Shown: piece after piece, positions 1 to 64,000 of the stretch
How the letters are laid out: every line of letters starts with the position of its first letter
Position numbering within the stretch: position 1 is the stretch's first letter
From: Limosilactobacillus panis
GTDB taxonomy: Bacteria; Bacillota; Bacilli; Lactobacillales; Lactobacillaceae
Direction: 5' to 3'
Assembly (NCBI RefSeq): GCF_019797825.1
Contig: NZ_CP081855.1
Location: 1,302,001 to 1,366,000, forward strand
Length of the DNA: 64,000 nucleotides
Notes under the pieces: generated by a model
Seen by the model: the letters and a program-made list of their open reading frames with translations, nothing else
Told to the model about the DNA's origin: nothing
Database searches by the model: none
Position numbers and translations under genes: made by a program

Positions 1-2
1 AA

Positions 3-1142
3 AAATTTACTAATCGCCAGGTCTTCTTATGGACAATCGGTGCATTTATCGTTGGTACCACCATCGGTTGCCTGGCCACCAATTTCTATTCTTTATTATT
101 AGCCCGGTTAATGCAAGCCGCCGCTAGTGGGATGCTGATGTCGTTTCAAATGACAACGATGATCTCCATCTACCCCATTAAGCAGCGCGGGGCAATTCTT
201 GGCCTTTCTAGCCTGGTTATCTCAACTGCCCCAGCAATTGGCCCGACCCTCTCAGGGTTCTTATTACAAGTTCTCTCCTGGCGTTGGCTTTTCATTGCTG
301 TCTTACCATTTATGGTCGTCATCTTCATTATTGGTTATTTTAAGCTTCAAAACTTCTCGGCAACCAGGGATATTAAGATTGACTACATATCTGTCCTCAT
401 TTCCCTCGTTGGTTCAGCCCTGGCCCTCGGTAGTCTAACGGTTTTTGAAATCAACGTTTGGATTGGCTGGGCAATGCTGGCCTGCGGACTGGTCATTATT
501 GCCTTTTTCGTCAAGCGCCAGCTCCATTTGGCAAACCCAATGCTAAAGGTGCAGATCTTCAGGTACCCGTCCTTTCGCTTGATGACCTTTGTCGGGATCT
601 TCGCCTTCATGATCCTTCTCGGAACTGAACAGCTAATACCGATCTTCAGTGAAAATGTTCTGGGGATGGGGAGTTTCAAGTCCGGTTTAATCCTCCTCCC
701 GGGCGCCATTTGTAATGGGGTAGCGGCCTCCTTTATCGGCCGCCTCTACGACGAATATGGTCCCAAGTGGTTGATCATCACTGGTGGGGTCTTGATGCTC
801 GTTGCCTCTTATCCCTTCGTTACCATTTCTTCGCATTCGTCAATCCTGGTCTTAACGCTGGCCTACACTGTCCGGATGATTGGCAACGCCTTTGTCTTTA
901 GTCCGGCCTTATCAGAAGCGTTCTCTGGTCTTTCTCAATTAGAGAATAGCCACGGGACTGCCCTTAATAACACGCTTCGTCAGGTTTCCGGAGCCGTTTC
1001 AGTAACGATGCTGGTTGTCATCGCGGGGATTCCGACTAACCTAATCGACGGGATCCGTCTCTCAATGTGGATCACCGTCCTCCTGGTTGTCTTAATGATG
1101 TTTACCTTTGCTCACTATCTAAAAATTAGTAAACGGCGCTAA
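3..1142 (+). CDS. MFS drug-efflux transporter, DHA2 (EmrB/QacA) type, 5' end outside window
   Basis: C-terminal 379 residues of a membrane antiporter; the reading frame is open to the window edge, so the true start lies upstream. Visible are many hydrophobic helices, the RLMQAAASG stretch typical of the start of helix 4 in drug/proton antiporters, and the antiporter motif C-like segment SLVISTAPAIGPTLSGFLL. The long hydrophobic C-terminal half (more than eight helices after motif C) fits the 14-helix DHA2 family, whose members export drugs, lincosamides or bile-type compounds in exchange for protons. Substrate cannot be told. It lies 45 bp before a second MFS gene on the same strand, and the two probably share a transcript. 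The short tail ends with KISKRR. Confidence 0.85.
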   Translation, partial: KFTNRQVFLWTIGAFIVGTTIGCLATNFYSLLLARLMQAAASGMLMSFQMTTMISIYPIKQRGAILGLSSLVISTAPAIGPTLSGFLLQVLSWRWLFIAVLPFMVVIFIIGYFKLQNFSATRDIKIDYISVLISLVGSALALGSLTVFEINVWIGWAMLACGLVIIAFFVKRQLHLANPMLKVQIFRYPSFRLMTFVGIFAFMILLGTEQLIPIFSENVLGMGSFKSGLILLPGAICNGVAASFIGRLYDEYGPKWLIITGGVLMLVASYPFVTISSHSSILVLTLAYTVRMIGNAFVFSPALSEAFSGLSQLENSHGTALNNTLRQVSGAVSVTMLVVIAGIPTNLIDGIRLSMWITVLLVVLMMFTFAHYLKISKRR

Positions 1143-1187
1143 TTCCTGTTACAATAACTAATTGTTAACTTCAAAAGGAGATGAAAA

Positions 1188-2405
1188 ATGGGAACAAGTA
1201 GTGATGACCAGTACCCCCAGGGCCGGCACCGCACCTTTTACACTCTCTGGCTAGGAGCCTTCATTACCGGGGCTGGCTACTCAATGACCATGCCCTTTAT
1301 TTCGTTGTTTATCAACGAACTTGGTAACTTCAGTCACTTTCAGTTGAACATCTTCTCCGGGCTAGCATTTGGGGCCACCTTCGTCAGCCAGGCAATTGTC
1401 TCACCTCTGTGGGGCAACTTGGCGGACCGGAAAGGGCGGAAATTAATGTGTATGCGGGCGGCCGGGGTGATGGCCTGTACAATTTTCTGTATTGGCCTGG
1501 CACAAAATGTCTGGATGATCATTGCCCTCCGTTTCCTCCAGGGGGCCTTTTCCGGGTACATCAATAACGCAACCGCACTGATGGCCGGTGAAACCCCGCG
1601 GTCCCACTCTGGCTGGGTAATGACGGCGATGACCACGGCAGGGGTAGCTGGCAACCTGGTGGGGCCCCTCCTCGGGGGTGTTCTTTCGGGAGCGTTTGGT
1701 TACCGAATCCCGTTCTTTATCACCGGTATCTTGATGTTCCTCAACTTCTTGGGGACGACCTTTTTAACGACGGAACATTTTACCCCAATCAAGAAAGGGA
1801 AGATGAAGCCCCTTGGCCAGATCTTTCAGGAACTGGACAACCCAGCAACCATCATCACAATGTTTTTCACGACGATGGTAGTCATTTCATCATCAATGTC
1901 CATTACGCCAATCATCAGTCTGTACGTTAAGTCTCTGATGCATAACCAAGGAAACGTGACCCTAGTTGCGGGAATCGTGGCTGCGACCCCGGGACTGGGG
2001 ACACTGGTCTCTGCTTCAAAGGTCGGCCATACGATGGATAAGATTGGTCCTAAGGTTGTTTTGCGAACCGGACTGGCGGTTGCCTTTGTCCTATTTATCC
2101 CGATGACCTTCACCCATTCTCCATGGTCACTGGCCTTCTGGCGGTTCCTCCTGGGCCTGGCCAATGCCGCTTTGACCCCGGCCATCCAAACGGTCCTAAC
2201 TTTAGATATACCGACTGAAGCCTTTGGACGGATTTTCAGTCTCAACCAGTCCTTCCAGGCAGCCGGTGCTGTTCTTGGGTCTATAATTGGTTCGGTAATT
2301 TCTGGACTGTTTGACTACCCGATGGTTTTTGCCGTTACCGGACTAACACTTCTAGTCAACTTCATTGTTGTCATGTTCGTCATGCAAAAGCGGCGAGAAT
2401 CATAA
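1188..2405 (+). CDS. MFS multidrug efflux transporter, DHA1 (PmrA/Bmr-like)
   Basis: A 405-residue, 12-helix MFS protein. The GNLADRKGRK loop between helices 2 and 3 is the family signature motif A, and GVAGNLVGPLLGG near residue 155 is antiporter motif C, so it is predicted to export small molecules against protons at the cytoplasmic membrane. A clear AAAAGGAGAT ribosome-binding site sits 7-8 bases before the ATG. Its length is normal for the PmrA/Bmr group. It follows another MFS gene closely and is terminated by a strong hairpin just after the stop codon. The substrate is not predictable. Resistance-type function is known for the family but is only inferred here. Confidence 0.85.
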   Translation: MGTSSDDQYPQGRHRTFYTLWLGAFITGAGYSMTMPFISLFINELGNFSHFQLNIFSGLAFGATFVSQAIVSPLWGNLADRKGRKLMCMRAAGVMACTIFCIGLAQNVWMIIALRFLQGAFSGYINNATALMAGETPRSHSGWVMTAMTTAGVAGNLVGPLLGGVLSGAFGYRIPFFITGILMFLNFLGTTFLTTEHFTPIKKGKMKPLGQIFQELDNPATIITMFFTTMVVISSSMSITPIISLYVKSLMHNQGNVTLVAGIVAATPGLGTLVSASKVGHTMDKIGPKVVLRTGLAVAFVLFIPMTFTHSPWSLAFWRFLLGLANAALTPAIQTVLTLDIPTEAFGRIFSLNQSFQAAGAVLGSIIGSVISGLFDYPMVFAVTGLTLLVNFIVVMFVMQKRRES

Positions 2406-2412
2406 TCTAACA

Positions 2413-2442
2413 AAAAAGAAGCCGAATCTTCGGCTTCTTTTT
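2413..2442. terminator. Bidirectional intrinsic terminator between convergent genes
   Basis: Arms AAGAAGCCGAA and TTCGGCTTCTT with a 2-base loop, flanked by A-tracts on the left and T-tracts on the right, so it can act on both strands. It separates the MFS gene from the converging transaldolase-like gene, whose stop codon overlaps its edge. Confidence 0.9.
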
Positions 2443-3099
2443 TTAGTTAATAGCCAATTGATAGGTCTTGTGCGTCTTAACACTGCAGGCCTGACCAATT
2501 GATGGTTGATTTAGGCAAGTTAGCTGAGCATAGACTAAAGGCGTCATCACTGCCCCATCAAAATGAAGATGTTGCAGTGCCCATACCATTGCCGGAGTCA
2601 TTGCGCAACCAATTACCTGGACTTGAGAAAAATGGTGCGCTAAGGCAACGCTGACAATTGTATCATAACGGGCCATCGCAGGGCTTAATTCTAACAGACA
2701 TGGTGTTGAAAATCCTGCGATCTCTTGCAAAAGGTGGTAACATTGCCGCTTACTGGCAATGCCAATCACAAGCAGCGGGACGCCCGCGGCCAACAGGTGA
2801 CGAATTAAAGGACCACAGAATTGCCCGCCAATCATCACTGGCACCTGAACCCAGACATTATCACCGAGAAGAGTCAGCTGCTCTGCCTGTCGACAAACGC
2901 CCGCGATTGTCTGGGCATCCGTGGGGATAATTACCCGGTTACTAACATTAATACTTTCTGACCGCCTTAAGCGGGAAAGTGCCTCCTCCCCCGCTACGCT
3001 CAACCTAAACCCATTGTTAAGGTTTTGCTGAGCACGCCAAGAGAGTTCGTTTGGCGCCACCTGGTCAATAAATATACCAATTGAAGCTAGCGTGGTCAC
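2443..3099 (-). CDS. Transaldolase / fructose-6-phosphate aldolase-fold protein lacking the Schiff-base lysine
   Basis: A 218-residue protein whose length and strand pattern follow the small transaldolase/FSA family (about 215-220 residues, TIM barrel). The segment VWVQVPVMIGGQ aligns with the family's VKVPVT strand, followed by a helix and AAGVPLLVIGIAS, where FSA has EGIPTLGTAVY. VIGCAMTPAMVWALQ aligns with the late strand and helix (AASFKTPRQAL in FSA). The lysine that forms the Schiff base is Gln here, so classical aldol chemistry should not be possible. Either it is a pseudoenzyme or it uses another mechanism. It stands alone with its own promoter and no sugar-metabolism neighbours. The fold assignment rests on remembered family patterns and is moderately sure; the function is unknown. 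Confidence 0.5.
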   Translation of the reverse strand: MTTLASIGIFIDQVAPNELSWRAQQNLNNGFRLSVAGEEALSRLRRSESINVSNRVIIPTDAQTIAGVCRQAEQLTLLGDNVWVQVPVMIGGQFCGPLIRHLLAAGVPLLVIGIASKRQCYHLLQEIAGFSTPCLLELSPAMARYDTIVSVALAHHFSQVQVIGCAMTPAMVWALQHLHFDGAVMTPLVYAQLTCLNQPSIGQACSVKTHKTYQLAIN

Positions 3100-3154
3100 A
3101 AATATCTTCCTTTCAGCATTATATTAACTAGACCAATTGCTAAATCCAGGTTAT

Positions 3155-3183
3155 ATAATGCACCATTTTGCTTAAATAGTCAA
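3155..3183 (-). promoter_or_regulatory. Sigma-70 type promoter of the transaldolase-like gene
   Basis: On the minus strand TTGACT (3183-3178), a 17-base spacer and CATTAT (3160-3155), about 55 bases before the start codon. CAATTG words recur in the flanks (near 3076, 3135 and 3216) without a clear operator. Confidence 0.5.
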
Positions 3184-3303
3184 GACTTTTCATTAACTTT
3201 AGCCAGCATACCAATTGAGCTTATCGAATCCTAATTAGTGCTCCAAATATCAATAATTCAACGTCCAGTAAAATCATTATAATAACCTGATCACTGAACA
3301 AAG

Positions 3304-3342
3304 AAAAAGGTTGTTGAAAGAGTAATGGCTCTTTCAACAGCC
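3304..3342 (-). terminator. Intrinsic terminator of the TMEM175-like gene
   Basis: A 14-bp stem (3309-3322 with 3329-3342, one G-U pair) with a 6-base loop. On the minus strand it is followed by TTTTTCTT. It lies just after the stop of the 3367-4062 gene. Confidence 0.8.
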
Positions 3343-3366
3343 TTTATTAATTATGGAGCAGGACAA

Positions 3367-4062
3367 TCATTTAACTTTTTGGTCAACAGCCGTTTTTTCA
3401 GGATAAAAGAAGTTATAAATCGTCAACACGAGGTAGGCCAGCAGGACCCAGCGCGGCATTATGTAGGCCAAAAAAATCAGAATGAAGTTAATAACTAAAA
3501 CGATCACAAGCCGGCGACCGAGCCGCATTGAGAACATCTTCGGGCTTCCCTCAACCTCATTGAAAAATTCCTCCCAAGCGGTGGCAGAAATGATAAGCTT
3601 CATCAGGTTGGCAATGAAGTAGGCAATTCCATAGTCAAAGACGGCTAACCCGGTTGGCTCCAACATCATCCACTTCGTCAGCATTGGAATCACCGAAAGC
3701 GCTGCGAGGAAAACAAAGTCGGTGATGATCATCTTCTTAGTGACACGGTTAAGAACCAAAAGCATCCGGTTAAGGTCATACCAGAAGTTAGCCACCACAA
3801 AGAAACTTACCAAAAAGATAAAAATCGAACCCATAAAATTTCGGTAGGAAACGCCAGCTTGGTTCGGGAGCGGTACTTCCAGGACCATCACGGTTAAAAT
3901 GATGGCAATAACCCCATCGTTTAGATTATCAAGGTGTTCTTTAAATTCCGCAGCGCCCTTTTGCTTCATTCTGATGAGGCGTTGCTGAATCTGTTTACGC
4001 GAAGCTATTTTGTTATTTTCGTTTTTTCTCACTTTTAAATCACCAGAGGCTATTTTAACCAA
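3367..4062 (-). CDS. TMEM175-family (DUF1211) potassium-channel-like membrane protein
   Basis: About 200-231 residues with roughly six hydrophobic helices. The first helix begins LDNLNDGVIAIILTVMVLEV, which matches the pore-lining helix 1 signature of the TMEM175 family (usually FSDGVFAI, then a hydrophobic run). It is followed by the family's second-helix pattern with an aromatic-rich SFFVVANFWYDLNRML. Bacterial TMEM175 proteins form potassium-leak channels as tetramers. The conserved FSD is LND here, so conduction is uncertain. The start is unclear: TTG at 4062, GTG at 4032 and ATG at 3969 are all possible and none has a good ribosome-binding site. The longest form is given. It is a single-gene unit closed by its own terminator. 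Confidence 0.65.
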   Translation of the reverse strand: MVKIASGDLKVRKNENNKIASRKQIQQRLIRMKQKGAAEFKEHLDNLNDGVIAIILTVMVLEVPLPNQAGVSYRNFMGSIFIFLVSFFVVANFWYDLNRMLLVLNRVTKKMIITDFVFLAALSVIPMLTKWMMLEPTGLAVFDYGIAYFIANLMKLIISATAWEEFFNEVEGSPKMFSMRLGRRLVIVLVINFILIFLAYIMPRWVLLAYLVLTIYNFFYPEKTAVDQKVK

Positions 4063-4171
4063 TTTTGGCTGGAATAAAAAGTGGCTAGTTCAACAGTATA
4101 AAATGTTATTGCTTAGATTTCTGTCCTCGCTACCTGAGTATATAGACAATCTACCTTATTTTAGTTTTAAA

Positions 4172-4207
4172 CCAAAAAGAACCCCTGCCTAAGCAAGGGT
4201 TCTTTTA
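4172..4207 (-). terminator. Intrinsic terminator of rplS
   Basis: AAAAAGAACCC...GGGTTCTTTT hairpin right after the rplS stop codon, with a T-run on the minus strand. Confidence 0.8.
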
Positions 4208-4218
4208 CTGCAATTAGA

Positions 4219-4584
4219 TTACTTTTCTTCGTCGCGACGCTTTTCAGCAATCCGCGTAGCCTTACCAGTACGTGCCCGCAGGTAGTACAGCTTAGCACGA
4301 CGTACACGACCATGACGTAGAACGTCAATCTTAGCAACCCGTGGTGAGTGAACTGGGAAAGTCCGTTCCACACCGACACCGTTACTGATCTTCCGAACGG
4401 TATAAGTAGCGCTGATACCAGCACCGTGGCGCTTGATAACAACCCCTTCGAACATCTGGATACGTTCGTGGGAACCTTCCACGATCCGGGCGTGAACACG
4501 AACAGTGTCCCCAGCACGGAAGTCTGGAATATCATCACGTAATTGACTTGCCGTAATCTTTTCGATTAACTTATTTTGACGCAT
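4219..4584 (-). CDS. rplS: 50S ribosomal protein bL19
   Basis: A 121-residue protein of normal length. The start [20 protein letters not shown], the central [20 protein letters not shown] and the basic RRAKLYYLR near the C-terminus are diagnostic of L19, which sits at the 30S-50S interface. In most Firmicutes rplS follows trmD directly. Here a 1.4-kb permease gene lies between them and rplS has its own promoter and leader. A terminator follows the stop. Assignment is certain. Confidence 0.97.
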
Positions 4585-4695
4585 AAAATTTCTTTCCTTT
4601 CGCCGACATTCATGTCCTCAAGCGGGCAGCGGAATACCGTTATTCACAGCTAAACAGCCAATAACTACTATACATGCTTTCCCTGTGACTTTCAA
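4585..4695 (-). promoter_or_regulatory. Promoter and leader of rplS
   Basis: Minus strand: TTGAAA (4695-4690), a 17-base spacer and TATAGT (4672-4667). The promoter starts only four bases after the permease stop. The transcript would have a leader of about 75 bases with the small palindrome GACATGAATGTC and then an AAAGGAAAG ribosome-binding region. Firmicutes L19 leaders are a known autoregulatory RNA family. That this leader belongs to it is inferred from position only. Confidence 0.7.
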
Positions 4696-4698
4696 GGG

Positions 4699-6132
4699 TT
4701 AATCCCGATGTTCCTGGTTAATTATCGAATGGCGCAGCCCGTAGGCAAAGTAAATCACCAGGCCGACCACAAACCAGCCAACCATCAGGATCTTTGCGTC
4801 CCGATTCAGTCCCCAGAAAATCACCGCTGAAAAGAGGGCCGAAATCGTCGGTAACACCGGGTACCAGGGCATCTTAAACTGCGCGTCCGGCAGGTCCTTC
4901 CCTTCCCGGGGGCGCAGGGCGTAAATTCCCAGCGAGACGAAAATGAAAGCCACCAGGGTCCCCGCCGAGACCAACGTCGCCAGGAAGGTAAACGGAAAAA
5001 CTGACCCCAGGATCATCGCCAAAAAGGTAATCACCCATAGGGCATGGTTGGGCACGTGGCGACCATCCACCACACCTAAGGTCTTCGGCAACAACCCGTC
5101 CCGGCCAAAGGCGTAAATCAGTCGTGACGACGCCAGCAAAATCGCAATCAAAGCCGAGAAGATGCCGACAATTGCCACGATTGACAACAAGTTGGCCGTC
5201 AGGTAGTGACCGGACTGACGGAGGGCCCAAGCGGCCGGCTCCGCGTTGTTGGCGTAGCGGGAGTACTTAAACATCCCCACCAGCACGAGAGATACGGCAA
5301 TAAAGAAACCGGTTCCCAGTACCAGGGTCCCAATCAGCCCCCTAGGCATCGTCTTCTGCGGGTTCTTCGTCTCCGCCGTATTGGCCGCAATTGCGTCAAA
5401 GCCCACATAGGCGATAAATATCTGGGCGGTCCCAGCAATGATTCCCTGCCAGCCACCAAAGCTCGTGCCCGGCTTATGCGGTGGGATAAAGGGGACGTAG
5501 TTTTTCGTCTGGATTGCCGTCATCCCGACAACCACAAACATGATAATCACCAGGAGTTTGATGGAAACGATGAAGTTCTCGATCCGGCTCACCTGGTGAA
5601 CCCCCCGTGAGATTAGGATGCCGACCACCAGAATGGCCATGGCCGCCAGGATGTCAACGTACGACCCCTTCGCTGGGTTAACCCCCCCGGTCAAAGCCAC
5701 CGGTAGTTTAATCTCTAGACTGGCTAAGAAGCCTTGCATATAGGCCGACCAGCCTGAGGCAACAAACGCCACCGAGATGAAGTACTCCGCCAAAAGCGCC
5801 CAGCCAGCTACCCAGCCAAAGAATTCGCCGAAGAGGACGTTAATCCATGAAAAGGCCGACCCGGCAAAGGGCAAGACCGAGGACATTTCAGCGTAGGCCA
5901 AGGCTGACAAGCCCGCACCAATCGCCGCCACGATGAAGGCCAACGGCACGGCCGGTCCGGTGTGCTCGGCGGCAACGATCCCTGGCAAAGTGAAGATGGC
6001 GGTCCCAACCACCATCCCTGTTCCCAGGCCAATTAGGTCAATCGTCCGCAGACTCGGCGTAAGCTTAGCATCCTTTTGCTGGTAGACACCCGGGTTCTGT
6101 TTCCAAAATAGTCGTTCAATTAGCTTTCTCAT
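4699..6132 (-). CDS. APC-superfamily amino-acid permease (CAT / YfnA-like)
   Basis: A 477-residue, 12-helix permease. LGTGMVVGTAIFTLPGIVAAEHTGP is the helix-1 substrate-binding region of the APC fold (GxGxxxGxxIF pattern). PLAFIVAAIGAGLSALAYAEMSS and FIAYVGFDAIAANTAETKNPQKTMPRG are typical of the cationic amino-acid transporter group, including YfnA and YhdG homologues. It should import or exchange an amino acid at the membrane. Start: ATG at 6132 has GGTGG seven bases upstream and is preferred over the ATG at 6144, which overlaps the trmD stop. It follows trmD without a gap and so is cotranscribed with it. The sequence looks more GC-rich than its neighbours. Substrate not determined. Confidence 0.85.
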   Translation of the reverse strand: MRKLIERLFWKQNPGVYQQKDAKLTPSLRTIDLIGLGTGMVVGTAIFTLPGIVAAEHTGPAVPLAFIVAAIGAGLSALAYAEMSSVLPFAGSAFSWINVLFGEFFGWVAGWALLAEYFISVAFVASGWSAYMQGFLASLEIKLPVALTGGVNPAKGSYVDILAAMAILVVGILISRGVHQVSRIENFIVSIKLLVIIMFVVVGMTAIQTKNYVPFIPPHKPGTSFGGWQGIIAGTAQIFIAYVGFDAIAANTAETKNPQKTMPRGLIGTLVLGTGFFIAVSLVLVGMFKYSRYANNAEPAAWALRQSGHYLTANLLSIVAIVGIFSALIAILLASSRLIYAFGRDGLLPKTLGVVDGRHVPNHALWVITFLAMILGSVFPFTFLATLVSAGTLVAFIFVSLGIYALRPREGKDLPDAQFKMPWYPVLPTISALFSAVIFWGLNRDAKILMVGWFVVGLVIYFAYGLRHSIINQEHRD

Positions 6133-6143
6133 CGCTACCACCA

Positions 6144-6902
6144 TTAGTCAGGAACGTCCGGGTTCTCGTCCAGCTTGATATCCTGGAGCATCAGCTGCTG
6201 TTTTCGGCTCAACTTCGCTGACTTGAGGAGGTCCGGTCGGCGGTGGAGGGTCCGCCGCAAGGACTCCTTCATCCGCCATTCCTTAATTTTCTGGTGGTTG
6301 CCAGAGGTCAAGACTTCGGGGACCTTCATCCCCCGGAAGTCAGCTGGTCGGGTGTATTGGGGGTACTCCAAAAGACCATTAGAGAAGGAATCACCCATCG
6401 GTGAGGACATGTTACCTAAGACCCCGGGAACGAAGCGGACCGTAGCGTCAATCATTACCATCGCCGCCAGCTCGCCCCCAGTCAGGACATAGTCACCGAG
6501 GGAGGCCTCATCGGTCACCAGCTGGCGAATTCGTTCGTCGTAACCCTCGTAGTGACCGCAGATAAAGGTCAGGTGCTCTTCCTGTGACAGCTCCTGGGCG
6601 TACTCCTGGTCAAAGCGCCGACCAGCTGGATCCATCAAGATAACCCGGCCCTTAGGGTACTTACCCGCGTTCTCCTTATCGATTGCCGCCATGGCGTCAA
6701 AGATTGGCTGCGGCTGGAGGAGCATCCCGGCACCCCCACCAAACGGGGCATCGTCAACGTGATTATGTTTATCCGTTGTGTAGTCCCGGAAGTCCGTCAC
6801 CTTAATATCCAGGAAGCCACTTTCCTGGGCCTTACCAATGATTGACTCGCCCAGGGTAGCCTGGAACATATCCGGGAACAGGCTCAAAATATCAATTTTC
6901 AT
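6144..6902 (-). CDS. trmD: tRNA (guanine-N1)-methyltransferase
   Basis: A 252-residue SPOUT methyltransferase that puts m1G at position 37 of tRNAs reading CUN, CCN and CGG codons, preventing +1 frameshifts. The start [13 protein letters not shown], the FGGGAGMLL stretch, [12 protein letters not shown] and [12 protein letters not shown] (the knotted S-adenosylmethionine site) and the C-terminal helix with [15 protein letters not shown] are all present. The stop overlaps the following permease start, and the start overlaps the rimM stop by one base, so the genes are tightly coupled. Certain. Confidence 0.97.
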
Positions 6903-7408
6903 TATTCCAACCCCTCCATCAATTCAACCAGGACCTGGTGATTCTCAAGGTCAACCTTCTTAACCACGTCGTCAATCACTGGCAAGAGGAGGTCCGCCTT
7001 GTCCGGCCGGTCCACAACCCAAACGTCATTGGCTCCCGGCGCCATGATTTCCTTAATCGTACCCAGCTCTTCACCTTCCAGGGTCTTTACGGTCAGACCG
7101 ATGATTTGCCGGTAATAGTACTGGCCGTCTTCCAAGGGCTGCTGGTCCTTTTCAGTGACCATTAACTCATGGTCCCGAAAGTTCAGAACATCGTTGATGT
7201 TGTCATATCCCGCAAACTTAACTAAAAGAAAGCCCTTATGCTGACGGGCCCTCTCAACGGTTAATTTCAGCGGTCCCTCCTTCATGTCCAGGTAGAGCCG
7301 GTGACCCGCTGCGAACCGTTCCTTCACGAAGTCGGTGGTTGGCATGACCCGGACCTCACCGCGGATGCTGTGGGTATTGACGATTTTTCCAACATTAAAG
7401 AAATCCAA
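6902..7408 (-). CDS. rimM: Ribosome maturation factor RimM, TTG start
   Basis: A 168-residue 16S rRNA processing factor that binds uS19 during 30S assembly. The N-terminal RimM barrel starts [19 protein letters not shown]. The C-terminal PRC barrel has [23 protein letters not shown]. The start is TTG at 7408: a full AAGGAGG site lies six bases upstream and the resulting length is normal. An upstream ATG at 7507 would add 33 residues that lie over a hairpin and belong to no domain, so it is rejected. It overlaps trmD by one base. Confidence 0.93.
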
Positions 7409-7444
7409 TTTTTGCCTCCTTATCGTACAAAGTGCAGAAAAGCT

Positions 7445-7490
7445 GAAAGAGGCTGGAGAAAACACAAGGTTTTTCCCCAGCCTCTTTTTA
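7445..7490 (-). terminator. Hairpin between khpA and rimM (attenuator or terminator)
   Basis: Arms AAAGAGGCTGGAGAAAAC and GTTTTTCCCCAGCCTCTTT form a strong stem that starts directly at the khpA stop codon. On the minus strand the trailing bases are CTTTCAGC, a weak T-run, so read-through into rimM-trmD is likely. It carries the same GAGGCTGGNGAAAA word as hairpins at 22.7, 33.4, 48.6 and 63.6 kb. Confidence 0.6.
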
Positions 7491-7751
7491 TTAGTGACGA
7501 TGATCATTAATCAGTAACCGGACTTTTTTAGAGTTGGAACGCCGAGAACGGGCCCCCTCAACAACGGTACGTAACGCCGCCGCAACATGTCCCTGCCGAC
7601 CAATCAGCCGACCGACATCCCCCGGGTCAACATCAACAATGTACTGATGATAACGGCCACTATCGTCTTGGGTAATGGATAGGGCATCCGGACGGTTTAA
7701 AAGTGGGGTTACTAAACTACGAATCAGCGCCTCTATATCTGTCTCAGTCAT
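7491..7751 (-). CDS. khpA: KH-domain RNA-binding protein KhpA (YlqC)
   Basis: An 86-residue single KH domain. VDPGDVGRLIGRQGHVAAALRTVVEGA contains the GxxG loop (GRQG) that grips single-stranded RNA. KhpA works with KhpB in controlling cell elongation and division and in binding small RNAs in Firmicutes. Its place between rpsP and rimM is the conserved one. A 12-base gap separates it from rpsP, so they are cotranscribed. The stop codon abuts a hairpin. Confidence 0.93.
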   Translation of the reverse strand: MTETDIEALIRSLVTPLLNRPDALSITQDDSGRYHQYIVDVDPGDVGRLIGRQGHVAAALRTVVEGARSRRSNSKKVRLLINDHRH

Positions 7752-7763
7752 GATAACTCATCA

Positions 7764-8039
7764 CTACTTCTTTGCGTACTTAGCTTCGTGGTACTTCTTC
7801 ATAACGCCAGCCTTTTGAAGCATGTTACGAACAGTGTCGGATGGTTGGGCACCCTTTTGAAGCCAATCCATAACAGCGTCTTCATCAAACTTGACTTCCT
7901 TAGGAGTAGTCAATGGGTTGTAAGTACCTAAAGCAGTAATGAAACGACCGTCACGTGGTGAACGTGAGTCGGCAACAACGATCCGGTAGAATGGACGCTT
8001 CTTAGAACCCATACGCTTTAAACGAATTTTAACAGACAT
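7764..8039 (-). CDS. rpsP: 30S ribosomal protein bS16
   Basis: A 91-residue protein. The start [20 protein letters not shown] and [21 protein letters not shown] are characteristic of S16, needed for early 30S assembly. GGGAGGTG lies seven bases before the ATG. It has its own promoter (8074-8102) inside the gap after ffh and is the first gene of rpsP-khpA-rimM-trmD. Confidence 0.97.
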
Positions 8040-8073
8040 TTTTGCACCTCCCTGAATTCTTTTAACAGGTAAT

Positions 8074-8102
8074 AATATACCAGTCTTAGAAGAGAATGTA
8101 AA
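8074..8102 (-). promoter_or_regulatory. Promoter of the rpsP operon
   Basis: Minus strand: TTTACA (8102-8097), a 17-base spacer and TATATT (8079-8074). It lies in the 86-bp gap between ffh and rpsP, giving a leader of about 28 bases. Confidence 0.75.
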
Positions 8103-8125
8103 GTAGTTTTTCTTGACAGTCTAAA

Positions 8126-9574
8126 TTATTTTCTCTTCTTGCGGAGCTTGCGCAGTTTTTTGATCCGCTTGGCCTTGTCCTTCTTCATCTTCCGCGCCAT
8201 CCGGTTCATTGCCATCTGGCCCATCTTACCACCAGGCATCTGGCCACCAAACATATTCTGCATACCACTCATATTGCCATTCGTGACCTGCTTCATCATC
8301 TTCTTCATCTGGTTAAACTGCTTGATCATCCGGTTAACTTCCACAATTGGCCGCCCCGCACCAGCAGCTAACCGCCGGCGCCGGCTGGGGTTCATCAAAT
8401 CAGGGTTCTCCCGCTCTTCAGGCGTCATTGAGAGAATAATTGCCTTGATGTGGGCAAACTGCTTTGGGTCAATATTAATATTCTTCAATGCGGGGTTGTT
8501 CGCCATTCCCGGCATCATCTTAATAATATTTTCAATCGGCCCCATCTTGGTTACCTGGTCTAATTGAGCGAGGAAGTCATTGTAGTCAAAGGTATTTTCC
8601 CGCATCTTATCCATGGTTTCCTGGGCCTGCTCTTCGTCAAAGTTCTTCTGAGCCTTTTCAATCAGGGTCATCATGTCCCCCATGCCCAGGATCCGCGAAG
8701 CCATTCGGTCAGGGTGGAAGACGTCCAGGTCTTCCATCTTTTCCCCTTCACCGACGAACTTAATTGGCTTCCCAGTGACCGCCCGGATTGACATGGCAGC
8801 CCCACCACGGGTGTCCCCATCTAACTTGGTCAGGACAACCCCGGTGATATCGAGCTTATCGTCAAATCCTTCGGCGGTGTTGACTGCATTTTGCCCGGTC
8901 ATCGAGTCGATTACCAGGAGAATTTCGTTCGGGTTGACCAGCTTCTTGATGTTGGCCAATTCGTCCATCAGCTGTTCATCAATCTGCAGGCGCCCGGCCG
9001 TATCGATGATCACGTAGTCATTATGGTTCTTCTTGGCAACTTCCATCCCCTCGCGGACAATCTCCACGGGGTCAACGTCCGTCCCCTTCTCAAAGACCGG
9101 CACGTCGATCTTCGATGCCACCTGTTGCAGCTGGGTGATGGCGGCTGGCCGATAGACGTCGGCCGCGATGAACAGTGGCCGGGCGTGGTCCTCGTTCTTT
9201 AGGCGCAGGGCTAACTTCCCCGCGGTGGTCGTTTTACCGGCCCCTTGGAGTCCGACCATCATAATAACGGTTGGGATATGCTTGGCCTTGTTTAGGGGAA
9301 CGGCTTCTTCCCCCATCAGCTTAGTCAATTCCTCGTTAACAATCTTGACGATTTGCTGGGCAGGGTTCAACCCCTTCAGTACTTCAGCTCCAGCAGCTTT
9401 TTCCCGGACTGTCTTTACAAAGTCTTTGACGACCTTAAAGTTAACGTCGGCTTCCAGGAGGGCGAGGCGAATTTCTCGCATTGTTTCCCGGAGGTCCGCT
9501 TCCGTGACCTTAGGCTTGCGCCGTAGTTTTTCCATCGCCTTTTGCAGGCGCTCAGTTAATCCTTCAAATGCCAT
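8126..9574 (-). CDS. ffh: Signal recognition particle protein Ffh (SRP54)
   Basis: A 482-residue SRP GTPase that binds signal sequences and 4.5S-type RNA. An N-terminal helical bundle is followed by the G domain with GLQGAGKTTTAGKLA (about residue 108), DTAGRLQ and TKLDGDTRGGAAMS. The M domain (about residue 300 on) is methionine-rich, with a stretch of Met, Gly and Gln between 430 and 460. The C-terminus is strongly basic. It is four bases downstream of ylxM and in the same operon as its receptor gene ftsY, so both halves of the targeting machinery are co-expressed. Confidence 0.97.
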   Translation of the reverse strand: MAFEGLTERLQKAMEKLRRKPKVTEADLRETMREIRLALLEADVNFKVVKDFVKTVREKAAGAEVLKGLNPAQQIVKIVNEELTKLMGEEAVPLNKAKHIPTVIMMVGLQGAGKTTTAGKLALRLKNEDHARPLFIAADVYRPAAITQLQQVASKIDVPVFEKGTDVDPVEIVREGMEVAKKNHNDYVIIDTAGRLQIDEQLMDELANIKKLVNPNEILLVIDSMTGQNAVNTAEGFDDKLDITGVVLTKLDGDTRGGAAMSIRAVTGKPIKFVGEGEKMEDLDVFHPDRMASRILGMGDMMTLIEKAQKNFDEEQAQETMDKMRENTFDYNDFLAQLDQVTKMGPIENIIKMMPGMANNPALKNINIDPKQFAHIKAIILSMTPEERENPDLMNPSRRRRLAAGAGRPIVEVNRMIKQFNQMKKMMKQVTNGNMSGMQNMFGGQMPGGKMGQMAMNRMARKMKKDKAKRIKKLRKLRKKRK

Positions 9575-9577
9575 TGT

Positions 9578-9919
9578 TTATTCTTCCTCCAAACTTTCCA
9601 AATGGCCAACCAAGTTGTTCAGCTTGGTATCGTCTGGGTAGTGGGTACGAACGTAATTTTGAATCTCGTCCGCCTGCTTGTTGCGCGCCTGAAACTCGGC
9701 GTAAAGGTGCAATTTGGCTTCGTAGTCTTCCAAAATGTTCTCTGTCCGCTTGATATTATCATAAACCGCCTGGCGACTCACGTGAAAGTTCTCGGCAATC
9801 TCGCCGAGAGAATAATCATCCCCATAATAGAGCTCCAAGTAGTCGTTTTGCTTCTTGGTCAAGAGCGGCTGGTAAAACTCAAAGAGGGAGTTGATCCGGT
9901 AGTTCTTTTCAATTTCCAT
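9578..9919 (-). CDS. ylxM: YlxM-type DNA-binding protein, putative SRP regulator
   Basis: A 113-residue protein with a sigma-70 region-4-like helix-turn-helix, [25 protein letters not shown], near residues 35-60, then a coiled C-terminal helix. The family lies between ftsY and ffh in Firmicutes and is thought to modulate SRP assembly. In streptococci the homologue affects SRP GTPase activity. Gaps of 12 and 3 bases to ftsY and ffh show one operon. Confidence 0.92.
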
Positions 9920-9931
9920 CGCGATTTCTCC

Positions 9932-11467
9932 CTAGTCGACCTCGACCAGGCCCTTGAAGAGGCCGTAAACAAAGTCACTGGCGTTGAACTTCTGCAAGTC
10001 GTCGACCTTTTCACCAAGGCCCACGTACTTGACGGGCAGGTGGAGTTCGTTCCGGATTGCCAGGACAATCCCCCCACGAGCCGTCCCGTCGAGCTTGGTC
10101 AGGACAATTCCCGTGACGTCGGTGCTATGCTTGAAGAGTTTAGCCTGGTTGAGGGCGTTTTGCCCCGTCGTGGCATCTAAGACCAGCAGGACTTCATGGG
10201 GCGCGTCCGGAATCTCTCGGGTCAGAATCCGCTTCATCTTGGCCAGCTCGTTCATCAGGTTGACCTTGTTCTGCAGCCGACCAGCCGTATCAACGAAGAG
10301 GATGTCATAGTCCTCCTTCTTCGCCTTTTGGACTGCATCGAAAACAACCGCCGCCGGGTCGCCGTTCTCTGGTCCGGTGACAATGTCGACACCGTCCCGC
10401 TTAGCCCAGACATCCAGCTGTTCCGTAGCTCCGGCCCGAAATGTGTCGGCGGCCGCCAGCAGGACCTTCTTACCCTGCTTTTTGAAGAGAGCCGCCATCT
10501 TCCCGATGGTGGTCGTTTTGCCGGCCCCGTTGACGCCGACAAACATAATCACGGTTGGGCCTTCCTTAGCCATCTGCAGGTCTGGGTTTTCGTCCTTCCC
10601 GGCCTCGTCGTAGAGATCGACCATCTTTTCGATGATGACGTTAGAAACGTCCTGCTTGCTCTTGGCGTTCTCCAGCTTAACCTCTTCGCGGAGCTCGTCG
10701 CTGAGCTTCATCGCCATGTCGTAACCGACATCGGATTCAATCAGCATGTCCTCCAGGTCGTCAAAGAAATCTTCATCGACGTGGCGGAAGTTAGCCAAGA
10801 AACGGTTCAGCCGGGCACCAAAACCGGTCCGTGACTTCTCCAATCCCTTGTCATACTTTTTCTCTGTCCTGTCTTCCGTATCCGCTGCCGGGGCCTCACT
10901 TGCCGCCGGTTCGGGCGTTGTCGGTTGAGTTGGTGCAACGCTGGCCGGTGCCGGCTCGGTAGTACTTGTCGATGCCGGAGTGGTTGGGGCCGCACTGGCA
11001 GATTTTGGCTCGGTTACGCTCGTCGATGCTGGGGCAGTCGACTGGACACTGGTAGATACCGGTTCAGTAGGCGCAGTCTCGCTAGCAGACACTGGTTCTT
11101 CACGCGGTGCGGTTGGGGCCGCACTCACTGCTGGTTCCGGTGTCGTTGGTTCGGCACTGCGGGCCTTAGTTGGCTGTGGCTGCTCACTAGCCACACTGCT
11201 TGACACGGTCGTCGACTGGGTCGATTCTGGAGCTGTTGTTGGCTCAGTGGGTGCTGAAGTGGTTTGTGTTGTTTGGGCCGCTGATTCCTCTTCGGCAGGC
11301 GTCGGTTGCGTTTCCGCAGGTGCCGGCGTCGTTGGTTGGGCCGCCTCGCTAGTGGGGCTCGTTGGCTGGGCACTAGCCGCTGATACTGGTGTGGTTGGGG
11401 CGCTAGTGGCCGCTGATTCTTCCTGTTTTTTCTTTTTATGACGGCGGAAAATATCAAATAATCCCAT
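9932..11467 (-). CDS. ftsY: Signal recognition particle receptor FtsY with long low-complexity N-terminus
   Basis: A 511-residue SRP receptor GTPase. The conserved NG domain fills roughly residues 205-511: GVNGAGKTTTIGKMA (P-loop), LLAAADTFRAGATEQLDVW, FVDTAGRLQ and LTKLDGTARGGIVLAI. The first 190 residues after MGLFDIFRRHKKKKQE are an unusual stretch of Thr, Pro, Ala, Glu, Ser and Val repeats, longer than the acidic A-domain seen in most Firmicutes. This tract may help membrane contact or act as a flexible tether; that is inference. The start codon overlaps nothing and lies two bases after the smc stop. Confidence 0.95.
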   Translation of the reverse strand: MGLFDIFRRHKKKKQEESAATSAPTTPVSAASAQPTSPTSEAAQPTTPAPAETQPTPAEEESAAQTTQTTSAPTEPTTAPESTQSTTVSSSVASEQPQPTKARSAEPTTPEPAVSAAPTAPREEPVSASETAPTEPVSTSVQSTAPASTSVTEPKSASAAPTTPASTSTTEPAPASVAPTQPTTPEPAASEAPAADTEDRTEKKYDKGLEKSRTGFGARLNRFLANFRHVDEDFFDDLEDMLIESDVGYDMAMKLSDELREEVKLENAKSKQDVSNVIIEKMVDLYDEAGKDENPDLQMAKEGPTVIMFVGVNGAGKTTTIGKMAALFKKQGKKVLLAAADTFRAGATEQLDVWAKRDGVDIVTGPENGDPAAVVFDAVQKAKKEDYDILFVDTAGRLQNKVNLMNELAKMKRILTREIPDAPHEVLLVLDATTGQNALNQAKLFKHSTDVTGIVLTKLDGTARGGIVLAIRNELHLPVKYVGLGEKVDDLQKFNASDFVYGLFKGLVEVD

Positions 11468-11469
11468 GA

Positions 11470-14400
11470 CTATTCCTCCTTGTTTTCTTCATTCAAATTT
11501 TCAACGACATCAACGGAGACCATTTTGGAGACCCCGGATTCCTGCATGGTGACCCCATATAAAACGTTAGCCCCCATCATTGTTCCCTTCCGGTGGGTAA
11601 TAACGATGAACTGTGGCCCTGTCTTGCCGAAGCGGTTGAGATAGTTGGCAAAGCGCTGCACATTGACCTCATCAAGTGCCGCTTCCGGTTCATCCAGGAT
11701 GGCAAACGGCACCGGCCGAACCTTCAAAATTGCAAACAAGAGGGTGATTGCGGTCAGGGCCCGTTCCCCACCGGAAAGCAAGTTCATGTGTTGGTTCTTC
11801 TTGCCTGGTGGCTGGGCCATAATGTCGACCCCCGTGTTCAAGAGATCGTGAGGGTCGGTCAAGACCAGCTTGGCCTGGCCGCCCGCAAAGATCTGCTGGA
11901 AGGTCTCATTAAAGGCCGCCGAGACCTTTTTAAAAGTTTCGGTAAAGCGCTGCTCGACCTGGCCGTCCATCTCGGCCATCGTTTGTTGGAGTTGGTTGCG
12001 AGACTCCAGGAGGTCGGTCTGCTGCCCTTTCAGGAAATCATACCGCTCCTTAACCCGGTCATACTCTTCAATTGAACTGACATTGACTTCGCCCAGTTCG
12101 GCAATTCCCCGCCGTAAAAGCTTCAAGCGGATTGCCAGCTGAGAATCGCTGATCTCCTTGTCAACCTTTTGACGGGCCGCGTCAATTGTCATTGAATAGT
12201 TATCGTTCAGGCGGTTAAGCAGCTGGTCAATCTTGCCCTCACTGCGAACCCGTCGTTCGTTTAAGTCATTTAAGTCATCCTTGGCCGCCCGATCGAGTTC
12301 TTGGAGACGCTGGTGGTCATTTTCGGCCGCCGCCACCTGGTCCTCGACCTGGCTGACCTGCCGGTTTAAGTTCTTTAGCTGGGCCTGGTGGGCCGTTAGC
12401 TTCTTCTTAGCCATTGCCAGGGCCGCCGCCGTAGACTCCGTAGTATCATCTGCCGATTGGAGTTCCCGGGCGAGCTGGTCGCGTTGGTTGCGGAGCTGTT
12501 CAGCCGCTGCGTTCAGTTCGGCCAGCTGGTGGTCAAAATTCTGCTTTTGCCGGTCATACTGCTGACTGCGTTCCTTGGCCACCGCGAGCCACTGTCTGAG
12601 CTGGTGAATCCGCTCGCTCTGGCTATCGGCGTCTGTCTGAAGGGCCCGAATCTGCTGGTTAACCTCTTGGATATCCGTTTGGACCTGGGCCAACTGCTGG
12701 TCAGTGGTCTTCTGGGCTGCCTGGTTATCGGCCAAGGCGGACTGGAAGTCCTGGTGTTGGTCATCTTGGAGGGCAAACTGACGCTTCAAGGTGCTAATCT
12801 GACTTTCAATTTCCGCCCGTTGGTCTTCTAAGATTCTGGATTGCCCCTGGGCATCTTGTAGTTGACCCTGGTAACTGTGCAGCTTCTCCTGGAGGGCGGT
12901 TACCTGGGCCTGCCCCCGCTGGTGGGAGGCCTGTAAAGCCGCCACCCGCTTTTCTAATTGTTTAGCCTGGTCCTGCTGGCGCTTCAAGAGGGCATCTAGT
13001 TCCTTACCCGATTGCCACTGACTCAGCAGACCGTGTTGGTGGTGGCGGTTCGCTCCACCGGTCATTGCCCCGCTAGCGTTGATTAGCTGGCCATCCAGGG
13101 TGACTACCCGTAACTGATGGTGACCAGCCCGGGCCACCGCCGTAGCATGGTCAAGGTTATCCACGATGACCGTGTTGGCTAAGAGGTGATTAACGATGAT
13201 CTGGTAGCGGTTTTCGTACTTGATCAGGTCGGTTGCCCGGCCAATGTAGCCTGACAAGTTAACCACCGTCGGGTTGACCATCACCGGCTGCCGAGAGCTC
13301 AGAGTATTCAACGGCAGGATGGTCACCCGGCCAGCCCGCTTGTTAATCAAGTAGTGGATGATTTGCTTCCCCGTTGTCTGACTGTCAACCACCAGCTGCT
13401 GGAGCTGGCCGCCAAGGACGGTTTCAATCGCCGTCGTCAGCTTGGCCGGCACCTCAACCAGCTCACTGACCGCCCCGGCAAGGCCTGGGAACTGCTGGCG
13501 GTTTTTCAGAACCGCCTGGACGCCCCGGTAGTAGCCGGCATACTCTTCCTCCATTGCCCGGAAGTTCCTGATCCGGGATTCGGTCGAATGGGCATCCCCG
13601 AGGGCCTGGTACCACTGCCGCTGGGTCTCCTGATATTGGTTCGTCAGGTCGGCTAATTTCTGCTGGGTATCAGCTAGTTTTGCCTGGCAGTCCTTAACTT
13701 GGGCCGTCAATTGGTCAATTTTGTCCTGGACCAACTGTCCCCGCTTTTCCAGTGCCGCGTGCTTCTCCTGTCTAGTGGCCAGGTCAGCATTGCTCTGCTT
13801 TTCCTGGCTCAAACACTGCTGGTGACCCTGCTTCAGGAAGTTTTCCTGGTTGTGGAGAGTCGTCTGCTTCTGGAGGAGGTTAATCTGCTGGTCGCGCAAG
13901 TGATTAAGGCGGCCCCGGAGCTTAGCAATCTGCTCCTGGCCAGTCAGTCGTTCGGCATCCGCCAGGTCCGTCTGGTGGCTTTCCATAGCCGCTTGGTGGC
14001 TGGCTTCTTGCTTCTTGAGGTCTGCTAGCTGGTCCTGGATTGAACTAGCAGCAGCCTTATTCTTGGCTAGCTGGTCCTGGAGGCGGTCGCGCTCACGTTG
14101 CTGCTGTTGATGCTTGACTGTGGAGACCGACTGCTTGCTATTGTAGCCGGCAATCAGCTCGGTCTGCCGAAGAATTGCCTGCTGGAGGCGGTCCTTCTCG
14201 TTCAAAAGGTCCGCCCGCTGCTTCTTCAGTTTCGTCAGCTTACTGGCGGCCACTTTGGCCTGGTCTTGGTACTGATTGGCCAACTGTTTCGCCTGGGCAA
14301 CCTTGCCCGTAGTGGCCGTCAGCTGCTCGTGCACGCGGTCATAACTGCGGACCAGCTGGGTGCGGTCAAACAGGTCCAGCTGCTTTTTCTGCTCAAGATA

Positions 14401-15042
14401 ATCCTTCGCCAGGGCACTCTGGTCAGCAAGGGGCTCCAATTGACTATTTAGCTCGCTGATAATGTCATTGACCCGGTTAAGGTTATCCATCGTAGCGGAC
14501 AGTCGCTTTTCGGCAGTTTCCTTATTTTTTCGGTACTTGGCAACTCCGGCGACCGCCTCGATAATGGCCCGCCGGTCAGCTGGTTTCCCGTTGAAGACCG
14601 CTTCGATCCGGCCCTGGGAGATGATGGAAAATGACTCCCGACCCAGACCCGAATCGATAAAGAGGTCGACAATATCTTTTAAGCGGACCTTTTGCCCGTT
14701 AATCAGGTACTCACTGTCTCCATTACGGTAAAGCTTCCGGGTGATTGTCAGCTCGGTAAAGTTACTGGCCAGGTAGTGGTCGCTGTTATCAAAGGTGATG
14801 GAAACCAGAGCCCGATTCAGCGGAGCCAGGTCAGTCGAACCGTTGAAAATCACGTCGGCCATTTTATCCCCACGAAGATGGCGGGCCGACTGTTCACCCA
14901 TCACCCAGCGAATGGCTTCGATGATATTACTTTTTCCGCTACCGTTGGGGCCAACAATCCCCGTCATTCCTTCTTCAAATTTAATCGTGGTTTTGTGCGC
15001 AAATGATTTAAAACCATCTAAAGTTAACGACAATAATTGCAT
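11470..15042 (-). CDS. smc: Chromosome partition protein SMC
   Basis: A 1190-residue condensin ATPase. The N-terminal head starts MQLLSLTLDGFKSFAHKTTI with the P-loop GPNGSGKSN at about residue 32. Two long coiled-coil arms, rich in Gln, Leu and Lys, flank a hinge at about 520-660. The C-terminal head has the ABC signature LLSGGERALTAITLLFAI and Walker B FAILDEPEAALDE. The protein organises and helps segregate the chromosome with ScpA and ScpB, which are not in this window. The gene order rnc-smc-ftsY is conserved in Firmicutes. Confidence 0.97.
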   Translation of the reverse strand: MQLLSLTLDGFKSFAHKTTIKFEEGMTGIVGPNGSGKSNIIEAIRWVMGEQSARHLRGDKMADVIFNGSTDLAPLNRALVSITFDNSDHYLASNFTELTITRKLYRNGDSEYLINGQKVRLKDIVDLFIDSGLGRESFSIISQGRIEAVFNGKPADRRAIIEAVAGVAKYRKNKETAEKRLSATMDNLNRVNDIISELNSQLEPLADQSALAKDYLEQKKQLDLFDRTQLVRSYDRVHEQLTATTGKVAQAKQLANQYQDQAKVAASKLTKLKKQRADLLNEKDRLQQAILRQTELIAGYNSKQSVSTVKHQQQQRERDRLQDQLAKNKAAASSIQDQLADLKKQEASHQAAMESHQTDLADAERLTGQEQIAKLRGRLNHLRDQQINLLQKQTTLHNQENFLKQGHQQCLSQEKQSNADLATRQEKHAALEKRGQLVQDKIDQLTAQVKDCQAKLADTQQKLADLTNQYQETQRQWYQALGDAHSTESRIRNFRAMEEEYAGYYRGVQAVLKNRQQFPGLAGAVSELVEVPAKLTTAIETVLGGQLQQLVVDSQTTGKQIIHYLINKRAGRVTILPLNTLSSRQPVMVNPTVVNLSGYIGRATDLIKYENRYQIIVNHLLANTVIVDNLDHATAVARAGHHQLRVVTLDGQLINASGAMTGGANRHHQHGLLSQWQSGKELDALLKRQQDQAKQLEKRVAALQASHQRGQAQVTALQEKLHSYQGQLQDAQGQSRILEDQRAEIESQISTLKRQFALQDDQHQDFQSALADNQAAQKTTDQQLAQVQTDIQEVNQQIRALQTDADSQSERIHQLRQWLAVAKERSQQYDRQKQNFDHQLAELNAAAEQLRNQRDQLARELQSADDTTESTAAALAMAKKKLTAHQAQLKNLNRQVSQVEDQVAAAENDHQRLQELDRAAKDDLNDLNERRVRSEGKIDQLLNRLNDNYSMTIDAARQKVDKEISDSQLAIRLKLLRRGIAELGEVNVSSIEEYDRVKERYDFLKGQQTDLLESRNQLQQTMAEMDGQVEQRFTETFKKVSAAFNETFQQIFAGGQAKLVLTDPHDLLNTGVDIMAQPPGKKNQHMNLLSGGERALTAITLLFAILKVRPVPFAILDEPEAALDEVNVQRFANYLNRFGKTGPQFIVITHRKGTMMGANVLYGVTMQESGVSKMVSVDVVENLNEENKEE

Positions 15043-15060
15043 GCTTATCTTCTCTCAACG

Positions 15061-15759
15061 TTACTTCGTAGTGCGGAGTTTTACCAACGCCTTCTTCGCC
15101 GCCTGCATCTCCGCCTGCTTCTTCGAGGACCCGCGCCCTTCAGCAATGACCTTGCCATCTGCTGAAACATTAACGTGGAACTGTGGATCGTTTTCCGTCC
15201 CCTGTTCATCCAGGAGGTGGTATTCAATCAAGACATCCCCATCGCGTTGTAGAAATTCCTGGAGACTGGTTTTGGCATCAACGGCATGGTCAAACCAACC
15301 CATGTCAAGTTTTGGAAAAATCACCCGGTGAACAAACTTCTCCACGGCTGGCCGCCCCTGGTCAAGGTAGAGGGCACCAACGAATGATTCAAAGATGTCA
15401 CAGAGGAGGCCCGGACGCTGACGAGCACCTGCCATCTCCTCACCGTGCCCCAAACGGATATACTGGTCAAAGTGGCACTCCTTGGCAAATTTGGAGAAGC
15501 TATCTTCGCAGACCATCGCCGCCCGCAAACGGGTCAGCTTTCCCTGGGGTAGTTGGGGGTAACGCTTATAGATGTATTCAGAGACAATTAATTCCAACAC
15601 GGCATCGCCAAGAAATTCGATCCGTTCGTAAAACTTCAGGTGCTGGTTGGGGTGTTCATTAACGTAGGAAGCCTGGGTAAAGGCTTCTGCTAATAAACTC
15701 GGGTCAGCAAAGTGAATATCAAATTCCTTGGCCAAGTAGTCTTGCAGTTCGTTAATCAT
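15061..15759 (-). CDS. rnc: Ribonuclease III
   Basis: A 232-residue double-stranded RNA endonuclease used in rRNA and mRNA processing. The signature ERIEFLGDAVLELIVSEYIY with the metal-binding Glu and Asp is near residues 45-65. A second acidic site, CDIFESFVGALYLDQG, lies near 120. A C-terminal double-stranded RNA-binding domain ends GSSKKQAEMQAAKKALVKL. It lies 18 bases upstream of smc in the same operon. A repeat element separates it from acpP. Confidence 0.96.
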   Translation of the reverse strand: MINELQDYLAKEFDIHFADPSLLAEAFTQASYVNEHPNQHLKFYERIEFLGDAVLELIVSEYIYKRYPQLPQGKLTRLRAAMVCEDSFSKFAKECHFDQYIRLGHGEEMAGARQRPGLLCDIFESFVGALYLDQGRPAVEKFVHRVIFPKLDMGWFDHAVDAKTSLQEFLQRDGDVLIEYHLLDEQGTENDPQFHVNVSADGKVIAEGRGSSKKQAEMQAAKKALVKLRTTK

Positions 15760-15848
15760 AAACCTCTTCCTTTCTTATCTTTCATTAAAATATTGATTCT
15801 TTCCTATTATACTAGACAAGTCTTTTCCTGCGCAGCCTTTTTCTAAAA

Positions 15849-15955
15849 GAAGCTGGGGAAAAAGCACTAGAAACGCGCTTTTCCCCCGCAATTACTGCCT
15901 AATATTCAAGAATCGAAAGGAGGGTGGGAAAACTGTAACTTTCCCACCCTCTTTG
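15849..15955 (+). repeat. Interspersed element, shortened copy D
   Basis: It begins GAAGCTGGGGAAAAA, contains TTTTCCCCCGCAATTACTGCCTAATATTC (in two parts matching the element core at 33.3 kb), and ends in the hairpin AGGGTGGGAAA...TTTCCCACCCT. It lies in the 200-bp gap between rnc and acpP, with the hairpin next to the acpP stop codon, so it can serve acpP as a terminator. It lacks the middle of the full-length copies at 22.7 and 33.2 kb. Confidence 0.7.
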
Positions 15956-15959
15956 GTGC

Positions 15960-16220
15960 TTAATCAGCTGTGTGCTGGTCGATGTAATCAACCACTTCAC
16001 CAATGGTACTCAGCTTTTCGGCTTCGTCATCGGCAATCTCAGCGTTAAATGTATCTTCAAGTTCGAGAACGAATTCAACAAGGTCAATTGAGTCGGCGTC
16101 CAAATCCGTCTTGAGGTTCAAATCATCCGTAATTTTGGCCCGGTCGATATCAAAATGATCGGCCACGATTTCAGAAACCTTATTAAAAATTTTGGTACGC
16201 TTATTATCATTTTCAGTCAT
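15960..16220 (-). CDS. acpP: Acyl carrier protein
   Basis: An 86-residue acidic carrier. LKTDLDADSIDLVEFVLELED contains the serine that receives phosphopantetheine (DSxD motif). It supplies acyl chains to PlsX, encoded 36 bases upstream, and to fatty-acid synthesis. The leading TENDNKRTKIFNKVSEIVAD is slightly longer than usual. A good AGAGAGGTTATTT ribosome-binding region precedes the ATG. Confidence 0.95.
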   Translation of the reverse strand: MTENDNKRTKIFNKVSEIVADHFDIDRAKITDDLNLKTDLDADSIDLVEFVLELEDTFNAEIADDEAEKLSTIGEVVDYIDQHTAD

Positions 16221-16256
16221 GGTAAATAACCTCTCTTTATTAAGTACGCTCCTATT

Positions 16257-17288
16257 TTATTCGTTTTTGCCCTGCTTGTCTACTACGGAAGCTTGACTAA
16301 AGAATTCTACCGTCTTTTCAATAACTCCTGAAGTGAGCATCTTCCTAATCTGTCCAATGGTATTCTTAACCGCCTTAGCATCCGAAGCACCGTGCGTTTT
16401 TACAACTGGCGCCTTTAAGCCAAGTAAAACGGCTCCTCCGTAAGTGGAGACGTCCATCTTCTTACCAATCTGGTGAAAGACCGGCTTTAAGAAGAGGTAA
16501 CCTAACTTAGCCCGAAGACCACCATTCAATATTCCACTCTTAATCAAGGTTAGTAACATTCTAGCGGTTCCTTCGGTCGCCTTCAAAGCAGCATTGGCTG
16601 TCCAGCCATCACTGACGACAACGTCAGCTTTTCCGTATAGGAGGTCGCCGGACTCAATATTACCAACGAAATTTAACCCCTCTTCGGCATTTAAATCCTG
16701 CCAAACCGCCTTATGGAGTTTATCACCCTTATCTTCTTCGGCCCCGTTATTTAAGAGCGCTACCCGTGGATTCTTAACCTTCAGAACGTTTTCGGCATAA
16801 AATTTACCCAGATAACCATATTGAACAAGGTTGCGCTCCTTGCTTTCGGCGTTTGCCCCACTATCTAAGTAAACAAAGCTATGGCGGTCAGCACCCGGCT
16901 TAGTAATTGGCAGAATACTAGTTAGTCCGGGACGGTCAATTCCCTTAATTCGGCCAACAATAAAAATTCCAGCGGCCAAAACCGCCCCCGTATTCCCGGC
17001 AGAGAAAAAGGCATCTGCTTGCCCATCCTTCACCGCGCGGGCCGCCCGGACAATGGAGGAGTCCTTCTTTTTCCGAATCGCCCGAACTGGTTCTTCACCC
17101 ATTGAAATCTCCTCAGTGGTGGCTTTAATGGTCAACCGGTCATTGTTCTTAATCAAAGGCTTTACCTTAGCAGGGTCACCAAACAGGTCGAATTCAAGAT
17201 CCGGATATTGGTCCCGTGCTTGTTCTACTCCTTCAATAATTGCTTGGGGAGCATTATCGCCACCCATTGCATCAACAGCAATTTTCAT
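16257..17288 (-). CDS. plsX: Phosphate acyltransferase PlsX
   Basis: A 343-residue enzyme that converts acyl-ACP to acyl-phosphate for phospholipid synthesis by PlsY. The N-terminal MKIAVDAMGGDNAP, TEEISMGEEPVRAIRKKKDSSI and the C-terminal LLGLKAPVVKTHGASDA are diagnostic. The start at 17288 has AGGAGGAAAT just upstream. A longer open frame to 17375 overlaps recG and is not coding. It is followed by acpP, its substrate carrier. Confidence 0.95.
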   Translation of the reverse strand: MKIAVDAMGGDNAPQAIIEGVEQARDQYPDLEFDLFGDPAKVKPLIKNNDRLTIKATTEEISMGEEPVRAIRKKKDSSIVRAARAVKDGQADAFFSAGNTGAVLAAGIFIVGRIKGIDRPGLTSILPITKPGADRHSFVYLDSGANAESKERNLVQYGYLGKFYAENVLKVKNPRVALLNNGAEEDKGDKLHKAVWQDLNAEEGLNFVGNIESGDLLYGKADVVVSDGWTANAALKATEGTARMLLTLIKSGILNGGLRAKLGYLFLKPVFHQIGKKMDVSTYGGAVLLGLKAPVVKTHGASDAKAVKNTIGQIRKMLTSGVIEKTVEFFSQASVVDKQGKNE

Positions 17289-17304
17289 TTTATTTCCTCC
17301 TTGT

Positions 17305-19344
17305 TTAGTCAAAGTGTGTTTGAAGCTGGTGGCGTTGTAAGTACAGCACCAGCGGTTGATTATCATCTTGTTCATCCCAGTGCGGCGTCATTAATAAGTT
17401 AGCTGCGTCCTGACGGGCAATCTGAAGGATCTTCAGGTCCCCCACCGGGTCACCAACTTTAAAGTCGGGAACCCCCGACTGCTTGTTCCCCAGGACATCC
17501 CCAGAGCCCCGAAGTTCCAGGTCTCGCTGAGCAACCTTGAATCCATCCGTAGTTTCCACCATTGTCTTCATCCGGGCCTTTCCCTCGTCGGTTTTCGGGT
17601 CCGCCAGCAAAAGGCAGTAACTCTGCCGGTCACCACGACCAACCCGCCCCCGTAGTTGGTGGAGCTGGGCGAGACCGAAGCGGTCAGCGTTATAGATCAT
17701 CATGACAGTAGCGTTCGGGTTATCGACCCCGACCTCGATTACTGTGGTGGAGACCAGGACCTGGAGCTTACCGTCCTTGAACTGGTGCATGATGTTTTCC
17801 TTCTCCTCACCGGTCATCCGGCCGTGGAGAAGGCCTACTTGGTATTGGGGGGCGAAGTACTTGGCCATCTCCTGATAAAGGTCAGTGGCGTTTTGAACAT
17901 CGAGGGCCGCCGATTCCTCAATCAAGGGGCTGACGATGTAGGCCTGGGCGCCATCAGCAAGCTGGGCCTCTAAGAAATGAAGGGCCTCACTCTGTTGGCT
18001 AATCTTGAGCCAACGAGTTTCAACTGGTTTCCGGCCAGCGGGCATCTCATCAATTATGGAAACGTCCATTTCACCGTAAGCCGTAATGGCCAGGGTCCGC
18101 GGAATCGGGGTGGCGGTCATCGCGAGAACGTCCGGGTTATTCCCCTTCTCCCGTAATTGCTGCCGCTGGTTAACCCCGAAGCGGTGCTGTTCATCAGTCA
18201 CAACCAGGCCGAGGTTAGCGTACTCCACATTATCCTGAATCAGGGCATGAGTCCCGATAATGAGGTTAATTGACCCATCCTTGATTGCCGTGGCCAGCTG
18301 GTGATGCTGCTTGGCCGTCAAGGACCCGGTCAAAAGGCCAACGTGAACATGGGTCCCTTCAAAGACCTTCGATAGCTTTTCAGCGTGCTGGGCCGCCAGA
18401 ATTTCCGTGGGGGCCATTAATGCGGCCTGGTAACCAGCACTAATGGTGGCATATATGGCGATGGCCGCCACGATTGTTTTCCCGGAGCCAACGTCCCCCT
18501 GGAGGAGGCGGTTCATTTGGTAGGGCTCCCGTAAATCGCGGCAGATCTCGTTGACCACCCTTTTCTGGGCCCCTGTCAACTCGAATCCAATCCCGGCAAT
18601 AAATTCCTTCAATTCGTCATTATGATAGAGAATCCGGTTCCCGTTCCTTTGTCGACGAGCCCGCCGCAGTGCCTGGAGGCGGAGCTGGAAGAGAAAGAAC
18701 TCCTCGTAAGTTGCCGTCCGCCGCGCCGCCTTTGCCTTTCCCGCGTCTTTTGGAAAGTGGAGGTCATGGATCATCTGTTGGCGATCCAGCAGGCGGTAGC
18801 GCTGGCGAAGGGGCGTCGGAATCAGAGTAGGGATAACCGACCAGTAGTCGTCATAGGCCTGGCAAATCAAGCCCCGCAACGTCATCTGACGAATATGCTT
18901 ATTAACCGGGTACACCGCCCCGGAGGACTTCTTCTTTTCGTCCGCCGCGGTCAGCAGCTTATTGGCCGTAACCTGGCGCCGGCGGGCATCCCACTTGCCC
19001 ATCACCGTCACCTGTTCGTTTAGCTGGGCCTTCTTTGCCAGGTAGGCCTGGTTGAAGAAGGTTGCCATGATAACTTGCTGGCCGACTTGAATACGGAGAC
19101 TGAGCCGGCTGCGACGGTACCCGTACCGAGTTAGGAGAGGCTCTGACACTATGGTTCCCTGGACCGTGACTTTCTGTCGATCCTTTACGGTTGCCAGGTC
19201 GACCGGAGTCACATCGTCGTAGCGACTGGGGTAATAGGTTAACAGGTCGCCGACAGTATCAATTCCCAGAGTAGCCAGGTCGGCAACCCGCTTGGGGCCG
19301 ACCCCTTTTAAGTTTGCAACCGAATCCTGCAGGCTTTTCATCAA
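17305..19344 (-). CDS. recG: ATP-dependent DNA helicase RecG
   Basis: A 679-residue helicase that remodels stalled replication forks and branched DNA. An N-terminal wedge (OB) domain lies around residues 60-150. Helicase motifs follow: LLQGDVGSGKTIVAAIA (I), VVTDEQHRFGVNQR (II), MTATPIPRTLA (III) and QLHQLRGRVGRGDRQSYC (VI). It lies 16 bases upstream of plsX, as in many Firmicutes. A terminator separates it from fakA. Confidence 0.97.
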   Translation of the reverse strand: MMKSLQDSVANLKGVGPKRVADLATLGIDTVGDLLTYYPSRYDDVTPVDLATVKDRQKVTVQGTIVSEPLLTRYGYRRSRLSLRIQVGQQVIMATFFNQAYLAKKAQLNEQVTVMGKWDARRRQVTANKLLTAADEKKKSSGAVYPVNKHIRQMTLRGLICQAYDDYWSVIPTLIPTPLRQRYRLLDRQQMIHDLHFPKDAGKAKAARRTATYEEFFLFQLRLQALRRARRQRNGNRILYHNDELKEFIAGIGFELTGAQKRVVNEICRDLREPYQMNRLLQGDVGSGKTIVAAIAIYATISAGYQAALMAPTEILAAQHAEKLSKVFEGTHVHVGLLTGSLTAKQHHQLATAIKDGSINLIIGTHALIQDNVEYANLGLVVTDEQHRFGVNQRQQLREKGNNPDVLAMTATPIPRTLAITAYGEMDVSIIDEMPAGRKPVETRWLKISQQSEALHFLEAQLADGAQAYIVSPLIEESAALDVQNATDLYQEMAKYFAPQYQVGLLHGRMTGEEKENIMHQFKDGKLQVLVSTTVIEVGVDNPNATVMMIYNADRFGLAQLHQLRGRVGRGDRQSYCLLLADPKTDEGKARMKTMVETTDGFKVAQRDLELRGSGDVLGNKQSGVPDFKVGDPVGDLKILQIARQDAANLLMTPHWDEQDDNQPLVLYLQRHQLQTHFD

Positions 19345-19361
19345 TATCCCCCCTCGTTACA

Positions 19362-19397
19362 GAAAAGGGATGTGACAAAATGCCGACATCCCTTCGA
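19362..19397 (-). terminator. Intrinsic terminator after fakA
   Basis: AAGGGATGT and ACATCCCTT arms (19365-19373 and 19386-19394) with TTTTCTG after the stem on the minus strand. Confidence 0.65.
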
Positions 19398-19422
19398 AAA
19401 TTTAATTTACAAATCCCGTTAA

Positions 19423-21132
19423 TTATTCAACCGAGATCAGGTATGGGTAGACTGGTTGACCACCTTCGTAGATCTGGATATCGAGTTCGTCATCGACGTC
19501 TTCAACCGCTTCCTTGATTGCTTCAGCAGTTTTTTTATCGCCATCTTCACCATAGAGAATCGTGACAATTTCACTGTCCTCATCCAGCATCTTCTTGACC
19601 ATTCCGATCGCGGTCGTCTTCATGTCTGGATTGGTGATTACAATCTTACCGTCGACGATTCCTAAGTAGTCGTTTTTCTTGATGTTTTGACCGTCAATCG
19701 TCGTGTCACGGACCGCGTGGGTCACCTCACCACTAGCAACCGTTGCCAGGTTGGCCTCCATGTTCCGCTGGTTGTCATCCAGGGAGTCTTCAGTGTTATA
19801 AGCCAACAGGGCTGACATCGCCTGGGCAATCGTCTTAGTGTGGACAACTTTGGTTGGGATATCAGCAACTTCTGCTGCTTGCTCTGCCGTCATGAAGATA
19901 TTCCCGTTGTCTGGCAGGACCAGGGCCTTCTTGGCACCACTGTTGTTGATGGCATCAACAATGTCCTGGGTACTTGGGTTCATCGTCTGGCCCCCACTAA
20001 TAATGTGGGTGACACCGAGACTCTTCAAGAGCTTAATAATCCCGTCACCGGAAGCAACAGCAATCAGGGCCGTATCGACAGTCTCTTCCTCCGCTTCCTT
20101 TGCCCTTTCAACAGGTGTTGGCTCCTGCTGGTCTTCTTCGCCATCGTGTTCCATGATTTCTTCTTGTTGCCAAACCATGTTGTGAATTTCAATGGTCTGA
20201 AGGTCACCGAACTCCTGTCCCCAACTGAGGACTTGTCCCGGGTGCTCCGTGTGAACATGGACCCGGACCACCTGATCATCATTTAATACCAAGAGGCTGT
20301 CGCCCAGCTTAGCCAGATAATTGTAAAAGGTATCGTAGTCGAACTTCTTCGTAACCTGCTTTCCCTTACCAAGACGGACCAGCATCTGGGTGCAGTAAGT
20401 GTACTTGATATCGGCCGGGTCGAGCTTACCCTGAACACTCTGGTGGTCCATGGCGTTGACCATTTCGTCGACTTCGGCCTTGTCCGGCTTGTATTCGGTA
20501 CTCTTTTCAATTTTCTTACCACTCAACGATTCGTCAAAGGCTTCGAGGACGTAAACCAGTCCCTGACCACCGGAGTCAACCACGCCGACTTCCTTTAAAA
20601 CCGGCAGAAGGTCAGGGGTCTTGGCGAGGGCCTTTTCACTCGCCGCGAAGATTGCGGCAATAATTTCAACCAGGTCGTCAGTCTCCTTGACCTTGTTCAA
20701 CCCCGCCTGGGCGGATTCACGGACAACCGTCAGAATGGTCCCTTCCGTTGGCTTCATGACAGCCTTATAGGCGACCTTAGCCCCATTAGCGTACGCGTTA
20801 ACAAAGTCCTGGGCATTCAGGGTGTCCTTACCAGCCGCAGCCTTGGCAAAGCCCCGAAAAATCTGGGATAGGATAACCCCAGAATTTCCCCGGGCCCCCA
20901 TCAAAAGGCCCTTAGCAAGGGCGGCACTCAGGTCACCAACCTTGGTACTGGATTCCTCACGTTCATACTTAGCACCACTGGACATCGATGAAGCCATGTT
21001 CGTCCCGGTATCACCATCAGGAACGGGAAACACGTTTAGGGAATTAATGAAATCTGCCTTACTATTTAACTTGTCAGCGGCAGCTTGTACCATCTTGCCG
21101 AATTCAAGATTTGTAATTTCTGTTACAGCCAA
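19423..21132 (-). CDS. fakA: Fatty acid kinase subunit FakA (DAK2/DhaL domain)
   Basis: A 569-residue kinase. An N-terminal DhaL-type ATP-binding domain shows SLNVFPVPDGDTGTNM (Asp ligands of magnesium), GARGNSGVILSQIFRGF and VGVVDSGGQGLVYVLEAF. It is followed by a middle domain and a DegV-like C-terminal domain. FakA phosphorylates fatty acids presented by FakB so that PlsX/PlsY can use them. FakB is not in the window. It is 24 bases downstream of an asp23-type gene, the usual arrangement. Confidence 0.93.
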   Translation of the reverse strand: MAVTEITNLEFGKMVQAAADKLNSKADFINSLNVFPVPDGDTGTNMASSMSSGAKYEREESSTKVGDLSAALAKGLLMGARGNSGVILSQIFRGFAKAAAGKDTLNAQDFVNAYANGAKVAYKAVMKPTEGTILTVVRESAQAGLNKVKETDDLVEIIAAIFAASEKALAKTPDLLPVLKEVGVVDSGGQGLVYVLEAFDESLSGKKIEKSTEYKPDKAEVDEMVNAMDHQSVQGKLDPADIKYTYCTQMLVRLGKGKQVTKKFDYDTFYNYLAKLGDSLLVLNDDQVVRVHVHTEHPGQVLSWGQEFGDLQTIEIHNMVWQQEEIMEHDGEEDQQEPTPVERAKEAEEETVDTALIAVASGDGIIKLLKSLGVTHIISGGQTMNPSTQDIVDAINNSGAKKALVLPDNGNIFMTAEQAAEVADIPTKVVHTKTIAQAMSALLAYNTEDSLDDNQRNMEANLATVASGEVTHAVRDTTIDGQNIKKNDYLGIVDGKIVITNPDMKTTAIGMVKKMLDEDSEIVTILYGEDGDKKTAEAIKEAVEDVDDELDIQIYEGGQPVYPYLISVE

Positions 21133-21156
21133 TTAAAAATTCCTCCCGTGGTCTAA

Positions 21157-21522
21157 TTAGTCTTCTTCAATTGAGCGGACGCCCTGAACGCAAACATTAA
21201 CCGCGTCCGCTGTAATGCCGAGCATTGATTCTAGGTTGTACTTAACCTTGGACTGAACGCTCTTTGATACTTCGGAGATCTTCGTCCCGTAGCTAACAAT
21301 GATGTTAACTTCAACTGTAATCCCATTGTCTTGTTGCCGAACTACGACCCCCTTATTGAAGTTTTCCCGCCGCAGGATCTGGTTAACCCCATCACGGACC
21401 GGGTTACGGCTTGCCATTCCAACAACACCGTAATTATCAGTAGCAGCACCACCGACAACCGTAGAAATCACATCGTTGTCAATGTCGATTGTTCCTGCCT
21501 TCGTCTTAATTTTTACTGCCAT
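21157..21522 (-). CDS. Asp23/Gls24 family protein (YloU-like)
   Basis: A 121-residue protein of the alkaline-shock/envelope-stress family. It starts MAVKIKTKAGTIDIDNDVIS with VVGGAATDNYGVVGMASRN, and the end NVCVQGVRSI is typical of the YloU group. ATG at 21522 is chosen because GGGAGG sits eight bases before it. An in-frame ATG two codons upstream is too close to that site. Cotranscribed with fakA. Molecular role unknown; members coat the inner membrane face in some species. Confidence 0.9.
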   Translation of the reverse strand: MAVKIKTKAGTIDIDNDVISTVVGGAATDNYGVVGMASRNPVRDGVNQILRRENFNKGVVVRQQDNGITVEVNIIVSYGTKISEVSKSVQSKVKYNLESMLGITADAVNVCVQGVRSIEED

Positions 21523-21652
21523 CTTCATGGCCTCCCTGCTCGTTTAATGTTCTTTTTTCTATCTAAATTTAGCTAACACCATCATAGCATAGCACAGTGT
21601 TAATAAAAAGTGACCCCTTCGTACTATAGTTAACGGGGTTGATCTTTTTAAG

Positions 21653-21682
21653 ATAAAAAAATAAGCCGCCCTACTGGACGGC
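21653..21682 (-). terminator. Intrinsic terminator of rpmB
   Basis: GCCGTCC/GGGCGGC-type stem (21665-21682) followed on the minus strand by TTATTTTTTT, a few bases past the rpmB stop. A second weak hairpin (ACCCC...GGGGT, 21611-21639) follows. Confidence 0.8.
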
Positions 21683-21693
21683 ATCATTTTTAA

Positions 21694-21879
21694 TTAAACC
21701 CGAGTCACTTTACCGGACTTCAAAGTACGTGCTGAAACGTAAACCTTCTTTGGCTTACCGTTAACCAAGATGGTTGCCTTTTGCAAGTTAGGCTTCCAGC
21801 TACGACGACTTGAGTTAAGGGCGTGAGAACGCTTGTTACCAAAGCGTGTCCGTTTACCGTTGATAAAATCTTTAGCCAT
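21694..21879 (-). CDS. rpmB: 50S ribosomal protein bL28
   Basis: A 61-residue basic protein: [24 protein letters not shown] (split here only for description) and the ending [16 protein letters not shown] match L28. It has no Cys pairs, so it is the zinc-free form. AGAGGAGGGT lies before the ATG. It is monocistronic with its own terminator. Confidence 0.96.
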
Positions 21880-22008
21880 TGGTGATACCCTCCTCTTTAT
21901 TACAAGTATTGATATTACGCATAACTGCGATGTAACTCACCTAATTAATTTACCATAGCGATTCCGACAATGCAATAGTTTTCTTTCAAGTATTTTTCCT
22001 TGACAGTC

Positions 22009-22665
22009 CTACTGGGCCGGAATATCCCGGCAGCGAATGACCGCTACGACCCCTTCTTCAAAGGAAAAGTGGTTAATTGGGGCCGTGAAGCGGTTACTCG
22101 ACCAGGAGAAGGGGATAGAGCTCGACCAGTTCTTCAACGGGTACTTCTCGTCCAGAAGGGTTAAACCCTTAACGGGGGTTAGGGTGACAAAGGCTAGATA
22201 ATCCATCCCTGGCGCCTGGTGGACAGCGTGCTGGCCGGGCAGGTAGTAGTCGACCAAATTGCCCCGATCAATAAAGTGAATCTTCTCCACATAGTCGTGG
22301 TAGGCTGCCTGCAAAGGCAGAAAAAGGTTAGCTAACAGGTGGTCAAGCCGGCCACCCGTGCCTCCAAAAATATCAATGCAATCTGGCTGATAATTATCAA
22401 TCGCTAGCTTGACGCCCAACTGGGTATCAGTGAAGTCCTTAGCTGGTGGAAAGGTCTCGATGTCGGTTAGGTGGTCCTTGAGGCGGGCAAATTCAGCCTG
22501 GTTAGTTGAGTCAAAATCACCAATTGCCACCGCGGGAGTAATCCCCCATTTTAAGAGAACGGTCGCCCCGTGGTCGACGGCAATCCAGGCCTCTGCTTGT
22601 CGTTCCAAGATTGTTTCTTTAGGAACCAGGGTTAACGGGCCCCCAACAAGTAAGTTTACGCGCAT
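22009..22665 (-). CDS. thiN: Thiamine pyrophosphokinase
   Basis: A 218-residue enzyme that transfers pyrophosphate from ATP to thiamine, giving the coenzyme for transketolase and phosphoketolase. Motifs: IAVDHGATVLLKWGITPAVAIGDFDS (thiamine- and metal-binding Asp residues), FPPAKDFTDTQLGVKLAI and FGGTGGRLDHLLANL. The start ATG at 22665 has GGGGGAT upstream. The extension to 22722 is rejected. It sits in the conserved rpe-thiN neighbourhood, but a repeat element separates it from rpe. Confidence 0.94.
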   Translation of the reverse strand: MRVNLLVGGPLTLVPKETILERQAEAWIAVDHGATVLLKWGITPAVAIGDFDSTNQAEFARLKDHLTDIETFPPAKDFTDTQLGVKLAIDNYQPDCIDIFGGTGGRLDHLLANLFLPLQAAYHDYVEKIHFIDRGNLVDYYLPGQHAVHQAPGMDYLAFVTLTPVKGLTLLDEKYPLKNWSSSIPFSWSSNRFTAPINHFSFEEGVVAVIRCRDIPAQ

Positions 22666-22691
22666 AAATATCCCCCAAAATAAATAATGAG

Positions 22692-22914
22692 TGAGGCTGG
22701 TGAGAAAACTTTGTTTTCTCACCAGCCTCTTTTAGTACTCCGAATATTACACAACAATCGCGGAAAACTATAGGCGAACTTCACATCGAAGCGTGCTCCT
22801 TGTGTCTAGTGAAGCGAAGCAATCAATTGATTACGAACAATCATTGGACCGTTTCGTGCCAACGACTGTTCTATACTAGCCAAAGGCGCACTCTGATGCT
22901 TTTTTCCCAGCTTC
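22692..22914 (-). repeat. Interspersed element, full copy A (reverse orientation)
   Basis: Read on the minus strand it begins GAAGCTGGGAAAAAA seven bases after the rpe stop. It then matches the 33.2-kb copy nearly base for base in blocks: GGCTAGTATA, GTTGGCACG, CCAATGAT, CGTAATCAAT, AGGAGCACGCTTCGA, CCGCGATT and GTGTAATATTCG. It ends in a hairpin with perfect 17-base arms (22693-22709 and 22713-22729). It fills the gap between rpe and thiN and has no open frame of note. The end hairpin could terminate rpe transcripts. Confidence 0.85.
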
Positions 22915-22920
22915 CATTAA

Positions 22921-23574
22921 TTACTTAGTAGCGTTCCGCAGTGCTTCAACCTGCTTTGCTGGGTCATCAGCATTGAAGACAAAGGAACCAGCAACTGCAA
23001 CGGTGGCACCAGCCTTGTAGCAGTCGGTAACGGTCTTATCGTTAACCCCACCATCAACTTCGATGTCAAAGTCGTAGCCCTTTTGCTTCTTAATTTCGTT
23101 CAATTGGGCAATCTTTTCCACCGTTTCTGGCAGGAACTTTTGACCACCGAAGCCAGGGTTAACAGTCATGACCAGGACTTGGTCAACCATGTGCAGGACG
23201 GGTTCAATCATGGCTACTGGCGTACCAGGGTTGATAACAACTTCAGCCTTAACGCCGCCTTTCTTGATAATTTGCAGGGCCCGGTGGATATGCTGGGTGG
23301 CTTCTACTTGCACACCAATGATGTCGGCGCCGGCGTCAATAAACATTGGCAGGATATGTTCTGGATGTTCGACCATTAAGTGAACATCCAGGGTCATCTT
23401 GGTAATTGGACGAATAGCCTTAACAAAGCCAGGACCGTAAGAGATGCTTGGCACAAAAGTCCCATCCATCACGTCGATGTGGAGGTATTCAGCGCCCGCC
23501 TTGTCGACCTTTTCAATATCCTTTTGTAAATTTACGTAATCAGCACTCAAAATTGATGGTGCAACTTTAATCAT
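22921..23574 (-). CDS. rpe: Ribulose-phosphate 3-epimerase
   Basis: A 217-residue TIM-barrel enzyme interconverting ribulose-5-phosphate and xylulose-5-phosphate, feeding the phosphoketolase pathway. Motifs: VAPSILSADY, HIDVMDGTFVPSISYGP (metal His/Asp), DVHLMVEHPE, TVNPGFGGQKFLP and DIEVDGGVN. Start ATG at 23574 with GAGGGAATTAGA before it. It lies ten bases downstream of rsgA. Confidence 0.96.
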   Translation of the reverse strand: MIKVAPSILSADYVNLQKDIEKVDKAGAEYLHIDVMDGTFVPSISYGPGFVKAIRPITKMTLDVHLMVEHPEHILPMFIDAGADIIGVQVEATQHIHRALQIIKKGGVKAEVVINPGTPVAMIEPVLHMVDQVLVMTVNPGFGGQKFLPETVEKIAQLNEIKKQKGYDFDIEVDGGVNDKTVTDCYKAGATVAVAGSFVFNADDPAKQVEALRNATK

Positions 23575-23584
23575 TCTAATTCCC

Positions 23585-24457
23585 TCATTTCTTATAATTT
23601 GGCTTCTGGTTGACGATGATGTCGTGGAACTGGACATAGTCGTCATACCGACTCTTCATGATTATACCATGGTCTAGAGCATTCTTCACAGCGCAACGGG
23701 GTTCTTTCAAGTGTAGGCAGCCACGGAATTTACATTCCGGCGCCAGCCGCCGCATCTCTGGAAAGAGGTTCGGCAGCTCTTCAACAGTCATATCAAAGGC
23801 TTCATAAGAAGAAAAGCCTGGCGTATCCGCAATCAGGGCCCCATTGACATTCAAGAGGCTCACCTTTCTGGTTGTATGCCGGCCACGCTTTAAAGCCTGG
23901 GAAATCTCCCCGGTTGCCAAGTCAAGTTCAGGTGCCAGGTGGTTGAGGAGAGTTGACTTTCCCGCCCCCGTCTGACCCATCATCGTCACAACTTGACCAA
24001 TCAAAGGTTTTTGTAGGCGGCTTAACTGGTCTTTTGCAAACGGCTGCCGATTCACGAAGACCCAGTAGCCAATTTTAGAATAACCCGCCGCCACTTCCTG
24101 AATGTGGTCATACTGGCCATCGGTGAGGAGGTCGGTCTTTGAGAAGAAAATCAGTGGCGTAATTCCCTGCTCCTCTAAGCCAACCAACTGGCGATCCAGT
24201 AGGTTGGGTGAGAAGGTCGGCTGAATGGTGGCCGTTACCACCACCGCCATTGTGATGTTGGCGACAGGCGGTCGGACCATCTCGTTTTGCCGCGGGAGGA
24301 CCTTCAGGAGATAACCATCACTGAATTCAACCTGGTCACCAACTACCGGCTTGATCTTCTTCTTGCGGAAGTTGCCCCGCCCCCGGGTGCGGTAAATCTT
24401 TCCGTCCGCAATGACGTCGTAAAAGCCACTTAAAGACTGTTGAATAATTCCTTTCAC
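23585..24457 (-). CDS. rsgA: Small ribosomal subunit biogenesis GTPase RsgA
   Basis: A 290-residue circularly permuted GTPase that checks late 30S assembly. An N-terminal OB domain is followed by the permuted motifs FFSKTDLL (G4), [15 protein letters not shown] (G1) and [13 protein letters not shown] (G3). A C-terminal zinc knuckle has [20 protein letters not shown] (Cys-Cys-His-Cys). It is 14 bases downstream of prkC in the usual prkC-rsgA-rpe-thiN order. Confidence 0.96.
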
Positions 24458-24471
24458 TTTACACCTCTACT

Positions 24472-26403
24472 TTATCCTGTGATATTTGTTGCGCTCATAA
24501 TCGTCCGACCGTTTCTAACAACCCGGTAGGCCCCCATCTGACCGTTTTTAAGGGTAAATGGTACGTTAATGGTGGTCTCCTGGTTGATTGTAATATCCTG
24601 GTACTCCATCGTCAGATTATGGTTAGCGTCCCGGATGTAAATCTGGACCCGGTTCTCCCGCTGACCACCATTCCCGTCAAATGGGATGTTGATCTGGATA
24701 TTAGTGGTTTTTGTCTGGTTGCCAGAGTTTGCTAAAGTCACCGTCAGGGTATCACCGTGGTTAAGGGTACCGCCCGCTTTGGGTGTCTGACTGATAACGT
24801 GATTAGTGGCCACCGTCTTGGACTTTTTCTCCTGGGTCGTCAACTGTAACTTATGCTCGTTAGCAAACTTCTGGACAACGCTGACGTCCTGATTGCGGAA
24901 GTTCGGAATCTTGATATTCTGCTTGCCGGCACTAACCCGGAAGGTAATCGTGTCACCATTCGTGTTGACCGTCTTCCCCTTGGAGAAGTTCTGCTTCATG
25001 ATGGTCCCCGGGTCAGCGGTGTCTGAATAGACCTTCTGCTGGCGAACCAAAAAGCCCTTGTTGCGCAAGGAGTTGGCAACGGACGAGTAGTCGTCACCCA
25101 CGTAGTCCGCCATCTTCATGTTCTTTACCCCGGTGCTGACTTCGAGGTCAACACTGCCGTTGACCCGCTTCTTCGCGCTGACGCCGGGAGTGCTATCGAT
25201 GACGTGGTTCTTGGCTACCTGTTCACTGTTAACCCGGGTAATATTACCGACCCGCAGTCCCTGGGCATTCAAAAGACGCTCGGCCTGAATCGGAGTCTTC
25301 CCTTCAACGTCAGGCACAATGACCTGGCGGAACATAAACCACCAGGTGCAAATACCGGCGCCAATTGCCAGGATTGCGGCAAGGCCGCTAAGCCAGTACC
25401 AGAGGTGACGGTGCCCCTTCTTGGGTTGCTGATCAGTTTCCTGGTCGTCTTTTTCGTCCTGCTTGGCCGCGTGTTCCGCGTCGGCCTGCCTGATCTGCTT
25501 GGAGATCTCGGCGGCAGAAAGAACCTTGGTCTTTCCATCGTCGCACTTGACCTCCCAACGGGCTTCGTTGGCCCGCTTGGGATCAAGGCTGGTGGCAAGA
25601 TCTTTTTCCATCTCCTTGACATTTGCGTAACGCTCATGGGGGTCCTTGGCCGTAGCCTTGAGGACAACGTTTTCCAACGGTTGCGGGATCTTAGGGTTAG
25701 TCGACCGTACGGACGGGATATCCTCCCGGAAGTGCTTTAAGGCAATTGATACGGCCGTCTCCCCTTCGAAGGGTACGGAACCCGCCAACATTTCATAAAG
25801 GATGATCCCTAAGGAATAGATATCTGATTGTTTGGTTGCAATGCTTCCCCGCGCTTGTTCGGGGGAAAGGTAGTGTACCGACCCCATTAAGGTGTTGGTT
25901 TGGGTCAGTGAATTTTGGGAGGTCGCAACCGCAATCCCAAAATCAGTAATTTTTATGTTCTTGTTAGCATCAATTAAAATATTCTGCGGTTTTAGGTCAC
26001 GGTGAATAATACCGTGCGCGTGCGCGGTCTCCACAGCCAACAGGATCTGTTTCATAATGTCGACTACTTGGGGGAGCGGAATTGGGTAGTGTTCCTTGAT
26101 AAAAGCTTTTAAATCCGTTCCCTGGACGTACTGCATCACCATGTACTGCAACCCGTTATCCTCACCGACGTCGTAAACACCGACAATGTGGGGGTCGTTT
26201 AGTTGGGTTGCCGCCAGGGCTTCTCGGTGGAAGCGACGCTTGGTCTTGGGGTCGTCCCGCAAGTCCAAACGGAGCAGTTTGATTGAAACGTCGCGATCTA
26301 AAACCATGTCATGAGCTAAGTAAACGGTTGCCATTCCGCCCTCACCTAAAGAGCGGATAATCCTGTATCGGTGACCGATCGTTTCTCCAGGATTCATACT
26401 CAA
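24472..26403 (-). CDS. prkC: PASTA-domain serine/threonine protein kinase PrkC (Stk1)
   Basis: A 643-residue membrane kinase. The cytosolic kinase domain (1-270) has GEGGMATVYLA, the Lys of VSIKLLRLD, HRDLKPQNILI, DFGIAVA and a threonine-rich activation loop. An acidic linker leads to one membrane helix (about 335-358, WYWLSGLAAILAIGAGICTW). Three PASTA repeats outside (about 362-560) are presumed to sense muropeptide or lipid II. A C-terminal beta-rich tail follows. It overlaps stp, its cognate phosphatase, by four bases. Confidence 0.95.
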   Translation of the reverse strand: MSMNPGETIGHRYRIIRSLGEGGMATVYLAHDMVLDRDVSIKLLRLDLRDDPKTKRRFHREALAATQLNDPHIVGVYDVGEDNGLQYMVMQYVQGTDLKAFIKEHYPIPLPQVVDIMKQILLAVETAHAHGIIHRDLKPQNILIDANKNIKITDFGIAVATSQNSLTQTNTLMGSVHYLSPEQARGSIATKQSDIYSLGIILYEMLAGSVPFEGETAVSIALKHFREDIPSVRSTNPKIPQPLENVVLKATAKDPHERYANVKEMEKDLATSLDPKRANEARWEVKCDDGKTKVLSAAEISKQIRQADAEHAAKQDEKDDQETDQQPKKGHRHLWYWLSGLAAILAIGAGICTWWFMFRQVIVPDVEGKTPIQAERLLNAQGLRVGNITRVNSEQVAKNHVIDSTPGVSAKKRVNGSVDLEVSTGVKNMKMADYVGDDYSSVANSLRNKGFLVRQQKVYSDTADPGTIMKQNFSKGKTVNTNGDTITFRVSAGKQNIKIPNFRNQDVSVVQKFANEHKLQLTTQEKKSKTVATNHVISQTPKAGGTLNHGDTLTVTLANSGNQTKTTNIQINIPFDGNGGQRENRVQIYIRDANHNLTMEYQDITINQETTINVPFTLKNGQMGAYRVVRNGRTIMSATNITG

Positions 26404-27146
26404 CCCTCCTGGCTATAATCATTAATTCCAATTAAGACGGTGATATTATCGGGGCCCCCCGCTTCGTTGGCCTTCTTAACAAGGCGTGCACACTTCTGGT
26501 CAATTGGAACCTGGTCGTCACTTAAGACTGCCTTTAATTCATCCTTTTCGACAGTCTTAAAAAGCCCATCGGAGCACATCAGAAGTTTATCGCCGTGAGT
26601 AAATTTAAAACGGTTTACTTCAATTTGTGCATCAGGTGAAATTCCAATTGCCCGGGTAATAATGTTGCTTTGGGGAAGTTTTAAGGCCTCTTCTTCTGTG
26701 ATATCGCCACTCTTGACGAGTTCGTTTACCAAGGAATGGTCAATTGTGACCTGGGTCATCATGTCATTATGCAAAAGGTAGCCACGACTATCCCCAATGT
26801 TGGCCACGACGAGGCTCTTTTTAAACGCCACGGCGGCGACCATGGTCGTGCCCATCCCTCGGTAGATTGTTTGTTGTTTTGATTTCTTTAATAATTCATC
26901 ATTAATAAGCTGGACTTCCCGGGCAAACCACCGAATTGCTTCGATTGGTTTCTCCGGTCCGTTCTCAATGAAGCGGTGACCGAGACGTTTAACCGTCATT
27001 TCAGCGGCAACATCCCCACTGCGATTTCCACCTATACCATCGGCAATCACCACTAGTTGATTCCCGCGTTTATCGGTAAATTGGGCCACTCGGTCCTGGT
27101 TTTGTGACCGGCGGTGCCCCACATCGGTTTGATAAGCAACCTTCAT
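26400..27146 (-). CDS. stp: PP2C-type protein serine/threonine phosphatase
   Basis: A 248-residue metal-dependent phosphatase. DVGHRRSQNQD, IADGIGGNRSGDVAAEM, VANIGDSRGYLL, MCSDGLFKTVE and GGPDNITVLI carry the Asp ligands of the two metal ions. It removes phosphates placed by PrkC. Its ATGA stop-start overlap with prkC shows translational coupling. Confidence 0.95.
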   Translation of the reverse strand: MKVAYQTDVGHRRSQNQDRVAQFTDKRGNQLVVIADGIGGNRSGDVAAEMTVKRLGHRFIENGPEKPIEAIRWFAREVQLINDELLKKSKQQTIYRGMGTTMVAAVAFKKSLVVANIGDSRGYLLHNDMMTQVTIDHSLVNELVKSGDITEEEALKLPQSNIITRAIGISPDAQIEVNRFKFTHGDKLLMCSDGLFKTVEKDELKAVLSDDQVPIDQKCARLVKKANEAGGPDNITVLIGINDYSQEG

Positions 27147-27164
27147 CTTGGTGCTAATTCCCTT

Positions 27165-28511
27165 CTACAGATTTCGCTGGAGACTACTGATAAAAAAGCC
27201 GTCAGACCCGTAGTCGGATGGCAAAATTGTTAACGTTGCCGTGAAGCGATCATCCTTCAACTTCCGTGCAGTCTGTGTTTTAACCAGAGTAAAGTCTGGG
27301 TGGGCAGCTAAGAAGTCCTTAACTGTCTGATCATTTTCTTGTTTCATGATTGTGCACGTACTATATGTGATTATACCGCCTTTTTTCAGTTTTGGGGCAA
27401 CCGCATTTAAAATACTCAACTGAATTTTGTGCAAATTCTGACTATCTGTCAATTTCTTAGTATAGCGGATCTCCGGTTTGCGGCGTAGTAAGCCCATCCC
27501 GCTGCAGGGTGCGTCCACCAGGATTTTATCAAAGGTCCCATCAGCAAACACATCGTCAACCTTCCGGGCGTCCAATGTATGGGTCCGGACCCGGTCAGCG
27601 ACATGAAGGCGCCGGGCGTTTTTCTCAATCAGCCGGGTCTTATGCTGGTGGATATCCAGGGCATCGACTTGACCGCCCACCGTAGGATCCAGGTATTCGG
27701 CAATCTGGACCGTCTTACCACCGGGTGCGGCACAGGCATCCAGGACCCGGTCGCCGGGCTGAACATTCATACTATCGACCGGCAACATGGCACTTTCATC
27801 CTGGATGGTCACCGCCCCGTCACTAAAGAGGGTGGAATTAAGGACATCCCCACCGCTAATTACCAGGGCATTGGGGGCAACTTGACTTCCCTGGTAGGTT
27901 ACCCCTTCCTTGGTCAACTGCGCTTTTACCGTAGCCAGGTTAGTCTTTGCCGTGTTGACACGGATGACCAGGCGTGCCGGTTCATTAATGGCCGATAGGA
28001 CCTTTGCTGCCGTTGCTTGGCCATATTGGTTAACCAGCTCCTTGACGATCCATTCGGGCACGCTGGCGGAGATGGCTAGGCGCTTGATGGGGTCCTTAAT
28101 CTGGTTGAGGTCGGTAACTCCCTTTTTGAGGATGGCGTGCAAGACCCCGGTGGTGAAGCGACGGATGCCTGGGTTCCCCCGGTGCTTGGCAATTTCAATC
28201 GTCTCATCGGTCACCGCCCAGTTGGGGACCCGTTCCAGGTAATGGTACTGGTAGAGGGCCGTCAACAGGAGGCTTTCTACCCAGGAATCGACCTTCTTGT
28301 CCTTGATGAAGGGAGTTAACCAGTATTCCAGTGTTAATTGGTGCTGCAAGACCCCGTAGACGATGTTGGTAGCCAGCCGCCGGTCCTGGTCATTCAGCTG
28401 GGCCCGATTAAGGAGCTGGTTCAGCTGAAGATTTGAGTAGGCGCCGTTTTGCCGGACCCGGTCAATAGCGGTTAGGGCAACCGTCCGGGCCGTTGCTTTT
28501 TCCTTAGTCAT
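27165..28511 (-). CDS. rsmB: 16S rRNA (cytosine-967-C5)-methyltransferase RsmB
   Basis: A 448-residue enzyme with an N-terminal NusB-like RNA-binding domain (1-140) and a C-terminal Rossmann methyltransferase. DACAAPGGKTVQIAEYL binds S-adenosylmethionine. VDAPCSGMGLLRRKPEIRY and TYSTCTIM supply the two catalytic cysteines. It overlaps the fmt stop by eight bases and precedes stp. Confidence 0.96.
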   Translation of the reverse strand: MTKEKATARTVALTAIDRVRQNGAYSNLQLNQLLNRAQLNDQDRRLATNIVYGVLQHQLTLEYWLTPFIKDKKVDSWVESLLLTALYQYHYLERVPNWAVTDETIEIAKHRGNPGIRRFTTGVLHAILKKGVTDLNQIKDPIKRLAISASVPEWIVKELVNQYGQATAAKVLSAINEPARLVIRVNTAKTNLATVKAQLTKEGVTYQGSQVAPNALVISGGDVLNSTLFSDGAVTIQDESAMLPVDSMNVQPGDRVLDACAAPGGKTVQIAEYLDPTVGGQVDALDIHQHKTRLIEKNARRLHVADRVRTHTLDARKVDDVFADGTFDKILVDAPCSGMGLLRRKPEIRYTKKLTDSQNLHKIQLSILNAVAPKLKKGGIITYSTCTIMKQENDQTVKDFLAAHPDFTLVKTQTARKLKDDRFTATLTILPSDYGSDGFFISSLQRNL

Positions 28512-29457
28512 CGGTGACTGCTTGCCCTCCTTCGTGCAGGTCCTGGTGGCCGTTCAGGTAGGCGGTGATGTCCATCGCCTGCTTACCAGCCGGCTTCAGG
28601 CGGTTAATTTGGTAAGTTGTCCCCTGACCGGCTGCCAAAACTAGCTGGTGCTTGGTCAGGTGAACGACCTTACCGGGAGCCAGCGTCGTCTTTTTATCCA
28701 GGGGGGTCACGTCATAGATCTTGGTCCGCAGGCCGTCAATGATCATGTTCCCCAGGGGGGCCGGCCGCAGTCCGCGGACCTTATCGTCAATCTGCTGGGC
28801 AGTCATCCGGTAGTCAATCCGTTCCTGGGCCGTCGTGATGTTTGGCGAAAAGACAACTTTGGATTCGTCCTGCGGGGTCGCTTCTACGTCGCCCTGGACC
28901 AACTTCGGCAGGGTTTCTAGTAGGAGGTCCCGACCGAGGAGACTGAGTTTTTTAAACATCGTCCCGTTATCGTCGTCCTTTTCAATCGGGATGGCACGTT
29001 GGGCAATGACGTCCCCCGCATCCATCTTCTTGACCATGTACATGATTGATATTCCGGTCTCGGCATCCCCGTTAATGATTGAGTACTGAACGGGGGCCCC
29101 ACCACGGTACTTCGGCAGGAGAGAACCGTGGACGTTGATAGCCGCAATCTTGGCCGCGTCCAGCATCTTGGTCGGTAGGAACTGACCATAGGCAGCCGTG
29201 ATCATGAGGTCAGGTTGCATGGCGATGATCTCGTCCATCTCAGGACTCTTGTTAAGCTTGGCGGGTTGGAGAACTTTGATATTATTTTCTTGAGCCAGCT
29301 TCTTGACGGGAGATGGGGTCAGAACGTGTTTACGTCCCACCCGGTGGTCCGGCTGCGTTAGAACAGCCTGAACGTCGTATTCCGGCGCGTCAATTAAGCT
29401 TTGAAGAATTGGGACTGCAAATTCGGGTGTCCCCATAAACACGATTGAAGTTGCCAT
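28504..29457 (-). CDS. fmt: Methionyl-tRNA formyltransferase
   Basis: A 317-residue enzyme that formylates initiator Met-tRNA. MGTPEFAVPILQSL, NVHGSLLPKYRGGAPVQ with the catalytic Asn-His, MYMVKKMDAGDV (catalytic Asp), and an OB-like C-terminal domain are present. It lies between priA and rsmB. The deformylase gene is not in the window. Confidence 0.96.
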   Translation of the reverse strand: MATSIVFMGTPEFAVPILQSLIDAPEYDVQAVLTQPDHRVGRKHVLTPSPVKKLAQENNIKVLQPAKLNKSPEMDEIIAMQPDLMITAAYGQFLPTKMLDAAKIAAINVHGSLLPKYRGGAPVQYSIINGDAETGISIMYMVKKMDAGDVIAQRAIPIEKDDDNGTMFKKLSLLGRDLLLETLPKLVQGDVEATPQDESKVVFSPNITTAQERIDYRMTAQQIDDKVRGLRPAPLGNMIIDGLRTKIYDVTPLDKKTTLAPGKVVHLTKHQLVLAAGQGTTYQINRLKPAGKQAMDITAYLNGHQDLHEGGQAVTDD

Positions 29458-29474
29458 TATTTATCTTCCTTTCA

Positions 29475-31904
29475 TCACATAAAGTACTGTGGGTCCGGGT
29501 CAATGCTGACCTGAACATCCTTAAAGCTCTTACTCTGAGTGTTTTGCAGAATTTCAAATAGTACCCGGTGTAAAGCCGGGTCTCTCTTATATTTAATTAC
29601 AATCTGGTAGTAGTAACGCCGCTTCATCCGGGCAATTGCTCGTGGGGTTGGCCCCAGGATAATCGTCGATGGGGCCAGCGCTTTTTGTAGTTGATCATGG
29701 ATTTCAGCCATCGCTTGGGCCGCGGTCCGTTCCTCGGGATGGCTGGCCATCAGCCGCACCGTGTAGTAGTAAGGCGGGTAACTGGCCTGGTGACGCAGGC
29801 TCATCTCCTGGTAGAAGAAGCGTTCGTAGTCATGAGCCTGGGCGTCTTTAATTGCGTAGTGACCAGGGTTAAAAGTCTGAATGATTACTTGCCCCTGCTT
29901 GTTGGCCCGGCCAGCACGACCACTCACCTGGCTGAGGAGGTCAAAGGTCCGTTCACTGGCCCGAAAATCAGGAAGGCCAAGACCGGTATCGGCATTTAAG
30001 ACCCCCACCAGGGTAACGTTAGGAAAGTCGAGTCCCTTGGCAATCATCTGGGTCCCTAAAAGGATATCCGCTTCGTGGTTACCAAATTTGCGGAGGAGCT
30101 TCTCGTGCATCCCCTTCCGCCGGGTTGTATCGACATCCATCCGGATGATCCGGGCAGTCGGAATCAGCTGGCGTAGCTCGGTCTCGACCTTCTCCGTCCC
30201 GGTGCCGTAGTAACGAATATGGCGACTATGACAGTGGGGACAGATCTGGGGAATCGGCTCCTCATGGCCGCAATAATGGCATTTCATCGTCCGGGTATCC
30301 ATGTGGAGGGTCAACGAGATATCACAGTTTGGGCACTTCAGAACCTCCCCACAGTCCCGGCACATCATAAACGAGGAAAAGCCCCGCCGGTTGAGCATCA
30401 AGATACTCTGCTCCCCCCGGGCCAAGCGTTGGTTCAATTCGTACAGGAGGGGGGCCGAAAAGTTGCTCTCCCCGCGCTTCTTGATCTCGGGCCGCATGTC
30501 AACGACCTGGATCGGTGGGAGGGGCTGCTTGTTGACCCGGTGCGGTAACCTGAGGAAGCGGTAGACCCCCTTCAGTGCCCGCGCCCGGCTTTCTAGGCTA
30601 GGGGTTGCCGAACCAAGGACTACCGGCGCGTTATTATACTTACCACGCCACTTGGCCACTTCCCGGGCATGGTAACGCGGGGACTCGTCCTGCTTGTAGC
30701 TGGATTCGTGCTCCTCATCCAGGATGATCAAGCCGAGGTTAGTCAGGGGGGCAAAGATGGCGGAACGGGCACCCACGACCACCTTGGCTTCCCCCCGTTC
30801 GATCCGCCGCCACTCATCATAGCGTTCACCACTGGAGAGACTACTGTGAAGAACCGCCACCTGGCTACCAAACCGCCGGCGAACCCGGTTGACAATCTGG
30901 GGAGTCAAAGAAATCTCGGGCACGAGCATTAGGGCTGTCCGTCCCCGGGCCAGGACCTGAGAAATGCTCTGTAAATAGACCTCAGTCTTGCCGCTTCCGG
31001 TTACCCCCTGTAAAAGAAAGGTGGTGGCCGTCTGGTCCTTAACGGCGGCGCCAATCTGGTCAACGGCTTCCTGCTGGTCAGGATTTAGTTTTAACGGTTT
31101 TTCAAGTTGGTGGTCATCAGGAAGGGCCACCTGGGATTCTGGGCGCCGGTACACTTCAACTGGAACCTTTTTGAGCCAGCCCTTCTTTGCCCCCTGGTTG
31201 AAGGTCGAAGAAGACAGCTGGGCCCGCCGTTCGGCCTCCTTTTGAACAACTGTCTTGCCAATAATGCTCTGTAGGTAGGACAGGAGGCGGTTTTGGGCAT
31301 GGGCGTTGGCATGAAGAGATGTCCGCGCATCCTCTAATTCCTCAAAACTGAGTAAGGGGGTCAGCCCCATCACTGTCTTTGCCCGGGCCCGGTCAGTAAC
31401 TTCGTAGTCAATCCGGACCTTGCCTGCCCGCTTTAGCTTGAGGAGCTGGTTGATGGCGTCCGGATTATTGGCGAAATCAGTGTAGTTGCGCTCATCCTTG
31501 CCATTAAAGAGATCAAAGCAAGTCTGCTCATCGAGGTCGTCAATGACACGAACAATCCGCTTACTCTTCCCCTTCAAGAGGTTGGGAAGCATCGTGTACA
31601 GGCAGGCAATCCAAAAGGAATAGGTTGTATCTGCCAGCCACTTGCTAAGGGCTAATAGTTCCTGATTGACAACCGGCTGGAGGTCCATCACGGCCTGGAT
31701 GGGCTTGAGCTTGCCCGCATAATCGGTCGAGTCTGTGAAGCCGACCACGAAGCCCTGGACCTGGCGGTGACCATTGCCAAAGGGAACAACGACCCGCATG
31801 CCAACCTGAAGTTTTTTCTCTAAAATAACCGGCACTTGATATGTATATGGCTGGTTGGTCTGCATTGTTGGAACATCAACCACAACCTGTGCCAATTCAA
31901 CCAT
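29475..31904 (-). CDS. priA: Primosomal protein N' (replication restart helicase PriA)
   Basis: An 809-residue helicase that reloads the replisome at repaired forks. It has an N-terminal DNA-binding domain, then LLQGVTGSGKTEVYLQSI (motif I), ILDEEHESSYKQDESPRYHAR (motif II) and GSATPSLESR. A zinc-binding insert carries CRDCGEVLKCPNCD and CHYCGHEEPIPQICPHC. Motifs V and VI follow (VSGRAGRANKQGQV). Adjacent to coaBC with no gap. Confidence 0.97.
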   Translation of the reverse strand: MVELAQVVVDVPTMQTNQPYTYQVPVILEKKLQVGMRVVVPFGNGHRQVQGFVVGFTDSTDYAGKLKPIQAVMDLQPVVNQELLALSKWLADTTYSFWIACLYTMLPNLLKGKSKRIVRVIDDLDEQTCFDLFNGKDERNYTDFANNPDAINQLLKLKRAGKVRIDYEVTDRARAKTVMGLTPLLSFEELEDARTSLHANAHAQNRLLSYLQSIIGKTVVQKEAERRAQLSSSTFNQGAKKGWLKKVPVEVYRRPESQVALPDDHQLEKPLKLNPDQQEAVDQIGAAVKDQTATTFLLQGVTGSGKTEVYLQSISQVLARGRTALMLVPEISLTPQIVNRVRRRFGSQVAVLHSSLSSGERYDEWRRIERGEAKVVVGARSAIFAPLTNLGLIILDEEHESSYKQDESPRYHAREVAKWRGKYNNAPVVLGSATPSLESRARALKGVYRFLRLPHRVNKQPLPPIQVVDMRPEIKKRGESNFSAPLLYELNQRLARGEQSILMLNRRGFSSFMMCRDCGEVLKCPNCDISLTLHMDTRTMKCHYCGHEEPIPQICPHCHSRHIRYYGTGTEKVETELRQLIPTARIIRMDVDTTRRKGMHEKLLRKFGNHEADILLGTQMIAKGLDFPNVTLVGVLNADTGLGLPDFRASERTFDLLSQVSGRAGRANKQGQVIIQTFNPGHYAIKDAQAHDYERFFYQEMSLRHQASYPPYYYTVRLMASHPEERTAAQAMAEIHDQLQKALAPSTIILGPTPRAIARMKRRYYYQIVIKYKRDPALHRVLFEILQNTQSKSFKDVQVSIDPDPQYFM

Positions 31905-33113
31905 CTAATCACCTAATTTCAACTTTTGTCCTAAAAGTTTCATTATTCTTTGGGCAACCGCATTCTTGCTCATCTTAGGCCACCTATCCGGGGTCGCATC
32001 CGGGGTCAGAATCGTCACCTGGTCGTCCTCACTGGCAAAGGCACTGCTGGGTCCCCCCACCTGGTTAGCCACGATGATATCCGCCCCCTTGCTGGCTAAC
32101 TTCCGTTGAGCATTGGCTAAGAGGTGCTGGGTCTCGGCCGCAAAGCCGACCACGACCTGGTCCGGCCGCTTGGTCTTGGCAACGGTTTGCAAGATATCGG
32201 GGGTCTCAACCAGTTTGATGGCCCATTCGTCGTGCTCCGATGTCTTCTTAACCTTTTCTGCGGCAGCCTTGACCGGCCGGTAGTCCGCCACGGCCGCTGC
32301 CATAACCAGGGCATCCGTTTTAGTGAAGTGGTCTTGAACAGCAGCCAGAAGTTCCTCAGTGCTTTCCACGTGGACAACTTCAACCTGTGGCGAATCAGGT
32401 AGGCCAACGCTGACCTGGCCGACAATCAGAGTCACCTGGGCACCCATGGCAGCAGCTGCCGTAGCCAAGGACACCCCCATCTTACCGGATGACCGGTTAC
32501 CGATGAAGCGGACCGGGTCAATATTTTCCCGGGTCCCCCCCGCGGTAATTAGGACTCGCTTACCAGCAAGTTCTTGCGGGGCCGGCGCCAAGAGTGATTG
32601 AACCTGTTTCACAATTGCGGCTGGTTCTGGCAGGCGACCCTTACCAGAGTAGCCCTCCGCCAAAAGCCCATCCACCGGACTGATGATGTGGACCCCGTCA
32701 CGGCGCAATTGTTTCAGGTTCCGCTGGGTTGCTGGGGCGGTAAGCATATGGGAATTCATGGCCGGAACCACCACCTTGGGCGCCGCGGTGGCCAGTAGGG
32801 TCGTCGAGGCAGCATCGTCAGCAATTCCCGTCGCCATTTTGGCAATGATGTCCGCAGATGCCGGCACAACCACCGCCATTTGTGTCCAGTCCGCCATCTC
32901 AATGTGGGGAATTGGTGTATTGTCGTTATCCCACAGGGAGGTGAGCACCGGCTGTTTGGTTAGTGCCGCCAAGGTCGTGGGGTTAACCAGCCGGCAGGCA
33001 GCCGGGGTCATCACCGTTTTGATTTTGTGCCCGGCTTTTTGCAAGCCCCGGACAACTTCAATTCCTTTATAGGCGGCCACGCTTCCCGTCAAATACACTG
33101 TTATCCTTGCCAT
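31905..33113 (-). CDS. coaBC: Bifunctional phosphopantothenoylcysteine decarboxylase / phosphopantothenate-cysteine ligase
   Basis: A 402-residue coenzyme A biosynthesis fusion. The N-terminal flavoprotein (CoaC, 1-180) has LTGSVAAYKGIEV, PASADIIAKMATGIADD and PAMNSHMLTAPATQRNL. The C-terminal ligase (CoaB) has ITAGGTRENIDPVRFIGNRSSGKMG and FAAETQ. The stop codon lies directly before the priA start. Confidence 0.96.
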   Translation of the reverse strand: MARITVYLTGSVAAYKGIEVVRGLQKAGHKIKTVMTPAACRLVNPTTLAALTKQPVLTSLWDNDNTPIPHIEMADWTQMAVVVPASADIIAKMATGIADDAASTTLLATAAPKVVVPAMNSHMLTAPATQRNLKQLRRDGVHIISPVDGLLAEGYSGKGRLPEPAAIVKQVQSLLAPAPQELAGKRVLITAGGTRENIDPVRFIGNRSSGKMGVSLATAAAAMGAQVTLIVGQVSVGLPDSPQVEVVHVESTEELLAAVQDHFTKTDALVMAAAVADYRPVKAAAEKVKKTSEHDEWAIKLVETPDILQTVAKTKRPDQVVVGFAAETQHLLANAQRKLASKGADIIVANQVGGPSSAFASEDDQVTILTPDATPDRWPKMSKNAVAQRIMKLLGQKLKLGD

Positions 33114-33171
33114 TTCTTCACCTCATTAAAAGTCATAATCCGTTATGATTATAGCATTTCCCTAATAAAAA

Positions 33172-33401
33172 AGAAGCTGGGAAAAAATCATCAGAGGGCT
33201 CCGTATGGCTAGTATATGACGATCGTTGGCACGGTACGGGCCAATGATCGTCCGTAATCAATGGACTTGCTGCGCGGCGCTAGACACTAGGAGCACGCTT
33301 CGACGCGGAGCAAGCCTATTTGGTTTTTCCGCGATTACTGTGTAATATTCGAAGAACTAAACGAGGCTGGTGAGAAAACAAAGTTTTCTCCCAGCCTCGT
33401 T
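33172..33401 (+). repeat. Interspersed element, full copy B
   Basis: A 230-bp element filling most of the 321-bp gap between coaBC and rpoZ. It starts GAAGCTGGGAAAAAA and ends with a hairpin (arms ACGAGGCTGG...AGAAAAC and GTTTTCTCCCAGCCTCGT). Thus its two ends are imperfect inverted repeats of GARGCTGGGARAAAA. Inside are an imperfect palindrome around TTGGCACGGTACGGGCCAA and the core CCGCGATTACTGTGTAATATTCGAAG (26 bases, 33329-33354, quoted in parts elsewhere). Here the element is opposite in direction to the surrounding genes. No protein-coding frame is evident. Confidence 0.85.
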
Positions 33402-33434
33402 TACTGCTCCAACCATCGCTGGTCGTTGTTTATC

Positions 33435-33653
33435 CTAGTCTTGTAAGTCTTCGGTATGGTTAGGGTCAATCGTTACCTTATCAGCTAAGATCTCCTCTAG
33501 GGCCTTACCAACTGACTTGCTGGATTCGTAGTGTTCCAGCAGCGGTGCGGCCCCATTATCTAATTCGTGGGCCCGCTTGCTAGCCAGCATCACGAGGGAA
33601 TAACGGGAATCAATCCGCTTCAACAGTTCGTCAACAGATGGGTAAAGAATCAT
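33435..33653 (-). CDS. rpoZ: DNA-directed RNA polymerase omega subunit
   Basis: A 72-residue protein: [27 protein letters not shown] is the omega signature that clamps the beta-prime C-terminus. The gene overlaps gmk by four bases, the conserved gmk-rpoZ pair. The hairpin ending element copy B lies 34 bases after the stop and could terminate it. Confidence 0.95.
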
Positions 33654-34270
33654 TTTTCTGAATCTCCTAACATTTCAAGATAACGCGGCATTACCCGGGG
33701 AACCCGCAGACGTTCCGTCCGGATGATATCCTTAATTTTTTCAACGGCACGCGGTACTTCATCGTTAACCACGGCGTAATCGTAGTTTTGCATCATTTGG
33801 ATTTCACCAAAGGCCTTATGAATCCGCTTATTAATAACATCCATACTGTCGGTTCCCCGGTGAATCAACCGGTGCTTTAGTTCGTCCAGGTCAGGGGGAG
33901 TTAAGAAAATGAAAACACCGTCAGGAACCTTTGAACGAACTTGCATCGCACCGTTAACTTCGATTTCTAGGAAGACATCCTTCCCTGAATCCAAAGTCTC
34001 ATTAACATATTTTAATGGGGTACCATAATAGTTGTCAACATACTTCGCGTATTCAAGCATTCCACCAGTTTGAATGTGGTGTTCAAACTCCTCTTTGGAG
34101 ACAAAGTAGTAGTCGACCCCGTTGACTTCACCGGGCCGTGGTTTCCGGGTTGTCATCGAGACCGAGTATTGAAAATCATTATCATTTGAATCAAAAATTG
34201 CTTTCCGCACCGTTCCCTTACCAACACCGGAAGGACCAGAAAGGACAATCAACATTCCTCGATTTGCCAT
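33650..34270 (-). CDS. gmk: Guanylate kinase
   Basis: A 206-residue kinase making GDP from GMP. P-loop [16 protein letters not shown] near residue 9, [23 protein letters not shown] (GMP site) and [13 protein letters not shown] are all present. It controls GTP supply and (p)ppGpp balance. Upstream operon partner of rpoZ. Confidence 0.97.
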
Positions 34271-34374
34271 TTTGTTACTCCTATCAGAAATTTAACGTAT
34301 TAATACTATAATGCAATAAATTACTGCCAAAATCAACCACTGACCAGGAGAAGGAAAATCACTTAAATTTAGGC

Positions 34375-34403
34375 TTGCATTTTTGAACAAACGTTCGTAT
34401 ACT
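34375..34403 (+). promoter_or_regulatory. SOS-regulated promoter (LexA box within spacer)
   Basis: TTGCAT (34375-34380), a 17-base spacer and TATACT (34398-34403). The spacer holds TGAACAAACGTTCG (34384-34397), which fits the Gram-positive LexA box CGAAC-N4-GTTC on the opposite strand (CGAACGTTTGTTCA). A second, imperfect palindrome, CGAATGTTCG (34416-34425), is centred 30 bp downstream, next to the ribosome-binding site. LexA binding would block polymerase. Confidence 0.8.
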
Positions 34404-34436
34404 TATTATTACAAACGAATGTTCGGAGGGGATATC

Positions 34437-34778
34437 ATGCAGCAAGTAAAATCATACTCATTTTTTAAACGCACACCACAGCTAGTAAACAAGGTGGTTG
34501 CCCAGCTCTTTGATGACGAGCCACTCATTAGCCACCACCATGATGTTACCCTCTTGAACCGCCAGCCGGCCTTTCAGCGGCGGTTGTTCCTAAAGCGGGT
34601 AATCAACCAAAAACTGACTACTTTCTTCCAGTTGACACCAATCAACGCGGCTGGTCACGTCGTCAACGTCACCGGGACAATTCGCCATTTGGCCAGGGAA
34701 AAGTACCTCATCTCTGCCAGCCGGGTAAACTACATCGTTGACTTCAACCACATCAATTACATTGCTCGGCCAGAATAA
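34437..34778 (+). CDS. YolD-like family protein, SOS-controlled
   Basis: A 113-residue protein with start MQQVKSYSFFKRTP, chosen because GGAGGGGAT lies just upstream. The C-terminal third, VTGTIRHLAREKYLISASRV and the following IVDFNHINYI, has the beta-strand pattern of the YolD-like family (G-x-I, then I-x-F-x-x-I-x-x-I). That family often pairs with error-prone UmuC-type polymerases. Here no polymerase gene is next to it. A LexA box in its promoter supports a DNA-damage role. The family assignment is from pattern memory and moderately sure. It is the only plus-strand gene in a long minus-strand block. Confidence 0.6.
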   Translation: MQQVKSYSFFKRTPQLVNKVVAQLFDDEPLISHHHDVTLLNRQPAFQRRLFLKRVINQKLTTFFQLTPINAAGHVVNVTGTIRHLAREKYLISASRVNYIVDFNHINYIARPE

Positions 34779-34792
34779 GGTTAAAGCCGAAT

Positions 34793-34837
34793 AAAAAGGA
34801 CTTCAGGTATTCATTTGAACGCCTGAAGTCCTTTTTT
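34793..34837. terminator. Bidirectional terminator between yolD-like gene and recN
   Basis: AAAAAGGACTTCAGG and CCTGAAGTCCTTTTT arms around a 14-base loop, with T-runs on both strands. Confidence 0.85.
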
Positions 34838-34872
34838 GCAATATTATCGTGCTAAGTTAAACCGACATGTAC

Positions 34873-36561
34873 CTATTTCTCGTCCTCGTGGGCCATGCGG
34901 AGGAGCTCAGATGCGTGCTCCTTCGTCAACTTGGTGACCTTTTCACCAGACAGCATCCGAGCCAGTTCGTTGACCCGCTGGTCAGCATTTAGCGCCGTCA
35001 CCTTCGTAGTTGTCCGTTCGTTATGGACAGACTTTTTAATCAGAAAGTGGTGCTGGGCCACGGCGGCCACCTGCGGGAGGTGGGTAATGCAGAGAACCTG
35101 GGATTTAGCCGCGATCAAGCGGATCTTATCGGCAATTGCTTGGGCAACCCGACCGCTGACCCCGGTGTCGACTTCGTCAAAGATGATGCTGGTCACGCCC
35201 TCGTTCTGAGCAAAGATAGTCTTGAGGGCCAGCATGACCCGGGACAGTTCCCCACCAGAAGCAATCTTGGCCAATGGTCCCATTGACTCGCCAGGATTGG
35301 TCCGGATGTAAAATTCGACATCATCAATCCCCGTCGGCGTAAAGGTGGCTCCCGCCTGATTAGTAAAGTGGACCATAAACTCCGCCTTGGCCATGTATAG
35401 CTCCTTCAGCTGCTGGTGCACCCGTTTGGAGAGCGCGTGAGCCGCCTGCTGACGCACCTGACTGAGCTGGCTACCAATTTCTTGAAGGTCCACCGCCGCT
35501 TTCTTTAAACGTTCCTCAAGGTCGCTATTAGAATCGGCCGCTTCCTCCATCGTGTCAAGTTCCTTCTTGATTTTCTGGTAGTAGGCCAATACCTTAGCAA
35601 CCGAGTCACCATACTTGTGTTCCAGGTCACCGATAACCGTGAGCCGCTGGTCAATCTGGGCCAGGCGGCCATCGTCAAATTCGAGCATGTCCAACTGTTG
35701 GCCAGCCGAATTGGCAACATCTTGAAGGGCGTAGTAGGCATCATTCAGCGCTTTACTTAGCGAATCGTAGTCGTCATCAAACTCTGCAATTCCGTTAACG
35801 GCCTCCATCACGGTCGCTACTTGGTCAAGAACGGGTGCTTCCCCCTCATTAAAGGTGGTTACCACCTGCTGGAGGGCATTATTAATCTGTTGAAAGTGTT
35901 CCAGACGGTCCCGCTCACTGGTGAGTTCTTCCTCCTCGTTTTCCTTGAGCTGGGCCTCCTCAATCTCGTTCACCTGGTAACGAAGCATGTCCAAGCGCTG
36001 CGCCCACTGCTGCTCGTTGGCCTGTTTCTTGTCCACGGCCGCCTTGAGCTTAGTGTAACGGTGGTAGAGTTCCTGGTACTTTTGAAGGAGGGGGTGGACC
36101 TTTTTATAGGCGAACTGGTCCAACATCCCCAGGTGCTTTTCCGGTTGCAAGAGGAGCTGGTGTTCGTTTTGCCCCTGGATATCGACTAGGTAGGCCCCGA
36201 TCTGCCGGAGCATCGTCGTGTTGATCAGCTGACCATTGACCCGGATGGTGTTCCGCCCGTTGCGGTGGATTTCCCGCATGATGATCAGGCTACCATCCTG
36301 GTGGTCAATTCCCATGGAGTCAAGCAAGGCCGTTAATTCAGGGTCCTTAGTCAGGGCAAACTGCCCCTGGAGACGGAGCTTTTCCTCACCCCGACGGATA
36401 AATTCCTGAGAACCACGGCCGCCCGCTAGCAGGCCAACGGCGTCGATGATGATTGACTTTCCGGCACCGGTTTCCCCGGTCAGGACTGTCATCTGGTCAG
36501 CAAATTCAAGACTCAGGTGCTTAATAATTGCTAAATTATCAATCGTTAATTCCTGCAGCAT
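34873..36561 (-). CDS. recN: DNA repair protein RecN
   Basis: A 562-residue SMC-like ATPase used in double-strand break repair. MLQELTIDNLAIIKHLSLEF and GETGAGKSIIIDAVGLLAGGR form the N-terminal head. Two coiled coils follow. The C-terminal head has KIASGGELSRVMLALK and SIIFDEVDTGVSGRVAQAI. It is four bases downstream of argR in the conserved tlyA-argR-recN order. No LexA box was seen directly upstream, as it lies inside the operon. Confidence 0.96.
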   Translation of the reverse strand: MLQELTIDNLAIIKHLSLEFADQMTVLTGETGAGKSIIIDAVGLLAGGRGSQEFIRRGEEKLRLQGQFALTKDPELTALLDSMGIDHQDGSLIIMREIHRNGRNTIRVNGQLINTTMLRQIGAYLVDIQGQNEHQLLLQPEKHLGMLDQFAYKKVHPLLQKYQELYHRYTKLKAAVDKKQANEQQWAQRLDMLRYQVNEIEEAQLKENEEEELTSERDRLEHFQQINNALQQVVTTFNEGEAPVLDQVATVMEAVNGIAEFDDDYDSLSKALNDAYYALQDVANSAGQQLDMLEFDDGRLAQIDQRLTVIGDLEHKYGDSVAKVLAYYQKIKKELDTMEEAADSNSDLEERLKKAAVDLQEIGSQLSQVRQQAAHALSKRVHQQLKELYMAKAEFMVHFTNQAGATFTPTGIDDVEFYIRTNPGESMGPLAKIASGGELSRVMLALKTIFAQNEGVTSIIFDEVDTGVSGRVAQAIADKIRLIAAKSQVLCITHLPQVAAVAQHHFLIKKSVHNERTTTKVTALNADQRVNELARMLSGEKVTKLTKEHASELLRMAHEDEK

Positions 36562-36564
36562 ATG

Positions 36565-37023
36565 CTACTCCCTCTGTGCCAACTCATTAAAGCGGTCCGC
36601 CAGGTGCTTTGCGGCACCCGCCGACATACAAACAACCAAAACGTTACTGTCGTCTCCAATGGTGGTGAAGACGGCTTCGTCCTTCAGACGCCGGATGAGG
36701 GTGGCAACCACCGGCCCATTTCCCGGCCGCACAGCCAGGGCAAGGAAGCGGTCGTCCTGCTTTAATTCCAAAAGACTGTCATGCAGGGTTGCCCCCAACT
36801 GGCCAGCATCATCATTATGCTGACGGGCGGGCAGGCCATAACGGTACCCGCCCCCCTCAGCGGGAATCTTCACCAGCTGCATCTCCTTGATGTCCCGGGA
36901 GATGGTTGCCTGGGTCACCTGGAGGCCGAGGTCGTTGAGTTTCTCAACGAGGTCTTCCTGGCGTTCAATGCTGTTGTCCGTGATGATCTCACGAATTTTC
37001 TTCTGCCGATCTGCTTTCTTCAT
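36565..37023 (-). CDS. argR: Arginine repressor ArgR/AhrC
   Basis: A 152-residue hexameric regulator. The N-terminal winged helix has REIITDNSIERQEDLVEKL and VTQATISRDIKEMQLVK. The C-terminal arginine-binding domain has GPVVATLIRRL and IGDDSNVLVVC. This operon copy (between tlyA and recN) is the conserved one. It probably regulates arginine genes elsewhere on the chromosome. Confidence 0.93.
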   Translation of the reverse strand: MKKADRQKKIREIITDNSIERQEDLVEKLNDLGLQVTQATISRDIKEMQLVKIPAEGGGYRYGLPARQHNDDAGQLGATLHDSLLELKQDDRFLALAVRPGNGPVVATLIRRLKDEAVFTTIGDDSNVLVVCMSAGAAKHLADRFNELAQRE

Positions 37024-37034
37024 TGAAATCCCCC

Positions 37035-37859
37035 CTACTTTTCCTTCTGGTTCAACTCCTGGTCAGCGTTGGCAATTACTTGATCAATGTCAACCTGGGA
37101 TGCAATTTTACCTTCCTGGTCACTCAGCCGCAGGTGGGCCAAGAACTCCATGTTTCCCTGGCCACCCTTGATTGGTGAGAAATCCAGGCCCAGGACATCA
37201 AAGTGGTCGGCACAGGCAAAGTTCAACACCTTTTCCAGAACTGCCTTATGGACCTTGTGGTCGCGAATGATTCCGTGCTTGCCCACGTGTTCTTTGCCCG
37301 CTTCAAACTGGGGCTTGATCAAGGCAACGACTTCCCCACCGGACTGGAGGATTCCAGCTAATGGTGGAAGGATCAAGTGGAGGGAAATGAAGGAGACGTC
37401 AATGGAAGCAAAGGCCGGCTGCCCGTGGGTAAAGTCAGCTAGCTTACTGTAGCGGAAGTTGGTCTGTTCCATCACCACCACCCGTGGGTCCTCCCGCAGC
37501 TGCCAAACCAGCTGGTTCGTGCCCACGTCTAGGGCGTAGCTCAGCTTAGCCCCGTTCTGGAGCATCACGTCGGTAAAGCCCCCGGTCGAGGAACCGATAT
37601 CTAAGACCATCTTATCCTGGACACTGATGTCAAAAGCCTTGAGGGCCTTGGCCAACTTTAATCCACCCCGGCTGACGTACGGCATTTTGTGCCCCTTCAT
37701 GTGGAGGGTCGTCGTCACGGGAATCTTCTGGCCGGGTTTGTCCAGGCGTTCGTTGTTCTTTCCTAAGATCTCACCAGCCATCACTGACCGCTTGGCCTGT
37801 TCACGCGAATCGAACAGGCCCTGTTTAACTAGTAAAACATCAACACGTTCTTTTTCCAT
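37035..37859 (-). CDS. tlyA: TlyA-family rRNA 2'-O-methyltransferase / hemolysin-like
   Basis: About 274 residues. An N-terminal S4 RNA-binding domain (ERVDVLLVKQGLFDSREQAKRSVMAG) is joined to an FtsJ-type methyltransferase (VLDIGSSTGGFTDVMLQ, YALDVGTNQL). The family 2'-O-methylates ribosomal RNA; the old hemolysin name is historical. ATG at 37859 is preferred because AAGGA is eight bases before it. An ATG two codons upstream is too close. Confidence 0.92.
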   Translation of the reverse strand: MEKERVDVLLVKQGLFDSREQAKRSVMAGEILGKNNERLDKPGQKIPVTTTLHMKGHKMPYVSRGGLKLAKALKAFDISVQDKMVLDIGSSTGGFTDVMLQNGAKLSYALDVGTNQLVWQLREDPRVVVMEQTNFRYSKLADFTHGQPAFASIDVSFISLHLILPPLAGILQSGGEVVALIKPQFEAGKEHVGKHGIIRDHKVHKAVLEKVLNFACADHFDVLGLDFSPIKGGQGNMEFLAHLRLSDQEGKIASQVDIDQVIANADQELNQKEK

Positions 37860-37870
37860 AGTCATAGTCC

Positions 37871-38746
37871 TTATAATTTAAAATACGCAAGAAATTGGTC
37901 ATACCCCGCAAACGATTTTCTCGTTAGCTGGGCTAAGTTCTTCTGGGCCTGACGGGCGTGGGCCAACGCCAGGTGGAGTTGATCCTTGGCCCCATCAATG
38001 CCGAGTAATCCCGGATAGGTATTCTTATGCTCGCCAGCATCCTTGCCAACCGCTTTCCCCATCTGGGCAACGGTCCCAAGAACGTCCATCAAATCATCAT
38101 AAATTTGGAAGGCCAAGCCGTAATGGTTTCCGAAGTCGGCTAGTGCCCGAAGAATCTCCTCATCCTGGTCGGTAATGATTCCTCCGGCCACTACCGCGTA
38201 ATGGAGGAGGGCCCCCGTCTTTTCCCGGTGAAGATAACGCAACTGGTCAAGGTTAAGGTGCTCATGTTCGCCCTCAATATCCCGGGCCTGGCCAGCAACC
38301 ATTCCAGCTGGACCCGCGGCTTTGGCCAAGGCCAGGGCCAAGTGAGCGCGCGTTTTTGCTGGCAGGTCGTTTTCAGTAATCCACTGGAAGGCCAGGGTTA
38401 AAAGGCCATCACCTGCCAAGGTAGCTATCCCGGCACCAAACTTGCAGTGGTTCGTTGGCTTGCCCCGGCGGAGGTTGTCGTTATCCATCGCCGGTAAGTC
38501 ATCATGAATCAGCGAGTAGGTGTGCAGAAGTTCAAGAGCAGTGGCGGCCCGCATTACTGCGGGGGTAACCTGGCCACCAAGCATCTCAACGGTTGCCAAA
38601 GTCAGAGTCGGCCGCAGACGCTTACCGCCGGCCATGACGGAATAGTTCATCGACTGACTCAGCGTTTTTTGGTCAATATTCTTGGGAAGGTTAGCAGCTA
38701 AATAGTCGTTAACTTGTTTTTTTAAACTCGTTAATGAATCTACCAT
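37871..38746 (-). CDS. ispA: Farnesyl diphosphate synthase
   Basis: A 291-residue all-helical prenyltransferase making C15 (or C10) diphosphates for undecaprenyl and quinone synthesis. The first aspartate-rich motif HDDLPAMDND (near residue 83) and the second YDDLMDVLG (near 217) bind magnesium-diphosphate. GGKRLRPTL binds isopentenyl diphosphate. It lies 17 bases downstream of xseB. Confidence 0.95.
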   Translation of the reverse strand: MVDSLTSLKKQVNDYLAANLPKNIDQKTLSQSMNYSVMAGGKRLRPTLTLATVEMLGGQVTPAVMRAATALELLHTYSLIHDDLPAMDNDNLRRGKPTNHCKFGAGIATLAGDGLLTLAFQWITENDLPAKTRAHLALALAKAAGPAGMVAGQARDIEGEHEHLNLDQLRYLHREKTGALLHYAVVAGGIITDQDEEILRALADFGNHYGLAFQIYDDLMDVLGTVAQMGKAVGKDAGEHKNTYPGLLGIDGAKDQLHLALAHARQAQKNLAQLTRKSFAGYDQFLAYFKL

Positions 38747-38763
38747 TTAAATGGTCCCCCTAA

Positions 38764-39042
38764 CTATTCTTCACTGCCGAAGCCCCGGTTGCCCCCGCCA
38801 TTATTGCTAGGGTCATCCGTGACCTTTTCATATTCCTTTTCTTCCCCGTTGTCGTCAATCAGGTGTCCCAGGGTCTTCTCAGCACTGGTCAGCTTCTTTT
38901 GGAGTTCCTTGGAGAGCTGAATACCGTCTTTAAACTGCTGGATGGCTTTCTCAAGAGGGACGTTGCCCTGCTCTAACTGGTTAACAATTCCTTGCAGCTT
39001 AGTAAGTTGTTCTTCAAAAGTTGGTTCTTTACTTGTTGCCAT
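38764..39042 (-). CDS. xseB: Exodeoxyribonuclease VII small subunit
   Basis: A 92-residue subunit: FEEQLTKLQGIVNQLEQGNVPLEKAIQQFKDGIQL is the helical hairpin typical of XseB, here with a Gly/Asn-rich tail. It overlaps the xseA end by 14 bases. Confidence 0.95.
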   Translation of the reverse strand: MATSKEPTFEEQLTKLQGIVNQLEQGNVPLEKAIQQFKDGIQLSKELQKKLTSAEKTLGHLIDDNGEEKEYEKVTDDPSNNGGGNRGFGSEE

Positions 39043-40381
39043 TATTTTTCTCCTTAATATTTGTGACTGTTACGGTGACGTTGCCATCTGCAAAGTGCAG
39101 CAACATTGTATCGCCTGCTGCCAATTGTCGGGCCTGGTTAATGACCCGCCCTTCCTTGGTTACGTAAGTGTAGCCACGTTCCATAATCTTCAATGGGTCA
39201 AGGGAATGCAACTGCTTCGTCAAGGCCGTCACCTGCTGATTAACCCGTTGGTCATAGCTCTGGGCGGCGGTTTGCAGGCGGGCTTGGAGTTGTTTCACTA
39301 CTTCCTGGCCCTGCTTAACCTGGCGGGTTGGCGCATAGGCCAGGAGCTTGTTGCTCAGCTGGTCAACCGCGTTGTGAGCCGTTTGCAGGCGGCTCTCCTC
39401 CTGGTGCTGGAGTTCCTGGGTCAGTTGATCAACCTTCTGAGCGTAGTTTTCGTACAGACGGGTTGGCTGCTGGAAGATGTAACTCTGATTAACCTTGGCC
39501 AGCTGCTTCTTGTCAAAGTCAATCTGGGCCCGCATGGTGTTAAAGAGGCGGCGTTGGAAGTCCTTTAAGAGGAGCAACGTATCGTCTAACCGTTGGGGAG
39601 TGGCCAATTCGGCCGCTGCCGTTGGCGTTGCCGCCCGCCGGTCAGCGACCAGGTCGGCAATTGTAGTGTCTGTTTCGTGCCCCACTGATGAAATTACCGG
39701 AATCTTACTGGCGGCAATTGCCCGGGCCACACTCTCCTCATTGAAAGGCCAGAGGTCTTCGATTGACCCCCCACCCCGGCCGATAATCAGAGTGTCAAAA
39801 TTGCCCATTTGGTTGGCACGGTTAATCTGGCGGGTAATATCGGCCGCCGCTTTTTCCCCCTGAACAACCGTCGGAAAGAGGACCACCTGGGCAATCGGGT
39901 AGCGGCGGCGAACCGTCGTGTTAATGTCCCGGATAACCGCTCCGTTAAGGCTGGTAACCACCGCAATCCGTTTAGGGAACAAGGGAAGTGGCTTCTTCGG
40001 CAAAGAAAAGAGGCCCTCCGCATTCAGCTTCTTCTTTAATTGTTCAAAGGCTAGGTAAAGGGAACCGACCCCGTCCGGCTCCATCGTATCGATGTAAATT
40101 TGGTAGCGGCCGCTGCGTTCGTAGAGGCTAACGTGGCCGGTCACACAGAGCTTCATCCCCTCTTCCGGGGTAAACTTCACCTTAGCAAACTGGGAACGAA
40201 ACATTACCGCGTCAATCACGGCATTGTCGTCCTTCAGGCTAAAGTACTGGTGACCACTGCGCAAGCGAAAGTTAGATAGTTCACCGGTCAGGTAAACCTT
40301 TTGCAGGTACGGGTCACGGTCAAACTTAAGTTTTAGGTATTTGGTTAACTGGCTAACCGTGAGGTATTTACTTCTATCCAT
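39029..40381 (-). CDS. xseA: Exodeoxyribonuclease VII large subunit
   Basis: A 450-residue nuclease subunit degrading single-stranded DNA. An N-terminal OB domain ([23 protein letters not shown]) is followed by a catalytic part with [29 protein letters not shown] and [29 protein letters not shown] long coiled coil is at the C-terminal side. Start ATG at 40381 ([12 protein letters not shown]), overlapping the folD end by eight bases. Confidence 0.96.
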
Positions 40382-41231
40382 TTCTTCGCCACTCCGCAAG
40401 ATCAACTGTTTGGGCCATTAAGCTAGCAATCGTCATCGGACCGACGCCGCCGGGAACCGGGGTAATCTTACTAGCAACCGGTTCGACCGCATCAAAATCA
40501 ACGTCCCCGGTGAGTTTACCGGAAGGAAGGCGGTCCATCCCGACATCAATGACCACGGCCCCATCCTTGACGGCGTCCTGGCCAATAAAGTGAGCAATCC
40601 CAGTGGCGACAATCAAGACGTCAGCCTGGCGGGTTAGCCGGTGGAGGTCCTTAGTATGGCGCCCCGCCATCGTGACCGTGGCGTTGGCATTATTCAACAG
40701 GGCCAGCAGCGGTTTCCCCACCAGGATGCTGCGCCCGACAATCACAACATTGGCTCCCGTTAGGTCAACATTGTAGTGACGTAGGGCGGTCATGATCCCC
40801 CGGGGTGTGCAGGCTACTGGGTAGTTACCCGGCTGGTCAGCGAAGAGCTTCCCCAGGTTTTGAGGATGGAGGCCATCAACGTCCTTATCGGGCCGGATAG
40901 TATTAGTGATGGCAACTGCGTCAAGATGATTCGGTAGGGGCTCCTGGACGATGATGGCGTCGATATCGTCGTCGTTATTGAGTTCCTTAATTGCCGCTAG
41001 GACCGTTGCCTGCTTGACGTCGGTTGGAAAACGATAGAGGTCCGACTTCAGGCCCATCCTTTCGGCCAGGCGGTGCTTGTTCCGGGTGTAAATTTGACTG
41101 GCTGGGTCATCGCCAACTAGGACCACCGCAATCCCCGGTTTAACCCCCTTTGCAATGAGCTCTTGGGCCCGCTTTTGGGTCTGCTTGTTAAGCTCTTTGG
41201 CCAACTGCTTTCCATCAATAATCGTTGCCAT
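40374..41231 (-). CDS. folD: Methylenetetrahydrofolate dehydrogenase / cyclohydrolase
   Basis: A 285-residue bifunctional enzyme giving 10-formyl-THF for purines and for Fmt. Motifs: the catalytic Lys in [37 protein letters not shown] (NADP site) and [16 protein letters not shown]. It heads folD-xseA-xseB-ispA-tlyA-argR-recN. A hairpin separates it from nusB. Confidence 0.96.
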
Positions 41232-41265
41232 CAGCTAGTTCCTCCTGTTACTCTTTATTAACCAC

Positions 41266-41309
41266 TCTCAAAAAGAGGGCTGTGGCAAAGCATCCTCTGT
41301 CACAACCCC
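41266..41309 (-). terminator. Hairpin terminator between nusB and folD
   Basis: GGGCTGTGG (41277-41285) pairs with CACAACCC (41301-41308). On the minus strand TCTTTTTGAG follows. The stem is imperfect, so partial read-through is plausible. Confidence 0.55.
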
Positions 41310-41318
41310 GCACTCACA

Positions 41319-41729
41319 CTAGTTTCGGTGTTCTTGTTCAAATTTACCTAAGGCCCCGTTAATAAACTTGCGTGACTTATCATTACTGAATGCCTTAGCA
41401 AGTTCCAGCGCTTCGTTAATAGCAACCGCTGTTGGTACCCCATCGACGTACTGAATCTCGTACAGAGCGATGCGCAGAATAATCAGGTCCGGTTTGGCCA
41501 GCCGGTCGATGGTCCAGTCACGCGCCAATAAGGAGCTAATCTGCTGGTCTAATTCATCCTGATGATCACTAACACCCTTTACCAACACTGTTAGGTAGGC
41601 CGGAATCTCCTGCTTGTCGTGGTGGGGAATCGACTGGTAAACAGTTGCCAATTCCGCGTCTGGATTAGTCTGTAAGGCAAACAAAACTTGAAAGGCTTCC
41701 TCACGAACTGCGTGCCGCGTTAAACTCAT
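41319..41729 (-). CDS. nusB: Transcription antitermination factor NusB
   Basis: A 136-residue all-helical RNA-binding protein for rRNA antitermination: SLTRHAVREEAFQVLFAL at the start and YVDGVPTAVAINEALELAKAFSNDKSRKFINGALG at the end. It overlaps the asp23-type gene upstream by four bases, as usual in lactobacilli. Confidence 0.96.
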   Translation of the reverse strand: MSLTRHAVREEAFQVLFALQTNPDAELATVYQSIPHHDKQEIPAYLTVLVKGVSDHQDELDQQISSLLARDWTIDRLAKPDLIILRIALYEIQYVDGVPTAVAINEALELAKAFSNDKSRKFINGALGKFEQEHRN

Positions 41730-42169
41730 TCTTCTTCACTACCCCCATCATCTTTATCTTCACCAAACAGGTTATCTGGGTCAACCTGCTGGTCTTCTTG
41801 TGGGGCAATGATCCCCTTTACGTGAACGTTTACTTCTGTGACGACCAGGTTAGTCATCAGGGTAATCTGTTGCTTAATCCGTTCCTGAATCTGACCGGCA
41901 ACCTTGGGAACAGACATACCATACTCAACGTAAACATCAACATCGATGATCAAGTCGTCTGCATCATTGACCAGCTTAACACCGCGCCGGTGGTCGGAGC
42001 GTCCAAGCAGTTCACCAACGCTGTTAGCAAATGAACCGTACATCTTAGAGACACCCTTAACTTCACTTGCTGCGTAGCCGGCGATGATTTCCAAAACCCG
42101 GGGAGCAATTTGGATTGTTCCCAACTTTTGGTCATCCTTATTTAGAATAATTTTTGAATCTTCTGGCAT
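41726..42169 (-). CDS. Asp23/Gls24 family protein (YqhY-like)
   Basis: A 147-residue envelope-stress family protein: IQIAPRVLEIIAGYAASEVKGVSKMYGS, DVDVYVEYGMSVPKVAGQIQ and VNVHVKGII. The YqhY type next to nusB is linked to fatty-acid (acetyl-CoA carboxylase) control in Bacillus. The C-terminus is acidic. This is the second family member in the window after 21157-21522. Confidence 0.92.
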   Translation of the reverse strand: MPEDSKIILNKDDQKLGTIQIAPRVLEIIAGYAASEVKGVSKMYGSFANSVGELLGRSDHRRGVKLVNDADDLIIDVDVYVEYGMSVPKVAGQIQERIKQQITLMTNLVVTEVNVHVKGIIAPQEDQQVDPDNLFGEDKDDGGSEEE

Positions 42170-42328
42170 TGTTAACCCTCCATTAAGGCTGGGAAAAGCT
42201 TCCCGCTTTCATCTATATGAATGTCAAGGTTGTGAATCAACATCTAATAACTCGACATTGCTGGTAGTTTGCCACAATAATATACTCTATCTATTTTGCA
42301 CTAAATAGTGGTAAAAATCAACGGTCCA

Positions 42329-43012
42329 TCACCCCATCAGCGAAATCTGCTGCGACATTTTTATCCGGCGATTATACCAGTCGTGAACGACAAGGTCCAT
42401 GGCGGACATGGCGAAGCTGCCAAAAGCAAGTGTCTGGTTCTCCTGGATCAACCGCAAAAACGCGTGGGGATGACTGAGCCGGTGGGTAAAACGAGCAATC
42501 GTCACGTGACCGGAAATAGTCGGATACCGCTCTGCTAGGGGGAGGTTTGCTGCTGGAATTGCTTGGCGTAATTTAAGACGTAACTGGGTAAGCGCAGGCG
42601 AATAATCCCCCTTTACCATTAAGGCTCCGGGACTTACCATCAGACCACTAAAGTGCCAGTGAACCGGGGCACAATCCACGAGTATCGACTGCAAAAGATG
42701 TTCGTAGTCACTAAATTGACTGCGGGTAAAAACCTGTCCTGCCTGTGCACCCACGATATCCATAATTGTCACGTGACGGTCAACCGCCGGGTTGTAGTAC
42801 TGGTCCGGTTCAAGGGTCTTGGCCTGCTGGAGGACAAATGAAATGTTGCGGTTGATATTGGCCGGAAGGTGTCCTAAGAGGGTCAGTCCCCACCGGTCGT
42901 CAGCACGGTTTGTCCCCAGGTACTGGTCAAATTCTAAGGCATTGTTTTCAATTGCCGCTTGGCCACGGGCACTGATTTGTTGATACAGGTCCGCAAGTTT
43001 AGAATCCATCAT
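42329..43012 (-). CDS. 2H phosphoesterase superfamily protein
   Basis: A 227-residue protein carrying two His-x-Thr motifs, HVTIMDIVG (near residue 80) and HVTIARFTH (near 170), about 90 residues apart. This is the mark of 2H phosphoesterases, which open or close 2',3'-cyclic phosphate bonds in RNA ends or small nucleotides. Its substrate is unknown. It overlaps the pepP stop codon (TAATG), so the two are coupled. In related genomes efp usually lies between pepP and the asp23 gene. Here this gene takes that place. Confidence 0.7.
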   Translation of the reverse strand: MMDSKLADLYQQISARGQAAIENNALEFDQYLGTNRADDRWGLTLLGHLPANINRNISFVLQQAKTLEPDQYYNPAVDRHVTIMDIVGAQAGQVFTRSQFSDYEHLLQSILVDCAPVHWHFSGLMVSPGALMVKGDYSPALTQLRLKLRQAIPAANLPLAERYPTISGHVTIARFTHRLSHPHAFLRLIQENQTLAFGSFAMSAMDLVVHDWYNRRIKMSQQISLMG

Positions 43013-44091
43013 TAGTCCCCCACAATGATTAGTTCTGTCGGTGCCGTGGTTAGGACGACCGGCCCACCATGGGTAACAATAACATCGTCTTCAATTCGAA
43101 CCCCACCGATTTCCGGAACATAGATTCCTGGTTCGACCGTAATTACCTCATTGTTAGCAAATTTTACGTGGGGAGTTCCCGGGCCGTAACTAACCGGTAA
43201 CTCGTGGACATTCAGGCCAATCCCGTGTCCCATTCCATGATTAAATTCATCATCGTAGCCCGCTTCGGCAATCAGCTGACGCCCAAAATGGTCGAGTTTG
43301 TCCCCCCGCATGCCAACTTTGACGTGGTCAATGACGTTTCGGCGGGCCGTATTAACGATCTGGTAGATGTCTTTAAGTTCCGGATCAATCGAACCCACCG
43401 CAAAGGTTCGTGTCATGTCAGCGGTGTAGCCCCCGACAAAGTAGCCGAAGTCGAGGGTTACCGCATCGCCGTCCTCAATCAATTTATCACTTGCAGTCGC
43501 ATGCGGTTGGGCAGCGTTGGCACCACTGGCCACAATGGTGGAAAAGGACGGACCACTAGCCCCGTGTTCCTTCATCCAGAAGTCCAACAAGTTAGCAAGG
43601 TGCCGTTCGCTGACGCCCGGATGAACTTGGGACAGGAGGTAGCGGTAACCGGCAGCGTGCAAGTCCGCCGCCTTCTTCAACAGGGCGAGCTCTTGACTGT
43701 CCTTTATCTGCCGCATCTTTTCGACTAGGTTAGAGAACGGCACCAGGTCAGCAATCATCGTATCGTCCAGCAGGTCATAAAGCTGGTAGGAGACCGTGTC
43801 TTCATAGCCCAGCACTTCGACCTGGAGGGCCTGACAGATGCGGTTAAGATCGGCATAGTAGTCCTGACTAATGGTCGCTACAACCTCTTCACTGGCAAAT
43901 TCCTCTAAGGCCAGGTGGTAACGCTCATCCGACACAATGATTGCCCGGTCGGGAGTGATTAGCAAAAAGCCGTCGTCCTGAAGGAGGTTGAAGCCGGTTA
44001 AGTAGTAAATGTTTTGTTGGTTAGTTACCAGGAAGGCATCGATATACAGCTTCGCCAGGCGTTGCTGAATACGGTTGATTCGACTGCCCAT
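43012..44091 (-). CDS. pepP: Xaa-Pro aminopeptidase
   Basis: A 359-residue M24 metallopeptidase. The N-terminal creatinase-like domain ends near residue 130. The catalytic domain has the five metal ligands in TLDFGYFVGGYTADMTRTF (two Asp), MGHGIGLNVHE (His), TVEPGIYVPE (Glu) and GGVRIEDDVIV (Glu). It removes N-terminal residues before proline, useful in peptide nutrition. A terminator separates it from rpmA. Confidence 0.94.
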   Translation of the reverse strand: MGSRINRIQQRLAKLYIDAFLVTNQQNIYYLTGFNLLQDDGFLLITPDRAIIVSDERYHLALEEFASEEVVATISQDYYADLNRICQALQVEVLGYEDTVSYQLYDLLDDTMIADLVPFSNLVEKMRQIKDSQELALLKKAADLHAAGYRYLLSQVHPGVSERHLANLLDFWMKEHGASGPSFSTIVASGANAAQPHATASDKLIEDGDAVTLDFGYFVGGYTADMTRTFAVGSIDPELKDIYQIVNTARRNVIDHVKVGMRGDKLDHFGRQLIAEAGYDDEFNHGMGHGIGLNVHELPVSYGPGTPHVKFANNEVITVEPGIYVPEIGGVRIEDDVIVTHGGPVVLTTAPTELIIVGD

Positions 44092-44118
44092 TATGTATTC
44101 CCCCTATAAAATAGATAG

Positions 44119-44157
44119 AAAAAAGGACCATCCACATCAATGTGGTAGTCCTTTTCG
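44119..44157 (-). terminator. Intrinsic terminator of the rplU-prp-rpmA operon
   Basis: AAAAGGACTACCACAT and ATGTGGATGGTCCTTTT arms on the minus strand with a tight loop and T-run, directly after rpmA. Confidence 0.85.
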
Positions 44158-44165
44158 TAATATAT

Positions 44166-44447
44166 TTATTCAGCGACCGGGTAAACAGATACCTTCCGCT
44201 TGCTGCGGCCCATGCGTTCAAACTTAACAACACCGGCTACCTTTGCGTATAGGGTATCGTCACCACCACGGCCCACGTTTTCACCTGGGTTGATGTGGGT
44301 ACCACGTTGACGGTAGATGATTGCACCAGCAGTTACCATGGAACCATCAGCAGCCTTGGTACCAAGACGACGACCAGCTGAGTTCCGACCGTTGGCAGTG
44401 GAACCGCCCCCTTTGTGGTGGGAGAAGAATTGCAAATTCATAATCAT
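44166..44447 (-). CDS. rpmA: 50S ribosomal protein bL27 with cleavable N-terminus
   Basis: A 93-residue L27. The N-terminal [14 protein letters not shown] is the Firmicutes extension, whose first residues up to FF are removed by the protease Prp, encoded next door. The exposed tail then reaches the peptidyl-transferase centre. The first ATG (44447) has GGAGGTG seven bases upstream and is preferred over the ATG two codons later. Confidence 0.96.
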
Positions 44448-44472
44448 AGTTGTTCACCTCCAGCAATGAACT

Positions 44473-44796
44473 TTAATTTAACATTTTAACTTTAATGTTA
44501 TCTGGGTAACTCTCTTGGATGTCTAACAAGCCATTCAAAAGGGTATTCAGGAGAAGCTGACTATCGTGGTCAGCCCCCAATTGTGAGACTCTTAAGAGGC
44601 CCCCGTTTTGATTATCACTTTCAACCTGTGGTGCAACCTTCACGAGTTTTTCAAGGCCGTTCACAGTTGAAATTGCCAGTGCCGACACCGCCGCACAGAC
44701 AATGTCTTGTCCGTACGGTCCCGCATCAGCGTGGCCGGTAATCAGAAATGTGGTGATCCGCCGATTCGAATCTAACGTAAAGTGCGCCCGAATCAT
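44473..44796 (-). CDS. prp: Ribosomal-processing cysteine protease Prp
   Basis: A 107-residue protease that trims bL27. The catalytic His is in ITGHADAG and the Cys in DIVCAAVSALAIS, the Prp dyad. It lies between rplU and rpmA, the invariant order in Firmicutes with an L27 extension, matching the LQFF site seen in the neighbouring gene. Confidence 0.95.
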   Translation of the reverse strand: MIRAHFTLDSNRRITTFLITGHADAGPYGQDIVCAAVSALAISTVNGLEKLVKVAPQVESDNQNGGLLRVSQLGADHDSQLLLNTLLNGLLDIQESYPDNIKVKMLN

Positions 44797-44811
44797 TGCT
44801 TCACCCCCGCA

Positions 44812-45120
44812 TTAAGCGTTGATCTTATCGATCGTAACCTTAGTGTATGGTTGACGGTGACCTTGCTTAGTGTGGGTGTGCTTCTTAGGCTTGTACTTGA
44901 AGGTAACAACCTTCTTCTCCTTGCCTTGCTTTTCAACAGTACCTTTAACAGCGGCACCATCAACAAATGGTGTCCCAATCTTGGTATCTTCGCCGCCGAC
45001 TAAGACTACCTTATCAAAGGTAACCTTGTCACCTTGCTTTGCGTCAAGCTTTTCAACGAAGATGGTCTTACCTTCTTCAACCTTGTATTGCTTGCCGCCA
45101 GTAACGATAATTGCGTACAT
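44812..45120 (-). CDS. rplU: 50S ribosomal protein bL21
   Basis: A 102-residue protein: [20 protein letters not shown] and [19 protein letters not shown] match L21. The start at 45120 has TAAGGAGGTG seven bases before it. An upstream in-frame GTG/ATT extension lies in the leader and is rejected. First gene of rplU-prp-rpmA. Confidence 0.96.
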
Positions 45121-45252
45121 TTTGTGCACCTCCTTAATATCTAAGACTCGCCGAATCAAGCAGCAGTGCTTTGAACTTGATAGCGTGCGGTTGTAGTTGT
45201 TGGTTCACAAATACAACGTAAGTATCATAGCAAATTTAACCTTGTTCGTCAA
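45121..45252 (-). promoter_or_regulatory. Promoter and leader of the rplU operon
   Basis: Minus strand: TTGACG (45252-45247), a 17-base spacer and TATGAT (45229-45224), close to consensus. The leader is about 97 bases and contains GTTGTATTTGTGAACCAACAAC-like self-complementary stretches. L21 leaders are a known Firmicutes autoregulatory family. Membership here is inferred from position. Confidence 0.75.
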
Positions 45253-45263
45253 TATAAAAGGCC

Positions 45264-45308
45264 AAAAATCACCCCCGGCATTCACTCAAATCGAACACCG
45301 GGGTTGAT
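45264..45308 (-). terminator. Intrinsic terminator of the TetR gene
   Basis: Minus strand: CAACCCCGG, an 18-base loop, CCGGGGGTG, then ATTTTTGG, 34 bases past the TetR stop codon and just upstream of the rplU promoter. Confidence 0.7.
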
Positions 45309-45341
45309 CTGTTGACGAACGGTAATTCGTCTATATAGTGG

Positions 45342-45986
45342 TTAAATATTTTCCAAAGCAGAAGCCTTTTCGCCGATAAAGAAGTCCGCAATGGTCATAT
45401 GTTGCCCACTAAATTGATTGAGCATCTTCTCCACACTGCTCGTCATGTAACGAGCGGTATAAATCATCCCGTCTTTTAACCAGTGACGGATTAGTCCAAG
45501 AAGGGCTGAATTAATGAAGGAAATTTGCAATTCAAGAGGAACCGTCAGCTGTTTTTGATCATCATTAACACTATTGTAGTAATTCTTCATACAGTTCGCC
45601 AAGCGATCATACATTTGCTCGTAAAAGAAATCTGTCTTTTCATTATTTAAAAGAACATCAAAAACATCGGCGTTGCTTTCGATGTAGTGAAAAGCCTTGC
45701 TTACGGAAAACACCTGCACCGTTCGCTTCGTTGACAAACTAAATTCATCACTATCTACCATTACCTCATCAAAAAAATCATCAAGAATTTCCCGGATTGC
45801 TGACCGAATAAAGTCATGCTTATCCTTGTAGTGGAGATAGAAAGTTCCGCGGGTGATGCTGGCAGTTTCGGTAATCTTTTGGACGCTAATGTCTTCAATC
45901 TTTTCACGTCGCATCAGATAGACGAGAGCCTTGCGCAGACTGTTGCGAGTCTTAATAACGCGCGGATCCGTCTTATTAACGGCCAT
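45342..45986 (-). CDS. TetR/AcrR family transcriptional regulator
   Basis: A 214-residue regulator. The N-terminal helix-turn-helix is IEDISVQKITETASITRGTFYLHYKDKHDF (about residues 28-58), followed by a helical ligand domain of the DhaS/TetR_C_7 kind. AAAGGATGATG precedes the ATG. Such genes usually repress a neighbouring divergent gene. Here the divergent position is occupied by an IS982-type and an IS30-type element, so the original target next door is gone or the regulator acts elsewhere. Confidence 0.88.
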   Translation of the reverse strand: MAVNKTDPRVIKTRNSLRKALVYLMRREKIEDISVQKITETASITRGTFYLHYKDKHDFIRSAIREILDDFFDEVMVDSDEFSLSTKRTVQVFSVSKAFHYIESNADVFDVLLNNEKTDFFYEQMYDRLANCMKNYYNSVNDDQKQLTVPLELQISFINSALLGLIRHWLKDGMIYTARYMTSSVEKMLNQFSGQHMTIADFFIGEKASALENI

Positions 45987-46043
45987 AAATCATCATCCTT
46001 TCAACATCAGCTTAAGTTCTTCTCCCTTATATACTTCTACTTA

Positions 46044-47022
46044 TACGCGTGGTGCTAGTACTCATTAGTATGTTTGATTTTACAAAAAAAGCCCAACATG
46101 GTTAGACTATTAAGTGATACAAAACTTAAATAGAAAAGAGCCTTAATCATGTTGAACCTTCTTAAGTCTAACCACTATTGCCATCATTTACAAGTTAATT
46201 TTGCTCAATTAAACCGTACCTGCCATCGCTGGTATAAGCTTTATGCACCTAAAAAGCTCGTTCAACGACCGAACATCAACCAAGTTAAAGTTGATGATAG
46301 TACCCTAATAGCCCTTCTGATTTGCCAAACTCAGTTAGGAATCGAATCGCAACGACGCTTTTGTATGATCTTGGTGAGCTCCATTTCTCGGTCACGTTTC
46401 AACCGTCGCACTCGCCAATTACTACCGTTACTCAGTTTAATTAGGCGAAAGCTAAACCAAGATGTTGATTTACATGGACAATTCCTAATTATTGATAGCT
46501 TTCCAGTACCAGTTTGTCATCCAGTTCGCAATTATCGAGCCAAGATTTTTCGGGGAAGTACTGATATTGGCTATAACGCTACGAAAAAACAGTATTACTA
46601 TGGGTTTAAAGTCCACATGATTGTTAGTAGTGATGGTTACTTGCTCAACTACATCGTTACTAAAGCTTCTGTCCATGATAGTAAGGTCGCCGAAGAATTA
46701 ATCTTAAACACTATGCCACTTGAGCACTTTTTATTAGCAGATGTTGGCTATGTTAGCCGTCAGCTTCATACCGACCTAGTTAGTGATGGCTATGAGCTTT
46801 GGACTCCATTTCGTCAAAACATGGCTGGCGCTAAGAAGCATAATTCACGAATCCTAAAAGCAATTCGCCGAACGATTGAGACCGACTTTTCGTTATTAAA
46901 ATACTATAATGCCGAAAATAATCGTGCGCGAAGTTTAGCAGGCTTTCAAGAACGGTTAGAAGTGGCAATTTTAGCATCTAATATGGAGTATTGTCTAGAA
47001 AAGTTTCACTAGCACCACGCGT
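46044..47022 (+). mobile_element. IS982-family insertion sequence, complete
   Basis: Perfect 15-bp terminal inverted repeats ACGCGTGGTGCTAGT (46045-46059) and its complement (47008-47022). A 9-bp direct repeat TTCTACTTA flanks it (46035-46043 and 47023-47031; one extra T lies between the left repeat and the left end). One intact transposase gene. The element lies 58 bp upstream of the TetR start. Confidence 0.9.
46149..47012 (+). CDS. IS982-family transposase
   Basis: A 287-residue DDE transposase without stop or frameshift. FLIIDSFPVPVCHPVRNYRAKIF carries the first Asp and the Cys/Arg pattern of IS982. TDIGYNATKKQYYYGFKVHMI, FLLADVGYVSR (second Asp) and RRTIETDFSLLKYYN (Glu) complete the catalytic triad. 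It stops ten bases inside the right inverted repeat. The intact frame and perfect ends suggest a recent insertion able to move. Confidence 0.9.
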   Translation: MLNLLKSNHYCHHLQVNFAQLNRTCHRWYKLYAPKKLVQRPNINQVKVDDSTLIALLICQTQLGIESQRRFCMILVSSISRSRFNRRTRQLLPLLSLIRRKLNQDVDLHGQFLIIDSFPVPVCHPVRNYRAKIFRGSTDIGYNATKKQYYYGFKVHMIVSSDGYLLNYIVTKASVHDSKVAEELILNTMPLEHFLLADVGYVSRQLHTDLVSDGYELWTPFRQNMAGAKKHNSRILKAIRRTIETDFSLLKYYNAENNRARSLAGFQERLEVAILASNMEYCLEKFH

Positions 47023-47106
47023 TTCTACTTAATTAAAGTATAGTTTGTATGAAAACGATTTGTCAAACATTTAACAGGGTTTATTATAATAAAAAAATTA
47101 TCCCGA

Positions 47107-48234
47107 ATTGTCAACTCAAGTGCAACATGGCTATGAAGCTAAATATTGATGAAAACATTGTTGAGCGGTGTGGTAGTGAAGAAGCTTGCGGGGCTTGGTA
47201 TTGATAGCTTGGACTGCTTGGTGGAGGTAGAGAAGGGATTGCTTAATGGGTTGGCCCTTGGGATAGAATTGACGAAGCAGTCCATTATTGTTTTCATTGC
47301 TTCCGCGTTCCCAAGGTGAGTACGGGTGAGCGAAGTAAATCTTGGCATGTCTAATTTTAGCCAATGTAGAGAATTCGGCACCATTATCAAAAGTGATCGA
47401 GTTAAACCAGTTTGGATGGTAATTAATCACCTTCTGAAGCTCTTGACGACAGGTTTCTGCTCGGTAATTGGGAATCTTAATGACAATCTCAAAGCGCGTT
47501 AAGCGTTCTGTTAGAGTCATCAGGGCTGGTTGATTCTTCCGCCGAACCCCCTTGACTAAATCCCCCTCCCAATCAAAAGGACGTTGGCGCTGATTAATCT
47601 TTTGCGGGCGTTTTTCAATTGAAACTCCCGGCCGCTTCACTGCTTGCCGAGAGTGGGAACGATGGTGCTTTTTTAGATGCCGACTTAGCTTCTGTGGTAA
47701 ATCAAGATTCTTAATGGCTAACCGTCCCTGGTCAATATAGCGGTAAACAGTTGGCGTTGACGGACAAAACTGGTCAGGAAACTTTAACTTGAACTAGCCA
47801 ATAAACTCGTCCACACTCATCGCGTTAAATTGGCTGCCCAGCTGTTTGGTTAGGAGCTTAAAGAAGAAATGGCCCCGTTTAAGCAAGAAATGACAATGAC
47901 ATTTCAGCCGCCGCTGTTCATGCTTGGCTGGCGCCGTTTCACCATAGTAGTGATGGTAAAGAAAGTAATCTGAGTTACGCTGTAAGACACGACCACGTTT
48001 AAGCTCACGACCAATCGTTGACCGATGACAGTGAAGCTTTCTGGCGATCGCGGCATTAGACCAGTTCAGATCATGTAGTGCCTCAATCTGTCCACGCTGC
48101 TCACCAGTTAGTTGATGGTAGTGACGAGGAATGTTAGAATCAATCTGAGTCATGAAGATCTTTTTTGGTCAATTTAAGTTTAGGTCTTCATGGCCTTTTT
48201 GTTTAATTTATGATGTTGCACTTAGATTGTAAAT
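47107..48234 (-). mobile_element. IS30-family insertion sequence with interrupted transposase
   Basis: 22-bp imperfect ends: ATTGTCAACTCAAGTGCAACAT (47107-47128, given as its 20-base core TGTCAACTCAAGTGCAACAT) and the complement of 48213-48234, identical at 17 positions with AAGTGCAACAT fully shared. Inside is one transposase frame broken by a TAG. No clear target duplication was recognised. Confidence 0.8.
47131..48153 (-). pseudogene. IS30-family transposase, in-frame stop
   Basis: A 340-codon frame with the N-terminal IS30 helix-turn-helix (HYHQLTGEQRGQIEALHDLN and NAAIARKLHCHRSTIGRELKRG) and a C-terminal DDE domain (PFDWEGDLV, SITFDNGAEFSTLAK, HPYSPWERGSNENNNGLLRQFYP). It is interrupted by one TAG at 47794-47796. 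The frame continues unchanged after it (FKLKFPDQFCPSTPTVYRYI), so a single base change, for example from TGG or CAG, explains the break. Element likely inactive unless the stop is read through. Confidence 0.85.
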
Positions 48235-48268
48235 CCGGCATAAAAAAGTTATACTAACTTTATATAAG

Positions 48269-48298
48269 TTGACAAGGAAACGGCGAAAATTATATACT
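48269..48298 (+). promoter_or_regulatory. Promoter of the tRNA-Arg gene
   Basis: TTGACA (48269-48274), an 18-base spacer and TATACT (48293-48298), ending 11 bases before the tRNA. It lies 35 bases from the IS30 end, so the element inserted just upstream without removing the promoter. Confidence 0.75.
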
Positions 48299-48309
48299 GA
48301 AATTTGTCT

Positions 48310-48383
48310 GGAGCGGTAGCGCAACTGGATAGAGCATCGGTCTTCTAAACCGAGGGTTGAGGGTTCAAGTCCCTCTCGCTCCA
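48310..48383 (+). tRNA. tRNA-Arg (anticodon UCU)
   Basis: A 74-base cloverleaf. Acceptor stem GGAGCGG pairs with TCGCTCC and discriminator A follows. The anticodon stem-loop TCGGT-CTTCTAA-ACCGA gives anticodon TCT (reads AGA). The T arm is GAGGG-TTCAAGT-CCCTC. CCA is not encoded. Arg tRNA genes are common integration targets, and the flanks here are full of mobile debris. Confidence 0.95.
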
Positions 48384-48460
48384 TTTTATGTGTTGATATA
48401 TCAACGTTTTAAGCAGTTTGGTCCCCCAAATGTACCCCACTTACAATTTATAATTTAAAA
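48384..48460. other. Gap after tRNA-Arg with possible integrase-tail scar
   Basis: It contains the perfect palindrome GTTGATATATCAAC (48392-48405). On the minus strand there is a short frame K-W-G-T-F-G-G-P-N-C-L-K-R ending in TGA at 48401, which resembles the tail of some tyrosine integrases. No longer coding frame is attached. This may be a remnant of an integrated element at the tRNA 3' end. It is suggestive only. Confidence 0.25.
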
Positions 48461-48611
48461 TGGGGCTGGGAAATTGGCTAAGCTTCGCGGTACTAGACGC
48501 TAGGGATGCGCTTACGACACGGAGCTGGCCTATTTAGTTTCTCATAATCACATTATAATATTAGAAGATGCAAGAGTGGCTGGGAGAAAAAATAGTTTTC
48601 TCCCAGCCACG
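48461..48611 (+). repeat. Interspersed element, shortened copy C
   Basis: It starts GGGGCTGGGAAATTGG and then jumps to GCTTCGCGGTACTAGACGCTAGG and CGCTTACGACACGGAGC, matching the second half of copy B. It keeps TAATATTAGAAG and ends in the hairpin GTGGCTGGGAGAAAA...TTTTCTCCCAGCCAC. About 80 bases of the middle are missing. The end hairpin faces the 3' end of the decayed Rpn gene. Confidence 0.75.
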
Positions 48612-48640
48612 ATTTTTTCTGCCATTGTATACTTATATTT

Positions 48641-49504
48641 TTACTTATTACCAAGGCCAGCGAATACCTTTTGATAGTATGCTTTAGTCTTTGCTGGCGT
48701 CATCTTACGAATATTCACTAAAAAATCCTCAACCTGTTGCTCACTCTGGCCACTATTAATTAGGTTCCGAACAAGTGCCAGCCGTTCTTCATCTATTCCT
48801 CCCTTACGCCGGCCCTCCAGCAGTTCCTTTTGTTGAACTTTTCGACGGCTCTCAAGAACAGCGCGGCGACGATCATTTTCAATGTCCATTTCGTATAAGG
48901 TGCATTGCATGTATTCTTTCCACCATTTCCGGTCCTACTTAACGTAGGTAGTAATTGTACAGTAAAATTATCAGTTTCATCAACTTTACGACCAGCAAGG
49001 AGGTCCAGGAAGTTTTGCAGTTTAGGGCCAACTGTTTAGCGATAATTGGTGATATCGAAGAAGAGAGTTACCTCGCCATCATGGTACGGATATTTGTTAA
49101 TCTGCCGCCTAATCTCGTAGCGCTGTTCCCCCAGTCCAAAGGGGTCAAAGCAACGGGAAAACATACGTAGGCATTATCGGCCTGGCTGTAGTTTCACCCC
49201 TCAGCTGAAAGCATCATTTGCTCAATTTGACTGGTGCGCGTTCGTTACAGCAGGCTTTGGTTGACGACCTGCTTTCGACCTCATAGTGGTTCCTATGCTC
49301 GTCCTCGGCATAAATACCGAAGCGACACCCTTTGCATCGTACATGCTCGTTAGTTCCTGCTGACACCTTGCCCAGCGATAACTCTGGTAGTACCCGGTGA
49401 ATCATTTCTTTGGTAATTATCGGGTCCAAGAAAACCTTATTAAAGATAAAATCGTCAGTTAAGCCGGCCTTTTCCCAATGCTTTTCTAAGTTGGGTTGTG
49501 CCAT
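48641..49504 (-). pseudogene. Rpn-family recombination-promoting nuclease/transposase-like gene, decayed
   Basis: The start (49504, with AAGGAAGG upstream) reads KAGLTDDFIFNKVFLDP and AGTNEHVRCKGCRFGIYAEDEHRNHYEVE, the PD-(D/E)XK N-terminus of this family. The frame then shifts and breaks. The middle is readable in other frames as FDPFGLGEQRYEIRRQINKYPYHDGEVTLFFDITNY followed by a stop (quoted here as landmarks FDPFGLGEQRYEIRR and YHDGEVTLFFDI). The end is intact from MQCTLYEMDIEND to LGNK. At least two frameshifts and stops, so non-functional. Original length about 288 residues. Family members raise recombination and often occur in many copies. Confidence 0.85.
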
Positions 49505-49726
49505 AAAAAGCCTTCCTTATATTATTCGCGGGTTTTCCCCACCTATCAAGGACAGTAAAAATGATGATAAATCATTCATAATGGTGGGAACACTCAAGAA
49601 GTTAACTCACTGTAACTAAATTGTTTAACAAAATCTAAAGAATTTATCAATATCATACGAAAATCGTGAAAATTAGTTTGCCGCATATTAAACTTTAATT
49701 AGAGATTAGCTTTGAGGTGATCTATT

Positions 49727-49843
49727 ATGTTATCATTCTTTATCATTGTTTTAATTTTAGCTGGCTCCTTAGTCGGTCAAATGCTATTTGGTAACCAGGC
49801 CCACCAGTCAGCTGGCAAGCACAGCGCAAGGCGCAAAGCTTAA
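49727..49843 (+). CDS. 38-residue single-span membrane protein
   Basis: MLSFFIIVLILAGSLVGQML, one hydrophobic helix, then a short polar tail rich in His, Ser and Arg (NQAHQSAGKHSARRKA). A good GAGGTGAT site lies six bases before the ATG. A hairpin GGGAAGGCT...AGCTTTCC follows. It resembles small LAB membrane peptides of unknown role. A type I toxin is a possible reading, but no antisense RNA was identified. Coding is likely from the ribosome-binding site and composition; function unknown. Confidence 0.5.
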   Translation: MLSFFIIVLILAGSLVGQMLFGNQAHQSAGKHSARRKA

Positions 49844-49897
49844 TCTTTTAATGATTAATTTGGGAAGGCTTTTTTAATCATAGCTTTCCTAAACGCA

Positions 49898-50023
49898 AAG
49901 GGAGTGAGACAGAACTAGCTTGCTAGTTCGTTTTTCGACGCGAAGCTAGCCTGTAGGAAACCCCCGCAAGCACAAAGGGGACTCTAGCGTTCAGAAAATC
50001 CGAACGCTAGAGTCCCCTTTGTG
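49898..50023 (+). repeat. Repeat-like element with perfect 22-bp hairpin (distant copy E)
   Basis: It begins GGGAGTGAGACAGAA, holds the palindrome ACTAGCTTGCTAGT and TTTTTCGACGCGAAGCTAGCC, which resembles CGACGCGGAGCAAGCC of copy B, and ends in a hairpin with perfect 22-base arms (49971-49992 and 50002-50023) around a 9-base loop. No T-run follows at once, so it is not a plain terminator. It lies between the small membrane gene and the end of the three-gene unknown operon. Confidence 0.55.
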
Positions 50024-50086
50024 TACTGCGCTGTAGCATTTTCAACTATATAGAAGACTTACGTCACAACTCCTTTTTTTTAATGC

Positions 50087-50620
50087 TTATTCAAATTGGG
50101 CATTAAATTGATCGACCATTACCTGGTAGGATGTTGTAATCTCTTCTGGACTAATATCAAAATCAATAATCCCCATCTTCAGCCAGAGGTGCCAAGCGTG
50201 GCGAAAGTCTTCATGACGACGGTCAAAGTATGCACCATTCAGAAAGTTCTTGATTGCCAAGTATTCCTTATTCAAATCCGCTAGCTTATCCTTCTTGTCG
50301 GCAGTCGTGATTCGCTGCCATTGTTCATCCGAGAGAACGACCAGGTGTGTCCACTGACGCTTCGCACTCGCCAGTAAGAATAAAGCCAGTCCTTGAACAT
50401 ATAGTTTTCTTAACTGCTCATGATCAATATCACGGTGTGAATGAAGAACATTGGCCCATCCTGCTGCTTTGGCAAAGGCACTCAGTTTCATATCAAGTTG
50501 CACATAGACTGTCTGTAGCCGGGCCTCTGGACCAATCATTAACTCTAGCGCATCATCGGCTGTTAATTCAAGATCAATCACTTGGTGGAGCATCTTAGTG
50601 ATATCCAACTGCTTACTCAT
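50087..50620 (-). CDS. Unknown protein, possible degenerate all-alpha dUTPase/MazG-like fold
   Basis: A 177-residue, mainly helical protein and the third gene of an unknown operon. RLQTVYVQLDMKLSAFAKAAGWANVLHS, then HEQLRKLYVQGLALFLLAS, and the late AWHLWLKMGIIDFDISPEEITTSY follow the helix pattern of the dimeric dUTPase group (COG4508-like). The acidic ExxE metal ligands expected in the first of these are missing, so enzyme activity is doubtful. ATG at 50620 (MSKQLDITKML) overlaps the preceding stop (ATGAGTAA). A longer frame to 50716 lies inside the upstream gene and is rejected. Fold call tentative. Confidence 0.4.
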   Translation of the reverse strand: MSKQLDITKMLHQVIDLELTADDALELMIGPEARLQTVYVQLDMKLSAFAKAAGWANVLHSHRDIDHEQLRKLYVQGLALFLLASAKRQWTHLVVLSDEQWQRITTADKKDKLADLNKEYLAIKNFLNGAYFDRRHEDFRHAWHLWLKMGIIDFDISPEEITTSYQVMVDQFNAQFE

Positions 50621-51632
50621 CGTGCTGGTCACCGTCCTCCTCAGGAGTACCCACTTGAGGAGTAAACACTTCGGTTGGTTCGGCATATTCATCCGACTCT
50701 TCTTCATCCGGTGCAAGGACCATTTTATCGGAACGCACTGCGAGGGCAGAACGATTATCCAGGTACCATTTTCGAATTAAGTGGTAGTGCAGAAGGGTAT
50801 CAAAGAATGATACCTGAGCTGTTGGGTCATTAACAGCAAAGAACCACTGTTGACTATAGTCATCAGGATCAAAAGCAATATCCAACTTAATTCCCTGATC
50901 CAGGACCAATTGGGCCCCATTATTCTTAGGTAGGTTCATCAGCATATAATCATTTTCCGCAGTTGCAACAAACAGCTGGTCAATCACTGTCAGATCCAGA
51001 TCAGGTTGAACAAGGTTGAAGCGCCTACCATTTTCAGTATTCAAAATTCCGAGGTTGATCGTGAAGTCCAGGTCAGTCTGCAATTCATTTGCAAAGGCAA
51101 TCAACGGTTTGACGGCATTACGCAAGTCTAAATCAGAATGACTGGTCAGTGCCCGAACGATAAAGTAATTAACTAACGCCCGGTTATCAAATTGCATAAG
51201 ACGATTCTTCAGGTCGAGGTAAAAGAGTGGTTCCTGTTCACCCTGCTCAGTAAACGCCGCTTCATCCCCATTTAACATAAATTTAAAGGAATCACTATCG
51301 GCAATTGGCTCAATTCGGGCAATGAACTCGTGACGAACATTTTCACTTACCTGCACCGCATCAATACCATGTTTCTCTAACAAGCGTCCCATGAAAATCA
51401 GGTAGTAGTCAGCTGCTTGGTAATGTTGGGGAAAATCAACAAAGGCATTTTGCAAGTCTAACTTCACCAGTTGACTCGTGGCGGAAAGCATTTCCTGAGG
51501 GTCTTCTGTCTGGGCGAGCTGGTCAACCAGGTCAACATACTTTTGCCCCATCTTCAAGACGTCTTTAAAAGAATCGGCAAGCGCGGTTAACCGTTCGCGT
51601 GGTGAGCTACTAAGTGTTTTACTATTGTTCAT
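50613..51632 (-). CDS. Unknown 339-residue protein, middle gene of three-gene operon
   Basis: No family recognised. The N-terminus is helical, and the centre is rich in beta-type segments such as NRALVNYFIVRALTSHSDLDL, DLDFTINLGILN and LDLTVIDQLFVATAEN. The C-terminus is highly acidic (DEEESDEYAEPTEVF onward), and there is no signal peptide or membrane helix, so it is cytosolic. AAGGTGAG lies six bases before the ATG. The gene overlaps the first gene by 11 bases and the third by eight, so the three are translationally coupled. Confidence 0.75.
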   Translation of the reverse strand: MNNSKTLSSSPRERLTALADSFKDVLKMGQKYVDLVDQLAQTEDPQEMLSATSQLVKLDLQNAFVDFPQHYQAADYYLIFMGRLLEKHGIDAVQVSENVRHEFIARIEPIADSDSFKFMLNGDEAAFTEQGEQEPLFYLDLKNRLMQFDNRALVNYFIVRALTSHSDLDLRNAVKPLIAFANELQTDLDFTINLGILNTENGRRFNLVQPDLDLTVIDQLFVATAENDYMLMNLPKNNGAQLVLDQGIKLDIAFDPDDYSQQWFFAVNDPTAQVSFFDTLLHYHLIRKWYLDNRSALAVRSDKMVLAPDEEESDEYAEPTEVFTPQVGTPEEDGDQHDE

Positions 51633-52515
51633 CTGCGCTCACCTTCCCTTCCTCGCTGTTGCCGCCTTCAAGACTGGCAAGGTAGTCGGCATATAAGTTA
51701 CGATTAGCTAATTCAAAGTCCTCAAAGCTGCCAAAGGTATCAATAATACTCTTCTGTTCATAACTCAAAATCGTATTTTCTTTGGAGAGGGAAAGGACAA
51801 CCTGTTCATTTTCGTGAATTGTTTTGCTTGCTGTCCGGGCTTCTTGTTCCTCATCCTCAAGTTTCTGTAACTGGTCTACCAGTTCTTGCCGCGTTTCTTT
51901 ATTTTTACTTGACTCAAAAAGGCCCGAGCGTGCGTTAATTTCTTCCAATTGTGACTCGACGCTCTGCCGTTCTTCTTCTCGCTCCCGCTGGTGGTCAATC
52001 AACCCTTGCAAGCGATCATTTTCACTTGAAATTTTTTCAATCCGGTCGCTATTGTAGCGCTTATTATCCTTAGCCAGTTCAAATGATTTTTGTAATTTAG
52101 CATATTCAGTTTGATTGAATGAGAAGCGAACATTGAGAACGTCGAGTTCACCGAATTGGCGCCGATCCCACCAATTACCAAAGTAGATTCGGTAGTGACC
52201 CGTCTGATACTCTTCGTAGTAGAAAAAGGGGTAGGTCTTCCCCAAGTACTTAATCAGCTTAACACTTAAGTAATTACTCAATTGGTCAGCCAGGTCATCA
52301 ACCAAAGACATCACTCCCTGATTATTCGGCTGCTGTTCACGATGCTCAATTTCCTTCGCGTATCGCTGGTTGTCAAGAAGCTGGTATACTTCTCGATCAT
52401 GATGAGCGTCAACTGCTTCGTTAAGTTCCTGAAGGTACTTAATCTTAGCAGCAATTTGGCGTTCGATTAGGCTGCTAATATCAACTGCCTTGTTCTCGTG
52501 TTTTTCATCAATCAT
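51622..52515 (-). CDS. Unknown coiled-coil protein, first gene of three-gene operon
   Basis: A 297-residue cytosolic protein. A globular N-terminal half includes YLGKTYPFFYYEEYQTGHYRIYFGNWWDRR, an aromatic-rich segment (quoted as FFYYEEY and YFGNWWDRR). It is followed by a long coiled coil (about residues 135-245: LQKSFELAKDNKRY, ENDRLQGLIDHQREREEE, QELVDQLQKLEDEEQE) and an acidic tail. ATG at 52515 has AAGGAG at a nine-base spacing. The GTG at 52521 is too close. It heads the operon. The architecture recalls structural or complex-forming proteins; function unknown. Confidence 0.75.
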   Translation of the reverse strand: MIDEKHENKAVDISSLIERQIAAKIKYLQELNEAVDAHHDREVYQLLDNQRYAKEIEHREQQPNNQGVMSLVDDLADQLSNYLSVKLIKYLGKTYPFFYYEEYQTGHYRIYFGNWWDRRQFGELDVLNVRFSFNQTEYAKLQKSFELAKDNKRYNSDRIEKISSENDRLQGLIDHQREREEERQSVESQLEEINARSGLFESSKNKETRQELVDQLQKLEDEEQEARTASKTIHENEQVVLSLSKENTILSYEQKSIIDTFGSFEDFELANRNLYADYLASLEGGNSEEGKVSADEQ

Positions 52516-52678
52516 AAACACTAACTCCTTGTTTTGTTACTAGTACTATCATAACTGAATTGCTCTTGAATGGTTAATATTACTTGCTGCTTTTACTAAA
52601 AGCTTACATTTAAAGATTATACCCTTAATTGGGAGATAAATGACCTTTTTTCAATAAAATAGCCAATGCTTAAGCAAA

Positions 52679-52714
52679 CAAAAAAGCAGGGGGCAAAAAT
52701 TGCCACCTACTTTC
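52679..52714 (-). terminator. Intrinsic terminator after the sufT-like gene
   Basis: Minus strand: GTAGGTGGCAA and TTGCCCCCTGC arms (with G-U pairs) followed by TTTTTTG. Confidence 0.75.
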
Positions 52715-52739
52715 GTAAAGGGTGTATCCTTACTTTTTA

Positions 52740-53054
52740 TTAATGGACACCAAGAGTTAATTTTGCAAATCTACTCATCCGGTCAATCGACCAGGCGGGT
52801 TCAAAAACAAACTCTACATCAACGTTTTTAACTTCCGGTACCTTTTTAACCGCTTTAGTAACCATATCAGCTAAGACATTTGTTAAGGGACACCCCATCG
52901 TTGTTAATGTCATCTCAATCAGGCATATTCCCTCATCATCAAGGTCAATCGTGTAAACCAAACCTAGGTTAACAATATCAACCCCTAATTCCGGATCAAC
53001 AACTGTTGCTAATTGCTTAACAATATCATCTTTAATCTCTTTACTGTCTCTCAT
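52740..53054 (-). CDS. SufT/MIP18-family (DUF59) iron-sulfur cluster maturation protein
   Basis: A 104-residue protein: VVDPELGVDIVNLGLVY, then EMTLTTMGCPLTNVLADMV with the conserved Cys, and FVFEPAWSIDRMS, the DUF59 pattern. SufT-type proteins help mature Fe-S enzymes. It is the last gene behind sdaAA and sdaAB, whose product is a [4Fe-4S] enzyme, so a chaperone role for the dehydratase is a natural inference. Start at 53054 with GGAG eight bases upstream. Confidence 0.85.
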   Translation of the reverse strand: MRDSKEIKDDIVKQLATVVDPELGVDIVNLGLVYTIDLDDEGICLIEMTLTTMGCPLTNVLADMVTKAVKKVPEVKNVDVEFVFEPAWSIDRMSRFAKLTLGVH

Positions 53055-53102
53055 ATAAATTACTCCAGCCATTAGAAAGTTCGTTAGTTAAAAACCAATT
53101 AT

Positions 53103-53984
53103 TTATTCCGCGTCACCGAAAATCTTTGCACGAATCCGCTTACCAGTAGGAGTACCTGCTAGGCCACCAAGACCAGTTTCACGAAGGGATTCTGGAAGGC
53201 CGTGGCCGACCTTAGCTAAGGCTTCGATACATTCATCAGCAGGAATCTGGCTAATGCAGCCAGCTAAGGCCATATCAGCAGAAATCAAGGCATTCCCGGA
53301 ACCAATTGCGTTCCGCTTTACACAAGGAACCTCAACCAAACCAGCAACTGGGTCACAAACTAACCCTAACAGGTTAGCAATAGCCATTGCCAATGCTTGA
53401 GCACTTTGTTCAGCCGTACCACCAGCAACTTCGACAGCAGCAGCTGCACCCATAGCGGAAGCACTACCAACTTCAGCTTGACAACCACCAGTAGCACCGG
53501 CAATTCCGGCGTGGTTAGCCATAACCATTCCCAGTCCACCAGCAGTGAACAGGAAGCGAACCATTTGTTCTTCACTTAGATCAAGACGCTTTTCAAGCAT
53601 GAAAACAATTCCAGGAAGGGTCCCGGCAGAACCAGCAGTTGGGGTCGCACAAATAACACCCATTGAAGCGTTAACTTCGTTAGTGGAGATGGCATCTTGA
53701 ATAGCTTCCATCATTGTGTCACCACAAAGGGTCTTCTTGTTTTCACGGTATTCCTTAATCTTAACGGCTTCACCACCGGTTAAGCCGGTCTTTGAAAAGA
53801 CTCCCTTACCTTTTTGACCCTTTTCAACGGCAGCCCGCATTGTGTCAAGGTTCTTCTTCATTTTAGCCCAGACTTCATCACGGGACAAACCAGATGACTT
53901 ACATTCTTGTTCAATGATAAGTTCTGAAATAGGCTTGTTTTGCTTCTTTGAGTCTTCAACAATTTCTTTAATGCTATCGTACAT
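53103..53984 (-). CDS. sdaAA: L-serine dehydratase, iron-sulfur-dependent, alpha subunit
   Basis: A 293-residue catalytic subunit that deaminates L-serine to pyruvate and ammonia. Cluster and active-site regions: GVICATPTAGSAGTLPGI, GGCQAEVGSASAMGAA and LVCDPVAGLVEVPCVKRN, giving the conserved cysteines. The C-terminal AGTPTGKRI is typical. Cotranscribed with sdaAB, 22 bases upstream. Confidence 0.96.
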   Translation of the reverse strand: MYDSIKEIVEDSKKQNKPISELIIEQECKSSGLSRDEVWAKMKKNLDTMRAAVEKGQKGKGVFSKTGLTGGEAVKIKEYRENKKTLCGDTMMEAIQDAISTNEVNASMGVICATPTAGSAGTLPGIVFMLEKRLDLSEEQMVRFLFTAGGLGMVMANHAGIAGATGGCQAEVGSASAMGAAAAVEVAGGTAEQSAQALAMAIANLLGLVCDPVAGLVEVPCVKRNAIGSGNALISADMALAGCISQIPADECIEALAKVGHGLPESLRETGLGGLAGTPTGKRIRAKIFGDAE

Positions 53985-54006
53985 AACTTGACTCTCCCCT
54001 CACTGA

Positions 54007-54669
54007 TTACAAGCAGATAATAGATCCAAACTTATCCTTAAGTGCCTTGACAGTTTCATCACGCATGTAATTCTTAACGTCATATACGTAAATGTCTTCA
54101 TCCTTGGCACGGATAACTTGCTTCCGACTAAATGGAGCAACCTTTTCCATTTCAGTAGTAACTGGAATACCGTTTTCATGCTTCTCTTCTTTGTCTAAGT
54201 AAATAACAATCGGAAGTGGACCAGAAGGCTTGATTTCAGAACCATCCAGAACAATGTCACGAATCTCAATTGCCCCACCACCGATAGAACAACCAGAAAC
54301 TTGAACTTTCTTGTCGCCGTTGGACATATCAAGAATGGCAGTATTCGGGTGGCCAATTGGACTTTCACCCTCTTCTTCAACGAAGCGAATATCAACACCA
54401 TTATCCTTGGCAATCATTGGTGCCCGTGGTACCCGCGGGTCATCTGCAGCAAATCCTTGTAAACCGGCGGCCAAAGCATAGTCAGTACCGTGACCACGGT
54501 GGGTCTGAGCAAATGAACCGTAGTAGTGTACAGTAACCTTCTTCGGAACGCCACCAAACAGTTTATTAGCGGCTTGGCCAATAGCAACTGGTCCAGCAGT
54601 GTGCGAACTGGATGGTCCAATCATAATAGGTCCAATAATATCAAAAATACTTCTGTAATTTCCACTCAT
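54007..54669 (-). CDS. sdaAB: L-serine dehydratase, iron-sulfur-dependent, beta subunit
   Basis: A 220-residue subunit: IGPIMIGPSSSHTAGPVAIGQAA (substrate loop SSSHTAG), YYGSFAQTHRGHGTDYALAAGLQG and a C-terminal small domain. It pairs with sdaAA. Two-subunit forms are usual in Firmicutes. It follows the transporter gene by 52 bases. Confidence 0.96.
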   Translation of the reverse strand: MSGNYRSIFDIIGPIMIGPSSSHTAGPVAIGQAANKLFGGVPKKVTVHYYGSFAQTHRGHGTDYALAAGLQGFAADDPRVPRAPMIAKDNGVDIRFVEEEGESPIGHPNTAILDMSNGDKKVQVSGCSIGGGAIEIRDIVLDGSEIKPSGPLPIVIYLDKEEKHENGIPVTTEMEKVAPFSRKQVIRAKDEDIYVYDVKNYMRDETVKALKDKFGSIICL

Positions 54670-54721
54670 TTTAGGTTCTCCTTTGTATAAATGCCTTAAA
54701 CTGTCAACATTTCAGACAACA

Positions 54722-55759
54722 CTATTTTTCAGTAACAGTGTCCCCTTCACGAATTTCAGCAACGGTGTGGATCTTGTAGTTCTTAAAGATAGCACGACCA
54801 ATGTAGGCCCAGATAGTACTGTTAATGATAATAAGGATAACAGCTTCAAGAGTCTTCAACCATGGGTTCATACCAAAGACAACGATAAGACCGGCCCATG
54901 GAGTAGCCATACCAGTAACCCGAACAACCAAACTGAAGGCCGTAACGATAATACCGTTGATAGCCCCGGCAAACAGGTTCGTTACAAAGATTGGAACAGG
55001 GTTAGCAGAAATAATGTCCAACTGGGTCAATGGTTCGATAGTAACGGCGATGGTAGTTGCCTTATCACCGAACTTCATCAGACGGAAGAATGAGAAGTTA
55101 AAGATTGAGTTCCCGAAACAACCGAGGGCACCAATAGCCATTGGAACACCAAGCAGGTTGATCAAACTCGTTAGGACCATTGAGGAAAGTGGCGTCATAC
55201 CAACCAATGGAATAATACCACCAAGGATAGCACCCATTACCCATGGGTTAGTCTTTTCGGCAGTAACAATCGAGCCACCGATAACGTGCAGAATTGCAAG
55301 TACACCAGGTTGGATAAGTAATGCAATTGCGTTGGCAAGCATTGGGGCAACCAAAATAACAACGATTAAGTCAAGCCCACCAGTAACACGCTTTTCAATT
55401 TCCTTAACCACGAATGATAGCAAGTATGCAGCAATAAATGCAGGAAGTAACTTAAATTTCATCAGAGAAATTCCGATGATCATTGAGAATATAGGACTAA
55501 TACCGAATGCCAGTGGAACTAATGAACCAGCAGCCAGTCCCCCCATGGATCCCATGACGTTACCAATTTGAGCGGCAAATTGAACATGGAAAACCTCACC
55601 AATTGCGTAACTTAAGAACGCTTGTGGCAGGAACGTGGCACATGCGGCACCGGACAATGCACTAACTGATTGTTTACCGTGAGGTGCTTTGAATGTGAAC
55701 AAACTCATTGCGGCAATAACCAGGAAGAGCATTACGACACCTATAAGAATAGATAACAT
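54722..55759 (-). CDS. PfoR-like / PTS EIIC-like membrane transporter
   Basis: A 345-residue protein with about ten hydrophobic helices, matching the PTS_EIIC_2/PfoR group (COG3641-like) in features such as NVMGSMGGLAAGSLVPLAFG, TPLSSMVLTSLINLLGVPMAIGALGCFGNSIFNFSFF and NPVPIFVTNLFAGAING. No IIA or IIB phosphorylation domain is present, so it is not a full phosphotransferase. First gene of the serine-catabolic operon, so uptake of serine or a related compound is a reasonable guess. GAAGG precedes the ATG. Confidence 0.7.
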   Translation of the reverse strand: MLSILIGVVMLFLVIAAMSLFTFKAPHGKQSVSALSGAACATFLPQAFLSYAIGEVFHVQFAAQIGNVMGSMGGLAAGSLVPLAFGISPIFSMIIGISLMKFKLLPAFIAAYLLSFVVKEIEKRVTGGLDLIVVILVAPMLANAIALLIQPGVLAILHVIGGSIVTAEKTNPWVMGAILGGIIPLVGMTPLSSMVLTSLINLLGVPMAIGALGCFGNSIFNFSFFRLMKFGDKATTIAVTIEPLTQLDIISANPVPIFVTNLFAGAINGIIVTAFSLVVRVTGMATPWAGLIVVFGMNPWLKTLEAVILIIINSTIWAYIGRAIFKNYKIHTVAEIREGDTVTEK

Positions 55760-56304
55760 ATGCTTAACCTTCTTTATATAATATAATTAATTAATAATCA
55801 ATTATCGGTGACGTCTTAGCCTAGGAATGATAATAAATTATTATTGCAATAATAGTGTAACCTATCTTCTCAAAAATGTAAATGCTAATATTTAACAAAA
55901 TGTCTCAAAATTAGCATTATCTGAGAAAAATTTATCGCTTATTATCAAATTATCGTTACTATAAAACGGTTTAAAATATGGTTTGTCATTAAATTTTAAT
56001 CTTAATATTTATTTTCGTGATAACTGCTTGGTTTCTAGCGTTGCTATTATTATTAAAAAATGCTAATATACACTATAAATGGTAGATTTTATCATGTTCA
56101 GTTCTATATAAATTTCTTTCACCAAAGCCGTAAAATGCTGTTAAAACGGTTTTTTTAGCAGTTATTGACTGGTTAATAATATTATTAATTAACTACTAAT
56201 AAATTATTATCATGAAATATCTTTATCATTTGCCGACATTATAGAGATCGAAAGCTGTTTACATAGTTCGGTAAGAATAATCATTTCGAAGGAGGTTATT
56301 CCAA
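55760..56304. promoter_or_regulatory. AT-rich divergent control region of the serine operon
   Basis: 545 bp without a gene. Two near-identical palindromic sites in opposite directions, TGATAATAAATTATTATTG (55828-55846) and TAATAAATTATTATCATG (56197-56214), flank the region near each gene and are good operator candidates. The word AATGCTAATAT occurs at 55881 and 56059, and its inverted form ATTAGCATT at 55910-55918, making a 9-bp inverted repeat 29 bp apart centre to centre. TTGACT (56165) and TTGATT near the transporter are possible -35 boxes, but no full promoter is certain. Confidence 0.6.
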
Positions 56305-57048
56305 ATGTCAAGTGAAGCTGTCCGAAAGCATATTAAACGGTTTATTCCATTGGTTGACTTCTTTGCTGAGGTCCTTGGACCCAATAGTGAAGTTGTGTTA
56401 AATGATGTAACTGATTTGGACCATTCGGTAGTATACATAAAGAATCCAACCATTACTAACCGAAAAGTCGGTGATCCAGCATCTAACTTCGTTCTCAAGA
56501 TTATGAAAGACGGGATCGACGCTGATACCAATTTCATTGCTAACTATTCTGGAAAATCAAAGAGTACGCCAAATCTGCGTTCCTCGACCTATTTTATTCG
56601 CTACCGGAATAAAATTGTCGGGATGCTCTGTATCAATACTAATCAGGCACCGCTGGAAGCTCTGGTTAAGCAAATGGATACTTTTAAAAAACTATTTGAG
56701 GTTCAGACCACACCGATTAGCGAAATCAGTACGACTAATAAGGAAAATAAAACGGTGACCCGACCAAATAAAAATATTAAGGTGATTACCGAAAACTTCA
56801 ATAATTCGGTAAGTTCAATTGCAAAGAGTGCCGTTGAAAAGAAGGAACGAGAATTAAACGTTTCTGTTGACTTCTTCCAGCAAGACCAAAAGATCGCAGT
56901 AATTAAGGAATTATATGAGGACGGTTACTTCCTACTTAAAGATTCAATCCGGGTAATTGCTTCCGCGTTGAAGTGCTCTTCCCCGACTATTTACCGCTAC
57001 CTGAATAAAGTAAAAAACATGAATCAGCAACAAAACACCTTTAAATAA
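56305..57048 (+). CDS. DauR/YheO-type transcriptional regulator
   Basis: A 247-residue regulator. The N-terminal YheO PAS-like domain runs from FIPLVDFFAEVLGPNSEVVLND to NKIVGMLCINTN. A linker follows, then a C-terminal DauR-type helix-turn-helix, QDQKIAVIKELYEDGYFLLK and IRVIASALKCSSPTIYRYL. AAGGAGG precedes the ATG. It is divergent from the serine transporter-dehydratase operon, which it most likely controls. DauR itself governs D-amino-acid use, so an amino-acid effector is plausible. Confidence 0.85.
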   Translation: MSSEAVRKHIKRFIPLVDFFAEVLGPNSEVVLNDVTDLDHSVVYIKNPTITNRKVGDPASNFVLKIMKDGIDADTNFIANYSGKSKSTPNLRSSTYFIRYRNKIVGMLCINTNQAPLEALVKQMDTFKKLFEVQTTPISEISTTNKENKTVTRPNKNIKVITENFNNSVSSIAKSAVEKKERELNVSVDFFQQDQKIAVIKELYEDGYFLLKDSIRVIASALKCSSPTIYRYLNKVKNMNQQQNTFK

Positions 57049-57081
57049 AGAGGATGGAAAAAACGTTTCCCCATCCTCTTT
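57047..57081 (+). terminator. Intrinsic terminator of the DauR-type gene
   Basis: AAAGAGGATGG (57047-57057) pairs with CCATCCTCTTT (57071-57081), followed by ATTTATTT. The stem begins at the stop codon. Confidence 0.8.
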
Positions 57082-57102
57082 ATTTATTTAAAATCGTAAA
57101 AC

Positions 57103-57135
57103 GGCACTTAGCATTTAATAATGAATGCTAAGTGC
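57103..57135 (-). terminator. Hairpin downstream of serS
   Basis: Perfect 13-base arms GGCACTTAGCATT and AATGCTAAGTGCC with a short loop. On the minus strand GTTTTACG follows. It can end serS transcripts. Its arm shares AATGCTAA with the repeated word in the 55.8-56.1 kb control region. Confidence 0.65.
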
Positions 57136-57186
57136 CATTTGAGGTATTTGCAGCGGTGTAAAGTCAATTGACCCTACTTAAACAAA

Positions 57187-58485
57187 TTACTTGTTGCGGA
57201 ATGGAACCGCGTTTTCTTTCGTAATCTTTGTTACCCCGTGCATGTATGGTACTAAGACATCTGGAATAGTAACAGAGCCATCTTCGTTTTGGTAGTTTTC
57301 TAGGATGGCAGCAACTGTCCGACCAACAGCCAGGCCGGAACCATTCAAGGTGTGAACATAACGAAGGTTCCCATCTTCATCACGGTATTGGGTGTGCATC
57401 CGCCGTGCTTGGAAGTCCAGGCAGTTCGAACAACTGGATACTTCACGGTACTTGTTTTGGGCAGGCATCCACATTTCGATATCGTGGGTCATCGATGCGG
57501 TGAAACTCATGTCACTAGTAGTCAGGGTGATAACGTGATAAGGGATGTTCAACTTCTTCAGAATGTTTTCACCATTGGCAGTCATCTTTTCCAGTTCATC
57601 CCAAGAATCTTCTGGACGAGTGTACTTAACCATTTCAACCTTGTTAAATTGGTGCATCCGAATCAAGCCACGGGTATCACGACCAGCGGCACCAGCTTCA
57701 GAACGGTAGCATGGAGTTAAGGCCGTAACGTATACCGGTAACAGCTCGGCTGGAATAACTTCACCGGAGAAGTAGTTAGTCAACGGAACTTCGGCAGTTG
57801 GAATCAGCGTCATATCTTCACCGTTGACCCGGTAAACAGAGTTCCGGAATTTTGGATATTGACCAGTCCCGTACATAGCAGAAGCCTTAACAATGTATGG
57901 TGGTAATACTTCTGTGTACCCATCCTTCATGTGTTCATCAAGCATGAAGTTGTAAACGGCCCGTTCCAGTTGGGCACCTAAACCAAGATAGTAAACAAAC
58001 CGTGCACCAGATACCTTATGAGCCCGGTCGAAGTCTAAGATACCAAGGTTTTCACCGATGTCCCAGTGGTGCTTAGGTTCAAAGTCAAACTTACGAATCT
58101 TACCAACCTTCCGTAATTCAACAGAACCTTCTTCAGTCAGGCTTACTGGAACCTCATCCTTTGGAATGTTTGGCAGGCGTGACATCTTGTCGTGAAACTC
58201 TTCTTCATTGGCGTTAACCTTTTCGTCCAGTTCCTTAATGTCAGCGTTGATTACCCGAACCTTCTTAACGGCTTCATCGGCATCTTCACCATTCTTCTTG
58301 GCTTCACCGATCTTGTCAGAGGCGGTGTTACGTTCAGCCCGCAGGCTTTCACTTTGCTTCAATAATTCACGACGGGTAGCATCTAATTCCAGAACTTCAT
58401 CAATTTCTTCGGCCTTAACACCACGGGTTGCTAACTTTTGCTTGAAAAAGTCCGGGTCTTTACGAATCTTCTTGATATCTAGCAT
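57187..58485 (-). CDS. serS: Seryl-tRNA synthetase
   Basis: A 432-residue class II synthetase. The N-terminal coiled-coil arm that reads the long variable arm of tRNA-Ser spans about 30-100. Catalytic motif 2 is [20 protein letters not shown]. Motif 3 is [35 protein letters not shown] is also typical. The gene is controlled by the T-box leader immediately upstream, linking its expression to uncharged tRNA-Ser. Confidence 0.97.
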
Positions 58486-58496
58486 AACAAAATCCT

Positions 58497-58745
58497 CCTA
58501 ACAACAAGAGCCATTTTCATCCTCAATAAATTTTGGGACGAAATGGCTCTTGTTCCGCGGTACCACCCAAGTTTAACAAAGTAAATTGTTACACTCTTGA
58601 TAGATAACGGCTACCCACCGTGCGGCATTGCCCGCCCACATATATAAGCACCGGAGTTTCGGCCAATGACTTACATCACCCGTCATCTCTCTGGATGGCC
58701 TACTTGAAATGCTTTCGTGTTTCTTTTTACGATTCTTATTGTAGC
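58497..58745 (-). promoter_or_regulatory. T-box leader of serS
   Basis: On the minus strand the T-box sequence GGGTGGTACCGCGG (58568-58555) is followed by a terminator hairpin with arms AACAAGAGCCATTT and AAATGGCTCTTGTT ending in T residues. Upstream lies a stem I region with GAGAGATGA and GGCC...GGCC pairing. The base triplet TCC in GAAACTCCGG is the likely serine specifier codon. Uncharged tRNA-Ser would stabilise the antiterminator. The rest of 58746-58838 shows no other gene. Confidence 0.92.
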
Positions 58746-58838
58746 ACGCCGTAATGAGAAAGCAATAACAAAACAAGAAAAAATTATTATTTTTTGGGAA
58801 GGGGTAAAAACTTCCTCTTGCTAACCTAAAAAGCAAAG

Positions 58839-58866
58839 TTGCTTTTATTTTTTACTGCACTATAAT
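58839..58866 (+). promoter_or_regulatory. Promoter of the 41-residue protein gene
   Basis: TTGCTT (58839-58844), a 16-base spacer and TATAAT (58861-58866). Directly downstream the inverted repeat ACAGGTA...TACCTGT (58874-58880 and 58888-58894) lies at the expected transcription start, so it may be an operator or a leader hairpin. Confidence 0.7.
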
Positions 58867-58932
58867 AATAATTACAGGTATCTTTAGTACCTGTCGTTTA
58901 TGGAGCGTTTCGAAAAGAGGCGAAGTTGACTT

Positions 58933-59058
58933 ATGGCACTAAGTAAGCAAGAACGTAAGGAAATGGCTCGTAAGGCCATGGAAAAGCGTGGAAACAAGAA
59001 GCCTGATGGCTCTGGTTTCGCAAAGCTTGATGAAGAAGCCAAGAAACTGAGTGAATAA
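58933..59058 (+). CDS. Small basic protein of 41 residues
   Basis: MALSKQERKEMARKAMEKRG then NKKPDGSGFAKLDEEAKKLSE: very polar, Lys- and Glu-rich, no Cys, no membrane segment, likely helical at both ends. A good promoter, a ribosome-binding region (AGAGGCGAAG) and a terminator (59084-59110) define it as a real single gene. I do not recognise a named family; such short charged proteins are conserved in lactobacilli. Nucleic-acid or ribosome association is a guess from its charge pattern. Confidence 0.75.
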   Translation: MALSKQERKEMARKAMEKRGNKKPDGSGFAKLDEEAKKLSE

Positions 59059-59083
59059 GCTTTTTGAAGCAATCCGAATTAAT

Positions 59084-59110
59084 AAAGCGACTGATTCATC
59101 AGCCGCTTTT
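59084..59110 (+). terminator. Terminator of the 41-residue gene
   Basis: AAAGCGACTGA and TCAGCCGCTTT arms (one A-C mismatch), then TCATTTTT. Confidence 0.65.
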
Positions 59111-59125
59111 CATTTTTAAACCGAT

Positions 59126-59164
59126 AAAAACGCCGGGTACACTGAAAATGCGCCCGGCGGTTTT
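59126..59164 (-). terminator. Terminator of gltX
   Basis: CGCCGGG (59131-59137) with CCCGGCG (59153-59159). On the minus strand GTTTTTATCG follows. It lies just after the gltX stop and may act on both strands. Confidence 0.8.
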
Positions 59165-59191
59165 ATTCAGAAAATAATTTTCAATTTTAAT

Positions 59192-60691
59192 TTAGAAAGC
59201 GTCAATCATCCGGTCTAGCAACTTGATATCAGTTTCCTTCGGGTAGATTGCCATGATTTCATAGATTTGTGGTGCAGAGGTTGCCCCTGTAAAGGCCAGG
59301 TTCAATGGGAAGTACAGATTCCGGCCCTTAACACCGGTCTCCTTACCGACTTCCTTAATTGCCTGACTGTAATCAAGGTCATCGCCACCGTTAACTAACT
59401 TGTCCTTTAATCCCTTCAAAACTGCCAAAACGTCATCGTTAGCGAAATCATCATTGGCAACAATTGGATCGTAGTTGAAGTGCTGGTCCAAGACGGTGTA
59501 GTAATCCCAGGCGTAGGCCATGACTTCCAAGAGCTTGTCAACATCCCGTTGGTGGACATGAATGGTCTTCTTCAGGATATCAAGGCACTGGTCTTCGGGG
59601 ATGCTTTGCAGATGCTTAGCCTCTTCAGTTTCCCCTTCTTTAACCAGCTCCATTGTCCGCTTAGCCAGTTCATCGACGTCTATCTTCTTGATGTACTGAG
59701 CATTCATCCAGTCCAGCTTCTTTTGGTCAAAGTAAGCCGGGGCCTTGGACATCCGCTTTGGGTCGTAAACCTTGATCAATTCATCCTTGGAATAAATTTC
59801 TCGTTCACCAACTGGGGACCAGCCTAAGAAGGCAATAAAGTTAAAAATTGCTTCTGGCAGGTAACCATGCTTCTTGTACTCGTTGATAAACTGCAGGGTA
59901 TCCTTGTCCCGCTTACTGAGCTTCTTCCGGGTCTTCGGGTTGAAGATCAATGGAATGTGGCAGAATACGGGGTGCTCCCAGCCGAGGGCTTCGTAAATTG
60001 CCATCTGCTTAGGAGTATTGGAAATGTGGTCAGCCCCCCGCAAAACATGGGTGATTTCCATTGAGTGGTCATCAACAACAACGGCAAAGTTGTAGGTCGG
60101 CATCCCATCACTCTTTTCAATGATGAAGTCACCACCCAGGTTGTCAGAGTTAAAGGAAACGTGGCCCCGGGCAATATCGTCCCATTCATATTCGTGATTC
60201 TTTGGGAAGTGGAAACGAATGGTCGGCTTCAAGCCTTTAGCTTCAGCGGCCTTCTGTTCCTCTTCACTCTTGCCGTACCAACGACCATCGTAGTGGGGAG
60301 CTTCATTATTGGCGCGCTGACGTTCACGCATTTCCTGGAGTTCTTCTTCAGTCGTGTAGTCCTTGTAGGCAATTCCCTTGTCGAGGAGTTCCTGAATGTA
60401 CTTGTGGTAAATGCCCTTTTTGTTCCGTTCACTTTGCCGGTAAGGAGCATACTTCGGGTTCGGCTTGTCAGGGCCTTCGTCCCAGTCAATCCCTAACCAG
60501 TCTAAGTTTTCTCGCTGGCTCTTTTCACCGGAAGCAACGTTGCGCTTCGTGTCCGTGTCTTCAATCCGCAGAACCATTGTTCCGTTAAAATGGCGTGCGA
60601 ATAAGTAGTTAAACAATGCTGATTGAGCATTTCCAATATGCAAAAAACCCGTTGGACTAGGTGCATACCGAACTCTGACCTTTTGATCCAT
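59192..60691 (-). CDS. gltX: Glutamyl-tRNA synthetase
   Basis: A 499-residue class I synthetase. [21 protein letters not shown] contains the HIGH-type motif and [14 protein letters not shown] the KMSKS-type motif. A helical anticodon-binding C-terminus completes it. In Firmicutes the non-discriminating form also charges tRNA-Gln for later amidation. That is probable here but was not tested by sequence. It stands as a single gene between two terminators. Confidence 0.96.
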
Positions 60692-60793
60692 TATTACGAT
60701 TCTCCTTTAGTAACTAGTTAGCACCCCTCAAAAAAGGCGCTAGTGCAACAAATACAATTTTATCTGAATGTGGCGATTTGTCAATGTAGTGCA

Positions 60794-60823
60794 CAAAAAA
60801 GAGCCGGTTCAACCGGCATCTTT
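60794..60823 (-). terminator. Intrinsic terminator of glnA
   Basis: Minus strand: AAGATGCCGGTT-G-AACCGGCTCTTTTTT, a compact hairpin with a strong T-run 32 bases after the glnA stop. Confidence 0.85.
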
Positions 60824-60855
60824 ATATTAAATCATTTTCATAGATAAGCTGAATT

Positions 60856-62199
60856 TTAATACTGGTCCATGTAGCGCTGCCGTTCCCAGTCAGAAACGTG
60901 TTGACGGTAAGCATCGTATTCACGGGTCTTAGCTTCCATAAAGCTGTGGTAGATGTGGGCACCCATCGAACCATTGATGACGTCATCCTCAGCAAGGGAC
61001 TTCAGGGCGTTGTGCAATGTGTCCGGCAGGTTCCGGATGTCCTTTTTATCCCGCTCGGCACTGGTCATCTTGTAAATGTTTTCGTCGACCTCATGGATCG
61101 GTGGTAATTGATTCCGTAAGCCGTCCAAACCAGCTTCCAGAACAGCCGCAATTGCCAGGTATGGGTTTGCAGAGGGGTCAGCTGAACGTAATTCCAGCCG
61201 GGTCCCCATCCCCCGGTCGCTCGGGATTCGAATCAGTGGTGACCGATTGGACGTTGACCATGCAACATAAACCGGTGCTTCATAGCCGGGAACTAAGCGT
61301 TTGTAAGAGTTAACAATCGGGTTGCAGATTGCCGTGTAACTCCGGGCATGCTTCATTAGGCCGCCGAGGAAGTGGTAAGCCGTTTGGGAAAGCTGCTTTT
61401 CGTCATTTTCGTCATAAAAGGCATTGTGACCGTCTTTATCGAATAAGGACATGTTCAGATGCATGCCGGAGCCGTTGATCCCTGACAGTGGCTTTGGCAT
61501 GAAGGTGGCATGGAGACCATACTTTTTTGCAATGGTCTTTACAATCAGTTTAAAGGTTTGAATGTTATCAGCCGCTTCCAGTGCATCGGCATACTTAAAG
61601 TCAACCTCGTGTTGGCCAGGAGCAACTTCGTGGTGGGCCGCTTCAACATCGAAGCCCATCTTTTCCAGGGCCAGGACGATATCACGCCGGCAGTCTTCAC
61701 CAACATCAGCTGGCTCCATATCAAAGTAGTTTTCTTTATCGTTAACGTTTGTGGTTGTGTTACCATCGGCATCCGTCTTAAAGAGGAAGAATTCAGGCTC
61801 TGGGCCAATATTGAAGTCCTTAAAGCCCATCTTTTGCATATCTTGAAGAACCCGTTTCAGGTTGTTTCGTGGGTCACCTTCAAATGGGGTCCCGTCCGTC
61901 ATGTGAACACTGCAGATTACGCGGGCAACCTTGCCGTGCTCTGCTCCCCACGGGAATACCAGCCAAGTAGACATATCCGGGTAAAGGTACATGTCACTTT
62001 CCTCAATGCGGACAAAACCGTCAATTGAAGAACCGTCAAACATGATCTTATTATCCATCAACTTATCAAGTTGACTGACTGGTAAGTCAACGCTCTTGAT
62101 TGTTCCCAGTAAGTCCGTAAACATTACCCGCAGGAAACGGATGTTTTCGTCTTTTACCATTGTGCGAACTTCGTCTTTGGTCAATTTTTGCTTTGCCAT
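60856..62199 (-). CDS. glnA: Glutamine synthetase, type I-alpha
   Basis: A 447-residue enzyme making glutamine from glutamate and ammonia. Motifs: [22 protein letters not shown], the beta-Grasp region, [20 protein letters not shown] (glutamate/metal site), and [32 protein letters not shown] near the ATP site. The adenylylation-tyrosine insert of type I-beta is absent, as in other Firmicutes. Start ATG at 62199 has AAGGGA nine bases upstream. No glnR is next to it, which is unusual for lactobacilli. Confidence 0.96.
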
Positions 62200-62326
62200 A
62201 AAATTCATTCCCTTTCAATAACTCTAACTAACCAATGCCATCAACTGCCAGGACGGTTGGGATAGACCAATCACCGGCCTAACAGTTCAAACGTGTATCA
62301 AGCTTACCTTCCTTAATACGGTTCTT

Positions 62327-62355
62327 AGAATACCAATCCCCCTGTAACAAGTCAA
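62327..62355 (-). promoter_or_regulatory. Promoter of glnA
   Basis: Minus strand: TTGACT (62355-62350), a 17-base spacer and TATTCT (62332-62327). The leader is about 120 bases. No convincing GlnR box (TGTNA-N7-TNACA) was seen by eye; TGTAAC occurs at 62343 and 62380 as half-sites only. Confidence 0.65.
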
Positions 62356-62404
62356 TTTAATTCCGAAACTTTTAGCTATTTGTAACCAAATTTGTTCGTT
62401 AACT

Positions 62405-63328
62405 TTACTTTTTTAACCAGGCCTCCACAAGGGACTTAACATCTTGAATTGTGTCACTGCCGCTAACTAGGTCAAACCAGTGAACGTCCATCTTGTTTCT
62501 GAACCAGGTTAACTGGCGTTTGGCATAGTGACGTGAATCCTTTTTTACCTTTTCAATTGCAGCTGTCAATGAGCATTCGCCAGTAAAGTAAGGGAACAAT
62601 TCATGGTAACCGATCCCCTTTCCGGCGGGTAAACTAAGGCCGCCCTGGTCGTATAGCCAGCGGGCCTCTTCAACGAGACCGTTTTTCACCATTTGGTCGA
62701 CCCGGTCGTTAATCCGCTGGTACAAGGCGGCCCGTTCGGTGGTCAGACCAACCAGGAGAAAGTCCGTCGTACTATCCAGCTGCGGTTGAGCAGAAAAAAG
62801 TTTACCAGTCCGCTCCACCACTTCAATAGCCCGAATGATTCTTCGCCGGTTACCCACCGGGATGTTTTGACTGGCTTTCGGATCCACTTTTGCGAGATGG
62901 TTCCAAATGAACTGGTTCCCTTTTTGGTCGGCGACAGCGTTCCAGTGGTCCCGAATTTGCTGGGAGCGGGCATCAAAATGGTCCCCACCAAGGGTCAAAT
63001 TAGCCGTCAGGGTTTGAAGGTAAAAGCCAGTCCCCCCAGCAATAATGGGAAGGTGGTGACGGTTGGTAATCTGCTCGATAAGCTTGCTGGCCTCATCTTT
63101 AAATTGGGCCGCCGAGTACCGCTGGTCGACGTCAGCTATATCAATCAGGTGGTGGGGCACACCCGCCATTTCCTCTTTGGTCACCTTGGCTGTTCCAATA
63201 TCGAGGTGGCGGTAAATCTGCATCGAGTCTCCAGAAATGACCTCTCCTTGCTCGGCCTGGGCCAGTTTAATTGAGAGGGCGGTCTTTCCAACCGCTGTCG
63301 GCCCCACAATTGCAATTACTTTATTCAT
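62405..63328 (-). CDS. miaA: tRNA dimethylallyltransferase
   Basis: A 307-residue enzyme adding the isopentenyl group to A37 of tRNAs reading UNN codons. The P-loop is VGPTAVGKTALSIKLAQ. DSMQIYRHLDIGTAKVTKEE, IAGGTGFYLQTLTANL and RHYAKRQLTWFRNK are also typical. It lies between glnA and the DUF3042 gene. The order rhodanese - miaA - glnA is known in lactobacilli. Confidence 0.96.
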   Translation of the reverse strand: MNKVIAIVGPTAVGKTALSIKLAQAEQGEVISGDSMQIYRHLDIGTAKVTKEEMAGVPHHLIDIADVDQRYSAAQFKDEASKLIEQITNRHHLPIIAGGTGFYLQTLTANLTLGGDHFDARSQQIRDHWNAVADQKGNQFIWNHLAKVDPKASQNIPVGNRRRIIRAIEVVERTGKLFSAQPQLDSTTDFLLVGLTTERAALYQRINDRVDQMVKNGLVEEARWLYDQGGLSLPAGKGIGYHELFPYFTGECSLTAAIEKVKKDSRHYAKRQLTWFRNKMDVHWFDLVSGSDTIQDVKSLVEAWLKK

Positions 63329-63436
63329 TCTTTAACTTCCTTATTAAAATAATAATTTTGCTGATTATGACTGGTAAATAACGCTCAAGTCGCTCATAAT
63401 AGAGTTAAGTTACTGATAAAAAGGAGGAATTGCCTG

Positions 63437-63613
63437 ATGAAACAATTAACAAAGGGATTTTTAATCGGAACTGCATCAACTTTAGCAGCGATTGTCAGTG
63501 GCGCCGTTGCTTTCCATAAGACGGTTATTAAGCCGGTTGAAGAAGAAGAGGTTAAGTTCGACGAAAACCGGCGGGCTGCCACCCGGAAGAACCGTTCTGC
63601 ACACCAATTCTAA
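63437..63613 (+). CDS. DUF3042-family small protein
   Basis: A 58-residue protein: MKQLTKGFLIGTASTLAAIV is one hydrophobic N-terminal helix, then FHKTVIKPVEEEEVKFDENRR and a basic end, AATRKNRSAHQF. This matches the DUF3042 pattern of lactic acid bacteria. The helix is preceded by Lys, so it is probably an N-terminal membrane anchor with a cytosolic charged tail. An excellent AAGGAGGA site lies nine bases before the ATG. Function unknown. It is divergent from miaA. Confidence 0.85.
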   Translation: MKQLTKGFLIGTASTLAAIVSGAVAFHKTVIKPVEEEEVKFDENRRAATRKNRSAHQF

Positions 63614-63631
63614 TTCCTCAACATTTTAATA

Positions 63632-63670
63632 AAAAAGTGAGGCTGGAGAAAAAATCTCCAGCCCCTTTTT
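63632..63670. terminator. Terminator of the DUF3042 gene (GAGGCTGG-type hairpin)
   Basis: GGCTGGAG (63641-63648) and CTCCAGCC (63656-63663) followed by CCTTTTTATT. A-runs on the other side allow action on the converging rhodanese gene too. Shares the GAGGCTGGNGAAAA word. Confidence 0.85.
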
Positions 63671-63699
63671 ATTCAGATATCACTTATCAAAAGCCAATC

Positions 63700-64000
63700 C
63701 TAGTACTTCGACTTCTTCGTCTTACCGTCCCAAGCACGGTAACCGTCCCGGAGGATGTAGAGTTTCTTATAGCCGTGCTTGTACAAAAAGGCTGCCGCCT
63801 GGGTGCTGACTGACATTCCAGCATCGTAGAGGTAGATTGGTAAATCAGGGCGTAATTCACCGTATTGCTGCCGCAGGTAAACATACGGTAAGCTCCGGGC
63901 CCCCAGGATGTGGCCCGCTTTAAAGTCGCTCTCGCTTCGCAGGTCAATCACTTGGGCCTTCCGGATGCCCTTTTGAAAATCTTCTTGGTCAAGAACCGTT
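63700..64000 (-). CDS. Rhodanese-like domain protein, partial, catalytic Cys missing
   Basis: The C-terminal 99 residues are visible and the frame runs off the window end. VIDLRSESDFKAGHILGARSLPY is the rhodanese N-terminal signature. YGYKKLYILRDGYRAW-like residues close the fold. The active-site loop reads LYDAGMSVSTQAA, where sulfurtransferases have a Cys just before the GxRS-type loop, so sulfur transfer is not expected. It resembles YqhL-type proteins next to glucokinase and rhomboid genes in Firmicutes. Confidence 0.8.
   Translation of the reverse strand, partial: TVLDQEDFQKGIRKAQVIDLRSESDFKAGHILGARSLPYVYLRQQYGELRPDLPIYLYDAGMSVSTQAAAFLYKHGYKKLYILRDGYRAWDGKTKKSKY

What the first reader, a model, noticed from the sequence alone, without database searches (positions are those of the whole stretch)
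22692..33401. Family of about 230-bp interspersed elements bounded by GAGGCTGGGA inverted ends
Copy A (22692-22914, minus) and copy B (33172-33401, plus) match in order over their full length: GAAGCTGGGAAAAAA, GGCTAGTATA, GTTGGCACG, CCAATGAT, CGTAATCAAT, AGGAGCACGCTTCGA, CCGCGATT, GTGTAATATTCG, then a terminal hairpin. The first and last 15 bases are inverted repeats of each other, as in a MITE. The interior has conserved palindromes but no coding frame, which suggests a structured RNA or a protein-recognised DNA. Copies sit in gene gaps in either direction, so they are not just gene terminators. I know no name for this element.
Basis: seen in the sequence. Interest (0 to 1): 0.75.

Follow-up and report, generated by a model that had tools for sequence, protein, structure and literature searches.

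The report
Modular RNA-folding repeat at gene terminators
A family of about 180-base repeats, scattered through the genomes of sourdough and gut lactobacilli, folds into a conserved RNA shape and sits where genes end, in places taking over from their stop-transcription hairpins; it resembles known bacterial mini-repeats, and no catalogue or paper searched here described it.

Summary
Copies A and B belong to a dispersed family: 46 covariance-model matches in this genome and 47 in Limosilactobacillus panis DSM 6035, the same species. Reading it as a MITE bounded by inverted ends does not hold well. The conserved unit is a ~175-nt core without the terminal hairpin. Its nested helices P1-P4 are kept by compensatory change across the genus (357 double-change cells against 124 shuffled, 0/500). 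G-U cells outnumber A-C cells 225 to 33, so the plus strand is the one that folds. A strong hairpin follows the core in 30 of 53 panis and 39 of 52 distant copies (flank controls 3 of 103, 3 of 104). No copy of 46 classified lies between divergent genes. At two strain-polymorphic sites the element replaces a terminator-like hairpin without target duplication; at a third a second copy starts inside another copy's hairpin. Internal 23-nt arms come and go. No Rfam match. Closest: BOX, SPRITE and, from memory, EFAR. Best reading: an uncatalogued modular, RNA-structured miniature element of terminators. Its mover is unknown; no Y1 transposase in either panis genome.

The parts
33173..33351 (+). Copy B, conserved RNA core (P1-P4 plus 23-nt arm modules)
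   Evidence: R1 match 209.3 bits; alignments A1, A3
33179..33189 (+). Copy B, 5' strand of helix P1 (GGGAAAAAATC); its 3' strand is split by the 3' arm module (33297-33301 and 33325-33330)
   Evidence: P1 columns 7-17 with 129-133 and 158-163 of A3, 94-98% of cells paired
33196..33202 (+). Copy B, 5' strand of helix P2 (pairs with 33290-33296)
   Evidence: all 7 P2 pairs of A3 have changes on both sides
33217..33253 (+). Copy B, hairpin P4 (33217-33231 with 33239-33253)
   Evidence: 11 of 15 P4 pairs of A3 have changes on both sides
33258..33279 (+). Copy B, 5' arm module (optional, about 23 nt)
   Evidence: present or absent independently of the other arm; 23-mer match on the minus strand with 3 mismatches
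33301..33323 (+). Copy B, 3' arm module (optional, about 23 nt)
   Evidence: 42 such sites in the genome, 11 of them outside the elements whose positions I had
33363..33398 (+). Copy B, terminal terminator-like hairpin (not part of the genus-wide core)
   Evidence: fold; hairpin enrichment 3' of cores
22741..22914 (-). Copy A, conserved RNA core
   Evidence: R1 match 189.7 bits
22693..22729 (-). Copy A, terminal hairpin
   Evidence: loop orientation differs from the DSM 6035 orthologue
48413..48614 (+). Degenerate copy with terminal hairpin
   Evidence: R1 match at 48413-48564, E 7.5e-5; sequence
15849..15951 (+). Much reduced copy (core 15849-15908) followed by a hairpin
   Evidence: R1 match E 5e-5; sequence

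Best explanation
This is a modular, non-coding, non-autonomous interspersed element whose selected product is a structured RNA. The core folds as one nested set of helices. P1 joins the two ends (GGGAAA.AAGC with GCTT..TTTCCC); P2, P3 and the hairpin P4 lie inside it. Two optional 23-nt arms, complementary to each other, can be inserted, one inside P2 and one inside the 3' strand of P1. The element occupies terminator positions: usually just after a stop codon, with its 3' end running into a strong hairpin. New copies arise, at least at some sites, by replacing or entering a resident terminator hairpin. Co-transcribed copies probably act as a folded 3'-UTR or terminator cassette, terminating in both directions through the end hairpin and protecting the mRNA 3' end. 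Shown: family, fold and strand, position, replacement at two sites, a copy starting inside another copy's hairpin at a third, and module gain and loss. Inferred: transcription, terminator and stability function, and the unknown enzyme or recombination route that installs it.
For: Copies: 46 and 47 model matches in two panis genomes, and 27 of 50 genus genomes with a match, these two included; a second model adds G012 and G037, so 27 is a lower bound. Fold: on 60 copies (46 of 60 fetched distant ones plus 14 panis ones) 94.2% of cells are paired, against 77.4% shuffled and 38-46% slid; 357 double-change cells against 124. Strand: in the nested helices 225 G-U cells against 33 A-C (summed); in panis 132 against 19. 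Single copies fold far below shuffles, z -6.5 and -8.2. Position: 0 divergent, 18 convergent and 28 co-directional of 46 classified loci, out of 59 scanned. Hairpin 3' of the core: 30 of 53 and 39 of 52, against 3 of 103 and 3 of 104 in flanks. Replacement: copy B site and L002 site, where DSM 6035 has a hairpin; at the L023 site DSM 6035 has a second core beginning inside the end hairpin of the first. Modules: L015/L146 share flanks but differ inside, and L027/L128 share a site in opposite orientation.
Against: 11 of 46 classified loci lie antisense to both neighbours, so read-through from the neighbours would not make the folded strand. A cruder gene call gave 6 of 53 loci, three orthologous pairs, as divergent; one of these pairs, copy A, is certainly miscalled, the other two rest on the better script alone. 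At one more polymorphic site (L130/L159) the empty allele shows no hairpin. At L132/L160 and L010/L162 the other strain has a hairpin on the left but the right flanks differ. 23 of 53 panis and 13 of 52 distant copies failed the hairpin criterion. G-U does not exceed A-C in every helix: 4 against 11 in P1a and 6 against 11 in the 3' mini-hairpin. The arm-arm helix shows no covariation, and P1b was not significant on panis copies alone. No RNA data were available.
Confidence: 0.58

Rival explanations
1. Classical MITE: the ends are terminal inverted repeats cut and joined by the transposase of a resident IS. The internal folding is incidental, and the terminator position only reflects purifying selection against other insertions.
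For: Strain polymorphism and imperfect inverted ends in panis copies. Enrichment between convergent genes is also found for pneumococcal repeats and IS elements and was read there as tolerance (PMC3049150, passages).
Against: No target duplication at the three comparable empty sites, read by eye. The inverted ends are not conserved across the genus. Compensatory change across species with strand bias is not expected of a passive interior.
Confidence: 0.17
2. Selection acts mainly on single-stranded DNA: the folded plus strand is the transposition substrate of a hairpin-recognising recombinase, and any RNA role is secondary.
For: Strand-specific folding, hairpin targets, orientation difference at one site (L027/L128) and a hairpin-loop flip (L009/L139). 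The usual enzyme of this type, Y1_Tnp (PF01797), is somewhat commoner in carriers: 20 of 27 genomes with a match of the element against 11 of 23 without.
Against: Y1_Tnp is absent from both panis genomes, which carry the most copies, and from five other carriers, G006, G041, G045, G061 and G003. Other recombinases were not tested.
Confidence: 0.15
3. RNA-mediated mobility: the folded RNA is copied by a reverse transcriptase, perhaps that of a group II intron that itself prefers terminator hairpins (preference recalled), and is inserted at terminators.
For: RNA-level selection. Group II intron ends (RF00029) abut the core in L005 and L020, and a matching end hairpin lies about 1.9 kb further on at both sites.
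Against: The introns use the element as a target, which does not show that they move it. Intron presence was not correlated with copy number. Fixed 5' ends need an RNA-processing step.
Confidence: 0.1

Closest known systems
BOX elements of Streptococcus pneumoniae
   Same: Interspersed, modular (boxA, a variable number of boxB, boxC), predicted to fold as RNA, enriched between convergent genes (PMC3049150, passages seen).
   Different: BOX has terminal inverted repeats and makes target duplications (same source). Here the inverted ends are not conserved and no duplication was seen. No sequence relation was tested.
SPRITE of S. pneumoniae
   Same: Terminator-like and close to gene 3' ends, strongly enriched between convergent genes (PMC3049150, passages).
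   Different: SPRITE is an 18-bp stem with a U-rich tract. Here a separate multi-helix core precedes the terminator hairpin.
EFAR / Efa-1 of Enterococcus faecalis
   Same: Efa-1: 163 bp, 65 copies, a pair of adjacent stem-loops, listed as intergenic (PMC2267715, passages). That Efa-1 equals EFAR is my recollection. From memory only, the EFAR paper (Venditti et al. 2007) reports modular assembly and integration into stem-loops that are mostly deleted, as at two sites here.
   Different: The EFAR paper is not held (the search did not list it), so sequence and fold could not be compared. The nested P1-P4 fold and its cross-genus covariation are described here.
REP/BIME elements moved by RAYT (Y1) transposases
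   Same: Palindromic extragenic repeats (recalled; abstracts listed).
   Different: Much larger and multi-helix. No Y1_Tnp in either panis genome.

Membership tests
MITE | Short, non-coding, dispersed, strain-polymorphic | tested here: met
MITE | Conserved terminal inverted repeats | tested here: not met
   present in panis copies, absent in other lineages of the same RNA family such as G056 and G041
MITE | Target-site duplication at empty/filled pairs | tested here: not met
   none at copy B, L002 or L130 sites, read by eye
MITE | Resident autonomous IS with the same ends | not tested
   no IS library was available
BOX element | Modular assembly with optional middle modules | tested here: met
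   all four combinations of the two arm modules occur
BOX element | boxA/boxB/boxC sequence | not tested
   no BOX sequence was fetched for comparison
BOX element | Target duplication on insertion (stated in PMC3049150) | tested here: not met
EFAR (recalled definition) | Empty sites are stem-loops that are largely lost on insertion | tested here: inconclusive
   seen at copy B and L002; left side only at L010, L132 and L023; not seen at L130
EFAR (recalled definition) | EFAR sequence and its double stem-loop | not testable with these tools
   paper not held
Any Rfam family | Match at the gathering score | tested here: not met
   (window: only a tRNA and the L21 leader, elsewhere); at relaxed thresholds list only matches below gathering, e.g. 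L247 21.9 bits against 80.4
REP moved by a Y1 transposase | Y1_Tnp in the same genome | tested here: not met
   0 in G000 and G047; present in 20 of the 27 carriers and in 31 of 50 genomes overall
Intrinsic terminator | GC-rich hairpin with T tract downstream of a stop codon | tested here: inconclusive
   strong hairpin 3' of the core in 69 of 105 copies, T tract not required; stop-proximal position; termination itself not measured

The most novel reading that the evidence does not exclude
A previously undescribed class of mobile RNA: a ~175-nt structured RNA that is itself the unit of selection, that colonises transcription terminators genus-wide by swapping out the resident hairpin, and that exchanges 23-nt arm modules with other repeat families. 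It would rewire gene 3' ends without any transposase ends or target duplications.
Probability: 0.25. Interest if true: 0.85.

Novelty: new variant of a known kind. Interest (0 to 1): 0.6.

Why it matters
Small interspersed repeats are usually treated as decayed transposons. Here one carries a multi-helix RNA fold preserved by compensatory change across more than half of the genus genomes searched, at sites where it can replace terminators. That makes it testable whether such repeats are functional 3'-UTR or terminator cassettes, and how an element without conserved transposon ends finds hairpins. It would also be a new Rfam-type family for lactobacilli used in food and probiotics.

Tried and rejected
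Phage and plasmid collections: no match to copy B. Rfam at relaxed thresholds: nothing at gathering over the core in copy A or in eight loci of other species. A GTAATC/GATTAC helix was dropped: 97.9% paired but no covariation. The arm-arm helix is paired in 81% of cells without covariation; I describe complementary arms, not a proven helix. RNAalifold on its own predicted only part of the structure (20 pairs). A first flanking-gene script called 6 of 53 loci divergent and mis-called the copy A neighbour; the hexamer-scored one gave 0 of 46, with 13 of 59 loci unclassified and some neighbours 280 nt or more away. A first terminator detector missed bulged stems (19 of 54 panis, 35 of 52 distant; 5' side 10 of 55 and 15 of 60). 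A loose energy criterion did not discriminate well (42 of 53 and 43 of 52, flank controls 62 of 103 and 58 of 104). One search is the one used. Rows dropped: three fragment loci (L024, L028, L029), and stretches with N; 23 of 59 panis loci from A1; 14 of 60 distant loci from A3 (masked bases or near duplicates). Y1 transposase as mover: not supported in panis, though somewhat commoner in carriers. A first alignment had minus copies unturned and was redone.

Literature: ten searches listed no title or abstract that describes this element; this covers only the held open-access library and its listed rows. Of papers I saw passages only: PMC3049150, PMC2267715, PMC10969869, PMC2229807. The EFAR paper and the insertion preference of group IIC introns are recalled.

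Full report
WHAT IS THERE. They belong to a dispersed family. Copy B as a DNA query gives 51 matching pieces in its own 2.13-Mb genome. A covariance model built from 36 of 59 panis loci gives 46 matches there and 47 in G047. G047 has the same contig numbers and match places as G028, the genome reached through locus L048, Limosilactobacillus panis DSM 6035, so I take them as one assembly. The window is 98.8 and 99.6% identical to that strain over two long stretches around priA, so it comes from L. panis or something very near it.

GENES AROUND. Copy A lies between rpe (PF00834) and a thiamin pyrophosphokinase gene (PF04263). Copy B lies between coaBC (PF04127, PF02441) and rpoZ (PF01192).

ANATOMY. 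Aligning panis copies and then 60 copies from many Limosilactobacillus genomes shows that the conserved unit is a core of about 175 nt, 33173-33351 in copy B. The end hairpin does not belong to it. In G056 and G041 the cores run into various hairpins, some of them looking like the neighbouring gene's own terminator. The inverted ends seen in panis are missing there; G045/G046 copies have a different 5' end but a GAGGCTGG end hairpin.

FOLD. Five helix segments fit as one nested structure: P1 in two parts, P2, P3 and P4. On 60 distinct copies (46 of the 60 distant copies fetched, plus 14 panis copies) 94.2% of cells are standard pairs, against 77.4% in shuffles and 38-46% with slid partners. 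28 of 38 pairs have changes on both sides, and 357 cells have double changes against a shuffled mean of 124, with 0 of 500 shuffles as high. All seven pairs of P2 have such changes. Lineages use quite different P2 sequences; examples are GCGCCCT/AGGGCGC, GAGCCCC/GGGGCTC and GTGGGGC/GCCCCAC (read). Relatedness inflates such counts, but the slid controls keep relatedness and stay low. I drew the structure on these sequences myself, which favours it over the slid versions for percentage paired above all.

WHICH STRAND. If the palindromes mattered as double-stranded DNA, G-U and A-C cells should be about equally common. In panis they are 132 and 19; in the 60-copy set the nested helices sum to 225 and 33. 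Most of the excess comes from P4, P1b and, in panis, the arms; P1a goes the other way, 4 against 11, as does the 3' mini-hairpin in panis, 6 against 11. Cells count related sequences, not events. The plus strand is therefore the likelier folding one. Single copies fold at z -6.5 (B) and -8.2 (A) on that strand, and -5.4 on the minus strand of B.

MODULES. Two stretches of about 23 nt, roughly the reverse complements of each other, are optional. Copies with both, either or neither exist. They are conserved in sequence and do not covary, so I do not claim that they pair. The motif occurs at 42 places in the genome with up to 3 mismatches, with 0 for the backward control. Eleven lie outside the elements whose positions I had (the element list was truncated, so 11 is an upper estimate). 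One is inside a second repeat family at window 49895-50085.

WHERE IT SITS. With hexamer-scored ORFs, 46 of 59 panis loci could be classified: 18 convergent, 17 co-directional with the element in sense, 11 co-directional antisense, 0 divergent. A cruder script gave 6 of 53 divergent (three orthologous pairs); the copy A pair among them is a miscall. Fifteen sites are shared between the two genomes, so the 46 are not all independent. Among window gaps of at least 40 nt, 3 of 27 are convergent and 2 divergent, so the lack of divergent sites alone is weak evidence and the excess of convergent sites is moderate. A hairpin of at least 11 bp lies within 70 nt 3' of the core in 30 of 53 panis copies and 39 of 52 distant copies; 5' of the core in 2 of 55 and 3 of 60; in flank controls in 3 of 103 and 3 of 104.

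HOW IT ARRIVES. Of 29 loci examined in G000, 15 have an orthologous copy among the 30 loci held from DSM 6035; the rest were not all looked for. Copy A is shared; copy B is absent from DSM 6035. The DSM 6035 allele of the copy B gap has a short hairpin flanked by A and T runs, and most other species shown have hairpins in that gap, by eye, so gain in the window strain is the simpler history. At the L002 site DSM 6035 has a terminator-like hairpin where the window strain has the element. At the L023 site both strains have an old copy, and in DSM 6035 a second core begins inside the end hairpin of the first, after its first three bases; the right side is lost at a contig end. At L130 the empty allele has a 12-base unrelated stretch. 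At L132 and L010 the other strain has a terminator-like hairpin on the left, but the right flanks differ; at L133 it has an old, diverged copy. No target duplication was seen at the three comparable sites. At the rpe gap (copy A) Ca. L. intestinipullorum has a lone hairpin, GAAGCTGGGAAATGCATTTTCCAGCTTC, whose arms resemble the element ends. Sites can also change in place: opposite orientation at L027/L128, swapped modules at L015/L146, a flipped hairpin loop at L009/L139.

DISTRIBUTION. In a draw of 397 family genomes 22 match, 7 of them in other genera, with only six candidates scored per genome, so these are lower bounds. Three of the seven have the copy after a nearly identical gene, an asparagine synthetase (Pfam run on one of the three), which looks like horizontal transfer of that region. 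The 80 named priA loci, each at most 22 kb, gave three matches at E <= 1, all in Limosilactobacillus.

MECHANISM. I commit to a terminator-associated RNA element: stop codon, folded core, terminating hairpin. Transcription, termination and protection of the 3' end are inferred, not measured. The 11 antisense loci are best seen as insertions by the same route that are silent, or that only supply the hairpin. The mover is unknown. Y1 transposases are absent from both panis genomes and from five other carriers, yet over the genus they are somewhat commoner in carriers, 20 of 27 against 11 of 23, so a past role is not excluded. Group II intron ends abut the core in L005 and L020, with a matching hairpin about 1.9 kb on; this suggests that the hairpin is recognised as a target and does not show who moves the element.

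COMPARISON. It works like BOX in being modular and RNA-folding, like SPRITE in its terminator position, and, as recalled, like EFAR in replacing stem-loops. It fails the MITE and BOX criterion of target duplication at the three sites tested, and no sequence link to any of them could be tested. I file it as a new variant of the known kind 'modular miniature interspersed repeat', notable for a deeply conserved, strand-biased RNA fold.

Noticed in passing
window 49895-50085: A second interspersed repeat family with a 25-nt, 96% complementary palindrome (49971-50023) and one copy of the same 23-nt module; matches in L396, L028, L011/L142 and, more distantly, in L039, L062, L064, L065, L066.
   Followed up: partly
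L005 1425-1501 and L020 1648-1724: Group II intron ends (RF00029) abutting the element core, with a matching end hairpin about 1.9 kb further on, as if the intron had entered between core and hairpin.
   Followed up: partly
L008, 3' end of the element: The core is fused to another repeat (GGGAGCGTGACAGAAGTCATTTATGACTTCG...) that also fills the rpe gap of L. vaginalis (L065; also L066).
   Followed up: no
L230 (G041:C40): The 23-nt module is inserted at an unusual third position, between P2 and P3 on the 5' side, in addition to the usual two.
   Followed up: no
L383, L387, L388 (three genomes of other genera): A related RNA directly after a nearly identical asparagine synthetase gene, followed by what looks like a partial second copy, suggesting horizontal transfer of the region.
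   Followed up: partly
L009/L139 end hairpin: The loop is inverted (AAAG versus CTTT) between orthologous copies of two strains, as template switching in a hairpin could give.
   Followed up: no
L155 (DSM 6035, contig C67): Two element cores in tandem: the second begins three bases into the end hairpin of the first and runs into a contig end.
   Followed up: partly
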